A DNA stretch of 64,000 bases, taken from NCBI GenBank assembly GCA_019459455.1, contig JAIBEX010000009.1, forward strand, positions 310,001 through 374,000, read 5' to 3'. Position 1 is the stretch's first letter; every line of letters starts with the position of its first letter. The position numbers and the translations under genes were made by a program. Positions 1 to 64,000 of this stretch are shown piece after piece. The notes under the pieces were generated by a model. The model searched no databases and was not told the origin of the DNA. It worked only from the letters and a program-made list of their open reading frames with translations. This stretch comes from Weeksellaceae bacterium (GTDB lineage: Bacteria > Bacteroidota > Bacteroidia > Flavobacteriales > Weeksellaceae).

Positions 1-644
1 TTCGTGTATTTTTCAGAGTTCTTTAGAAAGTCCACGACTTCCTGAACCTCTTCCTTTGCGCCTTCTAACCCCGCTACGTCCTTAAACGTGGTCTGTACCT
101 TGTCTTTCTCATCAAAAAGTTTCGCTCTGGACTTCCCGATGGAGAAAATCTGACCGCCAGGACCGCCTGATCCTGCCATTTTTCTAAAGAAAATAAAGTA
201 GATGATAAACATGATGATGAGCCCCACCGCAATCTGGATAAGGAAGCTTTCCATTACACTGCCAGCAGTGTCGACGTTTATCGTGGTCTTTATCTGAGGG
301 TTTTCTGTCTTGGTCTTGTCAAACTTTTCCATCAGAAGTCGGAGTTCGCCATACTTCAAAGTATAGTCAGCGCCGGGAGTGGTTTCGAGCGCGGAAAACG
401 GACTCGGCTCCTTAGGTGAATTTTTAGCGAGCGCGGTCCTGGCCTGTGGGGTCAGAAAGACATCTGCCGTAAAATTGTCCCTATATGCTTTTATATTCTG
501 TACTTTTCCCTCCTTCATCATATCAAAAAACTGTTCTTCAGTGATCTCTGACGTTGCTGACGGCATAAAAAGCCCGCGGCCAAAGAAAAGAAGAAAGGCC
601 ATGATGGCTAAAGGGAAAAACCAGTTAAATCCTTTATTGTTCAT
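1..644 (-). CDS. ftsH: ATP-dependent zinc metalloprotease FtsH (N-terminal part, cut by window edge)
   Basis: This is the first 214 codons of FtsH, the membrane-anchored AAA protease that degrades misfolded membrane proteins and short-lived regulators. The start is the ATG at 644, 19 bases after the rsfS stop. The visible part has an N-terminal membrane helix (about residues 7-25), a periplasmic FtsH_ext region, a second helix at about residues 130-150, a Gly-rich linker, and the beginning of the AAA module with the FKDVAGLEGAKEE signature that precedes Walker A. Walker A, the second region of homology and the HExxH zinc site lie beyond the window. Family assignment is secure although the catalytic part is not visible. 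Confidence 0.95.
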   Translation of the reverse strand, partial: MNNKGFNWFFPLAIMAFLLFFGRGLFMPSATSEITEEQFFDMMKEGKVQNIKAYRDNFTADVFLTPQARTALAKNSPKEPSPFSALETTPGADYTLKYGELRLLMEKFDKTKTENPQIKTTINVDTAGSVMESFLIQIAVGLIIMFIIYFIFFRKMAGSGGPGGQIFSIGKSRAKLFDEKDKVQTTFKDVAGLEGAKEEVQEVVDFLKNSEKYT

Positions 645-663
645 TCAGTTGGTCTTTAGTGAT

Positions 664-1026
664 TTAAGCTTCAATTTTTGTAATTTGAGCATCGCCCCAA
701 AGTTCCTCGATATCGTAATATTCCCGAACCTGTTTCTGGAACACATGAACGACTACAGAAACATAGTCAACGAGTACCCACATAGCGTTTTCGGATCCCT
801 CCACATGCCATGGACGCTCCTGAAGCTCATTCCGTACTTTTTTCTCGATATTTCCTGCGATGGCAGAAACCTGCGTATTTGAGTTTCCGCTGCAGATGAT
901 GAAAGTTTCAGCTACAGAATTTTCTATCTTCGAAAGGTCAAAGATCATAATCTCCTCTCCTTTGGTATCCTGTATTGCATCTACGATTTTATCTATTAGT
1001 GCCTGTTTATCAGTTGTTTTATTCAT
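664..1026 (-). CDS. rsfS: Ribosome silencing factor RsfS (YbeB/Iojap family)
   Basis: The 120-residue product matches the RsfS/Iojap family: it binds ribosomal protein uL14 and blocks subunit joining when nutrients are short. Family features seen are the ETFIICSGNSNTQVSA segment, the RPWHVEG motif and the acidic YYDIEELWGDA C-terminus. An in-frame codon 21 bases upstream exists, but the ATG at 1026 gives the usual family N-terminus and lies downstream of a -7 box at 1045-1052. It is the first gene of an rsfS-ftsH transcription unit and is divergent from birA. Confidence 0.95.
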   Translation of the reverse strand: MNKTTDKQALIDKIVDAIQDTKGEEIMIFDLSKIENSVAETFIICSGNSNTQVSAIAGNIEKKVRNELQERPWHVEGSENAMWVLVDYVSVVVHVFQKQVREYYDIEELWGDAQITKIEA

Positions 1027-1044
1027 TAAAATTGGTATAATCTG

Positions 1045-1052
1045 CAAATTTA
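1045..1052 (-). promoter_or_regulatory. Predicted -7 box (TAAATTTG) of rsfS-ftsH
   Basis: Read on the minus strand this is TAAATTTG, a full match to the Bacteroidota TAnnTTTG element, 19 bases before the chosen rsfS ATG. I see no clear TTG at -33, so strength is uncertain. Confidence 0.5.
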
Positions 1053-1101
1053 TTCTTTTTTCTTTATTTTCACGTGCTATAAAGTATTAAAACTTTCTTA
1101 A

Positions 1102-1818
1102 ATGACCCACCTGTTTTACCTGGAGAAGTGCGCTTCCACCAATGATGAAATACTACAGTTCCTTCATTCTGAAACCAACGAGGTGACATCGGTTTACACC
1201 TTTAATCAAACCATGGGGCGGGGCCAATATGGTAATCTCTGGAAGACCTCGGAAAATGAAAATATTGCCATCACAACAGGGGTGAAAGAAAGCCTTATAA
1301 AAACTTCAGATTCTATATTCAATTTCTATACCGCCATAGTTCTTCGGGATTTTGTGGCCAATTTGACAAAAGCGGTGGTGAAAATCAAATGGCCGAATGA
1401 TTTGATCATCGAGAACAAGAAGGTCTCCGGAATTCTCATAGAAAAAAAAAAGACGGATAACACACCGTTTTTCCTTATTGGAATCGGGCTAAATGTCCTG
1501 CAGGAAGATTTTAAAACCTTTCCGAGGGCTGGATCACTGCTCACACAGACAGGGAAAAGCTACGACCTTCACAGCCTAGCGACTGAGTTATACCTTCATA
1601 TTTCAACGAACATCATATCTGGCTTAACTGAGATGGAAATCCTCTCCCAGTACAACATACACCTTTACCGGAGGAGTGAGGTGACCGTCTTCGAAAAAGA
1701 CAAAACGCGACAAAATGGCATTATAAAAAAGGCGGATGAACATGGATTTTTATGGATTGATCTTGAGAAAGACGGTGTACAGAAGTTCTCTCACAAAGAA
1801 ATTGAGATGCTCTACTGA
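1102..1818 (+). CDS. birA: Biotin--[acetyl-CoA-carboxylase] ligase BirA (no DNA-binding domain)
   Basis: The enzyme activates biotin to biotinyl-5'-AMP and transfers it to the biotin carrier protein of acetyl-CoA carboxylase. At 238 residues it has the catalytic and C-terminal domains only: the biotin-binding GRGQYG loop at 39-44, the KWPND motif at 96-100, GILIE at 110-114 and GIGLNV at 127-132. There is no N-terminal winged helix, so this is a monofunctional ligase that cannot act as the E. coli-type biotin operon repressor. The 3' end overlaps the convergent lptG stop by 7 bases, with no terminator visible between the two. Confidence 0.95.
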   Translation: MTHLFYLEKCASTNDEILQFLHSETNEVTSVYTFNQTMGRGQYGNLWKTSENENIAITTGVKESLIKTSDSIFNFYTAIVLRDFVANLTKAVVKIKWPNDLIIENKKVSGILIEKKKTDNTPFFLIGIGLNVLQEDFKTFPRAGSLLTQTGKSYDLHSLATELYLHISTNIISGLTEMEILSQYNIHLYRRSEVTVFEKDKTRQNGIIKKADEHGFLWIDLEKDGVQKFSHKEIEMLY

Positions 1819-2906
1819 TTGGCCCTCTTAAAATACAGGAACGCAGCCAGTGGAGCAAAGACCATGTTTGGCAGCCACATGGCCAGAGCCGGGGTCAGTG
1901 TTTTATTTTCGGAAACCACCTTCAGTGCTTCAAACGAAAAAACAAAGATAAATGCCAGTGCAATTCCGATTGCGAGGTTCACCCCCAGACCACCCCGTTT
2001 TTTCTGCGATGAAAGTGATAATGCCAGAAATGTGAGCACAATGACCGAAACGGGCATGGAAGTTCGCTGATAGAGCTCGTTCAAATAGGTGTTCAGGTTA
2101 CTGTTCCCCTTCTCCCTCTCGCGTTTTATGAATTTAATAAGTTCCGGTGTCGTCTTAGTCTGGCCCAGTAACTGATCCGGGAAAAGCTCCTCGGGAGGAA
2201 ATCCAAATTTCTTAAACATCTGGGCGCCATTGTTCAGTTTTTCCGTATCGTTTTTATTAATGGTCTTTTCATGGAACGTGTTCAGCACGAACACCTTTTT
2301 ATCTGCATCCCAAAACATTTCAGCCGCTAAAAGCTGGTAGGTAAGCCTTTTATTCTTATCATACTTTTTGTAGCCGAATCCGGATCCGCGTTTCTCCTTC
2401 TTGTTATAGCTGTGCAAAAAAATGTATTCGTTTTTGTTAATTTGTGCGGACACCGGGGCACTACCAATAATCTGCTCCCGTTTTCGGGCGTTCATGGTAT
2501 ATGCTTCCAGTTCATTTTTTTTGATGTTGGCCCAAGGGAGAACAAAGTGATTGATGACCAGGGAGAAAATCCCAATAAATAGTGAAGTAAAAAAATAGGG
2601 TCGTGCGAAACGGTGAAAACTGGCGCCGCTGCTTATGATCGCGACAATCTCCGTATTGTTTGCCATTCGGGACGTAAAGAAAATCACGGAAATAAAAACC
2701 AGAATGGACATGAAGGTCATTACAAGGTAAATAATCCAGAACGGGTAATATTGAGTCAGGAATTCGGAGAGCTGAAAGCCGTTTTCCTCGATTCTGGGCT
2801 TTTTTGCCTGCACATCAATCACCAGGACTACCGTTGAAAGCAACAGCAAAATGAACCCGAAAGTTCCGAGGTATTTCTTGATGATATAGCGGTCAATAAC
2901 TCCCAT
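1812..2906 (-). CDS. lptG: LptF/LptG-family LPS export permease
   Basis: A YjgP/YjgQ (LptF/G) permease, the membrane part of the ABC machine that extracts LPS from the inner membrane and pushes it along the Lpt bridge. The 364-residue product has membrane helices at the N-terminus (after MGVIDRYIIKKYLGTF), two further helices around residues 50-120, a large periplasmic beta-jellyroll region and three C-terminal helices, which is the usual topology. The ATG at 2906 is preferred over an upstream in-frame codon because it gives the normal N-terminus and does not overlap tgt. It is the last gene of the glycosyltransferase-DUF4296-tgt-lptG operon. Whether it is LptF or LptG cannot be settled without a tree. 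Confidence 0.88.
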   Translation of the reverse strand: MGVIDRYIIKKYLGTFGFILLLLSTVVLVIDVQAKKPRIEENGFQLSEFLTQYYPFWIIYLVMTFMSILVFISVIFFTSRMANNTEIVAIISSGASFHRFARPYFFTSLFIGIFSLVINHFVLPWANIKKNELEAYTMNARKREQIIGSAPVSAQINKNEYIFLHSYNKKEKRGSGFGYKKYDKNKRLTYQLLAAEMFWDADKKVFVLNTFHEKTINKNDTEKLNNGAQMFKKFGFPPEELFPDQLLGQTKTTPELIKFIKREREKGNSNLNTYLNELYQRTSMPVSVIVLTFLALSLSSQKKRGGLGVNLAIGIALAFIFVFSFEALKVVSENKTLTPALAMWLPNMVFAPLAAFLYFKRANQ

Positions 2907-2929
2907 ATATACTGTTCTGAAATTAAAAC

Positions 2930-4063
2930 TTAGAGGCGCTGACGAAGGGCAGGCATTACCGAATCCTTCCACTGATAAAAGTCTCCTGCGACAATATGCT
3001 CCCGTGCAACTTTCACCAGATCCAGGTAAAAAGCAAGGTTATGGATGGACGCGATCTGTTTCGCCAGGTACTCCTTTGAAACAAAAAGGTGACGTACATA
3101 CGCTTTACTGTATTCCCGGTCAACAAAACTTGTCCCAAACTCATCCAGAGGTGAAAAATCATCCTTCCACTTCTGGTTTTTCATATTCATGACCCCGTTC
3201 CAGGTAAAAAGCATAGCATTCCTCGCATTTCTTGTGGGCATTACACAGTCCATCATATCGATGCCGAGACCGATGGATTCCAGGATATTCCAGGGTGTGC
3301 CTACTCCCATGAGGTATCTGGGTTTTTCTTTGGGCAGAATGTCCGTAACGATATCGGTAATCCTGTACATTTCCTCCTCCGGTTCTCCAACAGAAAGCCC
3401 TCCAATCGCATTACCAGCAGCATTGCTCCCTGAAATTACTTCCGCCGAAATTTTTCTCAAATCCGCATAGGTGGATCCCTGAACAATGGGAAAGAGGTGT
3501 TGGCGGTGACCATACAGTTCTGTATTTTCCTCACACCACTCAATGCATCTTTTCAGCCAGCGGTGGGTAAGTTCCATGGAGACTTTTGCCTGATTATATT
3601 CGCACGGGTATGGGGTACATTCATCAAAAGCCATAAAGATATCTGCACCGATCTGCCTCTGTATCTCCATCGATTTTTCGGGAGAGATGAAGTGCATACT
3701 ACCGTCGATATGAGACTTGAACTTTACACCCTCTTCACTCATCTTGCGCGACGCAGCCAAAGAAAAGACCTGATATCCGCCGGAGTCGGTAAGGATGGGT
3801 AGGTCCCAGTTCATAAACCTGTGCAGTCCACCAGCCCCGCTCATGATGTCCATTCCAGGACGCAAATACAGGTGATAGGTGTTGCCCAGTATAATCTGCG
3901 CTTTGATATCGTCCTTAAGTTCGCGTTGGTGAACAGTCTTAACCGACGCCACCGTTCCAACGGGCATAAAAATGGGGGTCTGAATCTGCCCATGATCAGT
4001 TGACAGGGTTCCTGCCCTTGCTTTGCCCTCAGATGATTTATCTATCTTAAAAAATGGATGCAT
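2930..4063 (-). CDS. tgt: Queuine tRNA-ribosyltransferase Tgt lacking the usual Cys zinc ligands
   Basis: Tgt exchanges guanine-34 for preQ1 in tRNAs with GUN anticodons. The 377-residue protein has the TIM-barrel landmarks: DSGGYQVFSL (Asp93, general acid/base) and the nucleophile region GIDMMDCVMPTRNAR (Asp272). The C-terminal zinc loop is unusual. Where classical enzymes carry CxCxxC after the SPLD motif, this one reads EFGTSFVDREYSKAY with no cysteine, although the later His341 in IHNL is kept. The zinc-supported fold must therefore be stabilised otherwise, or the site is empty. It sits 4 bases after the DUF4296 gene and 23 bases before lptG. Confidence 0.93.
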   Translation of the reverse strand: MHPFFKIDKSSEGKARAGTLSTDHGQIQTPIFMPVGTVASVKTVHQRELKDDIKAQIILGNTYHLYLRPGMDIMSGAGGLHRFMNWDLPILTDSGGYQVFSLAASRKMSEEGVKFKSHIDGSMHFISPEKSMEIQRQIGADIFMAFDECTPYPCEYNQAKVSMELTHRWLKRCIEWCEENTELYGHRQHLFPIVQGSTYADLRKISAEVISGSNAAGNAIGGLSVGEPEEEMYRITDIVTDILPKEKPRYLMGVGTPWNILESIGLGIDMMDCVMPTRNARNAMLFTWNGVMNMKNQKWKDDFSPLDEFGTSFVDREYSKAYVRHLFVSKEYLAKQIASIHNLAFYLDLVKVAREHIVAGDFYQWKDSVMPALRQRL

Positions 4064-4067
4064 AGTA

Positions 4068-4436
4068 TTATCTCCCGAATAGGGTGGTTTGGGGATTTTT
4101 TTTAAGTTCTTTTTCTATGAATTTTTCCGCTTCGGGATGTCTTTCTTTTATCAGTTCCTGGGCGTCTTCAAGAATTCCGTCCAGTTTCTTGGTGATGGCG
4201 TAGTATTTATAGCTTTCAGCAAAATCGCTAGCGCTGATTTTATTCTTTCTAAGTATATAGCGCGTTCCCGACTCCATATTTGCGCTGGGGTTTACCGTTA
4301 ATGTTTCTCCATTGATGGCCAGATCAGCAATCACCGCAGCCATCTGTGATTCTGTTAAAAGGTTATTGGGCCTGTCCACATAGTCTGAACAGGAAACAAC
4401 CAATAGTAGCATTAAGAACCAAAGAAAATTTTTCAT
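4068..4436 (-). CDS. DUF4296 lipoprotein
   Basis: A 122-residue predicted lipoprotein: a hydrophobic N-terminus ends in LLVVSC with the lipidated cysteine at residue 16. The mature part is mostly helical and matches my recollection of DUF4296, a small family of unknown function in Bacteroidota, with the characteristic LLTESQMAAVIADL segment and the C-terminal run of charged helices. It lies between the glycosyltransferase (6 bases) and tgt (4 bases), so it is co-transcribed. No enzymatic motif is visible; a structural or scaffold role at the outer membrane is a guess only. Confidence 0.8.
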   Translation of the reverse strand: MKNFLWFLMLLLVVSCSDYVDRPNNLLTESQMAAVIADLAINGETLTVNPSANMESGTRYILRKNKISASDFAESYKYYAITKKLDGILEDAQELIKERHPEAEKFIEKELKKNPQTTLFGR

Positions 4437-4442
4437 TAAAGC

Positions 4443-5159
4443 TTACAGTTTTCCAATGAGCGATTGCCATTTCAAGTGGAGGACCCCGAAGATAGCCTCA
4501 CCGATGATTCCACCGTTCATCTTGCTTTCTCCCTGAATACGGTTGGTAAAAATAATAGGAACTTCCACAATCCTGAAACCTTTTTTGAAGGCCCTGAATT
4601 TCATTTCTACCTGGAAGCCATAGCCTTTCAGATTTACATTATCCACTCCAATTTCTTCCAAAACCTTCCTGGAAAAACAGACAAATCCTGCAGTGGTGTC
4701 ATGCACGGGAATTCCCAGCACAAACCGAACGTACTTCGAAGCAAAATATGACAGTAATACCCTGCCCATGGGCCAATTCACAACATTAACTCCGTTTGAA
4801 TAGCGGGAGCCAACGCTCATATCTGCGGATTTGCAGGCTTCAAACAGTTTCGGGAGGTCGGAGGGGTTATGGGAAAAATCGGCGTCCATTTCGAAAATAT
4901 AGTCGTAGCCGTTTTGAAGCGCCCACTTAAAGCCGTGGATATATGCTTTTCCAAGTCCGTCTTTAACTTTCCGGATGCTTAAATGAAGATGATGGGGATG
5001 TTTTTCCTGAAGTTTTTTTACGAGATCCGATGTGCCGTCGGGTGAAGAATCGTCTACCACCAGAACATGAAAATCCTGCTCCAGCGCAAACACCGCTGCT
5101 ATAATGCCTTCGATGTTTTCCTGTTCATTATAGGTAGGTATAATAACGAGTTTCTTCAT
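4443..5159 (-). CDS. Polyprenol monophosphomannose synthase-like glycosyltransferase (GT2)
   Basis: A 238-residue family 2 glycosyltransferase of the dolichyl-phosphate mannosyltransferase type, expected to move a sugar from a nucleotide donor to a polyprenyl phosphate at the inner membrane. Visible motifs are PTYNEQENI near the N-terminus, VVDDSSPDGT, the metal-binding EMDADFSH and the GYGFQVEM segment. No C-terminal membrane helices are present, so it is the soluble, membrane-associated form. The ATG at 5159 is preferred because the -7 box at 5169-5176 lies just upstream. First gene of a four-gene operon. Sugar specificity is not readable from sequence. Confidence 0.88.
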   Translation of the reverse strand: MKKLVIIPTYNEQENIEGIIAAVFALEQDFHVLVVDDSSPDGTSDLVKKLQEKHPHHLHLSIRKVKDGLGKAYIHGFKWALQNGYDYIFEMDADFSHNPSDLPKLFEACKSADMSVGSRYSNGVNVVNWPMGRVLLSYFASKYVRFVLGIPVHDTTAGFVCFSRKVLEEIGVDNVNLKGYGFQVEMKFRAFKKGFRIVEVPIIFTNRIQGESKMNGGIIGEAIFGVLHLKWQSLIGKL

Positions 5160-5168
5160 TTCAGTGTG

Positions 5169-5176
5169 CAAAGATA
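5169..5176 (-). promoter_or_regulatory. Predicted -7 box (TATCTTTG) of the glycosyltransferase-lptG operon
   Basis: Minus-strand TATCTTTG, a full TAnnTTTG match, 9 bases before the chosen ATG. It is back to back with the rightward promoter of the DUF4271 gene within about 50 bases. Confidence 0.5.
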
Positions 5177-5196
5177 GTTTAATTTCGGGACAGCAT

Positions 5197-5223
5197 TTGC
5201 TTTTTAAAATAATCCTATTTTTG
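5197..5223 (+). promoter_or_regulatory. Predicted promoter of the DUF4271-hemD pair
   Basis: TTG at 5197-5199, 16 bases, then TATTTTTG at 5216-5223: a good two-part Bacteroidota promoter. The start codon follows 14 bases after the box, so the leader must be very short. Confidence 0.6.
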
Positions 5224-5237
5224 CAAAAATTATCGTT

Positions 5238-5906
5238 TTGATTTCAAATCTGAACATTAACAATTATATAAGGTTTACGGAAAACAATGACTGGGTGATT
5301 ATCCTGCTTCTTTGCTGTGCCTTTGTCTATGTTTTTATGATGGTTTCCCTGCACAGGGATTCCAATATCCGGACATTTCTTCAGCAGGAATTTTCGGATT
5401 CCAGTAATGGATTTGTGAGCTGGACCCTTGTGTCACTGGTAGTGTGCCTCACCTCTTCTGCGCTGATTTCGCAGTATATTCCCATTGTACCTAAGTTTAT
5501 TGCAGAGGTACAGCCTTTTGGCCTTCAACTCAATAAATTTGGCTTCACTTTTTACTGCATCGTTTTATTTTACCTTCTGAAAGCCATCCTAAGCTTTCTG
5601 TTTTATCAAAGTGTTGGTTTTTCACGCCGGTGGCCCATGTTCTGCTTCACCATAACACGTTTTTATTTTGTACTGTCGCTTATCTTAATTGTACTGTGTA
5701 TCAGCCATTATTATTTCCCTACTGATAAAGCAGAAGCTTTGTTTTATTACCTTATTTTCTTTGCTATTGCTTTCATATTCAAATTATTTTATTACCTGTT
5801 TCATAAAAATCATATTCTTCCTACCGAATGGTATTATAAATTTTTGTATATTTGCACCCTTCAATTTATACCATTGACAGCCCTTTGGAAAGTATTATTT
5901 TTTTAA
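5238..5906 (+). CDS. DUF4271 membrane protein
   Basis: A 222-residue integral membrane protein with about six or seven hydrophobic segments and a short N-terminal NWVI-type cytoplasmic lead. It matches the DUF4271 pattern, a flavobacterial family of unknown function usually found just upstream of a uroporphyrinogen-III synthase-like gene, as here (13 bases). The reading frame has no early ATG; translation most likely starts at the TTG at 5238, close behind a strong promoter. Function is unknown. Confidence 0.78.
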   Translation: MISNLNINNYIRFTENNDWVIILLLCCAFVYVFMMVSLHRDSNIRTFLQQEFSDSSNGFVSWTLVSLVVCLTSSALISQYIPIVPKFIAEVQPFGLQLNKFGFTFYCIVLFYLLKAILSFLFYQSVGFSRRWPMFCFTITRFYFVLSLILIVLCISHYYFPTDKAEALFYYLIFFAIAFIFKLFYYLFHKNHILPTEWYYKFLYICTLQFIPLTALWKVLFF

Positions 5907-5919
5907 ACACAAATTTTAA

Positions 5920-6660
5920 ATGAAAATAAAGTCTATTCTTGTCTCCCAACCACCTCCAAGCGAATCGTCACCTTATCTGGAAATGGCGAAGAAGGAAAAA
6001 ATAAAAATAGATTTCCGTCCATTTATACATGTAGAAGGGATGGACAATAAGGAACTCAGGACGCAGAAAATTGATCTCACACAGTATACCGGGATTATTT
6101 TCACATCCAAGAATGCGATAGACCACTACTTTCGTTTGGCTGAGGAAATGCGGTTCAGCGTTCCCGATTCCATGAGGTACATCTGCCAGAGCGAGGCCAT
6201 TGCCAATTATCTGCAGAAGCATATTGTGTACAGAAAAAGAAAAATCAGTTTTGGGGAAAAGACCTTCGCAGATCTTGCGCCGCTCTTCAAGAAGTTCCCC
6301 GGAGAAAAATACCTTTTGCCCTCATCTGACTTGCTGAGCCCGGATATCCCATTGACCCTGGATAAATCCAATGTGGAATGGACGAGAGCGATTATGTACA
6401 AGACCGTATGCTCCGACCTTACCGACATTACCATCACGGATTACGACATGCTGGTATTCTTCAGCCCGCAAGGTATACGCTCATTGCACCAGAATTTCAA
6501 AGATTTCCAGCAGGGCGATACCAAAATTGCAGTTTTTGGACCCACGACCCAAAGCGCAGCGGAAGAAACAGGCCTGAAGGTGGATGTAATGGCACCAACG
6601 AAGGAAAACCCTTCCATGACCATGGCCATTGAGAAGTACATCAGAAATATGAATAAATAA
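5920..6660 (+). CDS. Uroporphyrinogen-III synthase family protein (first of two copies)
   Basis: A 246-residue HemD-fold protein. The segments GIIFTSKNAIDHYF, VFFSPQGIRSLHQNF and IAVFGPTTQSAAEETG are the recurring landmarks of the family, which closes the linear tetrapyrrole hydroxymethylbilane into uroporphyrinogen III. A second, differently diverged HemD is encoded inside the heme operon at 30720-31394, so this copy may have another role; the family is poorly conserved and fold alone does not prove activity. It follows the DUF4271 gene closely and ends at a strong terminator. Confidence 0.82.
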   Translation: MKIKSILVSQPPPSESSPYLEMAKKEKIKIDFRPFIHVEGMDNKELRTQKIDLTQYTGIIFTSKNAIDHYFRLAEEMRFSVPDSMRYICQSEAIANYLQKHIVYRKRKISFGEKTFADLAPLFKKFPGEKYLLPSSDLLSPDIPLTLDKSNVEWTRAIMYKTVCSDLTDITITDYDMLVFFSPQGIRSLHQNFKDFQQGDTKIAVFGPTTQSAAEETGLKVDVMAPTKENPSMTMAIEKYIRNMNK

Positions 6661-6680
6661 TTTTATACAAAATATAGAAA

Positions 6681-6716
6681 GGCCGTCTTTTCATCACAGA
6701 AAAGATGGTTTTTTGT
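6681..6716 (+). terminator. Intrinsic terminator after the hemD-like gene
   Basis: Ten-base stem 6683-6692 with 6699-6708 (one G-T pair), six-base loop, then TTTTTTG. The -7 box of the next gene starts three bases after it. Confidence 0.8.
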
Positions 6717-6718
6717 TT

Positions 6719-6726
6719 TAAATTTG
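6719..6726 (+). promoter_or_regulatory. Predicted -7 box (TAAATTTG) of ptrB
   Basis: A full TAnnTTTG match 15 bases upstream of the ATG. It begins three bases after the preceding terminator, so any -33 contact would fall on the hairpin; no TTG is seen there. Confidence 0.5.
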
Positions 6727-6741
6727 AATCTTTATCACAAA

Positions 6742-8793
6742 ATGGAAGTTCCCAAAGCAAAGAAAACAGAGAAAATCCTTGAAATGCATGGCGACCGACG
6801 GGTTGACCCCTATTTTTGGATGAACGAAAGAGAAAATCCTGAAGTGACTGAGTATCTGCTTGCTGAAAATGCTTACACCGATTTCGTAATGAAGGATACC
6901 CAAATGCTGCAGGAGGAACTGTTTGAGGAGATGAAAGCCCGTTACAAGAAAGACGATGAATCCATTCCTTATTTTTTCAATGAATACTGGTATATTGTAC
7001 GGTACGAAAAAGGTAAGGAATATCCTATATTCTGCCGAAAGCATCTTACGTTGGAAAGTGCCGAGGAAATTATGTTTGATGTGAATGTCCTGGCGGAAGA
7101 CCACCCCTTTTTCGATATGGGAAGTGCTTCAGTCAGTCCCGACAATCAACTTGCGGCATTCTCCACAGATACCGTGGGGCGCAGGATTTACACCATTCAG
7201 TTCAAGAACCTGAAGACAGAGGAAATCCTTGCCGATAAGATAGAAAACACCACCGGAAAAGCCGTTTGGGCAAAAGATAACCAACATGTTTTTTACACCA
7301 GGAAAGATGAGAATCTGCGGGCATTCCAGGTTTTGCGTCACCGTTTGGGAAGTGACTGCACGGAAGATGTGGTGGTTTATCACGAGACCGATGATGCCTT
7401 TGATGTCAATGTTTTCAAGACCAAATCTCTGCAGTACATCTTCATTGTCAGTTCTAGCACCATTTCCGATGAACACCGTTTCATCCCTTCTGATGACGTT
7501 TTTGCGGACTGGAAGATCCTGCAGCCAAGGGTTGAGGATCTGGAGTATTCGGTGGAACATTATGAAGATGATTTTTACATCATTACGAATGCCAACGATG
7601 CCACTAACTTTAAACTGGTGAAAACTCCGGTGAACAATCCGGGTATGAAAAACTGGAAAGACATCGTTCCGCACCGGAAGGATGTTTTACTGGAAGGTTT
7701 CGAGATTTTCAGTCACTACCTGGTTCTGGAGGAAAGAAAAGAGGGCTTGTTGCAACTTAAAATCATTGACCAGCAGAACAATGAATCACATTATCTAACC
7801 TTCTCCGATCCTACCTATACCGCCTATATCGGGCTCAACCTGGAGTTTAACACCCAAAAGCTCTGTTACGGATATACTTCGATGACGCAGCCTACCGCTT
7901 CCTACGAATATGATATGAAAGAAAGGACCACCAAACTTTTGAAACAGCAGGAAGTGTTGGGAGGAAAATTCAGGCCGGAAAATTATATTTCCGAAAGAAT
8001 CTGGGCACCTTCCCGCGATGGCAAAAACAGGATTCCCATTTCGTTGGTTTATCATAAGGACACCAAAAAAAATCCTGAAAACCCACTCCTTTTGTATGGT
8101 TACGGAAGTTATGGACATACCGTTGACGCCAGTTTTTCCAATGTCCGTTTATCCCTACTGGACCGTGGCTTCGTTTACGCGATCGCGCATGTCCGCGGTG
8201 GAGAATATTTGGGCAGGGAATGGTATGAGGACGGGAAAATGCTCTCCAAGAAGAACACTTTTTTTGATTTTATTGATGCGGCGAAGTACCTCATCTCTGC
8301 GCAATACACATCAGAGAAACACCTGTATGCGATGGGCGGTTCGGCCGGCGGACTCCTGATGGGAGCAATCATCAATTATGAACCCAAGCTTTTCCATGGA
8401 GTCGTAGCGCAGGTACCTTTTGTGGATGTGGTAACCACCATGCTGGACGAAAGCATTCCCCTGACTACAGGAGAATATGACGAATGGGGAAATCCGAACA
8501 ACAGGAAGTACTATGATTATATTAAGTCCTACTCGCCTTATGACAATGTGGAGGTAAAGGATTATCCGCATCTTTTAATTACGACGGGACTGCATGATTC
8601 GCAGGTTCAGTACTGGGAGCCCGCAAAATGGACCGCAAAACTCCGCGAACTGAAAACCGACGACAACATCCTGATCTTCAAGACCGATATGAGTTCCGGG
8701 CATGGTGGTGCGAGTGGCAGATTTGAGAGCCTGAAGGAGGATGCGCTTGAATATGCGTTTTTACTAAAACTGGAAAAAAAGAGCAATGACTAA
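6742..8793 (+). CDS. ptrB: Oligopeptidase B (prolyl oligopeptidase family S9A)
   Basis: A 683-residue serine peptidase that cuts short peptides after basic residues. It has an N-terminal beta-propeller (about residues 70-400), which limits access to small substrates, and a C-terminal alpha/beta-hydrolase domain. The catalytic triad is visible as Ser534 in GGSAGG, Asp619 in GLHDSQVQYWEP and His654 in SSGHGGASG, within two residues of the E. coli positions as I recall them. The start is the ATG at 6742; an upstream in-frame TTG belongs to the -7 box. No signal peptide is seen, so it is cytoplasmic. The last 8 bases overlap the next gene. Confidence 0.93.
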   Translation: MEVPKAKKTEKILEMHGDRRVDPYFWMNERENPEVTEYLLAENAYTDFVMKDTQMLQEELFEEMKARYKKDDESIPYFFNEYWYIVRYEKGKEYPIFCRKHLTLESAEEIMFDVNVLAEDHPFFDMGSASVSPDNQLAAFSTDTVGRRIYTIQFKNLKTEEILADKIENTTGKAVWAKDNQHVFYTRKDENLRAFQVLRHRLGSDCTEDVVVYHETDDAFDVNVFKTKSLQYIFIVSSSTISDEHRFIPSDDVFADWKILQPRVEDLEYSVEHYEDDFYIITNANDATNFKLVKTPVNNPGMKNWKDIVPHRKDVLLEGFEIFSHYLVLEERKEGLLQLKIIDQQNNESHYLTFSDPTYTAYIGLNLEFNTQKLCYGYTSMTQPTASYEYDMKERTTKLLKQQEVLGGKFRPENYISERIWAPSRDGKNRIPISLVYHKDTKKNPENPLLLYGYGSYGHTVDASFSNVRLSLLDRGFVYAIAHVRGGEYLGREWYEDGKMLSKKNTFFDFIDAAKYLISAQYTSEKHLYAMGGSAGGLLMGAIINYEPKLFHGVVAQVPFVDVVTTMLDESIPLTTGEYDEWGNPNNRKYYDYIKSYSPYDNVEVKDYPHLLITTGLHDSQVQYWEPAKWTAKLRELKTDDNILIFKTDMSSGHGGASGRFESLKEDALEYAFLLKLEKKSND

Positions 8794-9136
8794 TATTACT
8801 GAAGGAGAACTGTGGACAAAAGTTGAAGAATTTTTCGTGAAGAATTTCGATACCGAAAAACACCCGTCCATTGATTCCATTCTGTTTTTGATCGGTGTAC
8901 AGGAACTGGGCAGCGGTCAGCAGAAATACACCAAGGACGACAAACTGAATATCCTGCACATTGCGGTATGCAGACTCCTTGAACCGTTCGGTTACTATAA
9001 GTTCTCCCATTATGACGACGATGGCTTCCCGCATTTTGATGAACTGGAACCCCTGCCTGAACTGAAACCGAATGAACAGCAGATCCTCATGAAAAAGGCA
9101 ATCATTCAGTACTTCATGGACGAAGAACTGTTTTAG
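8786..9136 (+). CDS. Small conserved-looking hypothetical protein, coupled to ptrB
   Basis: A 116-residue soluble, acidic protein whose start overlaps the ptrB stop by 8 bases, which implies translational coupling. It is largely helical, with a central FGYYKFSHYDDDGFPHF segment and no signal peptide, membrane helix or enzyme motif that I recognise. Codon use resembles its neighbours. The overlap suggests co-expression with oligopeptidase B, but a functional link is only inferred. Confidence 0.7.
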   Translation: MTNITEGELWTKVEEFFVKNFDTEKHPSIDSILFLIGVQELGSGQQKYTKDDKLNILHIAVCRLLEPFGYYKFSHYDDDGFPHFDELEPLPELKPNEQQILMKKAIIQYFMDEELF

Positions 9137-9171
9137 AATAAGGTTGGTGCTTTCAGTACCGAACAGTAATG

Positions 9172-9663
9172 TTATGATTTACCCAAAATATCTTTGAGGT
9201 TATTGAGGGCCATCTTAAAACCTTCCTCAAATCCCATGTCAAGCAGTTCGGTCATGTCTCTGGCTGACCTGAAATGCAAATTCACCGTCAGTTTTGTTCC
9301 TTCCTCTACTCCCGTAAATCCAATGAGCCAGTCCACAACTGGTTTGTCTGTATTGGGATTCCCGTGTTCATCAGAAAAATAATCTGACCAGGCGATGCTT
9401 CTGTGAAACATGATTTCATTATACTTCGCTCCTGCATACTGTCTCTGACCTTCGGGACCCACCATTGCATAACTCCACACCCCTCCTTCATTAAAATCCA
9501 ATTTAGCAGTCTCACATCTCCAGGGTTTCGGTGCCCACCACCGGTCAATAAGCTCCTCTTTTGAGAAATAATTCCAAACGGTAGTGACGTCTGCGGGAAA
9601 AACCTTCATCACAAATACGGAAGCAGAATTTTCATCCTTGTTAAAAACGGTGTCGGCGTGCAT
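9172..9663 (-). CDS. SRPBCC/AHSA1-family ligand-binding protein
   Basis: A 163-residue single-domain START-like protein. The motif VFPADVTTVWNYFSKEELIDRWW and the later W-rich strands with a C-terminal helix (GFEEGFKMALNNLKDIL) are typical of the AHSA1 branch of the SRPBCC fold. Bacterial members bind unknown hydrophobic ligands or take part in stress responses; the ligand cannot be read here. The ATG at 9663 is used: the alternative TTG at 9681 lies inside the -7 box at 9679-9686. A lone gene with its own promoter, facing ptrB and its partner. Confidence 0.82.
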   Translation of the reverse strand: MHADTVFNKDENSASVFVMKVFPADVTTVWNYFSKEELIDRWWAPKPWRCETAKLDFNEGGVWSYAMVGPEGQRQYAGAKYNEIMFHRSIAWSDYFSDEHGNPNTDKPVVDWLIGFTGVEEGTKLTVNLHFRSARDMTELLDMGFEEGFKMALNNLKDILGKS

Positions 9664-9678
9664 AGCAGTAATTTTAAT

Positions 9679-9686
9679 CAAATTTA
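9679..9686 (-). promoter_or_regulatory. Predicted -7 box (TAAATTTG) of the SRPBCC gene
   Basis: Minus-strand TAAATTTG, 15 bases before the chosen ATG. It decides the start because the competing TTG codon is part of the box. Confidence 0.5.
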
Positions 9687-9849
9687 CAATATCCTAAATT
9701 AAGGAAAAATTACTTAACAAACCTTATGCAATTCACAATAAATAGTTAAAATACACGTTTTTAAGAAATATTTATTATTTTTTGAGAGACATTTTTATAT
9801 TTACATTGTTAAAATCACTAATTTTAACACCTGAAATTTAAACAGGTTA

Positions 9850-11400
9850 ATGAACAATAAATTTATTCCCATCATCTCTGTATTTATGACGATTTCACTC
9901 ATTGTTTTCGTCGCACTGCAGTTTTACTGGCTCAAAAGTTATTACGAGGCGCTGGAACAGGATTTTTCCAATAAAGTGCATGCTGCGCTGGAGTCTTCAT
10001 CCAAAAAGATGACCGATATTGAGGTGGAAAAGTATTACGCGCAATACAAAAACCTGAACAAAGATGTGATTGGTGCCGGGAAACAACCGTCGCTTACTGC
10101 CATACAACAGGTGGAAGATTCGGCGAGTAAGCGAACCATCACCTACTCTAAAAATATTATTGAAAATAAAGATTTTCCGATTTCGTTAAAAGGCGACAGC
10201 CTTAAGGTAACAACAATGTATACCGATGAAGCACTCATCAAAATAAAGCGAGATTCATCATCTCCGGAACTCCTGACGGCAGATTTAAACCGTTCCATAC
10301 AAAGCGGGGAATATACCCTGAAGGAATTTGCGAAACTGAATGCAAACAATTTGCCGATAAACAGACGGGTAGACCCAAAAATTCTGGACTCGGTAGTCTC
10401 AAAGGAACTCAGAATGAAAGGGATCGATACAAAATTCGGATATGGAATACTGGACAGCAAGAACAACCTGACCGGTGTGGCAAACGACATCTTTAAAGAC
10501 GAGAAAAATGCTGACAGCTATACCTACCCCATTTTTTCGGACAACAGGGACCGCACGCTGTACAGTTTGTCGCTTATATTTCCGAGAAAAGGCTATTCAT
10601 TGGCAAAGAACAACCTGCCCATGCTGCTTGGAACGCTTATGTCGCTTCTTACCATTCTGGGAATCTACATCATCTCCATCAACTATATGATGAGGCAAAA
10701 GAAAATTGCGGAGGTAAAGACAGACTTCATCAACAACATGTCGCATGAATTCAAAACACCACTGGCGACAATTTCGGTAGCGACTGACTCGCTGGCGAAT
10801 GACAAGATTGCGACGAATCCGGAAAAAGTAAAATATTACTCCCAGCTTATCAAGCAGGAAAACCTGCGGATGAAAAAGCAGGTGGAAAATGTCCTGAACA
10901 TGAGCAAACTGGAACGCAACGAAGTCCAACTTTTCCTGAAAGAGACGAACTTGAGGAACCTCATTAAGGAAATAACCGAAAGTTTCGGCTTGATCATATC
11001 CCAAAGAAACGGAACGCTGACCCAGGAGTTCACCGCCGACCGTTACATTTTAAGAATTGATGAATTCCATATATCAAATGCACTGATTAACCTATTGGAT
11101 AATGCCAACAAATACTCCCCGGACACACCGGAAATTTTTGTGAAAACCAAGAACGAAGGCAGCTGGTACGTCATTGAGATCTCCGATAAAGGAATTGGAT
11201 TGGATGTAGATAACAACAAGAGGATTTTCGATAAATTCTTTCGCGAAGAAACTGGAAACATCCATAATGTTAAAGGGCAGGGTCTAGGCTTGTCTTATGT
11301 GAAAAAGATCATAGAACTTCACAAAGGGCTGGTCCTGGTGGAATCAGAAAAAGGGAAGGGAAGTACTTTTACAATCAAACTTCCAATGACACAGGCTTAG
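9850..11400 (+). CDS. Membrane sensor histidine kinase (RprX-like)
   Basis: A 516-residue two-component sensor. Helix 1 covers about residues 6-28 and helix 2 about 256-280, bracketing a roughly 225-residue periplasmic sensor region with no recognised domain. The HisKA dimerisation domain carries the phospho-acceptor His299 in NNMSHEFKTP. The ATPase domain shows the N-box (NALINLLDNANKYS), the G1 box DKGIGL and the G2 box GQGLGLSY. The layout resembles the Bacteroides RprX sensor. It is 31 bases upstream of its response regulator. The signal is unknown; the next genes downstream are metal-related, which is suggestive only. Confidence 0.92.
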   Translation: MNNKFIPIISVFMTISLIVFVALQFYWLKSYYEALEQDFSNKVHAALESSSKKMTDIEVEKYYAQYKNLNKDVIGAGKQPSLTAIQQVEDSASKRTITYSKNIIENKDFPISLKGDSLKVTTMYTDEALIKIKRDSSSPELLTADLNRSIQSGEYTLKEFAKLNANNLPINRRVDPKILDSVVSKELRMKGIDTKFGYGILDSKNNLTGVANDIFKDEKNADSYTYPIFSDNRDRTLYSLSLIFPRKGYSLAKNNLPMLLGTLMSLLTILGIYIISINYMMRQKKIAEVKTDFINNMSHEFKTPLATISVATDSLANDKIATNPEKVKYYSQLIKQENLRMKKQVENVLNMSKLERNEVQLFLKETNLRNLIKEITESFGLIISQRNGTLTQEFTADRYILRIDEFHISNALINLLDNANKYSPDTPEIFVKTKNEGSWYVIEISDKGIGLDVDNNKRIFDKFFREETGNIHNVKGQGLGLSYVKKIIELHKGLVLVESEKGKGSTFTIKLPMTQA

Positions 11401-11431
11401 AATTAAAAATAACAATTAATAAATTAATAAA

Positions 11432-12118
11432 ATGAGTAACAGGATCCTATTAGTAGAAGATGACCAAAGTTTTGGTGCAGTTCTGAAGGACTATCTAACC
11501 ATCAATAATTTTGAAGTGACACTTGCCACCGACGGTGAGCAGGGTTTAAAGGAATTTACTGAAAACGAGTTTGACATCTGCATCTTTGATGTGATGATGC
11601 CTAAGAAAGACGGATTCTCACTTGCCGAAGACGTTAAAAAAATAGACAAGAATACCCCAATCATATTTCTGACCGCCAAAAATCTCAGAGAAGATATCCT
11701 GAAAGGCTACCAGTTGGGAGCCGATGATTATATAACGAAACCTTTTGATACCGAACTCCTGCTCTATAAAATTAAGGCCATTCTCCAGCGGAGTGCTACG
11801 ATCGAAAATGATGAGCAGGAACAGTTCAAGATAAGCAATATATTCTTTGATTCCATGCTTCGCCAGCTAAGGGTTGGAGAACATGAATACAAACTCTCTC
11901 CTAAGGAAAATGAGTTGCTGAAGCTGCTTTGCCTCCACCGAAACGATTTCATGCCGCGCGACCTGGCTTTAAGAAAGATCTGGAAAAAGGAGAATTACTT
12001 TACGGCGCGGAGTATGGACGTATATATTGCAAAACTCCGTAAGCTGCTAAAAGACGATGAAGGTTTGGAAATCATCAATGTACATGGCGAAGGTTTCAGA
12101 CTGCTGGTTAAAAACTAA
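11432..12118 (+). CDS. OmpR-family response regulator (RprY-like)
   Basis: A 228-residue regulator with an N-terminal receiver domain and a C-terminal winged-helix DNA-binding domain. The acidic pair Asp10/Asp11, phospho-acceptor Asp53 in IFDVMMPKKDG, Thr81 and Lys103 (YITKPF) are all present, so phosphorylation should be normal. The wHTH part from about residue 130 has the KLSPKENELLKLL entry, the RSMDVYIAKLRKLL recognition helix and the GEGFRL wing. Paired with the kinase just upstream and followed by a terminator. Confidence 0.93.
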   Translation: MSNRILLVEDDQSFGAVLKDYLTINNFEVTLATDGEQGLKEFTENEFDICIFDVMMPKKDGFSLAEDVKKIDKNTPIIFLTAKNLREDILKGYQLGADDYITKPFDTELLLYKIKAILQRSATIENDEQEQFKISNIFFDSMLRQLRVGEHEYKLSPKENELLKLLCLHRNDFMPRDLALRKIWKKENYFTARSMDVYIAKLRKLLKDDEGLEIINVHGEGFRLLVKN

Positions 12119-12131
12119 ATCCACCATATAA

Positions 12132-12171
12132 AAAAATAGCAGATTCATTTCATTTGAATTTGCTATTTTTG
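12132..12171 (+). terminator. Terminator hairpin whose 3' arm contains the next gene's -7 box
   Basis: A 15-base stem, 12132-12146 with 12156-12170 (one mismatch), and a nine-base loop follow the response regulator. The 3' arm ends in TATTTTTG (12164-12171), a full -7 box match placed 21 bases before the lipoprotein ATG. Stop signal and start signal therefore share the same bases. Confidence 0.7.
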
Positions 12172-12192
12172 CTCCTATATATAATTTATCCT

Positions 12193-12873
12193 ATGAAACT
12201 TAGAACACTTTTTATAATCACAGCCGTCTTCGCATTAAGTTCGTGCAAAAAGGAAGAAAAGGCTACTTATCTTAAGGATGCCGATACTGCAACTCCTGCA
12301 ACGGCCAACTCTGTCGAAGCAGCTAAAAACAACGCTGCGGGAATGTTATTGCCTTCACCACAGAATCCAGCAAACCCTGTAATGCCCGGTCAGATGACCC
12401 CAGGACAACCTATGGCAGCCGGTCAGAAGACTGCGCCCGGAATGAACCCAGCTCACGGACAGCCCGGCCACCGGTGTGATATTGCAGTAGGTGCTCCACT
12501 CAATTCACCGGCAAAAGGAGCTTCTTCTGCTCCTCAGCAGATCAAGGTTGACCCTTCATCCGTAAAAAAAGATCCGGCCGCGTATAATGTTCCTGAAAAG
12601 GTAAAAACAGCACCGGGCATGAACCCGCCGCACGGAGAACCCGGTCACCGTTGCGACATCTCAGTTGGTGCGCCGCTCAACAGTCCTGCTAAAAGTACCT
12701 CAAGCGCACCTGCTCCTGTAAAGGCACAAAATGCGTCTATAGTTCCTGATCCTGCCGCATATAACGTGCAAAACAGACCGGCAGTATCCACAGCAAGCAC
12801 CGCAGGACTTAATCCGGCACACGGCCAGCCTGGTCACCGCTGCGATTTAGCAGTTGGCGCCCCTTTAAAATAA
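12193..12873 (+). CDS. Lipoprotein with three His/Cys-containing repeats (putative metal binder)
   Basis: A 226-residue predicted lipoprotein: signal peptide ending in LSSC, with the lipidated Cys at residue 18. The mature protein is a low-complexity Ala/Pro/Lys/Ser chain holding three near-identical 21-residue blocks at residues 83-103, 142-162 and 205-225. Each contains NP-x-HG-x-PGHRCD and ends in VGAPL. Apart from the lipidated residue these blocks hold the only cysteines of the protein, with two histidines and an aspartate each, which looks like repeated metal or heme ligation; this is inference. The start is the ATG at 12193. It opens a rightward cluster with a Cys-rich protein and an HMA-TonB receptor. 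I know no characterised family for it. Confidence 0.85.
   Translation: MKLRTLFIITAVFALSSCKKEEKATYLKDADTATPATANSVEAAKNNAAGMLLPSPQNPANPVMPGQMTPGQPMAAGQKTAPGMNPAHGQPGHRCDIAVGAPLNSPAKGASSAPQQIKVDPSSVKKDPAAYNVPEKVKTAPGMNPPHGEPGHRCDISVGAPLNSPAKSTSSAPAPVKAQNASIVPDPAAYNVQNRPAVSTASTAGLNPAHGQPGHRCDLAVGAPLK
12439..12867 (+). repeat. Three in-frame coding repeats (21-residue NPxHGxPGHRCD blocks)
   Basis: Copies at 12439-12501, 12616-12678 and 12805-12867, spaced 177 and 189 bases start to start. Residues are nearly invariant but synonymous bases differ, which points to selection on the protein rather than a recent duplication. Confidence 0.85.
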
Positions 12874-12880
12874 ATTTTTG

Positions 12881-12888
12881 TATTTTTG
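12881..12888 (+). promoter_or_regulatory. Predicted -7 box (TATTTTTG) before the Cys-rich gene
   Basis: A full TAnnTTTG match only 8 bases before the ATG, leaving almost no leader. It would allow the Cys-rich protein and receptor to be transcribed separately from the lipoprotein. Confidence 0.45.
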
Positions 12889-12896
12889 CACCGTAA

Positions 12897-13262
12897 ATGG
12901 CAAGGAGAATTCAAATATTACTGATTGTCTTTTGTTTGGGAGTCTTCATAATTCCCAAACAGAACTTCTTTGCCCAAACACTTCAGCAATCCTGCTGTGA
13001 TAAAAAAGATACAAAAGACTGCTGCACGCCAGAAAAAGAGGACAAGCAGCCCTGCCACGAAAACGAGAAAAATTCGTGCGGTGACGACTGTAACAGCTGC
13101 GAGTCATGCACGGCATCAACTGTTTTTACAGGCAGCACCGTTGTAGAAAAAATAACTGAAACACCAGATTTCAGGTCTCCTAAAAGTGCAAACTTCAGTT
13201 ATGTAGCTCCGGGTTTCTCAGACCCCAATGCCAGAATCTGGCAACCTCCTAAAATAGGTTAA
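12897..13262 (+). CDS. Small exported Cys-rich protein (putative metal-binding)
   Basis: A 121-residue protein with an N-terminal signal peptide (about residues 1-27, ending FFAQ). The segment from residue 33 to 71 carries nine cysteines, in two CC pairs and several CxxC-type spacings, plus one His and many acidic and lysine residues. The C-terminus ends in ARIWQPPKIG, a tail I have seen on small flavobacterial proteins encoded next to metal-related TonB receptors. It starts 23 bases after the repeat lipoprotein and precedes the receptor by 68 bases. A soft-metal chaperone or scavenger in the periplasm is plausible but not proven. Confidence 0.8.
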   Translation: MARRIQILLIVFCLGVFIIPKQNFFAQTLQQSCCDKKDTKDCCTPEKEDKQPCHENEKNSCGDDCNSCESCTASTVFTGSTVVEKITETPDFRSPKSANFSYVAPGFSDPNARIWQPPKIG

Positions 13263-13330
13263 TTTATTATTTGCAGCCACAGGTCCGTTCCTTTGGCTCT
13301 CATTTTAATCAAATTAATTTATTTTATACA

Positions 13331-16003
13331 ATGAAAACTTTATTAAAAAGTATTCTGATTTTCACCCTTATCTTTTCTCAAAGTTTATTTGCACAAACAA
13401 TTACGAAATCCACTTTCAATGTGAAAGGGGAATGTGGGATGTGTAAAGAAAGGATTGAAACAACCGCAAAAAAATCCGGTGCAGTTTCTGCCAACTGGAA
13501 TGCCGAAACCCAACAGCTGGAAGTCCAGTATGATGAATCTAAAGTATCGGCGGATGCCCTGCTGAAGAAAATAGCAGAGGTAGGTCATGACAATGAAAAA
13601 TATGCCGCACCAAACGAGGTGTATGAAAATCTGCCGGGCTGTTGTCTGTACGAGAGAACACCCTCTTTTCTAAAAACTACTGAAAATACCGTAAAACCGA
13701 ACCCCACTGCCGCAGGCAACCAGTTTTTTGTAAAGGGGAACTGTGGTTCGTGCAAGGCAAGGATTGAAAAAGCAGCAACAGACGCCGGTGCCGATACTGC
13801 AGTCTGGGATTCGGAAACGCAGACCGTAGTACTTAATTTTGATCCCGGGAAAACTTCAGCAGCCAAGATTTTAGAGAAAATTGCAGAGGTGGGTCATGAC
13901 AATGAAAAGTTCCTGACCAAAGATGAAGTCTATAAAAGTCTGCCAGACTGCTGTCTTTATGACCGTGAATTACCTTTCGGGGTGAAAAGCAGTTTGGTAC
14001 ACAGCGATGAAGTCGCACCAAAAAAGGATTATACACAGCACGCGGATCATTATGACAAATCTATTGAAGAGGTACAGCTGGTCAAACGTGAAGAAGCAAC
14101 CGCTTTAAGTAAAAAAAGCGCAGGCCTTACCTTTAACATTGGCCAGAAAGAACTGCTGAAAGCAGCTTGCTGTAACCTCTCCGAGAGTTTTGAAACCAAT
14201 GCGACGGTCGATGTTTCCTTCAGTAATGCGGTTACGGGGACCAAACAGCTTAAAATGCTGGGTCTGGACCAAAAATATACGAGTCTAACAAAGGAACTGC
14301 TGCCGGAAATCCGCGGACTTGCTTCTGCTTATGGCCTTAATTTCATACCGGGACGCTGGATTGGCGGAATCCAGCTTACAAAAGGGGGAAGCACGGTTAC
14401 CAACGGTTACGAAAGTATTACGGGACAGATCAACACCGAACTTCTGAAATTCGGCAAAACCCCGGAAACCTCGCTTAATGTCTTTGCCGATGTCAATTCA
14501 AGGACTGAAATGAATGTGACCCATACCTCGGCTCTGAACGACAAATGGAACCAGAGCATTTTGCTGCACGGCAACGGCACACTGGCAAAAATGGACTATA
14601 ATGAGGATGGCTTTCTTGACCAACCTACCGGTACTCAGTTGAATGCCGCCTACCTCATCAATTATAATGACCTGGATAAATCCGGCTGGGCCACCCATTT
14701 TGGAATCAATTTCCTTCAGGATAAAAGAACTGCAGGCCAGGTGGAATTCAAAAAGACGCTGGACCAGAGTGAGCAGAATGCTTATGGAGTTGGAATCGAC
14801 ATCTCCCGTTTTCAGGTTTGGAATAAAACAGGTCACATCTTCAAAGGAAAACCGTATCAGAGTTTGGGCTGGATGAACCAGTTTACCTATCACCAGCAGG
14901 ACAGTTTCTTTGGCTTCAGAGATTATTTCGGGAAGCAAAACACCTTTTATTCAAATCTGATTTTTGAAAGCATACTCGGAAATACCAATCACAAATATAA
15001 AACCGGTGCAAGTTTCCTGTATGATCAGTATAATGAGGATTACCTGACCCAAAACCACAACAGGACCGAAACCGTTCCGGGTTTGTTCTTTGAATATACC
15101 CATACTGGGACAAAATACACCCTTGTAGCAGGGGCAAGAGCTGATTTTCACAACCTGGCGGGCACCCAGTTTACTCCAAGACTGAACTTCAAGTATGATT
15201 TTACGCCCAAAACCATCTTGCGTCTATCTGCAGGAAAAGGGTTCAGAACCGCTAATATCTTTGCAGAAAACCAGCAATATTTTGCCTCCAACAGGCAGGT
15301 GGAAATTTTAGGAAATGGGGGCAATATCTACAACCTGAAGCCTGAGATCGCATGGAATTACGGTGCAAGTCTACAGCAGGAATTTCAGTTATTCAATAAG
15401 AAGGCCACATTAGTAGCCGATTTCTTCAGGACCGACTTCCAAGACCAAGTTCTGGCAGACCTTGATGTTTCGCCACAAAAAATTGTTTTCTACAACCTTG
15501 ATGGTAAATCCTTCGCGAACAGTTTTCAGACGCAGTTGGATTTTTCTCCTCTAAAAAATCTTGACCTGAGGCTTGCCTACAAATATTATGATGTACAGGC
15601 CGAATATTTGGGAGGCACCAGGGCGGTTCCTTTTATGGCTAAAAACAGGGGGTTCTTTAACGCATCTTATGCGACAGAAAAGAATGCGAAAGAAGGCTTT
15701 TGGTCTTTCGACACTACTTTACAGTATGTAGGAAAGCAGAGACTGCCGGACATGTCTACCAATCCGGTTGAATTCCAGCTTCCCGCTTCTTCAGATCCCT
15801 ATGTAACACTGAATGCTCAGATTGCAAGAGACTTTTCCAAAAATGTGAGGCTTTACGCGGGTGGTGAGAATCTGACAAGTTTCACCCAGGATAACCCCAT
15901 CATTGATGCGGCAAATCCGCTCGGAAATTATTTTGACGGCGGAATGGTTTATGCGCCTATTATGCCAGCCAACTTTTATGTTGGTGTAGATTTGAAGTTC
16001 TAA
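13331..16003 (+). CDS. TonB-dependent outer membrane receptor with two N-terminal HMA domains
   Basis: An 890-residue protein with a signal peptide (about 1-21). Two heavy-metal-associated domains follow: the first at about residues 26-95 with Cys35-Gly-Met-Cys38, the second at about 131-200 with Cys138-Gly-Ser-Cys141. Each is followed by a GHDNEK segment and an LPxCCLYxR motif (CC at 104-105 and 207-208). A further CC at 280-281 opens the plug, which runs to about residue 370 and carries VTGTKQLKMLGL. A 22-strand-type barrel ends in the aromatic NFYVGVDLKF. HMA domains bind Cu(I) and similar soft metals, so import or capture of copper or a copper complex is likely; this is inference. The ATG at 13331 gives the signal peptide. 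A bidirectional terminator follows. Confidence 0.9.
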   Translation: MKTLLKSILIFTLIFSQSLFAQTITKSTFNVKGECGMCKERIETTAKKSGAVSANWNAETQQLEVQYDESKVSADALLKKIAEVGHDNEKYAAPNEVYENLPGCCLYERTPSFLKTTENTVKPNPTAAGNQFFVKGNCGSCKARIEKAATDAGADTAVWDSETQTVVLNFDPGKTSAAKILEKIAEVGHDNEKFLTKDEVYKSLPDCCLYDRELPFGVKSSLVHSDEVAPKKDYTQHADHYDKSIEEVQLVKREEATALSKKSAGLTFNIGQKELLKAACCNLSESFETNATVDVSFSNAVTGTKQLKMLGLDQKYTSLTKELLPEIRGLASAYGLNFIPGRWIGGIQLTKGGSTVTNGYESITGQINTELLKFGKTPETSLNVFADVNSRTEMNVTHTSALNDKWNQSILLHGNGTLAKMDYNEDGFLDQPTGTQLNAAYLINYNDLDKSGWATHFGINFLQDKRTAGQVEFKKTLDQSEQNAYGVGIDISRFQVWNKTGHIFKGKPYQSLGWMNQFTYHQQDSFFGFRDYFGKQNTFYSNLIFESILGNTNHKYKTGASFLYDQYNEDYLTQNHNRTETVPGLFFEYTHTGTKYTLVAGARADFHNLAGTQFTPRLNFKYDFTPKTILRLSAGKGFRTANIFAENQQYFASNRQVEILGNGGNIYNLKPEIAWNYGASLQQEFQLFNKKATLVADFFRTDFQDQVLADLDVSPQKIVFYNLDGKSFANSFQTQLDFSPLKNLDLRLAYKYYDVQAEYLGGTRAVPFMAKNRGFFNASYATEKNAKEGFWSFDTTLQYVGKQRLPDMSTNPVEFQLPASSDPYVTLNAQIARDFSKNVRLYAGGENLTSFTQDNPIIDAANPLGNYFDGGMVYAPIMPANFYVGVDLKF

Positions 16004-16022
16004 TCTATCGGGAGCATAAAAC

Positions 16023-16056
16023 AAAAGGGAGGTCAAAAATTTGACCTCCCTTTTTT
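16023..16056. terminator. Bidirectional intrinsic terminator
   Basis: Perfect 14-base stem 16023-16036 with 16041-16054 and a four-base loop. Runs of T follow on both strands, serving the receptor gene and the convergent L,D-transpeptidase gene. Confidence 0.9.
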
Positions 16057-16077
16057 ATCAATTATCTATATACTAAT

Positions 16078-16830
16078 TTATGAATTTAGCCACTCTGATG
16101 ATCCCAGATAGTTTTTGTCCGGGTAATAAACGAATAGAACATTCTGGCCCTTTATCGTATTGATGATCGGCTCTGCCAGTTCTCTTGAGACCGCGGGGCA
16201 TCCCCAGCTCCGGCCAATCCTCTGATGTGACTTGCTAAAGTCTTCGCTCACATAATCTGCGCCGTGCATGACGATAGCTCTTTTCAGTGCATTATCATTG
16301 AATCCTCTGTCCATTCCCAAAAGTTTCAGGGAGTACCCGTTTTCCCCGTTGTACGTGGATTCGGTTATGTAAAAACCCATACTGCTCTGCAGTGAACTTT
16401 CCGTGTTCGAAAAATCAGTCGCAAATTCTTCACCGGTGTTCTTTCCATGCGCCACCAGCGCGTTGAAAAGGACTTTTTTACTGTTCAAATCAATTACCCA
16501 CAGTCTCTTTTTTGTTGATGAAAGCGAAAAATCGCAGACGGTCAAAAGATTTGCTGTTTCAGCTACTTTCCCTGCTTTTTTCAAATTTGTAAAACCCATA
16601 AAGGCTTTTTCAAAGACGTCAGAATCAAGCTTGTTCACGGTAGTAAAGTCGATGGAATTATAAAGCTCCAGGGTCGTGCTTCCTTCGTTTATTAAAGCTG
16701 AAGTTGGATTAACGGGATTGTTTAAGTTATTTAATAATGGGGTAGTATTGATTGTTTCGGTATCGGTATCGCGGTAAAATGAGGTCGTCAGTACAAAAGT
16801 AGCTGACAGTGCTAAAAAAAGTTTCTTCAT
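16078..16830 (-). CDS. L,D-transpeptidase catalytic-domain protein (YkuD_2 type)
   Basis: A 250-residue exported protein whose catalytic segment has His189 in VMHGADYVS and the pair Ser208/Cys211 in GRSWGCPAVS, the active-site signature of the YkuD_2 branch. Such enzymes make 3-3 crosslinks in peptidoglycan or attach proteins to it. The N-terminus has a hydrophobic leader of about 17 residues. A long linker follows before the catalytic region at about residues 95-240. Lone gene between two terminated or divergent units; the start ATG is unambiguous. Confidence 0.85.
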   Translation of the reverse strand: MKKLFLALSATFVLTTSFYRDTDTETINTTPLLNNLNNPVNPTSALINEGSTTLELYNSIDFTTVNKLDSDVFEKAFMGFTNLKKAGKVAETANLLTVCDFSLSSTKKRLWVIDLNSKKVLFNALVAHGKNTGEEFATDFSNTESSLQSSMGFYITESTYNGENGYSLKLLGMDRGFNDNALKRAIVMHGADYVSEDFSKSHQRIGRSWGCPAVSRELAEPIINTIKGQNVLFVYYPDKNYLGSSEWLNS

Positions 16831-16961
16831 ATTATTATGTTAAATGGAAAATGGTGAGGCAAATTTACAAAACAATATAAATCAACAAGTTAAATCAGGA
16901 AAGTTTAACTTAATTTAAGAAATTTTAACAACGTGATTTTAGGTCGTAAAATGTCTTATCC

Positions 16962-17492
16962 CTACTTTTTCTCGGAATCTCCTACGAATTCAAGACTTAC
17001 AGAATTCATGCAGTAACGCGTTCCTGTGGGAGGCGGACCGTCGTTGAAAATATGCCCCAAATGAGAATCACAGCGCTTGCATACGACTTCTGTCCGTTCC
17101 ATTCCATGGCTGGAATCGCGGTTGTAAGCAACACCTTCTTTGTCGGCTTCAAAAAAACTTGGCCATCCACAGGTCGAGGAAAATTTTGAGTCGGAACGGA
17201 ACAGGTGATTACCGCACACCGCACAGTAATAGTCACCAAGTTCATCAAATTCATTGTATTTACCGGTAAAAGGCCTCTCAGTATCGGCTTGACGGGCAAC
17301 TGCGTAAAGATCGGGAGACAAAATCTTTCGCCATTCGGCATTACTCACCGTAAGTTTCGTACGGTCGGTCCGGGAGTAATAGGGGTTGTTTTTAGATGAG
17401 TTGTTATCCATTTTTAAATTGTTTTCGGGTTGTTTTACCTGCGTACACATCTGGAAAGAGATGATCGCTAACAGATAAATTAGTGTTTTCAT
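16962..17492 (-). CDS. msrB: Peptide-methionine (R)-S-oxide reductase, lipoprotein form
   Basis: MsrB reduces methionine-R-sulfoxide in proteins. The 176-residue product has the four zinc cysteines (Cys90/93 and Cys138/141), the catalytic Cys161 in RYCMNS and a candidate resolving cysteine at 108 in TCGWPSF. The N-terminus is unusual for a cytoplasmic enzyme: a hydrophobic leader ends in SFQMC with Cys16, suggesting a lipoprotein that repairs oxidised envelope proteins. The ATG at 17492 was chosen over an in-frame codon 30 bases upstream because it begins the leader cleanly. Confidence 0.92.
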   Translation of the reverse strand: MKTLIYLLAIISFQMCTQVKQPENNLKMDNNSSKNNPYYSRTDRTKLTVSNAEWRKILSPDLYAVARQADTERPFTGKYNEFDELGDYYCAVCGNHLFRSDSKFSSTCGWPSFFEADKEGVAYNRDSSHGMERTEVVCKRCDSHLGHIFNDGPPPTGTRYCMNSVSLEFVGDSEKK

Positions 17493-17584
17493 TGTATTAA
17501 AATTACCTTCAAAAATAGTCATTAAAAAAATAACCGGAACGATTTACACATTCAGGAAACTCAGAAAATACTATTAAACTGTAC

Positions 17585-17592
17585 TATCTTTG
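17585..17592 (+). promoter_or_regulatory. Predicted -7 box (TATCTTTG) of the DUF4838 gene
   Basis: A full TAnnTTTG match 13 bases before the TTG start codon. No clear -33 element is seen. Confidence 0.45.
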
Positions 17593-17605
17593 CTAAAACT
17601 ACGTT

Positions 17606-19852
17606 TTGGATCAGCATTCATCCTGCAAAAAAAACCGAGCTATAGAAAATCTAAAGAAATCTGCGTTATTATTTATCCTGTGTATCTGTTCTATAATGAA
17701 TTCGCAATCATCGCAAAATGCCGTGCTCTTTTCTGAAGGGAAATCTGAATACCGCGTGTCCAAATCCGGCAGCAGTTCCCCATATGAAAAGAAGGCAGCA
17801 GATATTATAAAAGAATATTTCCGACGCGCAAGCGGCGTTTACTTTCAGGAAGAAGATCGCTCCAATGCAATTACCCTAACGGATGTGGAAGATCAACTTC
17901 CCGAAGAAAGTTTTAATATCAGCAGCGAAGGACAAAATATCATCATAAAAGGCAATAGAAAAGGAGTCATTTATGGCGCGTATGCCTTTGTTGAAAAATT
18001 CCTCGGATGCAGGAAATTTGCGCCGGGCGGAGATGCTTTCTGTCCCATGGTGCAAACAGTAAAAATTCCGTTGCCTCTTAACATCAGCGAAGCGCCGGCA
18101 TTCGGTTTCCGCGAGGTGTATTCGCAGGCAGAAACCGATGCCGAATACATGGACTGGCACAGGCTGCACAACCTGGAAGAACTTTGGGGAATCTGGGGCC
18201 ATAGTTTTTCTAAATTGGTTCCGACTACCCACTTTAAAACAAATCCGGAATATTTTGCTTACTACCGTGGGAGGCGACACCCTACCCAACTTTGCCTCAG
18301 CAACCCGCATGTTCTGGAAATCGCCTCCCAGACTTTGGAGAAATCCTTCCGCAAAAATCCGGGTGCAAAGTACTGGTCCATCAGTCCAAACGACAATAAC
18401 GGCTATTGCGAATGTAAGCTCTGCCGCGAAGCAGACCGAAAAGAAGGCGGCAAACAGGGCTCTCTCCTAATGTTTGTAAACAGAGTCGCCCGTAAAAATC
18501 CCCACAAGACCTTCACCACACTGGCCTACAGTGCTACGTCAAAAAGTACAGAGCAATTGGTCCCTGAAAGGAATGTAATCATCATGCTCAGTAATATTGA
18601 GGCCTACCGGACGGTACCCATAGAAAATGAACCTTCTGCTGCACGTTTTAGGCAAAATTTGCATGACTGGAAGTCCAAAACCGACCGCATAATCATCTGG
18701 GATTACTATACACAATTTACAAATTTTTTGGCACCCTTTCCCGTTGAATCCACCTTTAAACCAAACCTGGAATACTATAACAGTAGTGAGATATCAGGTG
18801 TTTTCGCGCAATTACAGGGTTCCACCTACGGTGATCTTTCCGAACTCAAGACGTACTTGCTCGCAAAACTGCTCTGGAATCCGAAAGCTAATGCCGAAGA
18901 TCTGACTGATGATTTTCTTGGTGGTTACTACAAGGAAGCTGGACACATAGTTAAAGAGTTCCTCCGGCTCAGGCATCGAATGTTATACCTTTCAAAGACT
19001 CGGTTGGACATTTACGGCAACCCGATAAATAATGCTGAGGATTTTTTAAGCCCAAATAATCTGGCGGCCCTGAGTTCCATACTGGATGAAGCCGAGTTAT
19101 TGGCAAATGAGGAAACGCTTCCCCGTATTAATAAACTTCGGTTGACACTGGAATACACTTCCCTGCAGCAATTAAAACGTTCTGGACTTTACCAGCAGAC
19201 CACAGTTTCGCAAGAAGATGTAAACCGGGTTGTACGGGAAGAATTCCGGAAAAGAATTGACCGTTTTAAACAGCACGCCGTATCGGCGGGTGTAAAGGTG
19301 CTGTCAGAGGGAGGAATGTCTCCGCTGGAGTACTGGAATGAATGGAATCTTATTCTGGATCAGCCCATGAAAGTCAACGCAGCCGCAGGGGCAAAAGTTT
19401 CGCTTAAGCATTCCTTTACCATTGAATATCCCGCTAAAGGACTTAAAACCCTGACAGATGGCACTCCGGGTTATAACGATTTCAGCTATAACTGGCTGCT
19501 GTTCTACGGAAAACCAATGGTAGCAACCGTGGACCTTGGAAGGGTAATCAACGTTAAGGAAATCGAAATGACATTTCTGGAGGACCAGCGACACTGGATT
19601 ATAAGACCGAAAATGGTAAAAGTGGAATACAGCCTCGATGGGACAACATTTAGAGCATCGGCGATACGGAATTTTGAAAGTCCGAAAGAAAATACCACAA
19701 TCAGAAAATTCAGCATCCGTTTTAAAAATATCGGAGCCGATGCCCGTTATATCAGGATTACAGCAGACAATCATATAAAACTACCCTCATTTATCGCATC
19801 CGGCCAGAAAAAACCCACGATTGCCTGCGATGAAATATGGGTGAGCGAATAA
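17606..19852 (+). CDS. DUF4838 protein, glycosidase-like, with C-terminal discoidin-like domain
   Basis: A 748-residue exported protein. After a signal sequence (LKKSALLFILCICSI) comes a GH20-like N-terminal alpha/beta domain (about 45-140, with the RKGVIYGAYAFVEKFLGCR element). A DUF4838 core follows at about 150-430, with SPNDNNGYCECKLC and IIWDYYTQFTNF. Then a helical region and an F5/8 type C-like jellyroll at about 610-748. It resembles carbohydrate-active proteins, yet no member I know has an assigned substrate. No early ATG exists; the TTG at 17606 best explains the signal peptide. It stands alone, without SusC/SusD partners. Confidence 0.8.
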   Translation: MDQHSSCKKNRAIENLKKSALLFILCICSIMNSQSSQNAVLFSEGKSEYRVSKSGSSSPYEKKAADIIKEYFRRASGVYFQEEDRSNAITLTDVEDQLPEESFNISSEGQNIIIKGNRKGVIYGAYAFVEKFLGCRKFAPGGDAFCPMVQTVKIPLPLNISEAPAFGFREVYSQAETDAEYMDWHRLHNLEELWGIWGHSFSKLVPTTHFKTNPEYFAYYRGRRHPTQLCLSNPHVLEIASQTLEKSFRKNPGAKYWSISPNDNNGYCECKLCREADRKEGGKQGSLLMFVNRVARKNPHKTFTTLAYSATSKSTEQLVPERNVIIMLSNIEAYRTVPIENEPSAARFRQNLHDWKSKTDRIIIWDYYTQFTNFLAPFPVESTFKPNLEYYNSSEISGVFAQLQGSTYGDLSELKTYLLAKLLWNPKANAEDLTDDFLGGYYKEAGHIVKEFLRLRHRMLYLSKTRLDIYGNPINNAEDFLSPNNLAALSSILDEAELLANEETLPRINKLRLTLEYTSLQQLKRSGLYQQTTVSQEDVNRVVREEFRKRIDRFKQHAVSAGVKVLSEGGMSPLEYWNEWNLILDQPMKVNAAAGAKVSLKHSFTIEYPAKGLKTLTDGTPGYNDFSYNWLLFYGKPMVATVDLGRVINVKEIEMTFLEDQRHWIIRPKMVKVEYSLDGTTFRASAIRNFESPKENTTIRKFSIRFKNIGADARYIRITADNHIKLPSFIASGQKKPTIACDEIWVSE

Positions 19853-19907
19853 CTGTATGTAAATGGGTACATGGCTTAATTCAGTTTGAATTATTTAAAT
19901 TTGATGA

Positions 19908-21152
19908 ATGAATGACGAGGAAAAACGGATACAGCTCCGCAAGTATAAAATGTTTGCCACCGGACTCTTTGTTCTCATGGCCTTGGTTTTTGTTGTGATG
20001 ACGGTTTTGGAGAAGGATAATCCGGCTCACTGGATCGGATACATCCGCGCGTTCTCTGAGGCGGCCATGGTGGGTGCCCTGGCCGACTGGTTTGCGGTGA
20101 CCGCCCTTTTCCATCACCCGCTTGGGCTGAAAATTCCGCACACCAACCTTATAGAAAATAGCAAGGAAAGGATTGGGGACAATCTGGGAAATTTTGTCGT
20201 TTCCAATTTCCTTTCACCAAAAAATATCCGTCCTTACATCCAGAAAATCAAAATCTCCCATTTCGTGGGCGACTGGCTCTCCAAAACCCGGAATCAGGAA
20301 AACCTGGTGAAAGAACTCTCCCATATCGTGATGGACATCCTACATAAACTGGATGATGCCGCGGTGGTTCATTTCATTGGAAAAAAGGCAAAAGAAATGT
20401 CCGATGACCTGAAAATCAACCAGATTGTGGGTAATGGCATCGAGTATGTGCTGGATAAAAAAGACCATCAGAAAATGATAACAAACCTTTCCCGGCAAAT
20501 TAAAGACTATGTAATTAACAATCAGGACATTGTAAAAGAGCGGGTGAAAAAAGAAAGTTACTTCCTGATACCCAAATTTGTAGATGATACGATCGCCGAA
20601 AAGATTACTGGCGGGCTTTCAAAATTCTTCGAAGAGGTGGAAAATGATCCTGAACATTCCTTACGTGCCGAAATCACAAAGAAACTATATGCATTTTCTG
20701 CCGAAATCCAATCCGAAGCGAAGTGGGAGGATGAATTCCGTTCCATAAAAAATGATTTCCTGAATGAGGATAAACTGACGCAGTACTCTAAAGACATCTG
20801 GATCTCCATTAAAAAGTCGCTCTCCAAAGAACTGGAAGAAGACGGTTCTGCCCTAAAAACATACCTCGGAAAAAACCTGACCGAACTCTCCCAAAACCTG
20901 CAGACCGACGAAAAACTTCAGTACAAAATTGATCACTGGGTACGCGTAACCGCTTATAAATACATCCTTAAAAATACACACCAGGCTGCAAACCTCATCA
21001 GTTCGACTGTTGGAAACTGGCAGGGAAAGGAACTCAGCGAAAAACTGGAACTTGAAGTCGGGAAAGACCTTCAGTTCATTCGCGTAAACGGAACCCTGGT
21101 CGGTGGTTTGGTGGGTTTAATAATCTATACGATCACTAATTTCTTCCTCTAA
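19908..21152 (+). CDS. DUF445 family membrane-associated protein (YjiN-like)
   Basis: A 414-residue protein with one helix near the N-terminus (about 15-37) and another at the extreme C-terminus (LVGGLVGLIIYTITNFFL). The conserved DUF445 entry AFSEAAMVGALADWFAVTALFHHPLG and IPHTNLIENSKERIGDNLG are clear. The middle is a long helical, charged stretch, likely coiled coil. Function of the family is unknown; an envelope role is generally supposed. The ATG at 19908 is used. A TAAATTTG box ends only four bases before it, so either a nearly leaderless message or another promoter is involved. Confidence 0.85.
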   Translation: MNDEEKRIQLRKYKMFATGLFVLMALVFVVMTVLEKDNPAHWIGYIRAFSEAAMVGALADWFAVTALFHHPLGLKIPHTNLIENSKERIGDNLGNFVVSNFLSPKNIRPYIQKIKISHFVGDWLSKTRNQENLVKELSHIVMDILHKLDDAAVVHFIGKKAKEMSDDLKINQIVGNGIEYVLDKKDHQKMITNLSRQIKDYVINNQDIVKERVKKESYFLIPKFVDDTIAEKITGGLSKFFEEVENDPEHSLRAEITKKLYAFSAEIQSEAKWEDEFRSIKNDFLNEDKLTQYSKDIWISIKKSLSKELEEDGSALKTYLGKNLTELSQNLQTDEKLQYKIDHWVRVTAYKYILKNTHQAANLISSTVGNWQGKELSEKLELEVGKDLQFIRVNGTLVGGLVGLIIYTITNFFL

Positions 21153-21195
21153 GGAGTTAGGAATTCTGAAGTATCGCTAATTTGACACTTCTGTT

Positions 21196-22230
21196 TCACT
21201 TTAAGAAAGGGGAAAGAGTCTCCCCCAAGTTCTTCAGCAACTTTTGATTGATTTCACGGATGAGTTCCGGCCCTTCGTAGATAAATCCCGTGTAGAGCTG
21301 TACCAGACTTGCACCTGCCTCCAGTTTTTCGAGTGCGTCATCGGCAGAATGAATACCACCAACACCGATGATCGGGAAAGCTTTGCCACTTTTTTCGGAC
21401 AGGAAACGGATGACTTCAGTGGACCTTTTTGCCAGAGGTTTACCGGAAAGCCCACCGGTTTCGCCTTTGCTTTCAGAAACCAAACCATCTCTGGAAAGCG
21501 TCGTGTTTGCCGCTATTACGCCGGCAATTCTTGTTTCCTTTACAATGTCAATAATATCCAGGAGCTGCTCATCGGTAAGGTCGGGTGAAATTTTGAGCAA
21601 AATGGGTTTTGGTTTTTCTCTTTCTGAATTCAGTTTCTGCAGGGTACCCAAAAGTTGCGTCAGAGGCTCTTTCTCCTGTAAGGCACGTAGATTGGGCGTA
21701 TTGGGCGAACTTACATTTACCACGAAATAATCAACATACGGAAAGAGCTTTTCAAAACAGATGGTATAATCGTTTACCGCTTCTTCATTCGGGGTCACCT
21801 TATTTTTACCGATGTTGCCGCCAATAAGGACGTTTCTATTCTTTTTTAAACGCTCCACCGCTGCATCCACTCCGCCGTTATTAAAACCCATGCGGTTAAT
21901 GATGGCAGAATCCTCCTTCAATCGGAAAAGCCGCTTCTTCGGGTTCCCGTCCTGTGCCTTAGGCGTCAGCGTACCAATTTCAATAAAGCCGAATCCAAGG
22001 TCAGAAAGTTCGGAGAACATCTTCGCATCCTTGTCGAAACCTGCGGCCAGGCCTACAGGATTCTTGAATTTCAAACCAAAAACTTCTCTTTCCAGTCGTT
22101 TATCCTCAATAGGTTTTGGGAAAAACAGGGATGTTAAGAAGCCAAACTTCTTAAGAAGTGAAAAGGTAAAATAATGGACTTCTTCGGGATCGAACTTAAA
22201 AAGAAACGGTCGGATCAGGCTTTTGTACAT
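21196..22230 (-). CDS. pyrD: Dihydroorotate dehydrogenase (quinone), class 2
   Basis: PyrD oxidises dihydroorotate to orotate in pyrimidine synthesis and passes electrons to quinone at the membrane. The 344-residue protein has the N-terminal amphipathic helix of class 2 enzymes, then the FMN barrel with [21 protein letters not shown], the catalytic-serine motif [24 protein letters not shown] and [12 protein letters not shown]. Length and motifs are normal. It is convergent with the DUF445 gene and appears to be a single-gene unit. Confidence 0.96.
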
Positions 22231-22448
22231 TGAAGAATTTTTAGAAAAAACAAATTACAGGAAAATAAATGCGGAAAGAATTTCCAGTGGAACATTTTTG
22301 TCATCAAATTTTTTGGGATGGTCTTACATTACCTCTAAAAGGGACAAAACCACGAACTTTAATCACACGTTACATGAATTCTATATAGCAAAAAAGTCTC
22401 ATAAATTACGGTGAACTTATGAAACTTTTTAAGAGTTGTAAAGTGAAA

Positions 22449-22814
22449 TTACTGTACGCTTTCAATAAATAATTGTGGAAACTTTTCAGTACCTGTACAA
22501 GTTAATCTTTCTGCTGCTGTTGGAGTTCTAAATTTAATAGTAATTGAGCGGTTTTTAACTCTATACTGCTCAGGTAAATTTACCTCCATAAAAATATTGT
22601 CAGTTGTGTTGGCAGGAATTCCCTGCGTAGGTGCAAGAATTTTGACTAAAAAATTGTCTTGACACGGACCTCCCATTCCAGCATGCTGCAGAACATAAGC
22701 ATTAGCAGTTCCAAAAGCAGAATTGTCTTCCCTACATCCGGTAAAGGCTAAAAACGTGATAAGCAAAAGGGGGATGATTCTGAAAATTGATTTTTTTTCC
22801 AATAGTTTTCTCAT
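22449..22814 (-). CDS. Hypothetical lipoprotein
   Basis: A 121-residue predicted lipoprotein: a positively charged start, a hydrophobic stretch and FTGC with the lipidated Cys at residue 27. The mature part is mostly beta, with two further cysteines near GGPCQDN and RLTCTGT that could form a disulfide. I recognise no family. The upstream 270 bases and downstream 215 bases are AT-rich and gene-free, so it is transcribed alone. Confidence 0.7.
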   Translation of the reverse strand: MRKLLEKKSIFRIIPLLLITFLAFTGCREDNSAFGTANAYVLQHAGMGGPCQDNFLVKILAPTQGIPANTTDNIFMEVNLPEQYRVKNRSITIKFRTPTAAERLTCTGTEKFPQLFIESVQ

Positions 22815-23090
22815 TATATTAAATTTATTGTTATTGTCTTGACTGCGAAATTAACCTTTTTTTTCTTAAGTCAAAATATATTTTGTTAAATATATTAAAT
22901 TAATGTTAATATCATTATATATATGTCAATAACCGTACAATACTTCAAGAAGTTAGAATTTGAAAGGATAATCTGTTTCAGGTAATACTAAAATAATGAA
23001 ACAGCGGTCCAATTACTTTTTTACTATTTTTTTTCTGCTTTTAAGCGCTGAACTAATTTTATCAATACATTTGCTCCCTAGTTGCATAAA

Positions 23091-24842
23091 ATGTGGAATG
23101 ATAAACTTAATTTAATCTCTTTTTACACCAGTTTCCTTGCCATCGGTCTCATGATATTTGAGGCCGGATTCTTCTCGGAACTGCTGTACCGATCGGAATT
23201 GATTGTCTTCTATGATATAAGTTTCCTGCTTACTATTTTCAACATTTTATATTACAATTTCTATAAGAAAAACATGGCTACCAGGAAACTGTGGCCTTTA
23301 GAAATTCTTATTGTCGTTTTGGTTGTGTTATATTATGCTGCAAGATTGGAGTATAATTTTCTGGATTCTACCACCCTTCGGTTTGTAGGTCAGAGGTTGC
23401 TGTACTTGCTGATTATACTGTGTTTTATAAGAGATTTTTCCTGTTTGCGGATTAATTTTAAAAGGACATTTATAAATCCCGCCCAGCTTTTTATTCTGAG
23501 TTTTTTGGGAATTATTCTGTTAGGCAGTGCAATGCTGCTCATGCCCAATGCTACAACCAGGGAGATTTCCGTGTTAGATGCATTGTTTACCTCCACCAGC
23601 GCGGTCTGTGTTACCGGACTTGTTACCCTGGATACCGCAAAGGATTTCACTACCTTCGGAAAAATCATCATACTTGCACTAATACAGACCGGTGGTTTGG
23701 GAATAATGACTTTCGCAAGCTACTTCAGCTATTTTTTCCGGGGTGATTCGTCGTACGAAAATCAGATCAGCCTGAGCGAAATGACGAGCTCAGACAAACT
23801 GGGTGATGTCTTCAATACCCTAAAAAGGATTTTACTGATTACGGTAACTGTAGAGCTTATTGGAGCCACCTTAATATTTATGTCCCTGGATTTACGACAC
23901 CTGGGCAATTCTGTAAATACCGGACTTCTCTTTTCCGTATTTCACTCGGTTTCAGCATTCTGTAATGCCGGATTTTCCACCTTGAGCGGCGGATTAAGTG
24001 AACCCGGATTCCAGTATAACTACACCCTGCACCTCATCATCGCTTTTCTCCTCATTTTTGGAGGTCTGGGCTTTCCTATCGTTTATAATGTTTATAAATA
24101 TGTTAGGCACATTATCCAGAACCTTATGTTTAATAGGATCACGCAGGAACGTTACCGTTATACGCCCTGGGTTTTAAGCATAAACACGAGAATCATTTTA
24201 ATAACGACTGCAATTTTATTGGTTTCAGGATCGGTATTGATCTACATTTTTGAGAAAGACACCTCGTTACAGAATCATGGATATTTGGGATCTGTGATTG
24301 AAGCGTTTTTCATCTCAGCATCCAACCGGACTGCCGGTTTCAATACGGTTAACATGGTAAGCCTAAGCGCTCCAACAGTAATGATCTGTATGCTGTTAAT
24401 GTGGATCGGTGCTTCTCCAGCCTCGACTGGAGGTGGTATAAAAACCAGTACTTTTGCAATAGCAATACTCAACATCATTGCGTTGGCAAGAGGTAAGAAC
24501 AGAACAGAGATATACCGCAGGGAAATAAGCGATAACTCCGTAAAGCGTGCCTTTGCAATTATTGCGCTGTCTTTAATTATTATCGGGATTGCCATTTTCC
24601 TGTTGGTTCTTACAGAAAAAGATAAAGACCTAATGACTTTGGCTTTCGAGGTTTTTTCGGCCTATTCCACAGTAGGTTTAAGTCTGAATTTAACTCCAAC
24701 ACTTACACCAGCGGGGAAAATTATCATCATTGCGGTCATGTTCATAGGCAGAGTAAGCATGTTGTCTTTGCTCATTGCCCTTGTGAAACGCGAAAAATAC
24801 TTCAACTACCGATATCCAAAAGAGGAGATCATGATCAATTAA
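23091..24842 (+). CDS. KtrB/TrkH-family potassium transporter subunit with N-terminal extension
   Basis: A 583-residue K+ (or Na+-coupled K+) transport protein. The four pore loops with their selectivity-filter glycines are visible as SAVCVTGL, SAFCNAGFS, RTAGFNTV and YSTVGLSL. Relative to the roughly 450-480 residues of classical KtrB/TrkH, there are about 100 extra N-terminal residues forming three or four more membrane helices. The ATG at 23091 is preferred to the TTG three codons upstream. It is followed 13 bases later by the regulatory subunit gene, so the pair forms a complete uptake system. Confidence 0.92.
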   Translation: MWNDKLNLISFYTSFLAIGLMIFEAGFFSELLYRSELIVFYDISFLLTIFNILYYNFYKKNMATRKLWPLEILIVVLVVLYYAARLEYNFLDSTTLRFVGQRLLYLLIILCFIRDFSCLRINFKRTFINPAQLFILSFLGIILLGSAMLLMPNATTREISVLDALFTSTSAVCVTGLVTLDTAKDFTTFGKIIILALIQTGGLGIMTFASYFSYFFRGDSSYENQISLSEMTSSDKLGDVFNTLKRILLITVTVELIGATLIFMSLDLRHLGNSVNTGLLFSVFHSVSAFCNAGFSTLSGGLSEPGFQYNYTLHLIIAFLLIFGGLGFPIVYNVYKYVRHIIQNLMFNRITQERYRYTPWVLSINTRIILITTAILLVSGSVLIYIFEKDTSLQNHGYLGSVIEAFFISASNRTAGFNTVNMVSLSAPTVMICMLLMWIGASPASTGGGIKTSTFAIAILNIIALARGKNRTEIYRREISDNSVKRAFAIIALSLIIIGIAIFLLVLTEKDKDLMTLAFEVFSAYSTVGLSLNLTPTLTPAGKIIIIAVMFIGRVSMLSLLIALVKREKYFNYRYPKEEIMIN

Positions 24843-24855
24843 ATAAGAATCACTG

Positions 24856-25554
24856 ATGAATTACATTGTAATAGGTTTAGGAAATTTCGGACTTGCCTTA
24901 GCCAAAAAACTGACAAAATTAGGTAACGAAGTCATCGGAGTGGACAGCTCAATGACTAAAGTTGAATCGGTGAAGGAAAAAATTTCGCACGCCATCTGTC
25001 TGGATGCCACGGATGAATATACCATGGGGGGACTCCCATATAAAGACACCGACGTTGTAATCATAGCCATTGGTGAAGATACCGGTGCAAACATTATGGC
25101 AACTGCCATCGTAAAAAAACTGCATCCGCACCGGATTATCAGCAGGGCCATCGATCCGCTGCACGCAACCATTTTGGAAGCAATGGACATTCACACCATT
25201 GTCCACCCTGAAGAGGAAACCGCTGAAAAATGGGCTAAAAAACTGTCTTTGCGGGGTTTAGTGGAATCTTTTGAACTCAGCGGAAAATATAGCATTGTAG
25301 AAATTAGGCTTCCTCTTAATTTTATTGGCAAATCTCCTGAAGAGATAGAATTCCGGGCAAAATACAATCTGGTTCTGGTGACCGTTATGAAAATAACGGC
25401 CGAAAAAAGCATTTTCGGCAAAGTAAAAAGGGTAAACGAGGTGCAGGGTGTAGTAAACAGCGAAACTCCTTTCGGCAAAGGTGATATTTTGGTCTTATAT
25501 GGGGACAATGCCGATATTAAAACTTTCATCAGAGAGAGCAACGCTACAGAATAA
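24856..25554 (+). CDS. KtrA/TrkA-family potassium channel regulatory subunit
   Basis: A 232-residue cytoplasmic RCK protein: an N-terminal Rossmann RCK_N domain with GLGNFG at residues 7-12 and the acidic Asp at the end of strand 2, which binds nucleotide, then a C-terminal TrkA_C domain (from about 145). It gates the membrane subunit encoded 13 bases upstream in response to ATP/ADP or cyclic dinucleotide; which ligand applies here is unknown. Confidence 0.93.
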   Translation: MNYIVIGLGNFGLALAKKLTKLGNEVIGVDSSMTKVESVKEKISHAICLDATDEYTMGGLPYKDTDVVIIAIGEDTGANIMATAIVKKLHPHRIISRAIDPLHATILEAMDIHTIVHPEEETAEKWAKKLSLRGLVESFELSGKYSIVEIRLPLNFIGKSPEEIEFRAKYNLVLVTVMKITAEKSIFGKVKRVNEVQGVVNSETPFGKGDILVLYGDNADIKTFIRESNATE

Positions 25555-25645
25555 ATATTTATTAGCAATGCCCTATAATTTTTCATTTTTTTGCTGAAAA
25601 ACTGTTTTTGAGATTTGGATATTATTATATTAGCAAAAAAAACGC

Positions 25646-26134
25646 ATGAAAAAAATCTTAATGTTTACCGTACTGTGTTCATTTCAAATGTCCTTTTCTC
25701 AGGTAACAATGGAGAACAATAAACTGGTAAGAGACGGACAGAAGTACAAAATCTCTCAGTATAAAGAGGTGTTTAAGAACCCGGAGGCAGCAGCGTATTT
25801 TCAAAAGGCCAGAACCAACAGCACAGTCGGGAACATTTTTGCAGGTATAGGCGGCGGAGCTATGGGTTTTGGGCTTGCAAGGGCGTTATCCGGCAATAAA
25901 ACCACGGTCATCACCCCGTACGGAACGCAAACCGTAAAACAGGATGTGAGCGGAGCGTGGGCCGCGGTTGGAATTGGTGCCGGAATCGTGGGCGTAGGAA
26001 TTCCATTCGCTCTGGCAGCCAACAAAAATGCAAAAAAAGCAATGGCGGTTGAAAATGGTGAGGCCACTGCCTTCCAGCCTTATTTTAAACTGGAAAGTGC
26101 CGGAAACGGATTGGCGTTGAGCTATAATTTCTAA
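25646..26134 (+). CDS. Exported hypothetical protein with glycine-zipper segments
   Basis: A 162-residue protein with a signal peptide (about 1-19, ending SFSQ). The mature part has two Gly/Ala-rich hydrophobic stretches, at about residues 62-82 (IFAGIGGGAMGFGLA) and about 109-130 (AVGIGAGIVGVGIPFALAA). These resemble glycine-zipper helices that pack in membranes. They are separated by a short hydrophilic loop. The C-terminus ends in an aromatic SYNF, as in outer membrane proteins. No family recognised. Own unit, closed by a terminator. Confidence 0.7.
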   Translation: MKKILMFTVLCSFQMSFSQVTMENNKLVRDGQKYKISQYKEVFKNPEAAAYFQKARTNSTVGNIFAGIGGGAMGFGLARALSGNKTTVITPYGTQTVKQDVSGAWAAVGIGAGIVGVGIPFALAANKNAKKAMAVENGEATAFQPYFKLESAGNGLALSYNF

Positions 26135-26160
26135 ATAAAAGTTAAATCGGATATATATAA

Positions 26161-26187
26161 GGACAGATTGTAAATCTGTCTTTTTTG
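26161..26187 (+). terminator. Intrinsic terminator after the glycine-zipper gene
   Basis: Perfect eight-base stem 26162-26169 with 26173-26180, three-base loop, then TTTTTTG. Confidence 0.85.
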
Positions 26188-26213
26188 TTATTCACTAAGA
26201 GTATTAAATTCCC

Positions 26214-26221
26214 TATTTTTG
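26214..26221 (+). promoter_or_regulatory. Predicted -7 box (TATTTTTG) of glyS
   Basis: A full TAnnTTTG match 18 bases before the glyS ATG; no well-spaced TTG is seen upstream. Confidence 0.5.
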
Positions 26222-26239
26222 CACAAATTCAAAATTAAG

Positions 26240-27781
26240 ATGGCAAAACAGGAAGATGTCTTTAAAAAGCTGATTTCACATGCGAAAGAATATGGTTTTA
26301 TATTTCCTTCAAGTGAGATATACGACGGACTATCAGCAATTTACGATTACGGACAGAACGGAGCGGAACTGAAAAACAACATCAAACAGTATTGGTGGAA
26401 AGCAATGGTTCAGCTCAATGAAAATATTGTCGGTATCGATTCCGCCATCTTTATGCACCCAACCATCTGGAAGGCTTCAGGCCATGTGGACGCATTCAAC
26501 GATCCATTGATTGATAATAAAGATTCGAAAAAACGTTTCAGAGCCGATGTTTTGCTGGAAGATTACTGCGCAAAACTGGAAGAAAAAGCACAGAAAGAAA
26601 TCGACAAAGCAGCGAAAAGATTTGGCGATGCCTTTGATAAAAACGAATTTGAAACAACCAACGGCCGCGTACTGGAATACAGAGAAAAACAGAAAACCAT
26701 CCTTTCCAGAATGGCTAAATCCCTGGAAGCGGAAGATCTTGCGGATGTGAAATCCCTGATTGAAGAACTGGAAATCGCAGACCCGGATACCGGCTCTAAA
26801 AACTGGACCGACGTTCGTCAGTTCAACCTTATGTTCGGGACGAAATTAGGAGCTTCTGCAGACAGCGCAACAGATTTATATCTTCGTCCGGAAACCGCGC
26901 AGGGCATCTTCGTGAATTTCCTTAATGTTCAGAAAACTTCAAGACATAAACTTCCTTTCGGTATCGCACAGATCGGTAAGGCCTTCAGGAATGAGATTGT
27001 TGCCAGACAGTTCATTTTCAGGATGCGCGAATTCGAACAGATGGAGATGCAGTTTTTTGTACCACCGGGAACAGAACTTGGTTTCTATGAGGAATGGAAA
27101 CAGAAGCGTCTGAACTGGCATCTGGCTTTAGGCCTCGGCGCTGAAAACTATAGATTCCACGACCACGAAAAACTTGCACATTACGCAAATGCCGCTGCAG
27201 ACATCGAATTCAAATTCCCGTTCGGTTTCAAGGAACTGGAAGGGATTCACTCCAGAACCGATTTTGATTTAAGTGCGCACGAGAAATTCTCCGGGCGGAA
27301 ACTGCAGTATTTCGATTCGGAAAGGAATGAAAACTATGTTCCTTTTGTGGTGGAAACTTCGGTTGGTTTAGACCGTCTCTTCCTGGCGATTTTTGCCAAT
27401 TCCCTGAAAGATGAACTCCTGGAAGACGGGTCCGAACGAACAGTCCTTTCACTGCCACCGGCTTTGGCTCCGGTTAAAGCAGCGATTTTACCGTTGATGA
27501 AAAAAGACGGCCTGGGCGAATACGGCGAGAAGATCTTCAACGACCTGAAATACGATTTCAATATGATCTATGAGGATAAGGACAGCATCGGAAAGCGTTA
27601 CCGCCGACAGGATGCAATTGGAACTCCTTTCTGTATAACCGTTGACCACGAATCTTTAACCGACAACACGGTAACTCTGAGAGACCGCGACACGATGAAA
27701 CAGGAAAGAGTCCCGGTTGCAGATCTGAGGAGAATCATTGATGAAAAGACGAATTTCAGAAATTTGCTTTCTAAAATTTAA
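26240..27781 (+). CDS. glyS: Glycyl-tRNA synthetase, single-chain class II type
   Basis: A 513-residue class II synthetase charging tRNA-Gly, of the alpha2 type found in Bacteroidota and eukaryotes, not the alpha2beta2 type of E. coli. Landmarks are the N-terminal GFIFPSSEIYDG, the motif 2 region RPETAQGIFVNF and FGIAQIGKAFRNEI, EMEMQFF, motif 3 ETSVGLDRLFLA and the C-terminal anticodon-binding domain from about residue 405. The ATG at 26240 is used; the in-frame TTG upstream overlaps the promoter box. A terminator follows. Confidence 0.96.
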   Translation: MAKQEDVFKKLISHAKEYGFIFPSSEIYDGLSAIYDYGQNGAELKNNIKQYWWKAMVQLNENIVGIDSAIFMHPTIWKASGHVDAFNDPLIDNKDSKKRFRADVLLEDYCAKLEEKAQKEIDKAAKRFGDAFDKNEFETTNGRVLEYREKQKTILSRMAKSLEAEDLADVKSLIEELEIADPDTGSKNWTDVRQFNLMFGTKLGASADSATDLYLRPETAQGIFVNFLNVQKTSRHKLPFGIAQIGKAFRNEIVARQFIFRMREFEQMEMQFFVPPGTELGFYEEWKQKRLNWHLALGLGAENYRFHDHEKLAHYANAAADIEFKFPFGFKELEGIHSRTDFDLSAHEKFSGRKLQYFDSERNENYVPFVVETSVGLDRLFLAIFANSLKDELLEDGSERTVLSLPPALAPVKAAILPLMKKDGLGEYGEKIFNDLKYDFNMIYEDKDSIGKRYRRQDAIGTPFCITVDHESLTDNTVTLRDRDTMKQERVPVADLRRIIDEKTNFRNLLSKI

Positions 27782-27823
27782 CAGGACTATTGTCAGAATT
27801 AAGACAGTCTCTATATTTAAATG

Positions 27824-27855
27824 AAAAGTTTCGGAGTAATTCCGGAACTTTTTTA
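27824..27855 (+). terminator. Intrinsic terminator of glyS
   Basis: Ten-base stem 27826-27835 with 27841-27850 (one G-T pair), then a run of T. The -7 box of the next gene starts eight bases after the stem. Confidence 0.8.
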
Positions 27856-27857
27856 TT

Positions 27858-27865
27858 TAAATTTG
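27858..27865 (+). promoter_or_regulatory. Predicted -7 box (TAAATTTG) of the serine hydrolase operon
   Basis: A full TAnnTTTG match 16 bases before the TTG start, abutting the glyS terminator. Confidence 0.45.
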
Positions 27866-27881
27866 TGTAAAACAATCTGCT

Positions 27882-29018
27882 TTGAAAAAGATTCTGGCCG
27901 GCGTATCCGCATTAGCGGCCGCAACCATCGCTCTGGTTTTCATCTTTGACTACGATTACCTGTTCAAGGGAATCGCAAAAACCTATTTTCGCGGGCAAAA
28001 AAGTGCCACCATTGACGACCTGAAGCTTTTCCCGAGCAATACCGTGACCACCGCAAATCCAAAACCCTGGACAAAGGATTCGGCATATAATAAAAAACCG
28101 CTGCCGGAGCATCTTCTCAAAAATTTAGCCGATACGAATACCGCTTCCCTGCTTATCGTGAAAGAGGGTAAACTGCTGCATGAGCAATACTGGAATGGTT
28201 ATGATGAAAAAACCAGGTCCAATTCCTTCTCCATGGCAAAAACTGTCACGGTAATGCTGCTGGGTATGGCCATAGAAGAGAAGAAAATTAGCAGTCTCGA
28301 TCAGAAATTTACGGATTTTTATAACAATTATGAAGATTCAGAATTTGGAAGACACCTCACACTGCGCGACCTTGCGGCCATGGAAGCGGGTTTGAACTGG
28401 AACGAAGACTATAAAAATCCTTTAGCACCGAACGCCAGAGCCTATTACGGTAACAGCCTGGAACAGGCCATCCACGCTCAGGGATTTAAGCAAGCCCCCG
28501 GCAAACGGTTTGAGTATCAAAGTGGTTCTACCCAGCTTTTGGGGTTTGCCGTTCAGAAGGCCGTAGATGTATCGATGGCGCAATACCTATCCGAGAAACT
28601 GTGGAAACCACTGGGAATGGAACAGGATGCCGAATGGACCACCGACAACAGCGGAATGGAAAAAACGTTCTGCTGTATCCATGCCTCTCCACGGGATTTT
28701 GCAAAACTCGGTCAAATGATACTTAACGACGGAAAAATTAACGGTGTTCAGGTGCTCAACCGGGAATTCCTGCACGAAATGATTACTCCAACCGCCACAT
28801 CCGACGGGATATATGGCCTCGGGATATGGATTAACAATGATAATCCTGTGAAGCACTATTTCATGCTGGGTTTACAGGGACAGTACGTCATTGTAGTGCC
28901 GGAACATAACATGGTGATTGTACGGACGGGCAGCTATAAGGATCAGCCAAAAAATGACCGCGGAAGACCTGATCAGGTGAAATACATCGTAAATGAGGCT
29001 ATAAAACTTTACTCCTAA
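27882..29018 (+). CDS. Class C beta-lactamase-like serine hydrolase
   Basis: A 378-residue exported or membrane-anchored protein of the beta-lactamase/transpeptidase-like fold (PF00144). After an N-terminal hydrophobic helix (about 5-24) the SxxK motif appears as SMAK, and the second motif as YQS in FEYQSGSTQLLG. Such proteins are usually esterases or peptidases of unknown substrate, not resistance enzymes. No ATG fits the signal helix, so the TTG at 27882 is the likely start. The next gene begins 10 bases later, suggesting an operon. Confidence 0.87.
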   Translation: MKKILAGVSALAAATIALVFIFDYDYLFKGIAKTYFRGQKSATIDDLKLFPSNTVTTANPKPWTKDSAYNKKPLPEHLLKNLADTNTASLLIVKEGKLLHEQYWNGYDEKTRSNSFSMAKTVTVMLLGMAIEEKKISSLDQKFTDFYNNYEDSEFGRHLTLRDLAAMEAGLNWNEDYKNPLAPNARAYYGNSLEQAIHAQGFKQAPGKRFEYQSGSTQLLGFAVQKAVDVSMAQYLSEKLWKPLGMEQDAEWTTDNSGMEKTFCCIHASPRDFAKLGQMILNDGKINGVQVLNREFLHEMITPTATSDGIYGLGIWINNDNPVKHYFMLGLQGQYVIVVPEHNMVIVRTGSYKDQPKNDRGRPDQVKYIVNEAIKLYS

Positions 29019-29028
29019 AGATACAGCT

Positions 29029-29640
29029 ATGCCTGAAAGAGACCCTAAAATTGACGCGTATATAGAAAAGGCTCAGCCTTTTGCACAACCCATCCTGAAT
29101 TACATTCGCGAAACGGTTCATGAGTTCTGCCCAGATGCCGGGGAAGCAATGAAATGGAGTTTTCCGCATTTCATTTATAATGGGAAAAACCTTTGCTCTA
29201 TGGCCTCCTTCAAGCAGCATTGTGCTTTTGGTTTCTGGCTGGAAAGTGAGATGAAAACGATGAAAGAACTTACCAAAGACCGTGAGAAAACTTCAATGTT
29301 TACCCTCGGTAAAATTACAAAAATTGCAGATTTACCTACCAAACCGCAACTTAAGAAGTGTATTCTGGAAGCTATGGAACTTACAGACATGAGAGTCACC
29401 ATTAAAAAGGCGAGTCCGAATTCAACGGAAGTTGAGGTTCCGGATTATTTTTCTGATGCACTTCACCATAACAGCAAGGCAAAGGAGTTTTTTGATAAAG
29501 CCTCACCGTCTTTCCGTAAAGAATATGTGATGTGGATTACCGAGGCCAAAACCGAAACAACCCGAAACAAAAGGATGGCAGAAGCAATCCAATGGATTTC
29601 TGAAGGTAAGGGACGACACTGGAAGTATGCAAAGAAATAA
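29029..29640 (+). CDS. DUF1801/YdeI-like protein
   Basis: A 203-residue cytoplasmic protein. The N-terminal half (to about residue 110) is a DUF1801 module, with the MKWSFPHFIYNGKNLCSMASFKQHCAFGFW pattern around residues 41-67. The C-terminal half carries the YdeI-type PDYFSDALHHNSKAKEFFDKASPS segment and a terminal basic helix. The family is linked to stress or bacteriocin tolerance in a few organisms; no function is established here. Terminated by a bidirectional hairpin. Confidence 0.82.
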   Translation: MPERDPKIDAYIEKAQPFAQPILNYIRETVHEFCPDAGEAMKWSFPHFIYNGKNLCSMASFKQHCAFGFWLESEMKTMKELTKDREKTSMFTLGKITKIADLPTKPQLKKCILEAMELTDMRVTIKKASPNSTEVEVPDYFSDALHHNSKAKEFFDKASPSFRKEYVMWITEAKTETTRNKRMAEAIQWISEGKGRHWKYAKK

Positions 29641-29650
29641 TCAGAAAACG

Positions 29651-29682
29651 TAAAAACGCAGAATGAATCTGCGTTTTGTGTT
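29651..29682. terminator. Bidirectional intrinsic terminator
   Basis: Ten-base perfect stem 29653-29662 with 29668-29677, five-base loop; T runs on both strands serve the DUF1801 gene and the convergent hemE. Confidence 0.85.
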
Positions 29683-29701
29683 ATTTAGCCGAAGGAAATT
29701 C

Positions 29702-30727
29702 TTATCCTTTCCACTCCACTACTGCCTTAATAAAAGCTTCAGCATTTTCAACCGGGATATTGGGCAGAATTCCGTGACCCAGGTTCACGATGTACTTATC
29801 TTTTCCAAATCGGTCAATCATCTCATGCACCATCCTCCTGATGGTTTCGGGAGAGGAGTGAAGCCGGGCCGGATCGAAGTTCCCCTGCAGCGTCATTGAA
29901 TTACCGGTGAGTTTTCTTGCGATTTCCGGAGTGATGGTCCAGTCCACGCCTAACGCAGAAACTTTTGACTTGGTCATATCCTCCAAAGCGAACCAGCAGC
30001 CTTTGCCAAAAACAACCACGTGCGTTAAAGGACTCAAGGCCTCCACAATCTGATTGATATACTGCCAGGAAAATTCCTGATAATCCTGTGGTGAAAGCAT
30101 GCCGCCCCAACTGTCAAATACCTGCACAGCAGAAACTCCTTTCTCAACTTTCCTTTTCAGATAAGCGATGGTGGTATCGGTAATCTTCTGGAGCAGAAGA
30201 TGTGCAGCCTGCGGATTGGTGAAGCAGAATGCTTTGGCAATATCAAATGCTTTGCTGCCTTTACCTTCCACACAGTAACAAAGGATGGTCCATGGCGAAC
30301 CTGCGAAACCAATCAGCGGTATTTCATTGTCCAGCTTCTGCAGCGTCATTTCTATGGCATCAAAAACGTAACCTAAGGTTTCATTAACATCCGGCACAAC
30401 TACATTATTTACCTGTTCGGCAGTGCGGATCGGATCATCCAGCCAAGGACCTACATTTTCCTTCATTTTGAAATCAATTCCCATGGCCTGAGGCACTACC
30501 AGAATATCGGAAAACAGGATAGCGGCGTCCAAAGGAAACCTCCGGATAGGCTGAACCGTGATCTCAGAAGCGAGTTCCGGCGTCTGACAACGGGTGAAAA
30601 AATCATACTGGTTGCGCAGTGCAATAAATTCCGGCAAATATCTTCCTGCCTGCCTCATCATCCATACGGGCGGCCGCTTTACAGTTTCACCTCTTAAGGC
30701 TTTCAGGTATAGGTCGTTCTTAATCAT
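29702..30727 (-). CDS. hemE: Uroporphyrinogen decarboxylase
   Basis: HemE removes four carboxyl groups from uroporphyrinogen III to give coproporphyrinogen III. The 341-residue protein has the N-terminal [15 protein letters not shown] substrate-binding motif, [23 protein letters not shown] and VQVFDSWGG, then [19 protein letters not shown] at the end. Normal length. It overlaps the upstream hemD stop by 8 bases, so the two are translationally coupled. Last gene of the heme operon. Confidence 0.97.
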
Positions 30728-31394
30728 TTTTATTTATTAAATCCAGAAGGTCTTCGAAATTACTCTCCCTGCTGGTATAGATTTTATTGGTTGTAAATTT
30801 TTTCAGTTCCTGGGTTGTGGTGTAGCCTAACGAATAGATTTTCTTGCCTTCCAGTGAATTACATTTCGCAAAACTCCGTACGCCGCTGGGACTGAAGAAT
30901 GCCACCGCATCAAAATCCTGTGCAACCGTTGGATACAGAAGTTCGGTTTCATAAATGAATACTTTTCTGTACGAAATGTTTTGCAGCGGTAGTGTTTTAT
31001 CCAGGACATCGAGCGCAAGATTTCCGCAGAAATGAAGGAAATTTTCCTTTCCGGAATTCTCAATAATAAACTCTGAAAGATCTTTGGCGTGTTTTTTCAC
31101 TTTGAAGGTTCCAAAACCTGCCTCCCTCACCTTTTTCTTCGTCTTTTGGCCTACACAGTATATTTTGTTGTAGTTCTTATCCGTGAAATCTTCGTTGGGC
31201 CGGAAGCCATTGGCAAAAAAACCGTCCACCGCATTCACGCTTGTGAAAATAAGTGACTTGTTTTTCAGGTCGAAAGGCTCTACCTGTAAGGGCTTTATCT
31301 TTATTACATCAACACGATCATAAGAAAAACGACTCCCAAATTTCTCGGAAATCATTTTCTTGTCAATCTTTTTCTTTGTGAATAAAACCTTCAT
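30720..31394 (-). CDS. hemD: Uroporphyrinogen-III synthase (heme operon copy)
   Basis: A 224-residue HemD-fold protein placed between hemC and hemE, where uroporphyrinogen-III synthase is expected. Landmarks are [57 protein letters not shown] and [13 protein letters not shown]. Context makes this the functional heme enzyme; the copy at 5920-6660 is the paralogue. It is 16 bases after hemC and overlaps hemE. Confidence 0.9.
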
Positions 31395-31410
31395 CTTACC
31401 TGATTTTGCG

Positions 31411-32325
31411 TTAGTCCTTCATCGTCTCTTTTATGGCCGACATCAGTTCCCGCCCTCCGTTCTTCAGGACTTCTTCTGCAATTTCCTTCCCAAAATTCCG
31501 CTGCTCTTCGTAAGTAAAGATTTCATCAGTCTCTATACAGTTTTTGCCATCCAGCGAACAGAGCCTGCCAATAAAGCGGATCTGGTTACCCAACTTCTCG
31601 GCAAAGGCACCAATTGGCGCCGTACATCCTCCCTCGAGCGTACTGAGGAAGTTTCGTTCAATCTCCACACAAATCTGCGTTTCGCGATGACTGATCTGCC
31701 GTAAAATACTGTTTATTTCTATATTCTCCGAATGTCCTGCCACGGCCACAACACCCTGCGCGGGTGCCGATATCATGATGGGAAGTTCTTCGTAGTCCAG
31801 CGCGAGTTCCATCCTTTTGATTCCGGCCAGAGAAAAGATTGTCGCGTCAAAATCCTGATCCTCAAGCTTCTGCAAACGGGTCTGGACATTCCCTCTGATA
31901 TTTGAAAATTCTGCATGGGGAAATTCCTTCAGCCAGAACGCACGTCTTCTTAAACTGCTCGTGGCCACTTTAAGGTCCTGCAAGTGCTTGCTTTTTGAGG
32001 CCGACTTGCGTACCAGCACATCCTGTCGAAAATCTCTTTCGAGGTAAGCAACAAGTTCAATATTTTGAGGCAGAAGGGTGGGAACATCCTTTAACGAATG
32101 AACCGCAATATCAATTTCTTTATTAAGCAGCGCCTGGTCCAGGTCCCTTGTAAAGATGCCGGTAATTCCAAGCGCATACAAAGGTTGTGTGAGATTCTTG
32201 TCTCCCGAGGATACAATGGGAATAATCTCCGTTTTGTAATTCAGATTCTGAAGGTTTCTGGCTACTTCCCTCGCCTGCCAAAGTGCGAGCGGCGAATTCC
32301 TGGTTCCAATCCTAATGCTTTTCAT
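31411..32325 (-). CDS. hemC: Porphobilinogen deaminase (hydroxymethylbilane synthase)
   Basis: HemC joins four porphobilinogens into hydroxymethylbilane on a dipyrromethane cofactor. The product shows RIGTRNSPLALWQA at the start, HSLKDVPTLLP with the catalytic Asp, SSLRRRAF, RGNVQTRLQKL and the cofactor-attachment Cys in LEGGCTAPIGAFA. I use the ATG at 32325, giving 304 residues; an in-frame ATG nine bases upstream (32334) is also possible. Either way the start overlaps the end of hemA. Confidence 0.96.
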   Translation of the reverse strand: MKSIRIGTRNSPLALWQAREVARNLQNLNYKTEIIPIVSSGDKNLTQPLYALGITGIFTRDLDQALLNKEIDIAVHSLKDVPTLLPQNIELVAYLERDFRQDVLVRKSASKSKHLQDLKVATSSLRRRAFWLKEFPHAEFSNIRGNVQTRLQKLEDQDFDATIFSLAGIKRMELALDYEELPIMISAPAQGVVAVAGHSENIEINSILRQISHRETQICVEIERNFLSTLEGGCTAPIGAFAEKLGNQIRFIGRLCSLDGKNCIETDEIFTYEEQRNFGKEIAEEVLKNGGRELMSAIKETMKD

Positions 32326-33586
32326 TGAATTCATTATGGGGTTGTTCCACTAAAATTTCGTGCATCAGTTTACTGATCTCTTCCGCTTTCCAGGGGTGGT
32401 CTATGATGTACTTCGCAAAACGGTTGGTGATTTTCTGGATCATCTTGTCCGAAAGTTCCATATCCTCCACTCCAACATACCGGTGTTTACGGTGGATATG
32501 ATGCATTTCGTTGCGTTCCATGTTTTTTAGGACCGCTTTGAAATGATGGATTTTAGGTGCCATTTTCCTCTTCTTTTCCCATTCGGTAAAATCCTTCGTC
32601 ATCTCCTTTATTATTTCTTCGGCTTTGGGGATTTCTTTCTTCCGCTGTGTCATCGTTTCGCTGATATGTGCTGAAAGTTCATCCACATCCACCAGTTTTA
32701 CATTCGGATTTTCGGTAATGTCTTTATCCACATTATGCGGGATTGATAAATCGATGACGAGCGTTTCCTTGCCATTGGGGAAATGGCTTTTGTTAATGAT
32801 AGGATGTGCTGCGCCGGTTGCTACAATCAGAATGTCCGTATTTTTCAGTTCGGAATCCAGATCCTCCATTGCAATATGCGGGATGTTATATCTTTCTGCA
32901 ATCTTTTCCGCCTTCTCCACAGACCGGTTCATCACCTTTACGTTGGGCTCAAAAATATGCTTCACCAGGTTTTCAACGGTATTCTGTCCTATTTCTCCCG
33001 TCCCGAGCAGAAGTATGTTTTTGTCGGGGAGCTGTTTCTGATGGTTTAAGATATAGTGAACTGCCGCGTAAGAAACGGATGCTGCACCATTGGAAATTCC
33101 TGTTTCGTTTTTGATTTTCTTAGAAATCTGGATTGCGGAATTAATCGCCCTCTCCAGGTATGGGTTACTGTTCTGCTTCTCTTTCTTGAAACGGTTATAT
33201 GCGTTTTTAATCTGCCCTATGATTTCAAAATCGCCGATAATCTGGCTTTCCAAACCGCCTGCTACTCTAAAAAGGTGATTCAGAGCCTCCTCCCGGGCGT
33301 AAATGTTTGCAAACTGCAGGAAATCGGTCAGACTTACACCGGTTGCTTTGCAGAATTCTTCGGCCACCAGAAGATAGTTTTGGGAGGTGGTGTAGATTTC
33401 TGTACGGTTACAGGTAGAAACCACAAATGCGTCGCCTACATTTTTCTGATGAATGGAGTTCACAAAGTCTTTGATGTGCTCCTCAAAGAAAGAAAATTTA
33501 CCGCGGGTCTCCACATCAGCTTTTTCGTAACTGACGCTCAGGACGGCGAAATTGGCGGTTTTGTGTATTTCGGGAAGCTGGTTCAT
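32312..33586 (-). CDS. hemA: Glutamyl-tRNA reductase
   Basis: First gene of the heme operon: HemA reduces Glu-tRNA to glutamate-1-semialdehyde, the entry step of the C5 route to heme. The 424-residue protein has the catalytic Cys in VVSTCNRTEIY, the ESQIIGDFEIIGQIK segment, the NADPH-binding LLLGTGEIGQNTVENL and a C-terminal helical dimerisation domain. hemL and hemB are not in the window. A strong promoter lies just upstream. Confidence 0.97.
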   Translation of the reverse strand: MNQLPEIHKTANFAVLSVSYEKADVETRGKFSFFEEHIKDFVNSIHQKNVGDAFVVSTCNRTEIYTTSQNYLLVAEEFCKATGVSLTDFLQFANIYAREEALNHLFRVAGGLESQIIGDFEIIGQIKNAYNRFKKEKQNSNPYLERAINSAIQISKKIKNETGISNGAASVSYAAVHYILNHQKQLPDKNILLLGTGEIGQNTVENLVKHIFEPNVKVMNRSVEKAEKIAERYNIPHIAMEDLDSELKNTDILIVATGAAHPIINKSHFPNGKETLVIDLSIPHNVDKDITENPNVKLVDVDELSAHISETMTQRKKEIPKAEEIIKEMTKDFTEWEKKRKMAPKIHHFKAVLKNMERNEMHHIHRKHRYVGVEDMELSDKMIQKITNRFAKYIIDHPWKAEEISKLMHEILVEQPHNEFNEKH

Positions 33587-33596
33587 AACGCAACCG

Positions 33597-33626
33597 CAAA
33601 AATACTGAATTTTTAATTAATTTCAA
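33597..33626 (-). promoter_or_regulatory. Predicted promoter of the hemACDE operon
   Basis: On the minus strand: TTG (33624-33626), 19 bases, TATTTTTG (33597-33604), ending 10 bases before the hemA ATG. Both elements match the Bacteroidota consensus. Confidence 0.6.
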
Positions 33627-33886
33627 CCAGAAGAAAGGTGATCATTATCAATCCAGTGAAGTGATGAAACTGAATGGAATTTCTCCCTTTTTCTAAAAAG
33701 CAACAATTTATGATGCGCAATAGAGATGTTATCGGTCCCACATCTAACCTGCGAACATTGGTGGACAAGGCAATTCAAAATTATTATTTGAAGTTGTAGT
33801 CAAAAATGGTAAATCCGGTGATTTTTTCGTATTCAAATCCATGAAATTTTAATAAAACTTTAACCAAAAATTGGCTTACTGAAGTT

Positions 33887-33914
33887 TTTGAATGGTTCTA
33901 AATTTATATCTTTG
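33887..33914 (+). promoter_or_regulatory. Predicted promoter of the mreBCD-mrdA-rodA operon
   Basis: TTTG (33887-33890), 16 bases, TATCTTTG (33907-33914), about 37 bases before the mreB ATG: one of the best two-part promoters in the window. Confidence 0.65.
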
Positions 33915-33931
33915 TACACTTGATTTGTACA
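33911..33931 (+). repeat. Direct repeat TTTGTACA x2 over the mreB promoter start region
   Basis: Copies at 33911-33918 and 33924-33931, 13 bases apart. The first copy includes the last four bases of the -7 box. Because each holds GTAC, the pair also reads as an inverted repeat. Could be an operator; could be chance. Confidence 0.4.
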
Positions 33932-33951
33932 AAAGAAATCGGAAGAAGATT

Positions 33952-34977
33952 ATGGGTTTATTTGATATGTTCACGCAAGAAATTGCGATTGACTTAGGAA
34001 CAGCTAACACACTGATTATACATAACAACAAGATCGTTATTGACCAGCCGTCTATTGTAGCCATAGAGCGCTCTACCGGCAAGCCAATTGCGGTTGGTGA
34101 ACAGGCGAAGCACATGCAGGGTAAGACGCATGAAGATATAAAAACAATACGTCCACTAAAAGACGGCGTAATTGCAGATTTTCATGCTTCTGAACATATG
34201 ATAAAGGAATTTATTAAGAAAATTCCAGGCATAAAGGGGAAACTCATCCAACCTGCACTCCGGATTGTAATCTGTATTCCCTCTGGGATTACAGAGGTGG
34301 AGAAACGTGCAGTCCGTGACTCTGCTCAAAAAGTAAATGCAAAAGAAGTCCGCCTTATCTATGAACCGATGGCAGCAGCCATTGGTGTTGGAATTGACGT
34401 ACAGAAACCGGAAGGAAACATGATCATCGATATAGGTGGCGGTACCACCGAGATTGCAGTGGTTGCCCTGGGCGGTATTGTTTGTGACAAATCGGTAAAA
34501 ATTGCCGGAGATGTATTTACCAATGACATCGCTTATTACCTGAGAACGCATCATAACCTGTATATCGGCGAGAGAACTGCAGAAAGGATAAAGATTGAAG
34601 TAGGTTCTGCACTGGAAGAACTGGATGTTGATGTAGAGGATATTCCAGTACAGGGACGGGATTTAATCACCGGAAAACCTAAGGAAATAATGATTGGTTA
34701 TAAAGAAATTGCAAGAGCTCTGGATAAATCGATCATCCGTATTGAAGATGCAGTGATGGAGACGCTTTCATTGACTCCTCCGGAACTGGCCGCCGATATT
34801 TACAAGACAGGAATCTATCTTGCTGGAGGCGGTGCTCTTTTAAGAGGTTTGGCAGACAGGCTTCACAAAAAAACAGGTCTTCCCGTATTTGTAGCTGAAG
34901 ATCCCTTGAGAGCCGTTGTTCGCGGAACCGGAATCGCACTTAAAAACATGGATAAATTCAACTTCCTGATTAAATAA
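33952..34977 (+). CDS. mreB: Rod shape-determining protein MreB
   Basis: A 341-residue bacterial actin that forms membrane-bound filaments guiding elongation of the cell wall. The actin-fold motifs are present: IAIDLGTANTLI (phosphate 1), MIIDIGGGTTEIAVV (phosphate 2) and GIYLAGGGALLRGLADRL (adenosine), with the IYEPMAAAIG helix between them. The ATG at 33952 is chosen; an upstream in-frame TTG lies before the -7 box and cannot be transcribed from it. First of five genes in the elongasome operon. Confidence 0.97.
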   Translation: MGLFDMFTQEIAIDLGTANTLIIHNNKIVIDQPSIVAIERSTGKPIAVGEQAKHMQGKTHEDIKTIRPLKDGVIADFHASEHMIKEFIKKIPGIKGKLIQPALRIVICIPSGITEVEKRAVRDSAQKVNAKEVRLIYEPMAAAIGVGIDVQKPEGNMIIDIGGGTTEIAVVALGGIVCDKSVKIAGDVFTNDIAYYLRTHHNLYIGERTAERIKIEVGSALEELDVDVEDIPVQGRDLITGKPKEIMIGYKEIARALDKSIIRIEDAVMETLSLTPPELAADIYKTGIYLAGGGALLRGLADRLHKKTGLPVFVAEDPLRAVVRGTGIALKNMDKFNFLIK

Positions 34978-35000
34978 TTTAATTCGATTACATATTAGGG

Positions 35001-35855
35001 ATGGGATTTTTGATGAGATTATTTTCAAAGAACGGTCTTTTCATGTTCTTTCTGCTTTTGCAAACCGTTGCATTGGTTCTCATCTTTACCCGGAATGCCA
35101 TGCAGCAGTCGTGGGTTGCTGCACAGACTGCAGCACTCAATTCCAGAGCGTCCGGTTATATTGACAAGGGCGCTTCTTACCTGAAACTTAAGCAGATCAA
35201 CGACGAACTTGTGGCTCAGAATAAAGTTCTGATGGAGGAACTTTATGGTAAAGACGCTTTTACCAAACCTGCCTTCAGGAAAGTTCACGATACCATTGGC
35301 GGAGGGCAGATTTATACGTTCGTGGATGGCGAGATTGTATTCAACAGCATCAACAGGAAAGACAATTATTTCACCATTAACCGCGGAAGGAGGGATGGCG
35401 TTTTCCCAAAAATGGGGGTTATTGCCCCTAAAGGCATCGCAGGAATCGTAATCAATACCACAAACAGCTATTCCCTGGTTCAGTCGGTTTTAAGTGTCAA
35501 CAAAATAAGACTCAACGCCGCACTTAAAAATTCCGGTTATTTCGGCACCCTCACCTGGAAGGGAGAAAATTCCAGGATTATGCATTTGTCCGATATTCCT
35601 AAATACGTCCCCCTAAAGGTGGGTGACACGGTGGAGACCGATGGCAAATCGGCAATTTTTCCCAAAGGAGTCATGATAGGCACTGTTTCAGGCTATGAAG
35701 TTGACAGTAAAACCGGATTTTGGGATATTTCAGTGGAACTGAGCGAACGGATGGGTACTTTGAACAAGATCTATGTCGTGAAAAACCTTAAAATAGCCGA
35801 AGTGCAGAAAATACAGGACACCTTGCAGGCAACAATAGAACGGGAAAATGATTAG
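35001..35855 (+). CDS. mreC: Rod shape-determining protein MreC
   Basis: A 284-residue bitopic protein linking MreB filaments to the periplasmic synthases. A membrane helix covers about residues 12-32, a coiled-coil stretch about 50-80, and two beta-barrel subdomains follow, with the GVIAPKGIAGIV and LTWKGENSRIMHL segments. It starts 23 bases after mreB and overlaps mreD by 8 bases. An internal ATG at codon 5 is an alternative start. Confidence 0.93.
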   Translation: MGFLMRLFSKNGLFMFFLLLQTVALVLIFTRNAMQQSWVAAQTAALNSRASGYIDKGASYLKLKQINDELVAQNKVLMEELYGKDAFTKPAFRKVHDTIGGGQIYTFVDGEIVFNSINRKDNYFTINRGRRDGVFPKMGVIAPKGIAGIVINTTNSYSLVQSVLSVNKIRLNAALKNSGYFGTLTWKGENSRIMHLSDIPKYVPLKVGDTVETDGKSAIFPKGVMIGTVSGYEVDSKTGFWDISVELSERMGTLNKIYVVKNLKIAEVQKIQDTLQATIEREND

Positions 35856-36354
35856 CAGGACTCTCTTTACCGATATTTTACTTATTGCGTTCTTAATTGC
35901 ACTGCAGATCTTCGTGCTGAACAGAATCACGCTCTTTGGCGAATATACCCCGGTTTTATATCCCGTTTTTGTGATGTTCTACCCTTTTTTCAGGAATAAA
36001 TTCCAATTCCTTGTGCTGAGTTTTATCCTTGGGCTGGGCATCGATGCCTTCCTTGGAACGTGGGGCATCAACGCTTTTGCCACCACTGCAGTCGCGTATT
36101 ATAGAACCCTAATTTTCAGGACTTCAACAGATACGACAACTGATTTTTTTTCGTTTTCCACTTTACAGTGGCCTCAGTACTTGCTGTTTATACTTTCGAG
36201 TATATTTTTTCACCAACTTTTGGTGCAGTATATTGAATTCTTTAAACTCACCCGCCTTTTGGAAATTTTTCTGAACATCGTGGTGTCCAGTATATTTTCA
36301 TTTATATTTATCTTGTTGTACGCAATGATATTTAAAATTAAACAAAGGATTTGA
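35848..36354 (+). CDS. mreD: Rod shape-determining protein MreD
   Basis: A 168-residue integral membrane protein with five or six helices, poorly conserved as is usual for MreD. Identification rests on size, hydrophobicity, the GLGIDAFLGTWGINAFATTAVAYYR region and its place between mreC and the PBP2 gene, overlapping both (8 and 4 bases). It is a partner of MreC in the elongasome. Confidence 0.88.
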   Translation: MISRTLFTDILLIAFLIALQIFVLNRITLFGEYTPVLYPVFVMFYPFFRNKFQFLVLSFILGLGIDAFLGTWGINAFATTAVAYYRTLIFRTSTDTTTDFFSFSTLQWPQYLLFILSSIFFHQLLVQYIEFFKLTRLLEIFLNIVVSSIFSFIFILLYAMIFKIKQRI

Positions 36355-38399
36355 AGCCCCAGTATCTAAAAATAATTGCGGTACTTGTTCTGATTGCTGT
36401 AATTTTTATAGCAAGGCTCGCCTATTTGCAGCTCTTTACTGACCGGTATGCTCTTAATGCTGCCAATACTTCGATAAAAATCGATTACGTGATTCCACAA
36501 CGGGGGGTGATTTTCGACAGAAACGGAAAGATTATGGTGGGCAACCAGCCCGCCTACGAGGTTTCCTATACGCAGGCTTTGATGCGGCCGGATTTTGACA
36601 CTCTGAGTTTTTGCGGTCTGCTCGGAATCAGTGAAGCAGAGTTCGTTGGTAAAATAAATGCGCTTAAGAAGGAAAAATACTATTCCAAACTCACCCCCAT
36701 GACTTTCATGAAAAATTTAAGTAGGGAAGAAGTGGCAAGGATTCAGGAAATCATCTTTAAATTTCCCGCTTTCAGTATTGTACAGAGGCCTCAAAGGCAG
36801 TATGAAGTTTCTACCTCCGGCAATCTTCTGGGATATACTAACGAAGTTGGAGAAAGGGACCTGAAAAAAGATTCCATTTATTACAGACCGGGCGACTTTA
36901 TAGGAAAATCCGGTGTTGAGAAGGCTTACGAGAAGGAACTACGCGGTGAAAAAGGAATGAGGTACATCCAGAAGGATATTAAACTGAGGGATATCGGATC
37001 GTACAAAAACGGCGAACTGGATAAGGAAGAAATCACCGGTAAAGACATTACCCTGACCATCGATTACGACTTGCAGCGGATGGCTGAAGAAATGCTGGTA
37101 AATAAACAGGGCGCTATTGTAGCGCTGGATCCAAATACCGGCGAAATTCTGGTGATGGCTACTGGGCCGGACATTGATCCCAACGTTTTCACCGGTCCCG
37201 ATAAATCCAGAAATCTTTACCGCTTGCAGATGGATACCATCTATAACAACCGGCCTACCTTTGACCGTTCCATACAGGCGGCATATCCTCCAGGTTCCAC
37301 ATTCAAACTGCTTACTGCCGCCGCGGCCATGCAGATGGGCGTCATGGACGAAAACACCATTTTTCCATGCGGTGGAGGTTTCAATTATAAAGGACTACGG
37401 ATAAAGGGTCATGGAGGCGCAGATCCCTTAATTCCTGCCATCCAGGTATCAAGCAACTGTTATTTTTCCTATGCTTACCTGGCCATCCTTAACAAATATC
37501 CGGGGGATCCGGGCAGAGGTGTTGATGAGTGGAAAAAAATCATGAGCAGTTTCGGCGTTGGAGAGTTTCTGAACAACGATTTAGCCGTGGGGTCAAAAGG
37601 AAGAATTCCAAGCGGGGAATTTTATGAGAAGAGGATGGAGACCATCAACAAAGCAATCGGAAGAGGCCGTGTGAAAAATTGGGACCCACTGGCAACCGGT
37701 GCTGTATTCAACGGAATGGGACAGGGCGATGTTCTTTTAACCCCCCTCCAAATGGCAAATTCTGTTGCCGCCATCGTAAACAAGGGCTGGTATTACACGC
37801 CGCACATCGTGAAGTCTATTGATGGAAAGCCTAATCCGGACCCCCGTTTTAAGAAAAAGCATCAAACCCTCGTTAATCCAAAACATTTTGACCCTATAAT
37901 AAAGGGTATGGAGGCTGTTGTTCTGAACGGGACTGCACGGGGCTTGAAATCCAGCGATTTCACGCAGCTTGCAAAAACAGGAACCGCCCAGGTTCCACAG
38001 GGTAAGGACAACTCAATCTTCGTAATGGCGGCTCCTGCAGATAAACCGCGAATTGTGGTCGTAGCGGTTATGGAGCATGCAGGATTCGGAGCTACGTGGG
38101 CGGGGCCTGCCTCAACCGTAATCGCAGAAAAATATTTAACGGGGGACCTCAAACGCGAACATCTTTATAAGAAGATGATTGGGGCGAGTTTCATGCCGGA
38201 ATACAAGAGACAGTGGGTTGCGGACCTCAAACGTAAGGGCCTCTATAAAGAACCCAACACTGATTCGCTGATATTGAGGGGTATTGAAGACAGCCTGAAG
38301 ACTGTACAGAATAATAACGTGAGAGCCACTTTATTATACAAGCGGGATTCCCTGAGGATCCGCCTGCAGAATTACAAACCAAAAACTCCTAAAAAATGA
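36351..38399 (+). CDS. mrdA: Penicillin-binding protein 2 (elongation transpeptidase)
   Basis: A 682-residue class B PBP that crosslinks peptidoglycan during elongation. It has one N-terminal membrane helix (about 7-27), a pedestal domain with RGVIFDRNGK, and the transpeptidase domain with Ser316-Thr-Phe-Lys319, Ser367-Ser-Asn369 and Lys542-Thr-Gly-Thr545. The frame starts at a TTG that overlaps the mreD stop (TTGA), so translation is coupled. A C-terminal tail of about 70 residues follows the catalytic domain and is charged. Confidence 0.95.
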   Translation: MKPQYLKIIAVLVLIAVIFIARLAYLQLFTDRYALNAANTSIKIDYVIPQRGVIFDRNGKIMVGNQPAYEVSYTQALMRPDFDTLSFCGLLGISEAEFVGKINALKKEKYYSKLTPMTFMKNLSREEVARIQEIIFKFPAFSIVQRPQRQYEVSTSGNLLGYTNEVGERDLKKDSIYYRPGDFIGKSGVEKAYEKELRGEKGMRYIQKDIKLRDIGSYKNGELDKEEITGKDITLTIDYDLQRMAEEMLVNKQGAIVALDPNTGEILVMATGPDIDPNVFTGPDKSRNLYRLQMDTIYNNRPTFDRSIQAAYPPGSTFKLLTAAAAMQMGVMDENTIFPCGGGFNYKGLRIKGHGGADPLIPAIQVSSNCYFSYAYLAILNKYPGDPGRGVDEWKKIMSSFGVGEFLNNDLAVGSKGRIPSGEFYEKRMETINKAIGRGRVKNWDPLATGAVFNGMGQGDVLLTPLQMANSVAAIVNKGWYYTPHIVKSIDGKPNPDPRFKKKHQTLVNPKHFDPIIKGMEAVVLNGTARGLKSSDFTQLAKTGTAQVPQGKDNSIFVMAAPADKPRIVVVAVMEHAGFGATWAGPASTVIAEKYLTGDLKREHLYKKMIGASFMPEYKRQWVADLKRKGLYKEPNTDSLILRGIEDSLKTVQNNNVRATLLYKRDSLRIRLQNYKPKTPKK

Positions 38400-39625
38400 G
38401 ATGGACCGAAGGAATAGACCGTTTCGGTTTAGGGTTGTACTTTATAATCTGTCTTTTCGCCATCGCGAACATCTACAGTGTGGACGAGGGTTTGGGTAAA
38501 AAGCAGCTCATCTTTTTTGTCATTTCCTGTGTTGTTGGACTTTTTATTTTTGTTTCAAGGTCTAAACTGTTTGAAAACATGGCCGGGATCATCTATATCG
38601 TAGGTTTACTCCTGCTAATTGGCCTTTTCCCCTTCGGGACAGAGATTTTAGGTCAGAAAAACTGGTACCGTTTCGGGAGTTTTACGATGCAACCTGTAGA
38701 ATTTGCTAAGATTGGCACTGCACTGATGCTTTCCAACTACGTTGCGGGACCTGACTTTAATCTACAGAACAGAAAGTCCCTATATACCGTTCTGGCTATC
38801 GTAGGAATTCCGGCGGTGGTGGTTCTGGCCATACCGGACGTTGGTTCCGTTTTGGTCTTCACCGCATTTTTTATTGTTCTCTTCCGCGAGGGTTTAAATG
38901 GCTGGCTGTTTGGTGTAGGGCTAATTTTGGCCACTGTTTTTCTGGTTTCTATTGCAGTAGATCCATTATATGTAATTTTATGTGTTCTTATTCTGGCTGG
39001 GCTTTTCTTACTTTTTAACTACAGGACGATCTCGTGGAATATTTTTAGCATATCCTCCTTTATTGGAGTTATAGCTTTACTGAGTGGTATTGCGTTCGCA
39101 ACACCGAAAATCCTTGAGAAACTGCCCAAGCACCAGCGCGAAAGAATTGAGGTGCTTTACAAAGGTGAAAAAGCCTTTCGGGATACCTCCGGATATAACC
39201 TTCTCTATTCCAAAACTGCAATTGGTTCGGGAGGATTCACAGGTAAGGGTTATCAACAGGGCTCCGTAACGCAGGGCAAATTCGTACCGGAGCAGGAAAC
39301 AGACTATATTTTCTGCACGGTGGGTGAAGAATGGGGTTTTTTGGGTAGCTCCCTGTTGATTCTGGCATATACGCTGTATATTGGCCGGGTATTATACCTT
39401 GCTGAGAACCAAAAGTCAACATTTAACCGGGTTTTTGGATACTGCCTTGGCTCTATTCTGCTCATGCACTTTACGATTAACATTGGGATGGTCATGGGGC
39501 TTTTCCCCACGGTGGGTATCCCCTTGCCCTATTTCAGTTATGGCGGTAGTTCACTACTGGCATTCTCCATCATGACCTTCATCTTCTTCAAACTGAATTA
39601 TATTGATAAGAATTCATTAGTCTAA
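38396..39625 (+). CDS. rodA: Rod shape-determining protein RodA (SEDS glycosyltransferase)
   Basis: A 409-residue SEDS polymerase with about ten membrane helices that lengthens glycan strands in partnership with PBP2. Recognisable are GQKNWYRFGSFTMQPVEFAKIG, the large periplasmic loop with QQGSVTQGKFVPEQETDYIF, and the final PTVGIPLPYFSYGGSSLL signature. Its ATG overlaps the mrdA stop (ATGA). Last gene of the operon; no plus-strand terminator is obvious after it. Confidence 0.96.
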   Translation: MRWTEGIDRFGLGLYFIICLFAIANIYSVDEGLGKKQLIFFVISCVVGLFIFVSRSKLFENMAGIIYIVGLLLLIGLFPFGTEILGQKNWYRFGSFTMQPVEFAKIGTALMLSNYVAGPDFNLQNRKSLYTVLAIVGIPAVVVLAIPDVGSVLVFTAFFIVLFREGLNGWLFGVGLILATVFLVSIAVDPLYVILCVLILAGLFLLFNYRTISWNIFSISSFIGVIALLSGIAFATPKILEKLPKHQRERIEVLYKGEKAFRDTSGYNLLYSKTAIGSGGFTGKGYQQGSVTQGKFVPEQETDYIFCTVGEEWGFLGSSLLILAYTLYIGRVLYLAENQKSTFNRVFGYCLGSILLMHFTINIGMVMGLFPTVGIPLPYFSYGGSSLLAFSIMTFIFFKLNYIDKNSLV

Positions 39626-39927
39626 GAACTTGTCACCTACTCTTATGATTATGTAATACACAGTTGCTCTTATATGTCGTGAGAGCGTATACAATAAAAT
39701 CCATCAAGCAAGAAGGGAATCCTCTGATTAGCTCTTTTCGTCGCTCACCTAATTCAGCGCATTATTTATTTGCACCGCACGACATTAAGTGCCGCACAAT
39801 TGCTATGCTCAAAATTATACCAGAGGGATTGGAAACGCACAGTCTAATTCTTGGACCTCCTTAATACAAGGATAAAAAAAGAACCTTCACAATTGCGAAG
39901 GTTCCGGCATTATCAATTCTATCAATC
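39626..39927. other. Gene-free spacer after rodA
   Basis: About 300 bases without a credible gene; the only open frame (66 codons, 39664-39864) lacks features and homology. It includes an 8-base inverted pair (ATGTCGTG near 39674, CACGACAT near 39779) and ends with the terminator of the opposing NlpC gene. Confidence 0.5.
39873..39904 (-). terminator. Intrinsic terminator of the NlpC/P60 gene
   Basis: Perfect eight-base stem 39881-39888 with 39897-39904 and, on the minus strand, a run of seven T. Confidence 0.85.
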
Positions 39928-40626
39928 TTAATTCATTCTTTCTGCAAAATTTGCTTCACCTGCTACCAGGTCTGGCGTAACGATCCTCTTGGCGAATCTG
40001 TATTTAGGACCCCAGTATTTATCATTTAATGAAGAGGTCATTACTCCTCTGGATGTTGCGGCGTGAATAAATTTAATCTCACCCTCCTCAGTCACATTCT
40101 CAACAATTCCCACGTGAGAAATACGGCCACCACCCTGTGAAAAGAATACCAAATCACCTTTCTGAAGGTTGCTCTTTTCAACTCTCTCGCCTTCCTGTGC
40201 TTGGGAAGCCGCTACTCTTGGTAAATTAATTCCCGCAGCTGAGCCAAACACCGAAAGTACAAATGCAGAACAGTCAATGCCTTTTCTGGTCATCCCTCCG
40301 TATCTGTATGGTGTACCTAGGTAGGTTGCAGCTTCTTCTAAAATTCCGTCTATCGTTTTTGATAATTTTATCGCTCTTATTACTTCTGCTTTTTTCTCTA
40401 AATTATTTACAATTGCCATCTTAGCAGTTTTTTCCGATGTAAAACTGTTGATGAGGATCTGCTTGTTCTGCTCCAGTCTTTTAACTTCGACCGGAGAAAC
40501 TTTGGCATTCGATTTGTATTCTTTGGTATAGAGAGCCGGTTCGGCAACAACGTAATTAGTAACGCAGGATTGTAAAGTGATAATAGAAGTAAGTACAGTC
40601 AGGTAAAATAAAATGCTTTTCTTCAT
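39928..40626 (-). CDS. NlpC/P60 (C40) cell-wall peptidase, lipoprotein
   Basis: A 232-residue lipoprotein (lipidated Cys21 in LQSC) whose C-terminal half is an NlpC/P60 domain: catalytic Cys119 in GIDCSAF, His171 in ISHVGIV and His188 in FIHAATS. Such enzymes cut the D-Glu-diaminopimelate bond of stem peptides. The N-terminal part (about 25-90) is a charged linker. Its position next to the elongasome operon is suggestive of a joint role in growth, although it is transcribed separately. Confidence 0.92.
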   Translation of the reverse strand: MKKSILFYLTVLTSIITLQSCVTNYVVAEPALYTKEYKSNAKVSPVEVKRLEQNKQILINSFTSEKTAKMAIVNNLEKKAEVIRAIKLSKTIDGILEEAATYLGTPYRYGGMTRKGIDCSAFVLSVFGSAAGINLPRVAASQAQEGERVEKSNLQKGDLVFFSQGGGRISHVGIVENVTEEGEIKFIHAATSRGVMTSSLNDKYWGPKYRFAKRIVTPDLVAGEANFAERMN

Positions 40627-40683
40627 ATATATTAGGTATGTATGAGTGTTAATATTATGGTATCTTTCAACTCAAATGCAAGG

Positions 40684-40691
40684 CAAAATTA
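40684..40691 (-). promoter_or_regulatory. Predicted -7 box (TAATTTTG) of the NlpC/P60 gene
   Basis: Minus-strand TAATTTTG, a full TAnnTTTG match, 57 bases before the ATG; no clear -33 element. Confidence 0.4.
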
Positions 40692-40786
40692 GATAAAACC
40701 CATAGAAGAGGATCTTTTTCACCTTACCGTGAAAAGGACTTTAACACTTTTTAACATTATTATCTGGTATGTTAAAGAAAAATAAG

Positions 40787-40826
40787 CTGCAAAGCCCTAA
40801 AACAGGACTTTGCAGTTTTTGTTTTA
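40787..40826. terminator. Orphan terminator-like hairpin
   Basis: Twelve-base stem 40787-40798 with 40804-40815 (one mismatch), five-base loop, then TTTTTGTTTT on the plus strand; the minus strand also has a T-rich flank. No coding gene ends here. Confidence 0.6.
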
Positions 40827-41013
40827 TTAAGAAATATTAACATTTGATCAGCAAAATCTATTAATTATATAACATTCATCTATAATTAAATAATCACCAC
40901 AATTTATAACTAATTTATTTTTACATAGTTGCATATTTTGAAGGCAAACGTTACCATAGCTGATCAGGAATAGAGACCTTGCGGCCGTCATCCCAAACTA
41001 AAATAATCCGATG

Positions 41014-41029
41014 CAAATGCAGGCATTTG
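41014..41029. repeat. Perfect palindrome CAAATGC-AG-GCATTTG
   Basis: Seven-base arms with a two-base centre, 12 bases from the glnN terminator. Could be a protein site or part of an RNA fold. Confidence 0.4.
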
Positions 41030-41034
41030 TTTGA

Positions 41035-41063
41035 TAACAAAAAATCTCACCGAGGTGAGATTT
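41035..41063 (-). terminator. Intrinsic terminator of glnN
   Basis: Ten-base stem 41042-41051 with 41054-41063 closed by a CGAG-type loop, followed on the minus strand by a T run. Confidence 0.8.
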
Positions 41064-41068
41064 AAATA

Positions 41069-43270
41069 TTATCTAGTGAAGAGTAGTTCCCTGTACTTGG
41101 TCATGGGCCAAAGTTCATCATCCACCATCATCTCCAGATCATCACTTGCATCTCTTATCTTATCAAATCTTGGGATTACATCATTACAGAAAATTTCAGC
41201 CTGTCTCTGGCTTCCGGAAGATGCTCTGGCTTTTTCTTTAGCAGCCAGTAACTCGTCTACTCCCGTCTTAATGTTGGATACATTAGCTGAAATAGACCTA
41301 ATCAGTTCCATTTGCTCTTTCGCCAGTGGTTTAAAATCTTTATCCCCAAAAATCTCCTTCAATCCTTTTACGTTTTCGATCAAACGATTCTGATAGTTTA
41401 ATGCTGCCGGTATAATGTGATTCCTTGCAATATCAGAAAGTACCTTTGACTCAATATCGATCACCGCCGAATACTTTTCAAGTTTGATCTCATTTCGGGC
41501 CTCAAATTCCCGGTGGTTAAATATTCCAAGCTCTTCATACAGATCCACAAACTTAGGATTCATTTCCTCTTTAAGTGCTTCCGGTGTTGTTTTCAGGTTG
41601 CTCATCCCTCTTTTTTTAGCCTCTTTCGCCCAGTCATCAGAGTACCCATCACCCTCAAACATGATGTTCTTACAGTCCTTAATGTATTCCCTTAATGTAT
41701 TGAAGATTGCCTCGTCCTTTTTCAGGTTTTTATTTTCAATGAGATCCTCAACTTCCTTTTTAAAATTTTTGAGCTGCTTAGCGACGATGGCATTTAGCGC
41801 AGTCATCGGTTCTGCACAGTTTGCAGAAGAACCCACCGCTCGGAATTCAAATTTGTTACCTGTAAATGCGAAAGGCGAAGTTCTGTTCCTGTCGGTATTG
41901 TCCAGCAGGATTTCAGGGATTTTCCCAACTACATTGAGTTTAAGATCTGTTTTCTCTTCGGGAGACAGTTTCCCGTCGGTCACTTTTTCAAGTTCTTCCA
42001 AAACGCTGAAGAGCTGACTTCCGATAAATGCAGATATTATCGCTGGTGGTGCTTCATTCGCCCCCAATCTGTGGTCGTTGCTTGCTGAAGCGATACTCGC
42101 CCTCAAAAGATCTGCATAGTCGTGCACCGCCTTTAACGTGTTTACAAAGAACGTAAGGAACTGGAGGTTCTTCTTAGGGTTTTTGCCGGGACTCAAAAGA
42201 TTTTCGCCCGTATCAGTTGCCAGGGACCAGTTGTTGTGCTTTCCGCTTCCGTTTACACCTGCAAACGGTTTCTCGTGAAACAATATATGGAAGTGATGTT
42301 TATGTGCAACCCTTGCCATAATGTCCATCAGCAGGGAGTTATGGTCTACTGCCACGTTGGTTTCTTCAAACATAGGAGCGAGTTCAAACTGATTAGGTGC
42401 TACCTCGTTATGACGGGTGGTCACCGGAATTCCCAGCTTCATACACTCAATTTCCAACTCCTTCATGAAGTTCATCACACGGGTAGGAATTGAGCCGAAA
42501 TAATGGTCATCGAGCTGCTGTCCTTTGGCCGGCGAATGACCTAACATTGTTTTTCCTGTAAGAACCAGGTCCGGGCGTGACTGGTACAGCGCACTGTCCA
42601 CAAGAAAATATTCCTGTTCCCAACCTAAAGTAGGGATTACCTTTGTGACATTCTTATCAAAATAGGATCGGCAGACATCGGTCGCTGCCTCGTCCACGGC
42701 ATGCATAGCCCGCAGTAGAGGGGTCTTGTAATCCAGTGTTTCTCCAGTGTAAGATATGAAAATGGAAGGAATACAAAGCGTGGTGCCGATAATGAAGGCT
42801 GGCGAAGTGGGATCCCAGGCCGTATATCCTCTTGCTTCAAATGTATTTCTGATTCCGCCGTTCGGAAATGATGATGCGTCCGGCTCTTGCTGAATGAGCA
42901 TACTTCCATTGAACCGCTCTATCGCGCGGTCGCTTTCAAACGGAGTAAAAAAACTGTCATGTTTTTCTGCGGTTGAACCTGTTAAGGGCTGAAACCAGTG
43001 CGTATAATGTGTAGCTCCTTTGGACAAAGCCCAGTCTTTCATTGCCACTGCAATCTGATCCGCAATGTTCCGTGGGGTTTTTGCACCCCTCTTTATGGCA
43101 TCCTGGATGGAACTGAAGGCCTCTTTTGTTAAATAGGCACGCATGGTCTCTTCTGAAAAAACATTCTCGCAGAAAAGTTCAGATAATTTCTTGGGTACTT
43201 CGATTGCGTTATCCTTTCTGTAATTGCGAAACGGAAGTTCTTTAAGCGCATTGAATCTTAGGGTAGACAT
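41069..43270 (-). CDS. glnN: Glutamine synthetase type III
   Basis: GSIII condenses glutamate and ammonia to glutamine and is typical of Bacteroidota and cyanobacteria. The 733-residue length fits the family. Visible landmarks are the N-terminal AKTPRNIADQIAVAMKDWA, HYTHWFQPLTGSTAEKHD, the PTLGWEQEYFLVD metal-site strand, RHNEVAPNQFELAP, GVNGSGKHNNWSL and NRTSPFAFTGNKFEFRAVGSSAN. It is a single gene with its own promoter and terminator. No PII gene is adjacent. Confidence 0.97.
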   Translation of the reverse strand: MSTLRFNALKELPFRNYRKDNAIEVPKKLSELFCENVFSEETMRAYLTKEAFSSIQDAIKRGAKTPRNIADQIAVAMKDWALSKGATHYTHWFQPLTGSTAEKHDSFFTPFESDRAIERFNGSMLIQQEPDASSFPNGGIRNTFEARGYTAWDPTSPAFIIGTTLCIPSIFISYTGETLDYKTPLLRAMHAVDEAATDVCRSYFDKNVTKVIPTLGWEQEYFLVDSALYQSRPDLVLTGKTMLGHSPAKGQQLDDHYFGSIPTRVMNFMKELEIECMKLGIPVTTRHNEVAPNQFELAPMFEETNVAVDHNSLLMDIMARVAHKHHFHILFHEKPFAGVNGSGKHNNWSLATDTGENLLSPGKNPKKNLQFLTFFVNTLKAVHDYADLLRASIASASNDHRLGANEAPPAIISAFIGSQLFSVLEELEKVTDGKLSPEEKTDLKLNVVGKIPEILLDNTDRNRTSPFAFTGNKFEFRAVGSSANCAEPMTALNAIVAKQLKNFKKEVEDLIENKNLKKDEAIFNTLREYIKDCKNIMFEGDGYSDDWAKEAKKRGMSNLKTTPEALKEEMNPKFVDLYEELGIFNHREFEARNEIKLEKYSAVIDIESKVLSDIARNHIIPAALNYQNRLIENVKGLKEIFGDKDFKPLAKEQMELIRSISANVSNIKTGVDELLAAKEKARASSGSQRQAEIFCNDVIPRFDKIRDASDDLEMMVDDELWPMTKYRELLFTR

Positions 43271-43290
43271 ATCATTATTGTTTAATGATG

Positions 43291-43316
43291 CAAATTTATA
43301 CTTTTTTTGAACGCAA
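43291..43316 (-). promoter_or_regulatory. Predicted promoter of glnN
   Basis: On the minus strand: TTG (43314-43316), 15 bases, TAAATTTG (43291-43298), 20 bases before the ATG. Confidence 0.5.
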
Positions 43317-43492
43317 TAGGAAAAATAATTAAATTTTTAGGGGGTCCATTCAAAAAAACTGTAAAATTTAAGCATTAGCTAGGAAAAATAAGGGGTCACA
43401 TCAATAAATAACTTTATATAAATTTGGTTTCAAGATTGAATAATCACCACTAAGACGCTCAAAACTTCAGAAAACATTAATTTAAAATGCAT

Positions 43493-43500
43493 TAACTTTG
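43493..43500 (+). promoter_or_regulatory. Predicted -7 box (TAACTTTG) of the DUF6909-like gene
   Basis: A full TAnnTTTG match 45 bases before the ATG, which leaves a normal-length leader. Confidence 0.45.
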
Positions 43501-43545
43501 TGCGTCATTAATTATAACTTTAACAAATAAATTCCTATATAATTT

Positions 43546-45225
43546 ATGGCAACAAATCTCCGAGCACGCGAAACTACAGAGGCCATCGAAAGGCTATACG
43601 TAACAATGCGACACCTTTTCTACAGGGGCTTTTTCAAGCCGGGCGGCGTTTCTGGTGAAACCATCCGAAATCTTCTCATGATCATCTCCCCCGAAATATA
43701 CGGTTCGATGAGCATTTCAAATAAAGTGGAGCTGGACGGACTTCTTTATGTGCTGGACCGGCTTCCGGAAGGTATAGAAGAAACCGCTTTTGTGCATCTG
43801 ACCTCTGATGAAGGTTTTGAAAAGGGCAGTTTTGAAGTCATTGTACCAAAGAAGCGCCGGAGAAACTGCTACAGGATCGATGAACAGCAGATGAACATTG
43901 AAGTGCTTCTGGGAAGATCTGAAATCTATGACATCCTCACCCACCTTACTTTCCTTTATATAGAAGCAGATAAAATCCGGGAACTGGCATACCGAAAAGA
44001 CGAGGACTACAAGCCAACGAGGACCTGGAGAATTATTGAAGAGGTTGCGACAGGCGAGAAAAAGCTGAGCCGTAAAGAAAAAGAGGTCGCACTGATCCAT
44101 CTTTCCTCCCTATTGGGCAGAACCTTTGATGAAGTACTGAATGCATACAACAGTTTTGGTGATGATAAAAATCCGGACCGCCTTTTTAAAATCATTTATT
44201 TCTTGGGGAAAACAAGTTTGGATGACCTTAAAGGTATTAGGGAACGGGAGATCTATTTCAGTGCCATCTTAAGAGAACGGGTGGGACATCACCTCTTCGG
44301 AGAGAAGTGGGCCAACCGGGTAAAGGAAGTCCTTGCTACAAACGACCTTCACATGAGGCCCCTGCATATCATTTCTGCTAATATGCATTCGGTAAAAAAC
44401 ATGTTATACGGAAACGATGCCGTAGAAAAGAAAGCCACCAAAGCAGTTGACTATTCTTTTTACCAGGAAATCAGTAACAAACGCGCGTTACAGGAGAAAG
44501 TACTGACCTATTCGGAAAAACAGGGTCTCATTTATATCGATGACGACAGCGGCAGTAATATCGATGTCCAGATTATTGACTTAAGCAAGACAAATCTTAA
44601 AAACACCCCGTTTTCCGGAATAAAATATACTGGTGATGATGTGATTCTGGTCTTTGACTACGCTTTCGGTGAACAGGCCTACGAAGTGATGGACGAGTTG
44701 CTACGGCCGTATGAACATAACCAGGAGGTATATACCATGCATGTTAAATCAATTTCCATTATGGGGAAAGCGGGCATTCTGACCGGTGGAAAAGGTGACA
44801 TCATGATTCCCACCTCCCACATCTTTGAAGGAACCGCAGATAATTATGTGTTTGAAAATGCGCTGAAGCTGGATGATTTTGAGGATGACGAAGTAGGGGC
44901 TTACGAAGGTTCCATGATCACCGTGCTCGGAACGTCGCTGCAGAACAAAGATATCCTGAGTTATTTCATGAACACGACCTGGAATGCAGTTGGTTTGGAA
45001 ATGGAAGGAGCACACTATCACAAGGCGATACAGGTAGCATCTAAAATACGCCACCACATCTCACCCGACCTGTTTGTATGCTATGCCTATTACGCATCTG
45101 ATAATCCGCTTGAAACAGGCTCCACCTTGTCTTCTGGAGGACTTGGACTGACGGGGGTCAAACCCACCTACATGATTACGATGAAGATCCTGGAAAAAAT
45201 CCTCCGTTCTTCAGAAAACAAATAA
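43546..45225 (+). CDS. DUF6909-like protein with nucleoside-phosphorylase-like C-terminal half
   Basis: A 559-residue cytoplasmic protein. The N-terminal half (to about residue 290) is helical and I do not recognise a domain. From about residue 330 the order of motifs recalls the PNP/UDP phosphorylase fold. VILVFDYAFGEQAYEVMD is followed by GKAGILTGGKGDIMIPTSHIFEG, where phosphorylases carry the glycine-rich GDIVxPT strand. Then comes GLEMEGAHYHKAI, like the MExxA motif whose Glu holds the ribose. This is fold-level inference. I believe Bacteroidota databases label it DUF6909. Divergent from glnN, convergent with the RNA ligase-like gene. Confidence 0.72.
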   Translation: MATNLRARETTEAIERLYVTMRHLFYRGFFKPGGVSGETIRNLLMIISPEIYGSMSISNKVELDGLLYVLDRLPEGIEETAFVHLTSDEGFEKGSFEVIVPKKRRRNCYRIDEQQMNIEVLLGRSEIYDILTHLTFLYIEADKIRELAYRKDEDYKPTRTWRIIEEVATGEKKLSRKEKEVALIHLSSLLGRTFDEVLNAYNSFGDDKNPDRLFKIIYFLGKTSLDDLKGIREREIYFSAILRERVGHHLFGEKWANRVKEVLATNDLHMRPLHIISANMHSVKNMLYGNDAVEKKATKAVDYSFYQEISNKRALQEKVLTYSEKQGLIYIDDDSGSNIDVQIIDLSKTNLKNTPFSGIKYTGDDVILVFDYAFGEQAYEVMDELLRPYEHNQEVYTMHVKSISIMGKAGILTGGKGDIMIPTSHIFEGTADNYVFENALKLDDFEDDEVGAYEGSMITVLGTSLQNKDILSYFMNTTWNAVGLEMEGAHYHKAIQVASKIRHHISPDLFVCYAYYASDNPLETGSTLSSGGLGLTGVKPTYMITMKILEKILRSSENK

Positions 45226-45245
45226 TTTAGTAACTAACCTATTAT

Positions 45246-45277
45246 ATAAAAGCCATTAAAATTTGATGGCTTTTATT
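45246..45277. terminator. Bidirectional intrinsic terminator
   Basis: Perfect nine-base stem 45248-45256 with 45266-45274, nine-base loop; it overlaps the last codon of the convergent 2'-5' RNA ligase-like gene. Confidence 0.75.
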
Positions 45278-45806
45278 GTGTCGGGAAGTCGCGGTGAGCG
45301 ATCTCATTCCATTTTCCACCATAATGCTTAAATAGAACTACACGGCTGACCTCAAAACTTTCATCCATGGTCTTACCACTGTACTCTTCCCAAGCCTTCT
45401 CAAAATTTTCGTAGGAGAGATCGCGGTACGCTACTGTTAAATGGGGGTTGAAATGTTCGGCATAATTGAAGGCACAAATTGCCGAATTCACTTCAGCATA
45501 AAGCTTTTTGAGGTCCTCATTATTTTCCGGCTCAACGAAAATGACGGGATGCTTTTTGTTGGGGAAGCAGTTAAATTTGCTGAGTCGCAAGTTAAAAGGT
45601 TTCACGGTCGGCTGTATTTTCATAAACCTGCCCACCACAATACTTTCATTCGTATCATCGAACTGAAACGGAGGGATAATTGTAATGTGCGGGAAATTCC
45701 TGTATGCTTTGGAAGATCCGAATCGTTCCGCAAAATCTTTGGAGATCAAACGAAGTTTACTGCTTAATTCATGTGGTGGCTGAATGGCGACAAAATATAG
45801 GCTCAT
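45273..45806 (-). CDS. 2'-5' RNA ligase superfamily protein (2H phosphoesterase)
   Basis: A 177-residue two-histidine phosphoesterase-fold protein. Both HxT motifs are present: His40-Ile-Thr42 in FPHITIIPP and His122-Leu-Thr124 in NPHLTVAYR, with the internal twofold symmetry of the family. Members act on 2',3'-cyclic phosphates or 2'-5' bonds in RNA; the physiological substrate here is unknown. Its -7 box sits inside the loop of the upstream terminator. Confidence 0.87.
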   Translation of the reverse strand: MSLYFVAIQPPHELSSKLRLISKDFAERFGSSKAYRNFPHITIIPPFQFDDTNESIVVGRFMKIQPTVKPFNLRLSKFNCFPNKKHPVIFVEPENNEDLKKLYAEVNSAICAFNYAEHFNPHLTVAYRDLSYENFEKAWEEYSGKTMDESFEVSRVVLFKHYGGKWNEIAHRDFPTQ

Positions 45807-45841
45807 AAAAAAAATTCCTACTCAAATTTAAGCAGGAATTT
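45807..45841 (-). terminator. Terminator hairpin with a promoter -7 box as its loop
   Basis: Minus-strand hairpin after the metallopeptidase gene: 11-base stem 45812-45822 with 45831-45841 (one mismatch), then eight T. The eight-base loop (45823-45830) reads exactly TAAATTTG, a full -7 box, 17 bases before the next ATG. Confidence 0.75.
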
Positions 45842-45866
45842 CTAAATTCTGAATATTAATTTTTTT

Positions 45867-46721
45867 TTATTTAAGGAGTGCATTGAAGGTATCACCCTGT
45901 CTGATGTCTCCTGTATTGTAGCCCTTCATGAACCATTCCTTTCGCTGTGCAGAACTTCCGTGGGTAAATCCTTCCTGATTCACATAACCCTGCGAGCGTT
46001 TCTGAATATTGTCGTCGCCCACTGCTTCAGCGGCACTCATAGCGGCTTCAAGATCGCCGGGTTCCAGAAATTTTTCACGGTTTTCGGTATATTTTGCCCA
46101 AAGGCCCGCATAAAAATCAGCCTGCAGCTCTGTAGCCACAGATACCCGGTTCATTTCTGTTTCAGAATATTGTCCGCTCCTTCTCAACTGATCAGTTTTT
46201 TGCAAAGTACCAAGCGCATTCTGAACATGGTGTCCCATTTCGTGAGCCATTACATAAGCCACGGAGAATTCGGTAACCTGCGCACCAAACCTGTTTTGGA
46301 GTTCAGCAAAAAAACTCATATCCATATAAATGGCCTGATCGGCAGGGCAATAGAATGGTCCCATCGCAGCTTGGGCAGTTCCACAACCCGACTGGGTCAT
46401 TCCTTCAAACATGACCACTTTCGCCGGACTGTACTCCATTCCGTTTTCGGAGAATATTTTCGTCCAGGTCTGCTCATTTTCGGCAGTAATCATCTGTACA
46501 AATTCTCTCAGCTGCAGTTCTTCTTTGGTAAGGTCACGCTGTTCCGTCGGCGCAGAAGATGTAGCTCCCGAATTCAGAATTGCAGAAGGATCGCCTCCCA
46601 AAAAGAAAACGATAGCGGCTATAATCAAGCTGCCGAGTCCACCGCCGACAAGCATTCCGCCTCCTCCACCGGATCCCCGTCTGTCATCTACGTTTTCACT
46701 GCGGTCTTCAGTCCATCTCAT
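45867..46721 (-). CDS. Predicted neutral zinc metallopeptidase (YpfJ family)
   Basis: A 284-residue protein of the putative zinc peptidase family PF04228. The N-terminus (MRWTEDRSENVDDRRG) is cytoplasmic and followed by a Gly-rich turn and one membrane helix (about 24-42). The catalytic HEMGHH occupies residues 160-165. Upstream are the FYCPADQAIYMD strand and a Cys pair (113, 125) that may form a disulfide. Substrates of this family are unknown. Single gene. Confidence 0.92.
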   Translation of the reverse strand: MRWTEDRSENVDDRRGSGGGGGMLVGGGLGSLIIAAIVFFLGGDPSAILNSGATSSAPTEQRDLTKEELQLREFVQMITAENEQTWTKIFSENGMEYSPAKVVMFEGMTQSGCGTAQAAMGPFYCPADQAIYMDMSFFAELQNRFGAQVTEFSVAYVMAHEMGHHVQNALGTLQKTDQLRRSGQYSETEMNRVSVATELQADFYAGLWAKYTENREKFLEPGDLEAAMSAAEAVGDDNIQKRSQGYVNQEGFTHGSSAQRKEWFMKGYNTGDIRQGDTFNALLK

Positions 46722-46788
46722 AATTTAAAAATTAAGGTTTGTTTGGGGTAAAGTTAAATATTTTAGGAAAATAAATAAAGTAATTCAC

Positions 46789-46796
46789 TATTTTTG
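46789..46796 (+). promoter_or_regulatory. Predicted -7 box (TATTTTTG) of the lipoprotein/ATP-grasp operon
   Basis: A full TAnnTTTG match 18 bases before the first ATG of the three-gene unit; no clear -33. Confidence 0.5.
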
Positions 46797-46814
46797 ATCT
46801 CTATTTAAAAGACC

Positions 46815-47144
46815 ATGCTACAAAAAATAAGCCGACTGAGTTTTGCAGTTACAATTATCGTTCTTTTACATTCCTGCGGCAGTGAGGAACAGAAAGAAGG
46901 CGCCGTTCAAACGGTCAGTAAAAAGGCATCCATTGAGACCGAAGTTTCGGTCCTACACGCCGATTCAGTTGATGTCCTGGTTACCAAACACAAAGTATGG
47001 ATCAACAACAACCTGGCACGTGAAATTATAAAAACAGATACAATTCCGGCATTGGGCGATACGATCGTAACCGTTGACCAGAATGGAACGAACGTGCAGC
47101 AGACTACAAATAAGGATTACGAATTCTATATTACGGTGCAATAA
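46815..47144 (+). CDS. Small hypothetical lipoprotein
   Basis: A 109-residue predicted lipoprotein with LLHSC and lipidated Cys21. The mature part is short, polar and beta-rich, with no motif I recognise. It opens a tight three-gene run (8 and 6 base gaps) ending with the ATP-grasp amide ligase, so a shared role at the envelope is likely but undefined. Confidence 0.7.
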   Translation: MLQKISRLSFAVTIIVLLHSCGSEEQKEGAVQTVSKKASIETEVSVLHADSVDVLVTKHKVWINNNLAREIIKTDTIPALGDTIVTVDQNGTNVQQTTNKDYEFYITVQ

Positions 47145-47152
47145 TTTTTAAA

Positions 47153-47482
47153 ATGAAAAAAAGCAAACAGATCACGCTCCTTTTCGTTAGCGGAATCCTG
47201 GCCAGCTGTACTCCCAAAGCAGAGGAAAAGACCTGGGATGGAGAGAAAAAGGTATACATGCGCTCAGATTCCACCGCTGGATATAGCCCGGCACATGGTT
47301 TTATGACAGGGCTTCTCCTGTACCATGTATTCAGGCCGTATGGGTATGCCGGCGCCAACGGTTTTCAGCGTGGCTATTATAACGGTGCGCTCTCTCCTAA
47401 TTCGAATATTGGCAGGAACCCCTACAAAGGCAATGTGGTAAGGAGTGGAATGGGAAAATCTGGCTTCCGGGCTTCTTCATAA
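47153..47482 (+). CDS. Small hypothetical lipoprotein, Gly/Tyr/Asn-rich
   Basis: A 109-residue predicted lipoprotein (ILASC, Cys19). The mature part carries YMRSDSTAGYSPAHGFMTGLLLYHVF and a C-terminus rich in Gly, Tyr, Asn and Ser. Placement directly before a glutathionylspermidine-synthase-like gene recalls the E. coli pair ygiB (lipoprotein) and ygiC (ligase). The similarity is in arrangement and composition; I cannot show homology. Confidence 0.72.
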   Translation: MKKSKQITLLFVSGILASCTPKAEEKTWDGEKKVYMRSDSTAGYSPAHGFMTGLLLYHVFRPYGYAGANGFQRGYYNGALSPNSNIGRNPYKGNVVRSGMGKSGFRASS

Positions 47483-47488
47483 TAAGTA

Positions 47489-48616
47489 ATGAACAGAATC
47501 ACTACGACGCCCCGTGAAAACTGGCAGGAAAAACTGGAAAAGCTGGGGTTTGGCTTTCACTCACTGGATGACGCTTATTGGGATGAAAGTGCCTACTATG
47601 AATTCCACCGCGCGGAAACTGACCTCATTGAAAAAGCCACTGCAGAACTATGGCAGATGTATCTGGCCGCCGTGGAACATGTAATTTCCAAGAATCTCTT
47701 TTTCAAATTCCATATTCCGGAGTGGTTCAGGAAATCCATTATTGACAGTTGGGAAAAGGATTTCCCCTCCATTTACGGCAGGTTCGACCTGGGTTTCGAT
47801 GGTCAACAGGTTAAACTTCTGGAATTTAATGCCGATACACCCACTTCCCTCTTTGAGGGTTCAGTGATTCAGTGGTATTGGCTCCAGGATAAATTTCCCG
47901 AACGGGACCAGTTCAATTCCATTCACGAAAAACTGATTGACTACTGGAAATATCTGAAACCTTATCTGAGCTGTGATTTTGTTCATTTCGCTTCGCTTAC
48001 CAATATAGAAGATGTAACCACTGTGGAATATATGCGCGACTGTGCTTCACAGGCAGGACTGGAAACCCAGTTCATCGCCGTGCAGGACATTGGCTGGGCC
48101 GACGAGATAAAGGAGTTCATTGATGAAAACAGGGAAGTGATGCAGGTCATCTTTAAACTGTATCCTTACGAATGGATTCTGGAAGAGGATTTCGGCAAAA
48201 AGATGGCGGGAAACCTGGAGAAGACCCAGTGGATTGAACCGGCATGGAAAATGTTGGCCTCCTCGAAAGCGATGCTCCCAATTTTGTGGGAACTTTACCC
48301 GAACCATCCGTATCTGCTGGAAAGCTATTTTGAGCCGCGGCATTTAACGAGTTACGCCAAGAAACCGATTTACTCACGGGAAGGGGGGAATATTTCCCTA
48401 TTTAAGAATTACCGTCCGATTGAAGAAAATAGCGGTGCATACGGTAAGGAGGGATTCATATATCAGCAGTTGTTTGATCTTCCAAATTTCAACGGTAATT
48501 ACCCGGTGATTGGAAGCTGGATTGTGGGGCAGGAGCCTGCAGGAATCGGAGTCCGCGAAAGCGTAAACCTGATCACGAATAATCAGAGCCGCTTCGTCCC
48601 CCATTTAATTTACTGA
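47489..48616 (+). CDS. Glutathionylspermidine synthase-like ATP-grasp ligase (YgiC/YjfC type)
   Basis: A 375-residue protein of the GSP_synth family (PF03738), ATP-grasp enzymes that make amide bonds. Landmarks are GRFDLGFDGQQVKLLEFNADTPTSLFE, the acidic nucleotide region LFKLYPYEWI, LWELYPNHPYLLESYFE, KPIYSREGGNISL and the C-terminal GSWIVGQEPAGIGVRES. It lacks the amidase domain of bifunctional E. coli Gss, as YgiC and YjfC do, and glutathionylspermidine is unlikely to be the real product. The amine substrate is unknown. Preceded by two lipoprotein genes. Confidence 0.9.
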   Translation: MNRITTTPRENWQEKLEKLGFGFHSLDDAYWDESAYYEFHRAETDLIEKATAELWQMYLAAVEHVISKNLFFKFHIPEWFRKSIIDSWEKDFPSIYGRFDLGFDGQQVKLLEFNADTPTSLFEGSVIQWYWLQDKFPERDQFNSIHEKLIDYWKYLKPYLSCDFVHFASLTNIEDVTTVEYMRDCASQAGLETQFIAVQDIGWADEIKEFIDENREVMQVIFKLYPYEWILEEDFGKKMAGNLEKTQWIEPAWKMLASSKAMLPILWELYPNHPYLLESYFEPRHLTSYAKKPIYSREGGNISLFKNYRPIEENSGAYGKEGFIYQQLFDLPNFNGNYPVIGSWIVGQEPAGIGVRESVNLITNNQSRFVPHLIY

Positions 48617-48651
48617 TAAAAATATTGTGTTTAAGCTGATTAAAATTACGG

Positions 48652-49170
48652 TTATATTTTTCCGAAACCGATATCTCCTTTTTTAACCGAAAGATTTTTC
48701 CTGAAATCAATCATCTGCAGGGCGGTAACTGCTGCCTCGACCCCTTTGTTACCCAAGTTCCCGCCGCTCCGCGCGACAGACTGCTCCTGGGTATCGTCGG
48801 TCAGGACGCAGAAAACCGTTGGTGTATCCGTCAGAACATTACAGTCCTTGATCCCCTGGGCCACTGCCTGACATACGAAGTCAAAATGGGGCGTTTCGCC
48901 GCGAATCACACACCCAACCGCAATTACTGCATCAAACTTCTTTTCCTTACAAAGCTGCATGGAGGCGTAGTTCAGCTCGAAAGCACCCGGCACCTTAAAT
49001 ACCTCAATGTTTTCGTCTACAACACCTTCAGCCTTCAGGATTTCCAAAGCCGCATCGCGAAGGTTGTGGGTCACAAAGCTGTTCCATTCTGAAACAACAA
49101 TGCCAATTCTAAAAGAATCAGCATGTTGTGTTTGTAATGGTTTGTAATCTGACAGATTTACCGTTGCCAT
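48652..49170 (-). CDS. ribH: 6,7-dimethyl-8-ribityllumazine synthase
   Basis: RibH makes the lumazine precursor of riboflavin. The 172-residue protein has SEWNSFVTHNL, VPGAFELNYASMQLC, AVGCVIRGETPHFDFVC with the catalytic His in that segment, VLTDDTQEQSVARSG and KGVEAAVTAL. Slightly longer than the 155-residue norm owing to an N-terminal lead. It follows the TPR gene by 2 bases in an operon; other rib genes are elsewhere. Confidence 0.96.
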   Translation of the reverse strand: MATVNLSDYKPLQTQHADSFRIGIVVSEWNSFVTHNLRDAALEILKAEGVVDENIEVFKVPGAFELNYASMQLCKEKKFDAVIAVGCVIRGETPHFDFVCQAVAQGIKDCNVLTDTPTVFCVLTDDTQEQSVARSGGNLGNKGVEAAVTALQMIDFRKNLSVKKGDIGFGKI

Positions 49171-49172
49171 TG

Positions 49173-49883
49173 TTAATAATATTTTACCATTTCAATATAA
49201 GCATCCGACATTCCATTGTCGTAGTCCTTATACTTTTCGTCTATGGCTGTAAAGTATTTTTTCGCAAGGTCTTTTTTATTAAGGGCCAAAGCTACCGTGC
49301 CTGCTTTTTTAGTAAAGTAATAGTTGGTGTACGGATCACTGGACGCGCTTATAGCCTTATCCAATAGAGAAAGCGCTTCATCGTTTTTGTTCAGGTTGGA
49401 TTTTGAATCTGCCATCGCACCGTACTTTAGAGCCATCAACACATCGTTGCCTGACGTAAATTTATCCAGCAGGTCGTAAGCTTCCTGATATTTTCCGGCT
49501 TTAAATTTAAGCAGTCCCGCATTGTAAGCGGACAGTTTTCCCACCGCCGTGTTGGAATATTCCTTTTCAGTGCCTAAAAATCCCGGATTAGCTGCAGATT
49601 TTCCTCCAAGGGCCTCCTCATCTTTTGCTTCAGACAGGTTCTTCTGTGCTGCCAGATAGCTTTTCATGGCTTCCTGGTTATTTGGTGCAACAATAAACTG
49701 CTGATATGCAAAATAACCCAATACCCCTGCGAGTAAAGTAACGAAGATGATTCCCAGCAGTTTCGAATTTTTCTCTACGAAACGCTCGGTCTGTAACGCT
49801 TCCTTGTCCAGGTCTTTGAAGAACTCCACCGTCTCCTTTCCCTCCTGTTCGTGTTTGTTTGGGTCCTGTTTATGTTTTGCCAT
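49173..49883 (-). CDS. Membrane-anchored tetratricopeptide-repeat protein (YfgM-like)
   Basis: A 236-residue protein with a charged cytoplasmic lead, one membrane helix at about residues 40-60 (LLGIIFVTLLAGVLGYFAYQQF) and a periplasmic helical repeat domain with several TPR-like pairs. The layout resembles YfgM, which assists the secretory pathway. The ATG at 49883 was chosen over an in-frame codon 24 bases upstream, which falls next to the promoter box. Co-transcribed with ribH. Confidence 0.82.
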   Translation of the reverse strand: MAKHKQDPNKHEQEGKETVEFFKDLDKEALQTERFVEKNSKLLGIIFVTLLAGVLGYFAYQQFIVAPNNQEAMKSYLAAQKNLSEAKDEEALGGKSAANPGFLGTEKEYSNTAVGKLSAYNAGLLKFKAGKYQEAYDLLDKFTSGNDVLMALKYGAMADSKSNLNKNDEALSLLDKAISASSDPYTNYYFTKKAGTVALALNKKDLAKKYFTAIDEKYKDYDNGMSDAYIEMVKYY

Positions 49884-49904
49884 AATCTCTGTAAAATTGA
49901 AGTG

Positions 49905-49934
49905 CAAATTTAGTCGTTTCCGAACGATTTACAA
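49905..49934 (-). promoter_or_regulatory. Predicted promoter of the TPR-ribH operon
   Basis: On the minus strand: TTG (49932-49934), 19 bases, TAAATTTG (49905-49912), 21 bases before the ATG. Confidence 0.55.
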
Positions 49935-49962
49935 AATTTTTGTTCAGATGCTTCCGAAACTT

Positions 49963-50499
49963 TTAATATTCGAGAATTTTATATACCTCGGCATCGAACT
50001 GCCTGAGTTTATCTACCCCATGCAAATCCTTAAGGGCGATCAGAAAGCTGAACTGTGCGGCAACACCACCCTGCTTCTCCACGAGTTTTGCTGCAGCCTC
50101 GGTGGTGCCTCCGGTAGCCAGAAGATCGTCATGAATCAGAACCCGCTGTCCGGATTTCAACTGTCCTTCACGCATTTCAATTTCTGCGGACCCGTATTCA
50201 AGGTCATATTTTTCGCTGATGAAAGGTGGGGGAAGTTTTCCTTTTTTCCTGATCAGTATGAAGGGCACCTCCAGAGCAACTGCTATTGCAATTCCAAAAA
50301 GATAACCACGGCTTTCTATACCGCACACCGCATCCACTTTACCGCGGCTGAATTCCACCAAATCGGCTATGACATCCTCATAAAGTTTAGGCTGTAGGAA
50401 AATGGGGGTGATATCTTTGAACTGAATGCCGGGAACTGGAAAATCTGCTATATTTTCAATCGTCTCCTCGAGGTTCTGAATTAAATCTCTAGATGCCAT
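49963..50499 (-). CDS. apt: Adenine phosphoribosyltransferase
   Basis: Apt salvages adenine with PRPP to AMP. The 178-residue enzyme has DFPVPGIQFKDITPI, GIESRGYLFG, RKKGKLPPP and the PRPP loop VLIHDDLLATGGTTEAA. Normal length. It starts 2 bases after the lipoprotein gene, so the two are co-transcribed. Confidence 0.96.
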   Translation of the reverse strand: MASRDLIQNLEETIENIADFPVPGIQFKDITPIFLQPKLYEDVIADLVEFSRGKVDAVCGIESRGYLFGIAIAVALEVPFILIRKKGKLPPPFISEKYDLEYGSAEIEMREGQLKSGQRVLIHDDLLATGGTTEAAAKLVEKQGGVAAQFSFLIALKDLHGVDKLRQFDAEVYKILEY

Positions 50500-50501
50500 T
50501 C

Positions 50502-51662
50502 TTAATTTATTTTATAGCTTGATATTTTCCATTCGCCGTTTACATTTTTCAGCCCAAACGTTACGTTGAGCGCAGATGAATTTCCGCTTTTATCGGTAAC
50601 ATCATAGGTCGCATTCACAGATGCGGCATTCGTTCCTGCTGCACCAACCGATATGTTTTTCACATTCAGGTTTTTCACGCTTCCAAATCCTGAGGTTGGG
50701 TTAGAGAATTTTTCGTAAGTCCCCCAATTCGGATTGTTCGAAACCTCGTAGGCAGCCTTTAAATTTTGAGAGCTTATCCCGTTCAGGAAACGTTGCACCG
50801 TATTTTTTGGGTCCCCAGCCGGAGGCGTGTTCACGGTACCTGAAGGTTCCGTCAGTAAGGGATCCTCCAATGCCGGATCAACTGGGTCGGTGGGAAGAGG
50901 TTCCGCCGGAACTGCCACCTGAGGCTGAAGAAGCGCTTTTGGATTTACCTTAAGTCCCACGTTGGTCATCTTAAATGTCTTTTTTGTAGTTTTTACCGTT
51001 ACGGTAACATCAATGCTGTTATCCCTTAATTTTGCAGCGGGCAGGCTTGCATACCTCACCGTAAACCCATAAAAATCATCGTCCTGCATAAGGTTTTTTG
51101 AGGTGGAGAGCTTGACGCCGCCACTGAATACTTCCATGACCGTTTCCAGAGCGGCTCCACTAAATTCCACGGGCTTACCATCACCATCCACCAAACGCGG
51201 GATCACCTGCAGGGCTTTAGGGCCCAAGATGCTGTCCCTGGATATTGGGTTTGTAACGAGACTGAGGGAACTGGCAGAAATGTCGTTCGGATCCGACTCC
51301 TTTGCAGAAACCTCCTCAAAGATGTTCATTTCACCAAGGGAAGGGGGGCCGGTGCTGGTCCAGGCAATTCCATTTTCTTTCGCCACGCGGTCGGCCATAC
51401 TGAAAATTTCGGGCACCTTCTTACCTTCAATAAGTTTGGAGAGTAAGGTAAGTTCATAGGTTTCACCTTCAGCTTCAACACCGAAGGTTTTCAGAATGTA
51501 TAGGGCTTCATTAAACTTATACTGCTGCAAAGTGCTGAGTTTAGAAGTCATATCGTTGATGCTGGACTGAAAAGTCTTGAGGTTAGTGGCATCCACAGCA
51601 TCCTTTTTACATCCTATAAAAAAAAGGAACACAAGAGTAAGAAGCAACGTTATCTTTTTCAT
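50502..51662 (-). CDS. Hypothetical lipoprotein with C-terminal NTF2-like region
   Basis: A 386-residue predicted lipoprotein: FFIGC with Cys18. The N-terminal half is helical and then beta, a Pro-rich linker covers about residues 240-285, and the last 100 residues look like a DUF4878/NTF2-type fold (NTVQRFLNGISSQNLKAAYEVS, then strands ending GEWKISSYKIN). No catalytic motif. It heads the unit with apt; the reason for that pairing is unclear. Confidence 0.7.
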   Translation of the reverse strand: MKKITLLLTLVFLFFIGCKKDAVDATNLKTFQSSINDMTSKLSTLQQYKFNEALYILKTFGVEAEGETYELTLLSKLIEGKKVPEIFSMADRVAKENGIAWTSTGPPSLGEMNIFEEVSAKESDPNDISASSLSLVTNPISRDSILGPKALQVIPRLVDGDGKPVEFSGAALETVMEVFSGGVKLSTSKNLMQDDDFYGFTVRYASLPAAKLRDNSIDVTVTVKTTKKTFKMTNVGLKVNPKALLQPQVAVPAEPLPTDPVDPALEDPLLTEPSGTVNTPPAGDPKNTVQRFLNGISSQNLKAAYEVSNNPNWGTYEKFSNPTSGFGSVKNLNVKNISVGAAGTNAASVNATYDVTDKSGNSSALNVTFGLKNVNGEWKISSYKIN

Positions 51663-51681
51663 TTGGAGGTATGGTTTCCTA

Positions 51682-51710
51682 CAAATTTAGTTTTTTTTGG
51701 GTAAATTCAA
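51682..51710 (-). promoter_or_regulatory. Predicted promoter of the lipoprotein-apt operon
   Basis: On the minus strand: TTG (51708-51710), 18 bases, TAAATTTG (51682-51689), 19 bases before the ATG. Confidence 0.55.
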
Positions 51711-51717
51711 TGTGATA

Positions 51718-52740
51718 TTATGGTTTCGCGGTATTCGCACCTTCCTTTAGGGAATCCTTAAAGAAAGATTCGAAAACGGGCTGCATATTCGGGAATCCCT
51801 TCGCCTTCCAATATTCGTAAGTATAAGAACTCTTCTTCGGGTTAAGCTTAAGTTTTGATGTTGCAGGGGCATTGCTGAAAGACACTTCCACCGGGATAAA
51901 CTTGGAATATTTTATCATCTGATGGAATTCCGGTTCGGATTTATGTTTTATTTTGAAATTCAATTTTTCGTCAAACTCAGTGAAGTCCTTTAAATCCATT
52001 GATCCTTTTGTGAAACTAACCGAATTCAGGTATTCGAAATCATAGAAACTGTACCCAAAAATAGTGTAGCCTTTTTCCTGAAGGGCTGCACGGTGGATTT
52101 GCATTCTGGTCTCTTCAATTCCCTGTATTTCCTTATAACCGTTTTTCTTGCCGTTGGATTTATGGTCTTTAATGCGCCCGATTTCGTCCAGACCCGGAAC
52201 CTGAAGGAAACCCTCATAAACAAGCGATGCCACTTTCTTTGAGTCAGCATCTTCATCACTTTTAGCAAATGTCCTGTATTGCTCCACCATTACGTTTTTC
52301 AACTTTTTTGTATCGTTGTCATACACATAGGTTGCAATGCCGTCGGCATAAACGTTAAACTCCCTGTTCACCGTTAAGTAAACATGGAAATGTCCCCGGA
52401 CCGTCATGTATTTGGCCTTCTTGCTGCTGATGACGACCGTCTGAATTTCACTGATCCGGTCTTCGAGTTTAACAGTCTCACTGTCCACATCCTGCGAAGT
52501 CAGGTTGCCAATATCATAACTTTCGTAAACGAGGACATATCTGTCTTTAAGGGGCAAGAGGGCTTCTTTCTGAATATTACCCTCGACATCTGAGGTCGTA
52601 AGCAATGTGCCCGTTTCGGTGAACACTGAAACATTGGAGAGCGGTTCTGCCGTTCTGGCGGAAACAAATTTCAGGGTTTGTCCGGAAGTAATGGATACAA
52701 TAAAAATGGTGAAGAAAAGGTTGATGAGTCTTGTTTTCAT
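51718..52740 (-). CDS. Exported protein with carboxypeptidase-regulatory-like N-terminal domain
   Basis: A 340-residue protein with a signal peptide (about 1-20, ending SITSG). Residues about 22-100 read as a CarboxypepD_reg-like beta sandwich (VSARTAEPLSNVSVFTETG and TTSDVEGNI), the module found at the front of many TonB receptors. The rest is a mixed alpha/beta region found in similar stand-alone flavobacterial proteins of unknown function. No receptor barrel follows, so it is not a transporter. Confidence 0.72.
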   Translation of the reverse strand: MKTRLINLFFTIFIVSITSGQTLKFVSARTAEPLSNVSVFTETGTLLTTSDVEGNIQKEALLPLKDRYVLVYESYDIGNLTSQDVDSETVKLEDRISEIQTVVISSKKAKYMTVRGHFHVYLTVNREFNVYADGIATYVYDNDTKKLKNVMVEQYRTFAKSDEDADSKKVASLVYEGFLQVPGLDEIGRIKDHKSNGKKNGYKEIQGIEETRMQIHRAALQEKGYTIFGYSFYDFEYLNSVSFTKGSMDLKDFTEFDEKLNFKIKHKSEPEFHQMIKYSKFIPVEVSFSNAPATSKLKLNPKKSSYTYEYWKAKGFPNMQPVFESFFKDSLKEGANTAKP

Positions 52741-52885
52741 GGAGCTGTATTAGAATTTTATAATCAGTACCAAACAGGACTGCTTTGTTACAGAATATAA
52801 GTAAAATCCAGCGTTTTAATGCTGATTACAGCATGGTACATAAAAACATTCCATTTGCTGACAGAAATAGTGGCCTGACCCGAGC

Positions 52886-52921
52886 AAAAAAATCCCCGAA
52901 AACAAAAGTTTCCGGGGATTT
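52886..52921 (-). terminator. Intrinsic terminator of the act operon
   Basis: Fourteen-base stem 52890-52903 with 52908-52921 (one mismatch), four-base loop, then T run on the minus strand. It ends the operon directly after actF, with no oxidase gene between. Confidence 0.85.
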
Positions 52922-52939
52922 ATATTTATTAGACGCTCC

Positions 52940-54274
52940 TTAGAACGGATATTCGTAGATTTTGGATTCGTGGACGAACGGGTTGCCTTCCGGAATCAGT
53001 TTCAGTTTTGAAAGGGTGTACAACACGGTATACATGAACAGACCCACGATAAATAGGGTAGCTCCTATCGTCAGTATCCAAAGTTCAGGAGTTCTCCAGT
53101 AAGGTCCGATTGTTCCCGGCATCACCATGTTGAAATAATCCCATGCGTGACCGAAGAGAACGATGAACGCCATTGCTGTAACCACTTTATAGTTTCTCTT
53201 GATGCTTGAGCTTACCATTACCAAAAGTGGGATCAGGAAGTTCGGGATCAGCATCGGAAGGAAAAGCTCACGGTAGTGTTCGAACCTGCCGAAGAAGTAG
53301 TTTACCTCTTCCGGAACGTTGGCGTACCAGTAAAGCATGAACTGTGCAAACCAGGTATAGGTCCAAAGCATACTTGTTGCAAAAAGGAATACACCAAGAT
53401 CATGCAGGTGATTATCGTTAAACTGTGGTAAGAAACCGTTTTTCTTAAGATAGACACTCAGAATGATGATCACTGCGATACCACTTGAAAGACAGCTCAC
53501 CATGGAGTACCAGATGTACATCGTAGAATACCAGTGTGGGTCAATAGACATCAACCAATCCCATGCCCAGGCTGCAGAACAGAATCCGAAGAATACGATA
53601 TATCCAACTGCCCATCTGTACAGATACTGATAATCGGTACGGGATTTTGTTTCATCCACTTTCCTTGTCATCTGTCTAAGTTTCCAGGCGAAGAATGAAG
53701 CTCCTGCCACGTAGAAGATGGTTCTGAAAGCGTAAAAAGGAATATTAAGAAATTTTTTCTTTTCAAATAAAATCACATCAAACTGATCGGATGTCGGATC
53801 GGTGAGCTCAGGATCCATCCAGTGGAAAATATGACCGTTATGTGTTATATTAAGTAACATGATGAGGATCACGATAATTCCGCCCACAGGAATATACCCT
53901 CCGATTGCCTCCATTACTCTCGTAATAATTATGGACCATCCTGCGTGTGCTACGTGCTGGATACAGTAAAAGAACATAACCGCACAGCTGACTCCGAAAA
54001 AGAATACTGCAATGAAATGGATGGACGCCAAAGGCTGGTTGTGAATCTGATGCTTTGCATGTGCCACGTGTGCTGCGTGATCCTTAGCCGGTGTTACCAC
54101 TTCGCTGGAGTGGGTTGGTGAATTATGGCCGGTGCTGCTGGCAGCCTCCATCATATGTTCCACACGCGTATCATCAATCGCATGATTCATAAAATATCCC
54201 GCGGCAAAAAGAACCAAACCTGCAACGAGGAGTATGATAGAAACTAATTTTAATTTAGGGGAAAAACTATACAT
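52940..54274 (-). CDS. actF: Alternative complex III subunit ActF (quinone-binding membrane subunit)
   Basis: A 444-residue polytopic membrane protein with about ten helices, related to NrfD and to ActC, forming part of the quinol oxidation core. Typical segments are VGGIIVILIMLLNITHNGHIFHW, WAWDWLMSIDPHWYSTMYIWY, ANVPEEVNYFFGRFEHYRELF and GHAWDYFNMVMPGTIGPYW. A His-rich stretch at about 45-80 links helices 1 and 2. Last gene of the operon, 11 bases after actE. Confidence 0.93.
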   Translation of the reverse strand: MYSFSPKLKLVSIILLVAGLVLFAAGYFMNHAIDDTRVEHMMEAASSTGHNSPTHSSEVVTPAKDHAAHVAHAKHQIHNQPLASIHFIAVFFFGVSCAVMFFYCIQHVAHAGWSIIITRVMEAIGGYIPVGGIIVILIMLLNITHNGHIFHWMDPELTDPTSDQFDVILFEKKKFLNIPFYAFRTIFYVAGASFFAWKLRQMTRKVDETKSRTDYQYLYRWAVGYIVFFGFCSAAWAWDWLMSIDPHWYSTMYIWYSMVSCLSSGIAVIIILSVYLKKNGFLPQFNDNHLHDLGVFLFATSMLWTYTWFAQFMLYWYANVPEEVNYFFGRFEHYRELFLPMLIPNFLIPLLVMVSSSIKRNYKVVTAMAFIVLFGHAWDYFNMVMPGTIGPYWRTPELWILTIGATLFIVGLFMYTVLYTLSKLKLIPEGNPFVHESKIYEYPF

Positions 54275-54285
54275 TTTAATTCTTT

Positions 54286-54981
54286 TTATTTTTTAGTTGC
54301 GGTGGAATCAGTCGTTACTGCTGTATTTGCTGCACTTGCAACGGCGGAGCCTGCAGAAACACCTCCCTTGAAGGCATTCATTACATACATGGACACTCTC
54401 CAACGGTCTCCGGCATTAAGCTGCCCGGCGTAAGAACCCATTGCATTTCTTCCGTTCATGATCACATAATGCACAGAACCTACAGAAATCTGACGGTCAG
54501 CATATTTAGGAACCCCGGTATATGCACCGCTCTGAACAATTGGACCCTGACCGTCCCCGGCTGTACCGTGACATGCTGCACAGGTCCTGTCATATAAAAT
54601 CTTACCGCGTTCAAGATCCTTTGCCTGCTTTGCGGCATTAAGCGGAGAGGCTGTAACACCTTTAGATTCGTCGTAACCTGTATTGTACTGGTCAGGAGTC
54701 ATCGCTGCAGAAGAGTTGGATTCAGCAACTCCATCTCTGTTCTGCATTACGGTTCCATTCACAGGAATCATTCCCGTAGCTCCTCCGTTCTTAACGAAGG
54801 CCGGGATTTCGTTCTCATGATCTGAATAGGCATCTTCCGCCTTCATCAATGGATCATATGCTACCGGAAAATACATATCCGGAAAATAAACCAACGGCGG
54901 ATTGTCTTTTGGCCCGCAGGAATTCAGTAAAACAGTGGTTACAACTAAAGCTGCCGTAATTTTGAATATATTCTGTTTCAT
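54286..54981 (-). CDS. actE: Alternative complex III subunit ActE (mono-heme cytochrome c)
   Basis: A lipoprotein cytochrome c (LLNSC, Cys22) of about 231 residues with one heme site, CAACH, in the middle and an axial Met in the GRNAMGSY region. It is the likely electron exit of the complex. I use the ATG at 54981; another ATG nine bases upstream overlaps the actD stop. Separated from actF by 11 bases. Confidence 0.92.
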   Translation of the reverse strand: MKQNIFKITAALVVTTVLLNSCGPKDNPPLVYFPDMYFPVAYDPLMKAEDAYSDHENEIPAFVKNGGATGMIPVNGTVMQNRDGVAESNSSAAMTPDQYNTGYDESKGVTASPLNAAKQAKDLERGKILYDRTCAACHGTAGDGQGPIVQSGAYTGVPKYADRQISVGSVHYVIMNGRNAMGSYAGQLNAGDRWRVSMYVMNAFKGGVSAGSAVASAANTAVTTDSTATKK

Positions 54982-54982
54982 T

Positions 54983-55504
54983 TTATGCATCTTTTACAGT
55001 TATTTCCTCAACTCCGGTATCAATCAGGATCTGTTTAATAGTTTCAACATCGTCGGAAACAAACTCCATCATAAATTTATCGTCTGTAGTTCTTGGATCC
55101 GGATTCTGCGGCGGAGCCAGCGGATACATTTTATTTCTTATCAAAAAAGTGAGGGACATCATGTGGGCGGCACAGAATACCATTAATTCGAACATGGGTA
55201 CTACAAATGCCGGCATGTTTTCATACCACATAAAAGCTGGCTTACCTCCAATATTCTGAGGCCAGTCGTGGTTCATGGTATACCAGGAAATCAGGATCGC
55301 CACGGTAAGTCCATACACTGCATACATAAATGCCGCATCGGAAATCCGGGTCTTCTTTAAACCAAGAGCCTTATCCAGCCCGTGCACCGGAAATGGGGTA
55401 TAAACTTCATGAATCTCGATTCCCTTATCTCTGAAAGCCCTTACACCATCCATCAGTTCATCGTCGTCGGCGTACAGTCCGTATATTATTTTAGTGGTGC
55501 TCAT
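54983..55504 (-). CDS. actD: Alternative complex III subunit ActD (DUF3341)
   Basis: A 173-residue protein with a cytoplasmic domain (KIIYGLYADDDELMDGVRAFRDKGI) and two membrane helices at about 63-82 and 96-120, matching DUF3341. It caps the membrane core of the complex. The ATG at 55504 is chosen because it gives the usual MSTTK start; it overlaps the actC end by 14 bases. Confidence 0.92.
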   Translation of the reverse strand: MSTTKIIYGLYADDDELMDGVRAFRDKGIEIHEVYTPFPVHGLDKALGLKKTRISDAAFMYAVYGLTVAILISWYTMNHDWPQNIGGKPAFMWYENMPAFVVPMFELMVFCAAHMMSLTFLIRNKMYPLAPPQNPDPRTTDDKFMMEFVSDDVETIKQILIDTGVEEITVKDA

Positions 55505-56885
55505 CTCCTTCTTTTGCTTTATAGGTTTCACCTGAAGTTTTCAAAATGGATTTCAATTCAGCCTGTGCAATTACAGGGAATGTTCTGGCGTATAACAGGA
55601 ACAGTACGGAAAAGAATCCTATCGTTCCCAAAAATATCCCAACGTCAATTATGGTTGGTTTAAACATGGTCCAGCTTCCAGGCAGGTAATCTCTGGAAAG
55701 GTTGATAACGATGATGTCGAAACGCTCGAACCACATTCCTATGTTGATAATTAGGGCAATGATAAACGTAGCGATGATGTTTGTTCTGACTTTCTTGAAC
55801 CAGAATAGTGCAGGAACCACAAGGTTACATATGATCAGTGACCAGAATGCCCACCAGTAAGGTCCGGTTGCTGCGCCCGGTGTAAGGTAAGCGAAGTCTT
55901 CGTAACGGCTTCCGGAATACCAGGCGATGAAATATTCGCAGGCATAAGCTACCGTTACCATACCTCCGGTTACGATAATCACGATGTTCATGATCTCAAT
56001 GTGATACATGGTGATGTAATCTTCAAGGTCACACACCTTTCTTGCAACCAGTAACAGGGTCTGCACCATTGCAAATCCGGAAAAGATTGCTCCTGCTACG
56101 AAATACGGTGGATAGATTGTGGAGTGCCACCCTTTAATCACCGACGTGGCAAAGTCAAAGGATACCGTAGTGTGTACCGAGAATACAAGAGGCGTTGCCA
56201 AGCCTGCAAGAACAAGGGAAAGTTCCTCAAATCTTTGCCAGTGTTTAGCCTTACCACCCCAGCCAAATGCAAGGAAGGTATATATTTTTTTTGTCCAGGG
56301 TGTTTTTGCACGGTCACGGATCATAGCAAAATCCGGGATTAACCCCATAAACCAAAATACAGTGGAAACGGAGAAATAAGTGGAGATTGCAAATACGTCC
56401 CAGAAAAGCGGCGAGTTAAAATTCACCCAAAGCGAACCGTATTGATTAGGAATAGGAAATACCCAGTAGCCAACCCAAACCCTACCCATGTGGATTACAG
56501 GGAAGATGGCCGCCTGAACAACGGCAAAAATGGTCATCGCTTCCGCAGAACGGTTAACGGACATTCTCCATCTTTGTCTAAATAATAAGAGTACTGCGGA
56601 AATAAGGGTTCCGGCGTGACCGATACCTACCCACCATACAAAGTTGGTAATGTCCCAACCCCAGTTTATGGTTCTGTTTAGTCCCCATGCTCCGATACCG
56701 GTACCTATGGTATACGCGATACAGCCAAATCCATAGATGAAAAGGGCCAGGGCCAGGTAGAAAGAGATCCACCACAGTTTGCCTGCTCTTTCCTCAATAG
56801 GTCTTGCGATATCTTCAGTGATATCGTGGTAGGTTTTGTGACCAATAATTAAAGGTTCCCTAATCGGGGCTTCGTAATGTGACAT
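55491..56885 (-). CDS. actC: Alternative complex III subunit ActC (NrfD-like)
   Basis: A 464-residue membrane protein of the NrfD/PsrC family with about ten helices; it binds menaquinol and passes electrons to the iron-sulfur subunit. Visible are the GIGAWGLNRTINWGWDITNFVWWVGIGHAG entry, FRQRWRMSVNRSAEAMTIFAV, FVAGAIFSGFAMVQTLL and YEDFAYLTPGAATGPYWWAFW. Normal length. 18 bases after actB. Confidence 0.95.
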   Translation of the reverse strand: MSHYEAPIREPLIIGHKTYHDITEDIARPIEERAGKLWWISFYLALALFIYGFGCIAYTIGTGIGAWGLNRTINWGWDITNFVWWVGIGHAGTLISAVLLLFRQRWRMSVNRSAEAMTIFAVVQAAIFPVIHMGRVWVGYWVFPIPNQYGSLWVNFNSPLFWDVFAISTYFSVSTVFWFMGLIPDFAMIRDRAKTPWTKKIYTFLAFGWGGKAKHWQRFEELSLVLAGLATPLVFSVHTTVSFDFATSVIKGWHSTIYPPYFVAGAIFSGFAMVQTLLLVARKVCDLEDYITMYHIEIMNIVIIVTGGMVTVAYACEYFIAWYSGSRYEDFAYLTPGAATGPYWWAFWSLIICNLVVPALFWFKKVRTNIIATFIIALIINIGMWFERFDIIVINLSRDYLPGSWTMFKPTIIDVGIFLGTIGFFSVLFLLYARTFPVIAQAELKSILKTSGETYKAKEGDEHH

Positions 56886-56903
56886 TTGTTACCTTATTAT
56901 TAT

Positions 56904-59900
56904 TTATACTTTATTATCTTCTTTCCTGTTTCTCACCTTTGTATGATAAAATACATTCGGTTTCGTACCGATTTCTTCAAGCAAGGTATATCTTCTGTTG
57001 CTGTCGTACAGTTTCCTAACCTCGGAAGTTTTATCATTCATGTCACCAAACATCATGGCCCCTGTGGAACATGCTTTAGAACATGCGGTCTGGAACTCTC
57101 CATCTGCCACCCTCCTGCCGTCTTTCTTGGCTTCAAGAATGGTGTTCTGAGTCATCTGAATACACATAGAGCATTTTTCCATTACCCCTCTGGTTCTCAC
57201 CACTACATCCGGGTTCAGTACCATTCTTCCCAGATCATTGTTCTGGTTGAAGTCAAATTTATCATTAAGGTTATAGGTAAACCAGTTGAATCTCCTTACT
57301 TTATAAGGACAGTTGTTTGCACAGTATCTCGTACCGATACATCTGTTGTATGCCATTTGGTTCTGACCCTGCTTACCGTGCGATGTTGCTGCAACCGGAC
57401 AAACGGTTTCACAAGGGGCATGGTTACAGTGCTGACACATTACAGGCTGGAAGATAACATCTGGATTCTTCGCTGGCTCAATTAAGATATCATACACCTC
57501 CGGAACATTAAGACCTCTTTCTACCTGTTCTTTGGTATGGATCTTTTCTTTTGCTGAATAGTAACGGTCAATTCTCAGCCAGTACATATCCCTGGACATC
57601 CTAATTTCCTCTTTACCTACAACCGGAACGTTGTTCTCGGCCTGGCATGCAATGATACATGCTCCACAGCCTGTACAGGAGTTTAGGTCTACAGAAAGGT
57701 TGAAGTGAGGACCGTCCGTATCATCAAACTCATCCCAAAGTGAAATTTTTCCTGCGGGGGTAGATTCGGTGAGTGTATGGTATTCCAAAGGCTTGTTCCA
57801 TCCTTTCAGTTTGTCATCATAAGGCACATTGAGGAAATCATCCAGAGGAACCTCTCTTGCAATCTCATAACGTCCCATCAGGGTATTCTGAAGCTGCATC
57901 CCTGCGAATTCATGGCTTTCGCCAGTCTTTTCAATCTTAACATTGGAAAGGACCAGATTGGAACCGTCAAATATTGGATATGCGTTCACACCAGTCTCGG
58001 CAATCTTTCCTGAATCTTTTTTACCGTATCCAAGTGCAAGACCGAAAGAGCCATCGGCCTGTCCGGGCTGAACGAAAACCGGAACGTCTTTCAGGGTAAC
58101 CCCGTTTACAGTAAGGTTTACCACAGAACCATCCAGCTGCATCCTGGCATTAAGGTCATTATCCAACTCCAGCTTCCTCGCGTCTTCAGGGGATACTGTG
58201 AGGTAATTGTCCCACGCAAGTCTCGTGATCGGATCCGGAAGTTCCTGCAGCCAAGGGTTGTTGGCCTGGGTCCCGTCTCCCATCGAAGTCGTGGTATAAA
58301 GAACGATTTCAAAATCGGAAGCCTTGAAATTCCCCAATTCCGAAGCCGCCTGGGCTGCATTACCTCCGGCATAGGCCAGAGAAGCAGCGCCGGCCGTTTC
58401 TGCTGCATTGAAACCGTTGTACAATGCTTTGTTGAAGCTTGTTCCCCCGATTAAAGTAGTTGCATTAGCCTTTAAATACTCATAGTAATTATTGGCTGCA
58501 TTATTTTTTCCGTTCATCCATACCAGAAGTGATTCCTCAATCTGCCTGGATTTGTAGATTTTCTGGATGGTTGGCTGCATCAGTGCATAAACACCGTTTT
58601 GCGGCGTAAGGTCACCCCAGCTTTCCAGCCAGTTTGCAACGGGTATCACAGCATGTGCTGCTTTGTACATTTCATTCTTCTTGTCGGCAACTGCCACTAC
58701 AGCATTTACTTTGCCCAGCGCTGCCTTGAAAGCCTGGCCCTTATTGGAAGAATAAATAGGATTTACATTGTTTGTAATTAGGACGCCTACCTGTCCGGCA
58801 TTCATCCAGTTCAGGAATTCCTGATATTTTACACCGTCGAATTCTTTGAGAAGATTGGATTTTCCTGTGAAAGCCGACGAGCCAATTTTTTGGTTGATTA
58901 AATGTGCCAAAACCTGAGCTGCTTTGGACCCGTCAGCAAATACTACGGCATTGCTGCCTTTTGCCTGAAGTTCCTTAACGATTTTGGCTGCTGCCTGATT
59001 GGTCGTTCCGCCACCATTCAGCGCATTGTAAACCGCGATAAGAGTTTGGTTTACTGCACTTGGTTTCATTGGAATCCTTTCATCAGCATTTGCACCGCTG
59101 AGGGACATGTTGGACTCCACCTGGATGTGCTTCAGCATATTTACACCCGGTCTCTTTGCCGCAGCATAAGAGGTTTCGAGTCCACCACCGTTGTAATCTC
59201 CCAGGAAATCTGCCTGGAATGAAACCACGAGCTGAGTGGCAGTAAGGTCATAAACCGGCAGTGCTCTCTGTCCGAACACTTCCTGGGCTGCATCAAGAGC
59301 GGCAGCATATGGATAGGCATCGTACGTTACGAGTTCTGCGGTTGGATATTTTGTTTTAAAATCTGCGAACAGTTTCTTGAAAGTTGGCGACGGAAAGGAG
59401 TGTGAAAGAACAACGATCCTTTTACCTGAACCCTGTGCCTTGGTAAGTGCATCCAGCACGTAGTCATCAACCTTATCAAAAGTTTCGTCCTTACCGTTCA
59501 GTTTCGGCTGCTTTACCTTGTCATTGTCATAAAGGGAAAGGATACTGGCCTGTGCTCTGGCACTGGTGATGCCTAAACCTTTTGCTGCCGGATTGGGATC
59601 AATCTTGATTGGTCTGCCTTCTCTCGTTTTCACAAGAACGCTGGCAAAATCGAAGCCGTCAAAGTACGTGGAAGCATAATAGTTTGGAACCCCCGGAATA
59701 ATGCTGTGCGGTTTTACCACATAAGGAATGGTTTTGATGACCGGAGCTTCACAGGCAGCCAAAGTAACCGCAGCAGTGGAAAAACCTAAAAGTTTCAGGA
59801 AGTCCCTTCTTGAGGTGCCCCCTTCGCTATTCATCAACTGATCATCCGCCAGAATCTCATCAACAGGAATTTCGTTCTGAAACTCTTTCTGAGCCAGCTT

Positions 59901-59963
59901 TCCGTTTAAAGCCGGGTCTCTAAGCTCATGAATACTTCTGAATTGTATTTTATTTGAAGCCAT
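56904..59963 (-). CDS. actB: Alternative complex III subunit ActB (Tat-exported iron-sulfur protein)
   Basis: A 1019-residue protein fusing a molybdopterin-oxidoreductase-like domain (about 75-720, probably without cofactor as known for the family) to a four-cluster ferredoxin domain. A twin-arginine motif SRRDFLKLLG lies at residues 51-60, after an N-terminal lead typical of this subunit. The Cys clusters appear as CTGCGACIIAC, CQHCNHAPCETVC, CIGTRYCANNC and CSMCIQM with later CSKAC. It wires quinol oxidation to the hemes of ActA. Confidence 0.96.
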   Translation of the reverse strand: MASNKIQFRSIHELRDPALNGKLAQKEFQNEIPVDEILADDQLMNSEGGTSRRDFLKLLGFSTAAVTLAACEAPVIKTIPYVVKPHSIIPGVPNYYASTYFDGFDFASVLVKTREGRPIKIDPNPAAKGLGITSARAQASILSLYDNDKVKQPKLNGKDETFDKVDDYVLDALTKAQGSGKRIVVLSHSFPSPTFKKLFADFKTKYPTAELVTYDAYPYAAALDAAQEVFGQRALPVYDLTATQLVVSFQADFLGDYNGGGLETSYAAAKRPGVNMLKHIQVESNMSLSGANADERIPMKPSAVNQTLIAVYNALNGGGTTNQAAAKIVKELQAKGSNAVVFADGSKAAQVLAHLINQKIGSSAFTGKSNLLKEFDGVKYQEFLNWMNAGQVGVLITNNVNPIYSSNKGQAFKAALGKVNAVVAVADKKNEMYKAAHAVIPVANWLESWGDLTPQNGVYALMQPTIQKIYKSRQIEESLLVWMNGKNNAANNYYEYLKANATTLIGGTSFNKALYNGFNAAETAGAASLAYAGGNAAQAASELGNFKASDFEIVLYTTTSMGDGTQANNPWLQELPDPITRLAWDNYLTVSPEDARKLELDNDLNARMQLDGSVVNLTVNGVTLKDVPVFVQPGQADGSFGLALGYGKKDSGKIAETGVNAYPIFDGSNLVLSNVKIEKTGESHEFAGMQLQNTLMGRYEIAREVPLDDFLNVPYDDKLKGWNKPLEYHTLTESTPAGKISLWDEFDDTDGPHFNLSVDLNSCTGCGACIIACQAENNVPVVGKEEIRMSRDMYWLRIDRYYSAKEKIHTKEQVERGLNVPEVYDILIEPAKNPDVIFQPVMCQHCNHAPCETVCPVAATSHGKQGQNQMAYNRCIGTRYCANNCPYKVRRFNWFTYNLNDKFDFNQNNDLGRMVLNPDVVVRTRGVMEKCSMCIQMTQNTILEAKKDGRRVADGEFQTACSKACSTGAMMFGDMNDKTSEVRKLYDSNRRYTLLEEIGTKPNVFYHTKVRNRKEDNKV

Positions 59964-59985
59964 TGATACTTCTAATTTTTAGTTA

Positions 59986-61356
59986 TTAATAATGACATTT
60001 TCCACACTCAAGCCCTCCTATTGCATCAACCGTAATCTTGCCTTCTTTTTTAGGATACTGTTTTTTCAGTTTTTCATGCAGATTCTGGAAGTATTCTTTA
60101 TTGTAAGCATTACCCATGTCTACTTCTGTAGTTCTGTGGCACTCAATACACCATCCCATGGTAAAGTCATTGGCCATACTTACCACATTCATCGTGTCTA
60201 CAGCTCCGTGACAAGCCTTACAAACTACATCAATCTTGTTGTCCGGATTTTTTTTGTTATGCGAATTAATGATGGCCTGTTCGCCGGCTACGACGTGCTG
60301 CGCATGATTGAAATACACGAAATCAGGCATGTTATGGATCCGAACCCATTCCACAGGTTGGGTTTTGCCCGTGTACTGCTGTGATGCAGGATCCCATCCG
60401 GTCGCAGCGTAAATTTTTTGTATTTCAGCATCGTAAAATGCTTTGTCTTTACCCGGTTCCATATAAGCACCCTTATATTCTGAAATATTACGGTGACAGT
60501 TCATACAGACATTCATAGAAGGAATTTCCGAAACCTTACCATATTTTGCAGAGGAGTGACAGAGCTGACAGTCGATTTTATTTTCGCCTGCATGGATTTT
60601 ATGGGAGAAATAGATGGGCTGCTCAGGCTTGTATCCTTTGTAAACCCCAATCCACATAATCCAGTTCCATATTCCGTAGAACGCAAGCAGTGCCAGCAGA
60701 CCCAGCGCAGCCTTACCTACATAACTGTATTTGTTATAAAGCTCCCCGAACGACCTTACTCTGGTAGCGTTCAGTCCGGACAGTTCCTCCGTTTGCTGAA
60801 GCTTCACAAGTTGTCTGAGCTTTAACAGCAGCCATACCAGTAAACCGCAAATGGCTAAAAGTGAAATTAGGATGATTGTAGAATTTGTTCTTTCCGCTTT
60901 TGCAGCTTCCAGCGCAACAATTGAATTTTGATCAGCAGTTCCGCCTTCAGCAGCAGTGGCTGCAGGAGCAGGAGCCGGTGGATTTGTGGTGTATTCCAGA
61001 ATGTCATTGATGTCCTGATCGGTGAGATTCGGGAAAGGAAGCATCTCGGTCTTGTTGAATTTCTCATATACCTCAATCGCGTACTTGTCTCCGGATTCAC
61101 GCAGTGCCTTGTTGTCTTTAATCCACTTGTGCAGCCAGTCTGTATCCAGATTCTGATCTGTTTTCAGCCTTGCTACAACGCCTCCCAGTGCGGGACCAAC
61201 CATTTGCTTATCTAAAGCGTGACAGGCGGTACAATTTGCCTTAAAGAGTTCTTCACCCTTTTTAGCATCGCCCTGTGCATAAACAGAAGCACCGGTTGAA
61301 AGCAAAAGCGTAAATGCCAGCAACCCTTTTTTGTAATGCTTTTTCCAACTAATCAT
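59986..61356 (-). CDS. actA: Alternative complex III subunit ActA (hexaheme cytochrome c)
   Basis: A 456-residue multiheme cytochrome with six CxxCH sites: CTACH in an N-terminal class I domain (residues about 27-130), then CQLCH, CMNCH, CKACH, CIECH and CGKCH in a C-terminal pentaheme region. A signal peptide (about 1-27) and two membrane helices (about 159-179 and 217-239) separate the domains. The pentaheme part matches classical ActA; the extra monoheme domain is a fusion. First gene of the operon. Confidence 0.94.
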   Translation of the reverse strand: MISWKKHYKKGLLAFTLLLSTGASVYAQGDAKKGEELFKANCTACHALDKQMVGPALGGVVARLKTDQNLDTDWLHKWIKDNKALRESGDKYAIEVYEKFNKTEMLPFPNLTDQDINDILEYTTNPPAPAPAATAAEGGTADQNSIVALEAAKAERTNSTIILISLLAICGLLVWLLLKLRQLVKLQQTEELSGLNATRVRSFGELYNKYSYVGKAALGLLALLAFYGIWNWIMWIGVYKGYKPEQPIYFSHKIHAGENKIDCQLCHSSAKYGKVSEIPSMNVCMNCHRNISEYKGAYMEPGKDKAFYDAEIQKIYAATGWDPASQQYTGKTQPVEWVRIHNMPDFVYFNHAQHVVAGEQAIINSHNKKNPDNKIDVVCKACHGAVDTMNVVSMANDFTMGWCIECHRTTEVDMGNAYNKEYFQNLHEKLKKQYPKKEGKITVDAIGGLECGKCHY

Positions 61357-61414
61357 TTATAATAAACTTGTGTTAGTACTAATTTCTAGAATTCAGAGAA
61401 CATAATCAGTGGCG

Positions 61415-61422
61415 CAAAAATA
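61415..61422 (-). promoter_or_regulatory. Predicted -7 box (TATTTTTG) of the act operon
   Basis: Minus-strand TATTTTTG, a full match, 58 bases before the actA ATG; no well-spaced TTG. Confidence 0.5.
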
Positions 61423-61505
61423 AGACATTTAACAGTAAATTAACAGCCGATAACAAATCCGATTTTGGTTTTGCTATTAATTTGTAACTGTTCTAAATAA
61501 CAAAG

Positions 61506-61536
61506 TTTGGAATAATTTTTATTTGTTATAAATTTG
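61506..61536 (+). promoter_or_regulatory. Predicted promoter of the SPOR-domain gene
   Basis: TTTG (61506-61509), 19 bases, TAAATTTG (61529-61536), 15 bases before the ATG: a near-ideal flavobacterial promoter. Confidence 0.65.
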
Positions 61537-61551
61537 CTTAAATTAAAATTA

Positions 61552-62085
61552 ATGAAGAATTCTTTTAAAATACTTGCCCTTGCTCTCATCTCGGTTTTTT
61601 ATCGTGTTGATGCGCAAGAGGTTGTAAAAGCCGACACCCTTTCCGGAACTCCTTTGATTATCACTATGGACAGTCGGGTAAACAGCGCGCTGGCAGACCT
61701 TGAAGATAACTGTTCAAGGAATGTAAGTACGAGATCCAATGCGGGACCATCAGGTGCTCCGGCAAAAGCCAGCAGGATTCTGGTGCCCAACAGGGAACTG
61801 ACGAATGCTGAAATCTGCCGCCAGAACCCACGGATTTTGGGATACAAGATCCAGATTTCTGTAGTGAAAAGCAATGCTGAAGCAAATGAAGTAAAAGCTT
61901 TTTTCAGACGGAGGTTCCCGAATATAAAAGTGGAAACAGACGCATCCCTGAGGCCTAACTATAAAATCCTCGCCGGAAGCTATTTCACGAAGCAAAGTGC
62001 ATCGGCGGACCTTTCAAAAATCCGGCAGCATTTCAACAGTGCAATTCCTGTACAGTACAGGGTATTCTGCGTAGAGGCCAAATAA
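61552..62085 (+). CDS. Exported SPOR-domain protein
   Basis: A 177-residue protein with a signal peptide (about 1-21, ending VDAQ) and a C-terminal SPOR domain from about residue 100 (GYKIQISVVKSNAEANEVKAFF, KILAGSYFTKQSASADLSKI). SPOR domains bind peptidoglycan stripped of stem peptides, often at division sites. The ATG at 61552 is chosen; an upstream in-frame TTG is part of the -7 box. It is divergent from the act operon, an arrangement I recall from other flavobacteria. Confidence 0.88.
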   Translation: MKNSFKILALALISVFYRVDAQEVVKADTLSGTPLIITMDSRVNSALADLEDNCSRNVSTRSNAGPSGAPAKASRILVPNRELTNAEICRQNPRILGYKIQISVVKSNAEANEVKAFFRRRFPNIKVETDASLRPNYKILAGSYFTKQSASADLSKIRQHFNSAIPVQYRVFCVEAK

Positions 62086-62109
62086 AATAAATTTATCAAT
62101 AACAGAGCT

Positions 62110-62136
62110 CAAAAACCGGTCGCTGACCGGTTTTAT
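62110..62136. terminator. Bidirectional intrinsic terminator
   Basis: Perfect nine-base stem 62112-62120 with 62126-62134, five-base loop, short T runs on both strands; shared by the SPOR gene and the convergent membrane protein gene. Confidence 0.8.
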
Positions 62137-63411
62137 CTATTTGTAAAAAGCATCAAGGAAAATGAAAAATTCCTGCATTCGCAAAAGATTATTCGCCACA
62201 AGATAAAGGAACATCAGCGCGAATATGCTCATAATCCCGGACAGGACCCTGGGTGAATCCCTGAAACTGTAAAGCAGCCACCCCAGCATGAGCGGCACAA
62301 CAAAAATAAAATGTCCACCGTAAATATAAGAGGTGTGCAGACCAAATTTCAGCACGGCGTGAATTATGACATCTATTAAAAAAGAAAGCATCAGCATCTG
62401 AGCCAGCTTGTTCCGGAAATTCCTCGCATAGGCCACAATCACCAAAATAAACAATACTCCGATAAAAATATAAGGCATCCAGCCGTTATACACATCCATG
62501 AACAGGGCCTTATACTCAAAACCCTTTCTATTGTGGTAGTCCCTGATTACAAAACCGGGAAAAAGGATATTACCTCCCCAAAACCAAGAGGTGATCATAT
62601 CCCAAACCGGAGTGATCTTTGGTTTGGAAAATTTATCGTACTGTTCACCTGTTTTGGCAAAAATCCTATGAACGTCAAAGTTCAGCCGGTTCAGATAGAG
62701 CAAAACAAAGACAGCGACCGAAACCAAACCCCTCAAAATTGCATTGCCCAGCTTTTTCCAGTTGGCAAACAGCCCCTTTTCAAATAAAACAGGGATAAAA
62801 ACCTTGGCGATATTTGTAATCGTAAGTCCTCCCACCGAAACCGCAGCCAAAGTAAGTGCCGCAGCAGGGATTTTTTGATCATTCCTGATCTTAAGCGCCG
62901 TGTAATAATTGAAGAGTACCAACAGGAATAGCGTAAATGTATAGGTCTCCGGGGTAAAGGAGAGCAGGATGTTGGTGGTAAAAAAGGAGAAAAACAGCAC
63001 GATGAATACACTGAAACCACGCGGCAGCCTGATGATGTTTTTAAGATATTTGTACACCTGCACCTGGCTTAAACTGACTGTTACAATACTGCACCATGCC
63101 AGGAAGAGACGGAAATCTGCATCGTATCGGTCGCCTGAAACAAATTTAGCAACATTGCGTACCTGGTCGAAAAAATAGTTAGAGAGGGGGTGGCGCTCAA
63201 AACCACCACCAGTCATGACAATCGCACGGTTATCGAAACTGAAATAGGCATCCCAGGGAATCCGGTTGTCAAAGATGATCCGGTAATTGACCGCAATAAC
63301 TGACCCCAGGATTCCGTAACCTATAAGAAAACCGATAAAAAGAAGGGTTTCAGTCGCGTTGGAAGGGAAGACCAGTTTAAAGAAACCGGCCAGTTTATTT
63401 TTGAAGTTCAC
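62137..63411 (-). CDS. Polytopic membrane protein (DUF6080-like, glycosyltransferase C-type topology)
   Basis: A 424-residue protein with ten or more helices and a loop after helix 1 carrying WDAYFSFDNRAIVMTGGGFERHPLSNYFF. The Asp/Glu/His pattern in that loop and the overall topology resemble polyprenyl-phosphate-dependent GT-C glycosyltransferases; activity is not shown. The frame begins with GTG at 63411. It lies 33 bases after selO on the same strand and may be co-transcribed. Confidence 0.7.
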   Translation of the reverse strand: MNFKNKLAGFFKLVFPSNATETLLFIGFLIGYGILGSVIAVNYRIIFDNRIPWDAYFSFDNRAIVMTGGGFERHPLSNYFFDQVRNVAKFVSGDRYDADFRLFLAWCSIVTVSLSQVQVYKYLKNIIRLPRGFSVFIVLFFSFFTTNILLSFTPETYTFTLFLLVLFNYYTALKIRNDQKIPAAALTLAAVSVGGLTITNIAKVFIPVLFEKGLFANWKKLGNAILRGLVSVAVFVLLYLNRLNFDVHRIFAKTGEQYDKFSKPKITPVWDMITSWFWGGNILFPGFVIRDYHNRKGFEYKALFMDVYNGWMPYIFIGVLFILVIVAYARNFRNKLAQMLMLSFLIDVIIHAVLKFGLHTSYIYGGHFIFVVPLMLGWLLYSFRDSPRVLSGIMSIFALMFLYLVANNLLRMQEFFIFLDAFYK

Positions 63412-63444
63412 AGAACGTAATTTTTTTGCGAAAATACATCAAAA

Positions 63445-64000
63445 TCATGAACTGCACGACAGCATGGAGCATCCGGATACGCCCTCGTAGGTGGATGGAC
63501 GCTTTACTGAAAACTCAGGATAGATTTCCTGATAAGGATTCTGCAGCGCGTGAAGAAGTTTGCCCATCAGATCCTTTTTCCCCAAATTCAGTTCCTCAAT
63601 GGCTTCATACAGAAGATAGTTCCTCAAGAGGAAACAAGGATTTGTTTTTTTCATCAGCGCCTTCGAAGCCTCTGGCGAAATGGAGTTTAAATTCTTTCTT
63701 TCGTTATATTTCTTAATGAAATTTTCCAGCTCCTGAATCAGTTCCGGCGTCCGTGCCATATAGGAAACTTTATCAAAAAAACTTTCCCGCGCGGTGTCCT
63801 GCTCCAACCTTTCAAGTTCTGTGAAGAAGAGGGTATAGTCCAGTTTAAGCGCGACCATAAGTTTCTGCCAGTCCGTAAAAAAAACATCATCTCCTTCCAT
63901 CACCTTATCAAAACCGAACTTTGCGGCCATCATGCCGTCATGCTGTTCCCAAAAATACGAACTGTATTCATCCAGTGTTTGTTCCAGGAATTTTGTATCG
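63445..64000 (-). CDS. selO: Protein adenylyltransferase SelO (C-terminal part, cut by window edge)
   Basis: The last roughly 184 codons of a SelO/UPF0061 pseudokinase, which attaches AMP to Ser, Thr or Tyr of target proteins in redox stress. The frame stays open to the window edge. The C-terminal landmarks are NPCFLLRNYLLYEAIEE, LLHALQNPYQE and the terminal CSMLSCSS, where the conserved cysteine or selenocysteine sits. The catalytic kinase-fold part is outside the window. Confidence 0.9.
   Translation of the reverse strand, partial: DTKFLEQTLDEYSSYFWEQHDGMMAAKFGFDKVMEGDDVFFTDWQKLMVALKLDYTLFFTELERLEQDTARESFFDKVSYMARTPELIQELENFIKKYNERKNLNSISPEASKALMKKTNPCFLLRNYLLYEAIEELNLGKKDLMGKLLHALQNPYQEIYPEFSVKRPSTYEGVSGCSMLSCSS

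Follow-up and report, generated by a model that had tools for sequence, protein, structure and literature searches.

A candidate copper-uptake operon of Bacteroidota with HMA domains tethered to a TonB-dependent receptor and a probable leader polypeptide

Here we report a compact three-gene unit, LIP–CYS–TBDT, in a 64,000-nucleotide stretch of DNA from a Weeksellaceae bacterium (hereafter the window), and propose, with somewhat more confidence than doubt, that it is a copper-uptake operon in which the TonB-dependent receptor TBDT would hand copper to HMA domains tethered to its own N terminus, and the small protein CYS would act as a nascent-chain sensor. How copper enters across the Gram-negative outer membrane and how periplasmic copper is kept bound are, to our knowledge, poorly known.

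The three open reading frames lie on the plus strand throughout, with intergenic gaps of 23 nt (LIP–CYS) and 68 nt (CYS–TBDT). LIP (12193..12873) encodes 226 residues with a lipobox-like LSSC motif; CYS (12897..13262) encodes a Cys-rich protein of 121 residues with an N terminus that is hydrophobic by eye and a C terminus reading IWQPPKIG; and TBDT (13331..16003) encodes an 890-residue TonB-dependent receptor, assigned by PF00593 and fold alignment. A terminator-like, AT-rich 16-bp hairpin (12132..12170, plus strand; fold z −5.95), which is not among the sites from a consensus terminator scan, lies 3′ of a response-regulator gene and 5′ of the unit, and a 14-bp hairpin (16023..16054, assigned to neither strand; z −5.33) forms a terminator common to TBDT and a convergent YkuD-type gene. 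The tandem arrangement between terminators that had been read from the sequence alone is thus borne out. An Rfam scan of 11900–16300 returned nothing beyond one sub-threshold match. The upstream kinase and RprY-like regulator adjoin the unit in several relatives; they were considered as members and excluded because they are missing from the gene maps of loci L057, L059 and L063.

The barrel of TBDT matches PF00593 at 98.8 bits (cut-off 27), and a structure model, of low confidence in the plug part, aligns over residues 252–890 with solved TonB receptors at Z 28–34. Its closest solved folds, which are siderophore, B12 and other receptors, share 10–16% identity and therefore carry no information on the substrate. 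EEVQLVKRE (residues 246–254; 14066..14092, plus strand) is the probable TonB box region by position only, and the alignment of the model with 2gsk (BtuB:TonB) begins at model residue 244 and chain residue 5. The plug signature LLKAAC280C281NLSESFET (14153..14200, plus strand) contains a Cys pair present in 41/41 family receptors.

Ahead of the TonB box, TBDT carries two HMA units. Unit 1 (13400..13660, plus strand) has C35xxC38, the loop residue His86 and LPxC104C105LY, and unit 2 (13721..13960, plus strand) has C138xxC141, His189 and LPxC207C208LY; their tails read LPGCCLYER from residue 101 and LPDCCLYDR from residue 204. The pair matches PF00403 at 48.2 bits together (cut-off 24.8) and at 31.5 and 28.4 singly, and these are the only PF00403 matches (E ≤ 0.001) in the 2.59-Mb source genome, which is 99.8% complete. 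The model of unit 1 fits 2qif, a Cu(I) metallochaperone, best (Z 11.2, rmsd 0.9, 67 aligned residues), and most of the matches tied with it are copper proteins, MerP being one of the others. For unit 2, which the fold comparison barely covers, the predicted succession of strands and helices fits an HMA fold. The sequence-only reading held that the HMA domains occupy the place of a carboxypeptidase-regulatory-like domain, which agrees with the CarbopepD_reg_2 match at residues 22–105 of the related receptor at L087.

Among relatives, receptors carry from zero to three HMA copies. A free HMA gene adjoins 76 of the 91 examined receptors that have no N-terminal HMA, nearly always with a CC tail. 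This tail is found in 104/104 fused and 77/78 free partner HMAs, and in 0/8 HMA units that belong to ATPases or MauE-type proteins at these loci; likewise, the window HMAs have a median identity of 38–41% to free partners versus 16–19% to the ATPase and MauE-type controls. Fusion is seen in two lineages, which differ in domain order, and we infer that HMA and receptor may have fused independently in the two. On the receptor tree the fused state changes three times; two changes are forced by supported branches, and a single gain plus a single loss could account for these two. A search of the literature on HMA domains, TonB-dependent receptors and copper found no HMA-bearing TonB receptor; the part of PMC6769254 available to us contains no such fusion, and the available parts of the copper and TonB literature on these genera (including PMC11960050, PMC7221216 and PMC10987492) gave no lead.

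The components recur together. Among the matches listed, CYS lies upstream on the same strand and within 1 kb of the receptor gene in 99 of the 105 family genomes with a listed best match (108 are in the tally), and LIP lies within 3 kb in 55/64 family genomes (54 within 1 kb and one at 2.8 kb). The recurrent co-occurrence that had been named as a test of the locus is therefore found, and the idea that the genes form one system is supported for CYS, TBDT and HMA, and within the family for LIP. We also surveyed 157 receptor loci, made up of three overlapping sets (overlap pairs L153/L074, L159/L080 and L160/L084); we hand-picked 40 loci from the family and 40 from the phylum among the receptor matches. 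An HMA is fused or adjacent in 142/157 loci by a motif test, and a small Cys-rich gene lies upstream in 149/157, whereas the same loose tests on the genes at +3 to +5 found an HMA at 0/133 and a small Cys-rich gene at 7/133 loci. A small number of the 15/157 loci scored as HMA-less sit at the end of a contig; this does not apply to L086 and L090. Parts of the unit are found again in many Bacteroidota.

CYS is probably a copper-sensing leader polypeptide of the CutF/CruR type, and less like a metal carrier. Its P117–P118 pair stands three residues before the stop. A survey of 139 proteins gave 62 with PP within six residues of the end, 73 with PP further in and four without PP; in these 62 CYS-type proteins, PP is three residues from the end in 53 and the distance from the last Cys to PP is 42–49 residues (near 45) in 56. 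The stretch between Cys cluster and C terminus varies in its letters while its length and the PPK are kept. With 121 residues, PP within the last 15 and TBDT on the same strand 68 nt downstream, CYS lies inside the published CutF-like limits on size (under 150 residues), PP position (last 15 residues) and distance to the next gene (1 kb). The published filters further ask for an N-terminal signal peptide, where CYS shows a hydrophobic N terminus, and for iterative sequence similarity to the published clusters. Moreover, CYS paralogs precede metal-type genes in 22 further loci, namely L243, L244 and 20 picked, not at random, from further down the list of matches; L245, where the paralog lies 3′ of an ATPase and the contig ends, was left out. 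In 14 of these 20, the next four genes include an RND pump, an oxidase or a P1B ATPase, and the other six (L255–L259 and L265) have only a CxxC-motif gene, DUF3347 where scanned. Pfam checks covered seven of the 20 (L250, L255, L261, L262, L264, L267 and L268) and the window genome; calls at the other 13 come from like N-terminal letters or CPMHP/DKTG strings. In the window genome, one paralog heads an RND and P1B-ATPase operon whose ATPase tail, FADVGVALL, we take to be Zn/Cd-like, so the CYS family would not be copper-only. A plain metal carrier was rejected as first choice for CYS, as the geometry and the paralog positions fit a leader better.

The gap between CYS and TBDT contains an RNA hairpin (13275..13298, plus strand) that starts 12 nt past the CYS stop (gap z −3.09). 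Leader–receptor gaps have z < −1.5 in 32/41 cases for CYS and 50/59 in other lineages; the controls give 7/41 before CYS, 7/37 between the receptor and the next gene, and 62/150 for other same-strand gaps, where hairpins are thus common too. The hairpin starts 11–16 nt past the stop in 51% of the 41 gaps versus 13% of shuffles, with the rest scattered. Thirteen relatives share a matching hairpin with 97.8% of cells paired. With kinship ignored, its covariation score was reached by 0/500 shuffles, and compensatory changes on both sides, seen in 4/7 pairs, by 6/500; the diversity of pair types is ordinary (64/500).

LIP contains three NPxHGxPGHRCD[IL]xVGAPL repeats, with HGxPGHRCD at 12454–12480, 12631–12657 and 12820–12846; a direct-repeat search at 30 bases found none, so the repetition is at the protein level. 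The exact DNA pattern for HGxPGHRCD occurs in 15/247 Bacteroidota genomes, in one to three copies at a single place each, and its reversed control in 0/247. With its neighbours judged by eye and one Pfam scan, LIP is weakly tied to copper.

These observations bear on the metal relay proposed by the sequence-only reading, in which LIP, CYS and the receptor HMAs would all be metal carriers passing copper from the surface to the periplasm. Adjacency and the Cys/His motifs of all three proteins speak for it, but between its Cys cluster and its end CYS keeps its length and PPK rather than its letters, its paralogs are small genes that stand in front of metal-type genes, and LIP and the receptor are far apart in 9/64 family genomes and more than 100 kb apart or on separate contigs in the ten LIP-motif genomes of genus g34 (labelled Flavobacterium-type from the likeness of its receptors). 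Because the anatomy of CYS is leader-like and LIP strays from the receptor, we do not retain the relay and regard it as unlikely. Slightly less likely still is copper defence, in which receptor and HMAs would soak up excess copper of the periplasm or bind it so that it can be removed. CYS paralogs do precede efflux and oxidase genes, and some relatives have CopA exporters within or behind the operon; against this, nearly every family genome sampled has the receptor (137/148), and the known cases of TonB receptors import.

Copper itself is our best guess for the metal handled by the unit. The suggestion that Cu(I) is the likeliest metal now gains evidence by association, from CopA-type ATPases (CPC, YN and M[SA]FSS) at four loci, inside the operon in L111, L208 and L219 and 3′ of the HMA gene in L134, and from the CYS paralogs ahead of metal-type genes. 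A 1,174-residue gene of L114, which has a DKTG string but a sensor-like start, was left out of the P-type count. Cytochrome oxidase, present in 235/247 genomes, is no discriminator. HMA domains and Cys clusters are not restricted to copper and bind Zn, Cd, Hg and Ag as well, and another soft metal or complex (Zn, Cd/Hg or a thiol-bound chelate) might be the substrate: unit 1 aligns with MerP (1osd) at Z 10.6, tied with the best, and with ZntA (1mwy) at Z 8.6, and the ATPase at L208 satisfies both the Cu model TIGR01511 and the Cd model TIGR01512. We judge this, too, rather improbable, given that the best PDB sequence matches of the HMA units are copper chaperones and CopA domains, that neighbouring ATPases bear the CopA signature and that the HMA loop has an invariant His where CopA has Tyr, presumably at the position of His61 in cyanobacterial Atx1, of which the PDB holds a His61Tyr mutant by entry title. 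Other receptors bear N-terminal extensions, some with a signalling role and some without an assigned one, and the fused HMA could likewise be a structural or signalling domain without metal traffic; this seems very improbable, as 19 aligned receptors all keep the CxxC, the loop His and the CC in each of the two units and the same domain is also a free neighbouring protein.

In the uptake operon that we favour, the receptor would import copper, free or chelated, using TonB energy, and copper would leave the plug on its periplasmic side, close to the invariant C280–C281. Cu(I) would then be caught by the tethered HMA domains, each of which combines a CxxC with an invariant loop His and a CC tail, and copper could thus leave the plug without being released in free form; the HMA protein, a separate neighbour in many relatives, is fused and doubled in the window. 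The Cys cluster of CYS may bind copper during export, and the IWQPPK segment, perhaps by arrest, would together with the hairpin set receptor expression, with LIP as a putative accessory lipoprotein.

More tentatively, and with less than even confidence, we suggest that Bacteroidota at large possess a system of their own for acquiring copper. It would comprise a receptor with a Cys-pair plug, a dedicated CC-tailed HMA chaperone that serves the plug exit in the periplasm and may have fused to the receptor independently in two lineages, and a family of leaders (IWQPPK and HYC_CC_PP types) that sense copper, arrest the ribosome and with the hairpin control receptor and metal efflux operons. If this is true, copper would pass within one molecule in fused receptors, and with a probable chaperone covalently on the receptor in zero to three copies, the hand-off is directly testable. 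The leader reading would also account for many of the small, as yet unnamed Cys-rich genes that precede metal operons in Bacteroidota.

A comparison with known systems places the unit near, and apart from, several of them. OprC/NosA, for which copper uptake is proposed, shares the TonB receptor fold with TBDT (OprC is among the Foldseek matches). However, the CxxxM–HxM copper site described in the available part of PMC8610252 is not found in TBDT, which instead has the plug CC pair and N-terminal HMA units; OprC membership was rejected on inspection by eye, the spacing of CxxxM (plug) and HxM (barrel) being absent after residue 241. In Bordetella CruR–CrtA(BfrG), as far as the accessible parts of PMC9426467 and PMC12914433 go, a small Cys-motif protein with PP three residues from its end precedes a copper TonB receptor, the same gene order, motif and PP position as in CYS–TBDT. 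CruR has DUF2946 and RAPP, whereas CYS has WQPP and 0/41 members of its family match DUF2946 (PF11162) at E ≤ 0.1; the gap to the receptor gene is 162 nt versus 68 nt, and the words HMA and CopZ are absent from the accessible part of the CrtA paper. Compared through the published filters, CYS resembles CutF-like leaders in size, PP, neighbour distance and gap hairpin; according to the portion of PMC9973294 at hand, such leaders are 40% (normalised) Bacteroidota, with TonB-like genes among the frequent neighbours. HYC_CC_PP proteins (NF047658), for which nothing was found in the literature, occupy the CYS slot before the receptor in L165, L190, L200 and L212 and precede the CopA gene in L208. 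The model matches these five of seven small Cys-rich proteins of relatives, the others being L059 (no match at E ≤ 0.1) and L134; it does not match window CYS at E ≤ 1, and its PP lies mostly 12–17 residues from the end versus three in CYS. An N-terminal CarboxypepD_reg domain occurs in the same-plug-family receptors of L087 and L200, in the latter preceded by an HMA, and is replaced by HMA in TBDT. Periplasmic CopZ-like proteins with a signal peptide are named for Bizionia in the part of PMC11213822 available. Finally, the HMA units of TBDT have the fold and CxxC of the CopZ/Atx1/MerP metallochaperones, and differ from them in the LPxCC tail, the loop His and their covalent place on the receptor.

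Three genes on the same strand stand in tandem in the window: one for a 226-aa repeat lipoprotein (LIP, 12193-12873), one for a 121-aa Cys-rich protein (CYS, 12897-13262; 23 nt after LIP) and one for an 890-aa TonB-dependent receptor (13331-16003; 68 nt after CYS). A 16-bp hairpin (fold z −5.95) lies ahead of the unit and a 14-bp hairpin (fold z −5.33) behind it, and the TonB barrel and two HMA stretches of the receptor exceed the Pfam cut-off. These ORFs, hairpins and domains bear out the three-gene tandem with a double-HMA receptor described in the sequence-only reading. Both PF00403 matches in the window genome fall in this receptor, even though that genome encodes seven P-type ATPases, of which five contain a CPC or CPH motif. 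A histidine kinase and an RprY-like regulator (297.9 bits, below the model cut-off of 370) are encoded directly upstream (9850-12118), as in several relatives.

The same reading took the three genes for one system, and a gene-neighbourhood search across Bacteroidota upheld the linkage of receptor, CYS and HMA. Among 148 Weeksellaceae genomes, relatives of the receptor (E≤1e-60) occur in 137, of CYS in 108 and of LIP in 64 (both E≤0.001), and CYS lies less than 1 kb upstream of the receptor on the same strand in 99 of the 105 genomes listed. The receptor core (E≤1e-80) is present in 65 of 247 genomes across the phylum. In 157 receptor loci, drawn from three overlapping sets, an HMA is fused to or adjoins the receptor in 142 and a small Cys-rich gene lies upstream in 149; equally loose tests on genes +3 to +5 downstream gave 0/133 and 7/133, respectively. 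LIP lies within 3 kb of the receptor in 55 of 64 Weeksellaceae genomes (31 upstream, 24 downstream) and is distant or on a separate contig in nine. Its HGxPGHRCD motif occurs in 15 of the 247 phylum genomes, 14 of them with the receptor, and in ten genomes of a Flavobacterium-type genus it is more than 100 kb from the receptor or on another contig. By eye, no copper genes were seen beside LIP in the fetched loci. One genome encodes a 107-aa protein with two such motifs (locus L236); the receptor core was not found there (E≤1e-80).

The HMA occurs in fused and free forms. In 36 of 41 family loci, picked by us to span genera, it forms the receptor N terminus in one, two or three copies; a free HMA adjoins the receptor in 76 of 91 loci without a fused one. 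For example, in Flavobacterium hydatis (L165) and the Empedobacter-type loci L087 and L190, the Cys-rich gene is followed by the receptor and then by a free HMA gene; the L165 receptor has no extra Pfam domain at its N terminus, and that of L087 has a CarbopepD_reg_2 domain there. Five loci (L067, L070, L077, L156 and L157) have both forms, and two (L086, L090) have neither, with other HMA genes elsewhere in their genomes. A CC tail (within LPxCCLYxR in the window receptor) follows 104/104 fused units and 77/78 free partners. Eight HMA units belonging to ATPases or MauE-type proteins in the same loci all lack it. Receptor and HMA protein are thus joined by a gene-fusion link. In a tree of the receptor core, built without the HMA and other N-terminal domains, the fused state changes three times, and the two changes forced by starred branches could consist of a single gain plus a single loss. 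In a Chitinophagaceae receptor (L200), one HMA precedes a carboxypeptidase-like domain according to Pfam, an arrangement that L114, L207, L213 and L214 resemble by eye; because domain order differs between fused forms, we infer two fusions. HMA number changes 13 times on the tree, and copies appear to be gained and lost fast, since near-identical receptors (L065 and L072; end branches 0.002 and 0.009) have two versus one, and units 2 and 3 of L064 are 98% identical.

Other arrangements were also observed. At L195:5851-8334 the receptor ORF extends into the next HMA, with a signal-like stretch inside; this is a metagenome assembly, and the run-on therefore reflects a lost stop or an error. A protein of ~230-245 aa whose N terminus has an HMA-like CxxC separates the Cys-rich gene from the receptor in L201, L209 and L217, at the position that CopA takes in other loci; the L209 protein, which was scanned, has HMA and MauE domains. 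Proteins in L108 and L109 look similar from their starts. Two records labelled as Bifidobacterium breve (L168) and Sphingobacterium thalpophilum (L177) contain Flavobacterium-like versions of the locus and are probably misassigned metagenome bins.

Across 19 aligned two-HMA receptors, CxxC, the GHD loop and LPxCC are invariant in each unit, the loop His occupying the position of Tyr in CopA, and a plug Cys pair (C280-C281 in the window) is conserved in 41/41 family receptors. In the full receptor model, an HMA-like order of strands and helices appears twice ahead of residue 210 at high confidence; the plug is modelled at low confidence. For unit 1 of the HMA-pair model the top match was a Cu(I) metallochaperone (Z 11.2), with MerP tied (Z 10.6); unit 2 was scarcely covered in this comparison. 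Alignment with the BtuB:TonB complex places the HMAs ahead of the TonB box, and they would therefore be periplasmic. Cu(I) could then be handed from the plug exit to these domains.

Association points to copper as the likeliest metal of the unit. In L111, L208 and L219 a gene for a CopA-type ATPase separates the Cys-rich gene from the receptor, and in L134 one follows the HMA; the best sequence matches of the HMA lean to copper chaperones and CopA domains, and multicopper oxidases, CopB-type ATPases and RND pumps are encoded downstream of CYS paralogs. However, HMAs also bind other soft metals, the L208 ATPase passes a Cd model too, and one CYS paralog in the window genome heads an operon of RND and Zn/Cd-like ATPase genes. 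That genome has a metal-resistance island (G000:C13:285420-308625; L248, L249) encoding RND pumps, a multicopper oxidase with HMBD repeats, and CopB-type (CPH) and Zn/Cd-like ATPases, where two further small Cys-rich genes ending IWQPPKI(S/G) precede operons.

CYS has features of a leader. PPK is invariant in 41 CYS proteins and the preceding I, W and Q are conserved in at least 90%, with a mean column identity of 32%; none of the 41 matches DUF2946. PP stands three residues before the C-terminal end in 53 of 62 proteins and the last Cys 42-49 residues ahead of PP in 56 of 62, while the length of the Cys region varies widely. Fold z is below −1.5 in 32/41 CYS-receptor gaps and 50/59 matching gaps of other lineages, compared with 7/41 gaps before CYS, 62/150 other same-strand gaps and 7/37 receptor-to-next gaps. 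The post-CYS hairpin of 13 Chryseobacterium-type sequences has 97.8% of cells paired, a covariation score matched by none of 500 shuffles and both-side changes in four of seven pairs (matched by 6/500); its pair-type count is not exceptional (64/500). In L250-L269, an ACAGCC...TGTGTCTTGTC-like stretch recurs after paralog leader stop codons, and most have a hairpin ~32 nt beyond the stop (z < −1.5 in 17/21).

Known precedents are the copper TonB receptors OprC and CrtA and the copper leaders CruR and CutF. The accessible part of the open-licence literature on HYC_CC_PP (the family filling the CYS slot in some relatives), on HMA domains with TonB-dependent receptors, and on copper and TonB receptors in these genera yielded no description of an HMA-bearing TonB receptor. 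CutF-like proteins are shorter than 150 aa with PP within the last 15 residues, and are reported to be common in Bacteroidota, often ahead of TonB-like genes (PMC9973294); a later paper states that CruR/CutF arrest lacked experimental demonstration (PMC10987492). By analogy with these leaders, CYS may arrest translation and sense copper. CruR heads a copper TonB receptor operon in Bordetella and has RAPP three residues from its end, 45 residues after CXXC (PMC9426467); CYS likewise has PP three residues from the end, and its 42-49-residue spacing from the last Cys compares with the 45 of CruR.
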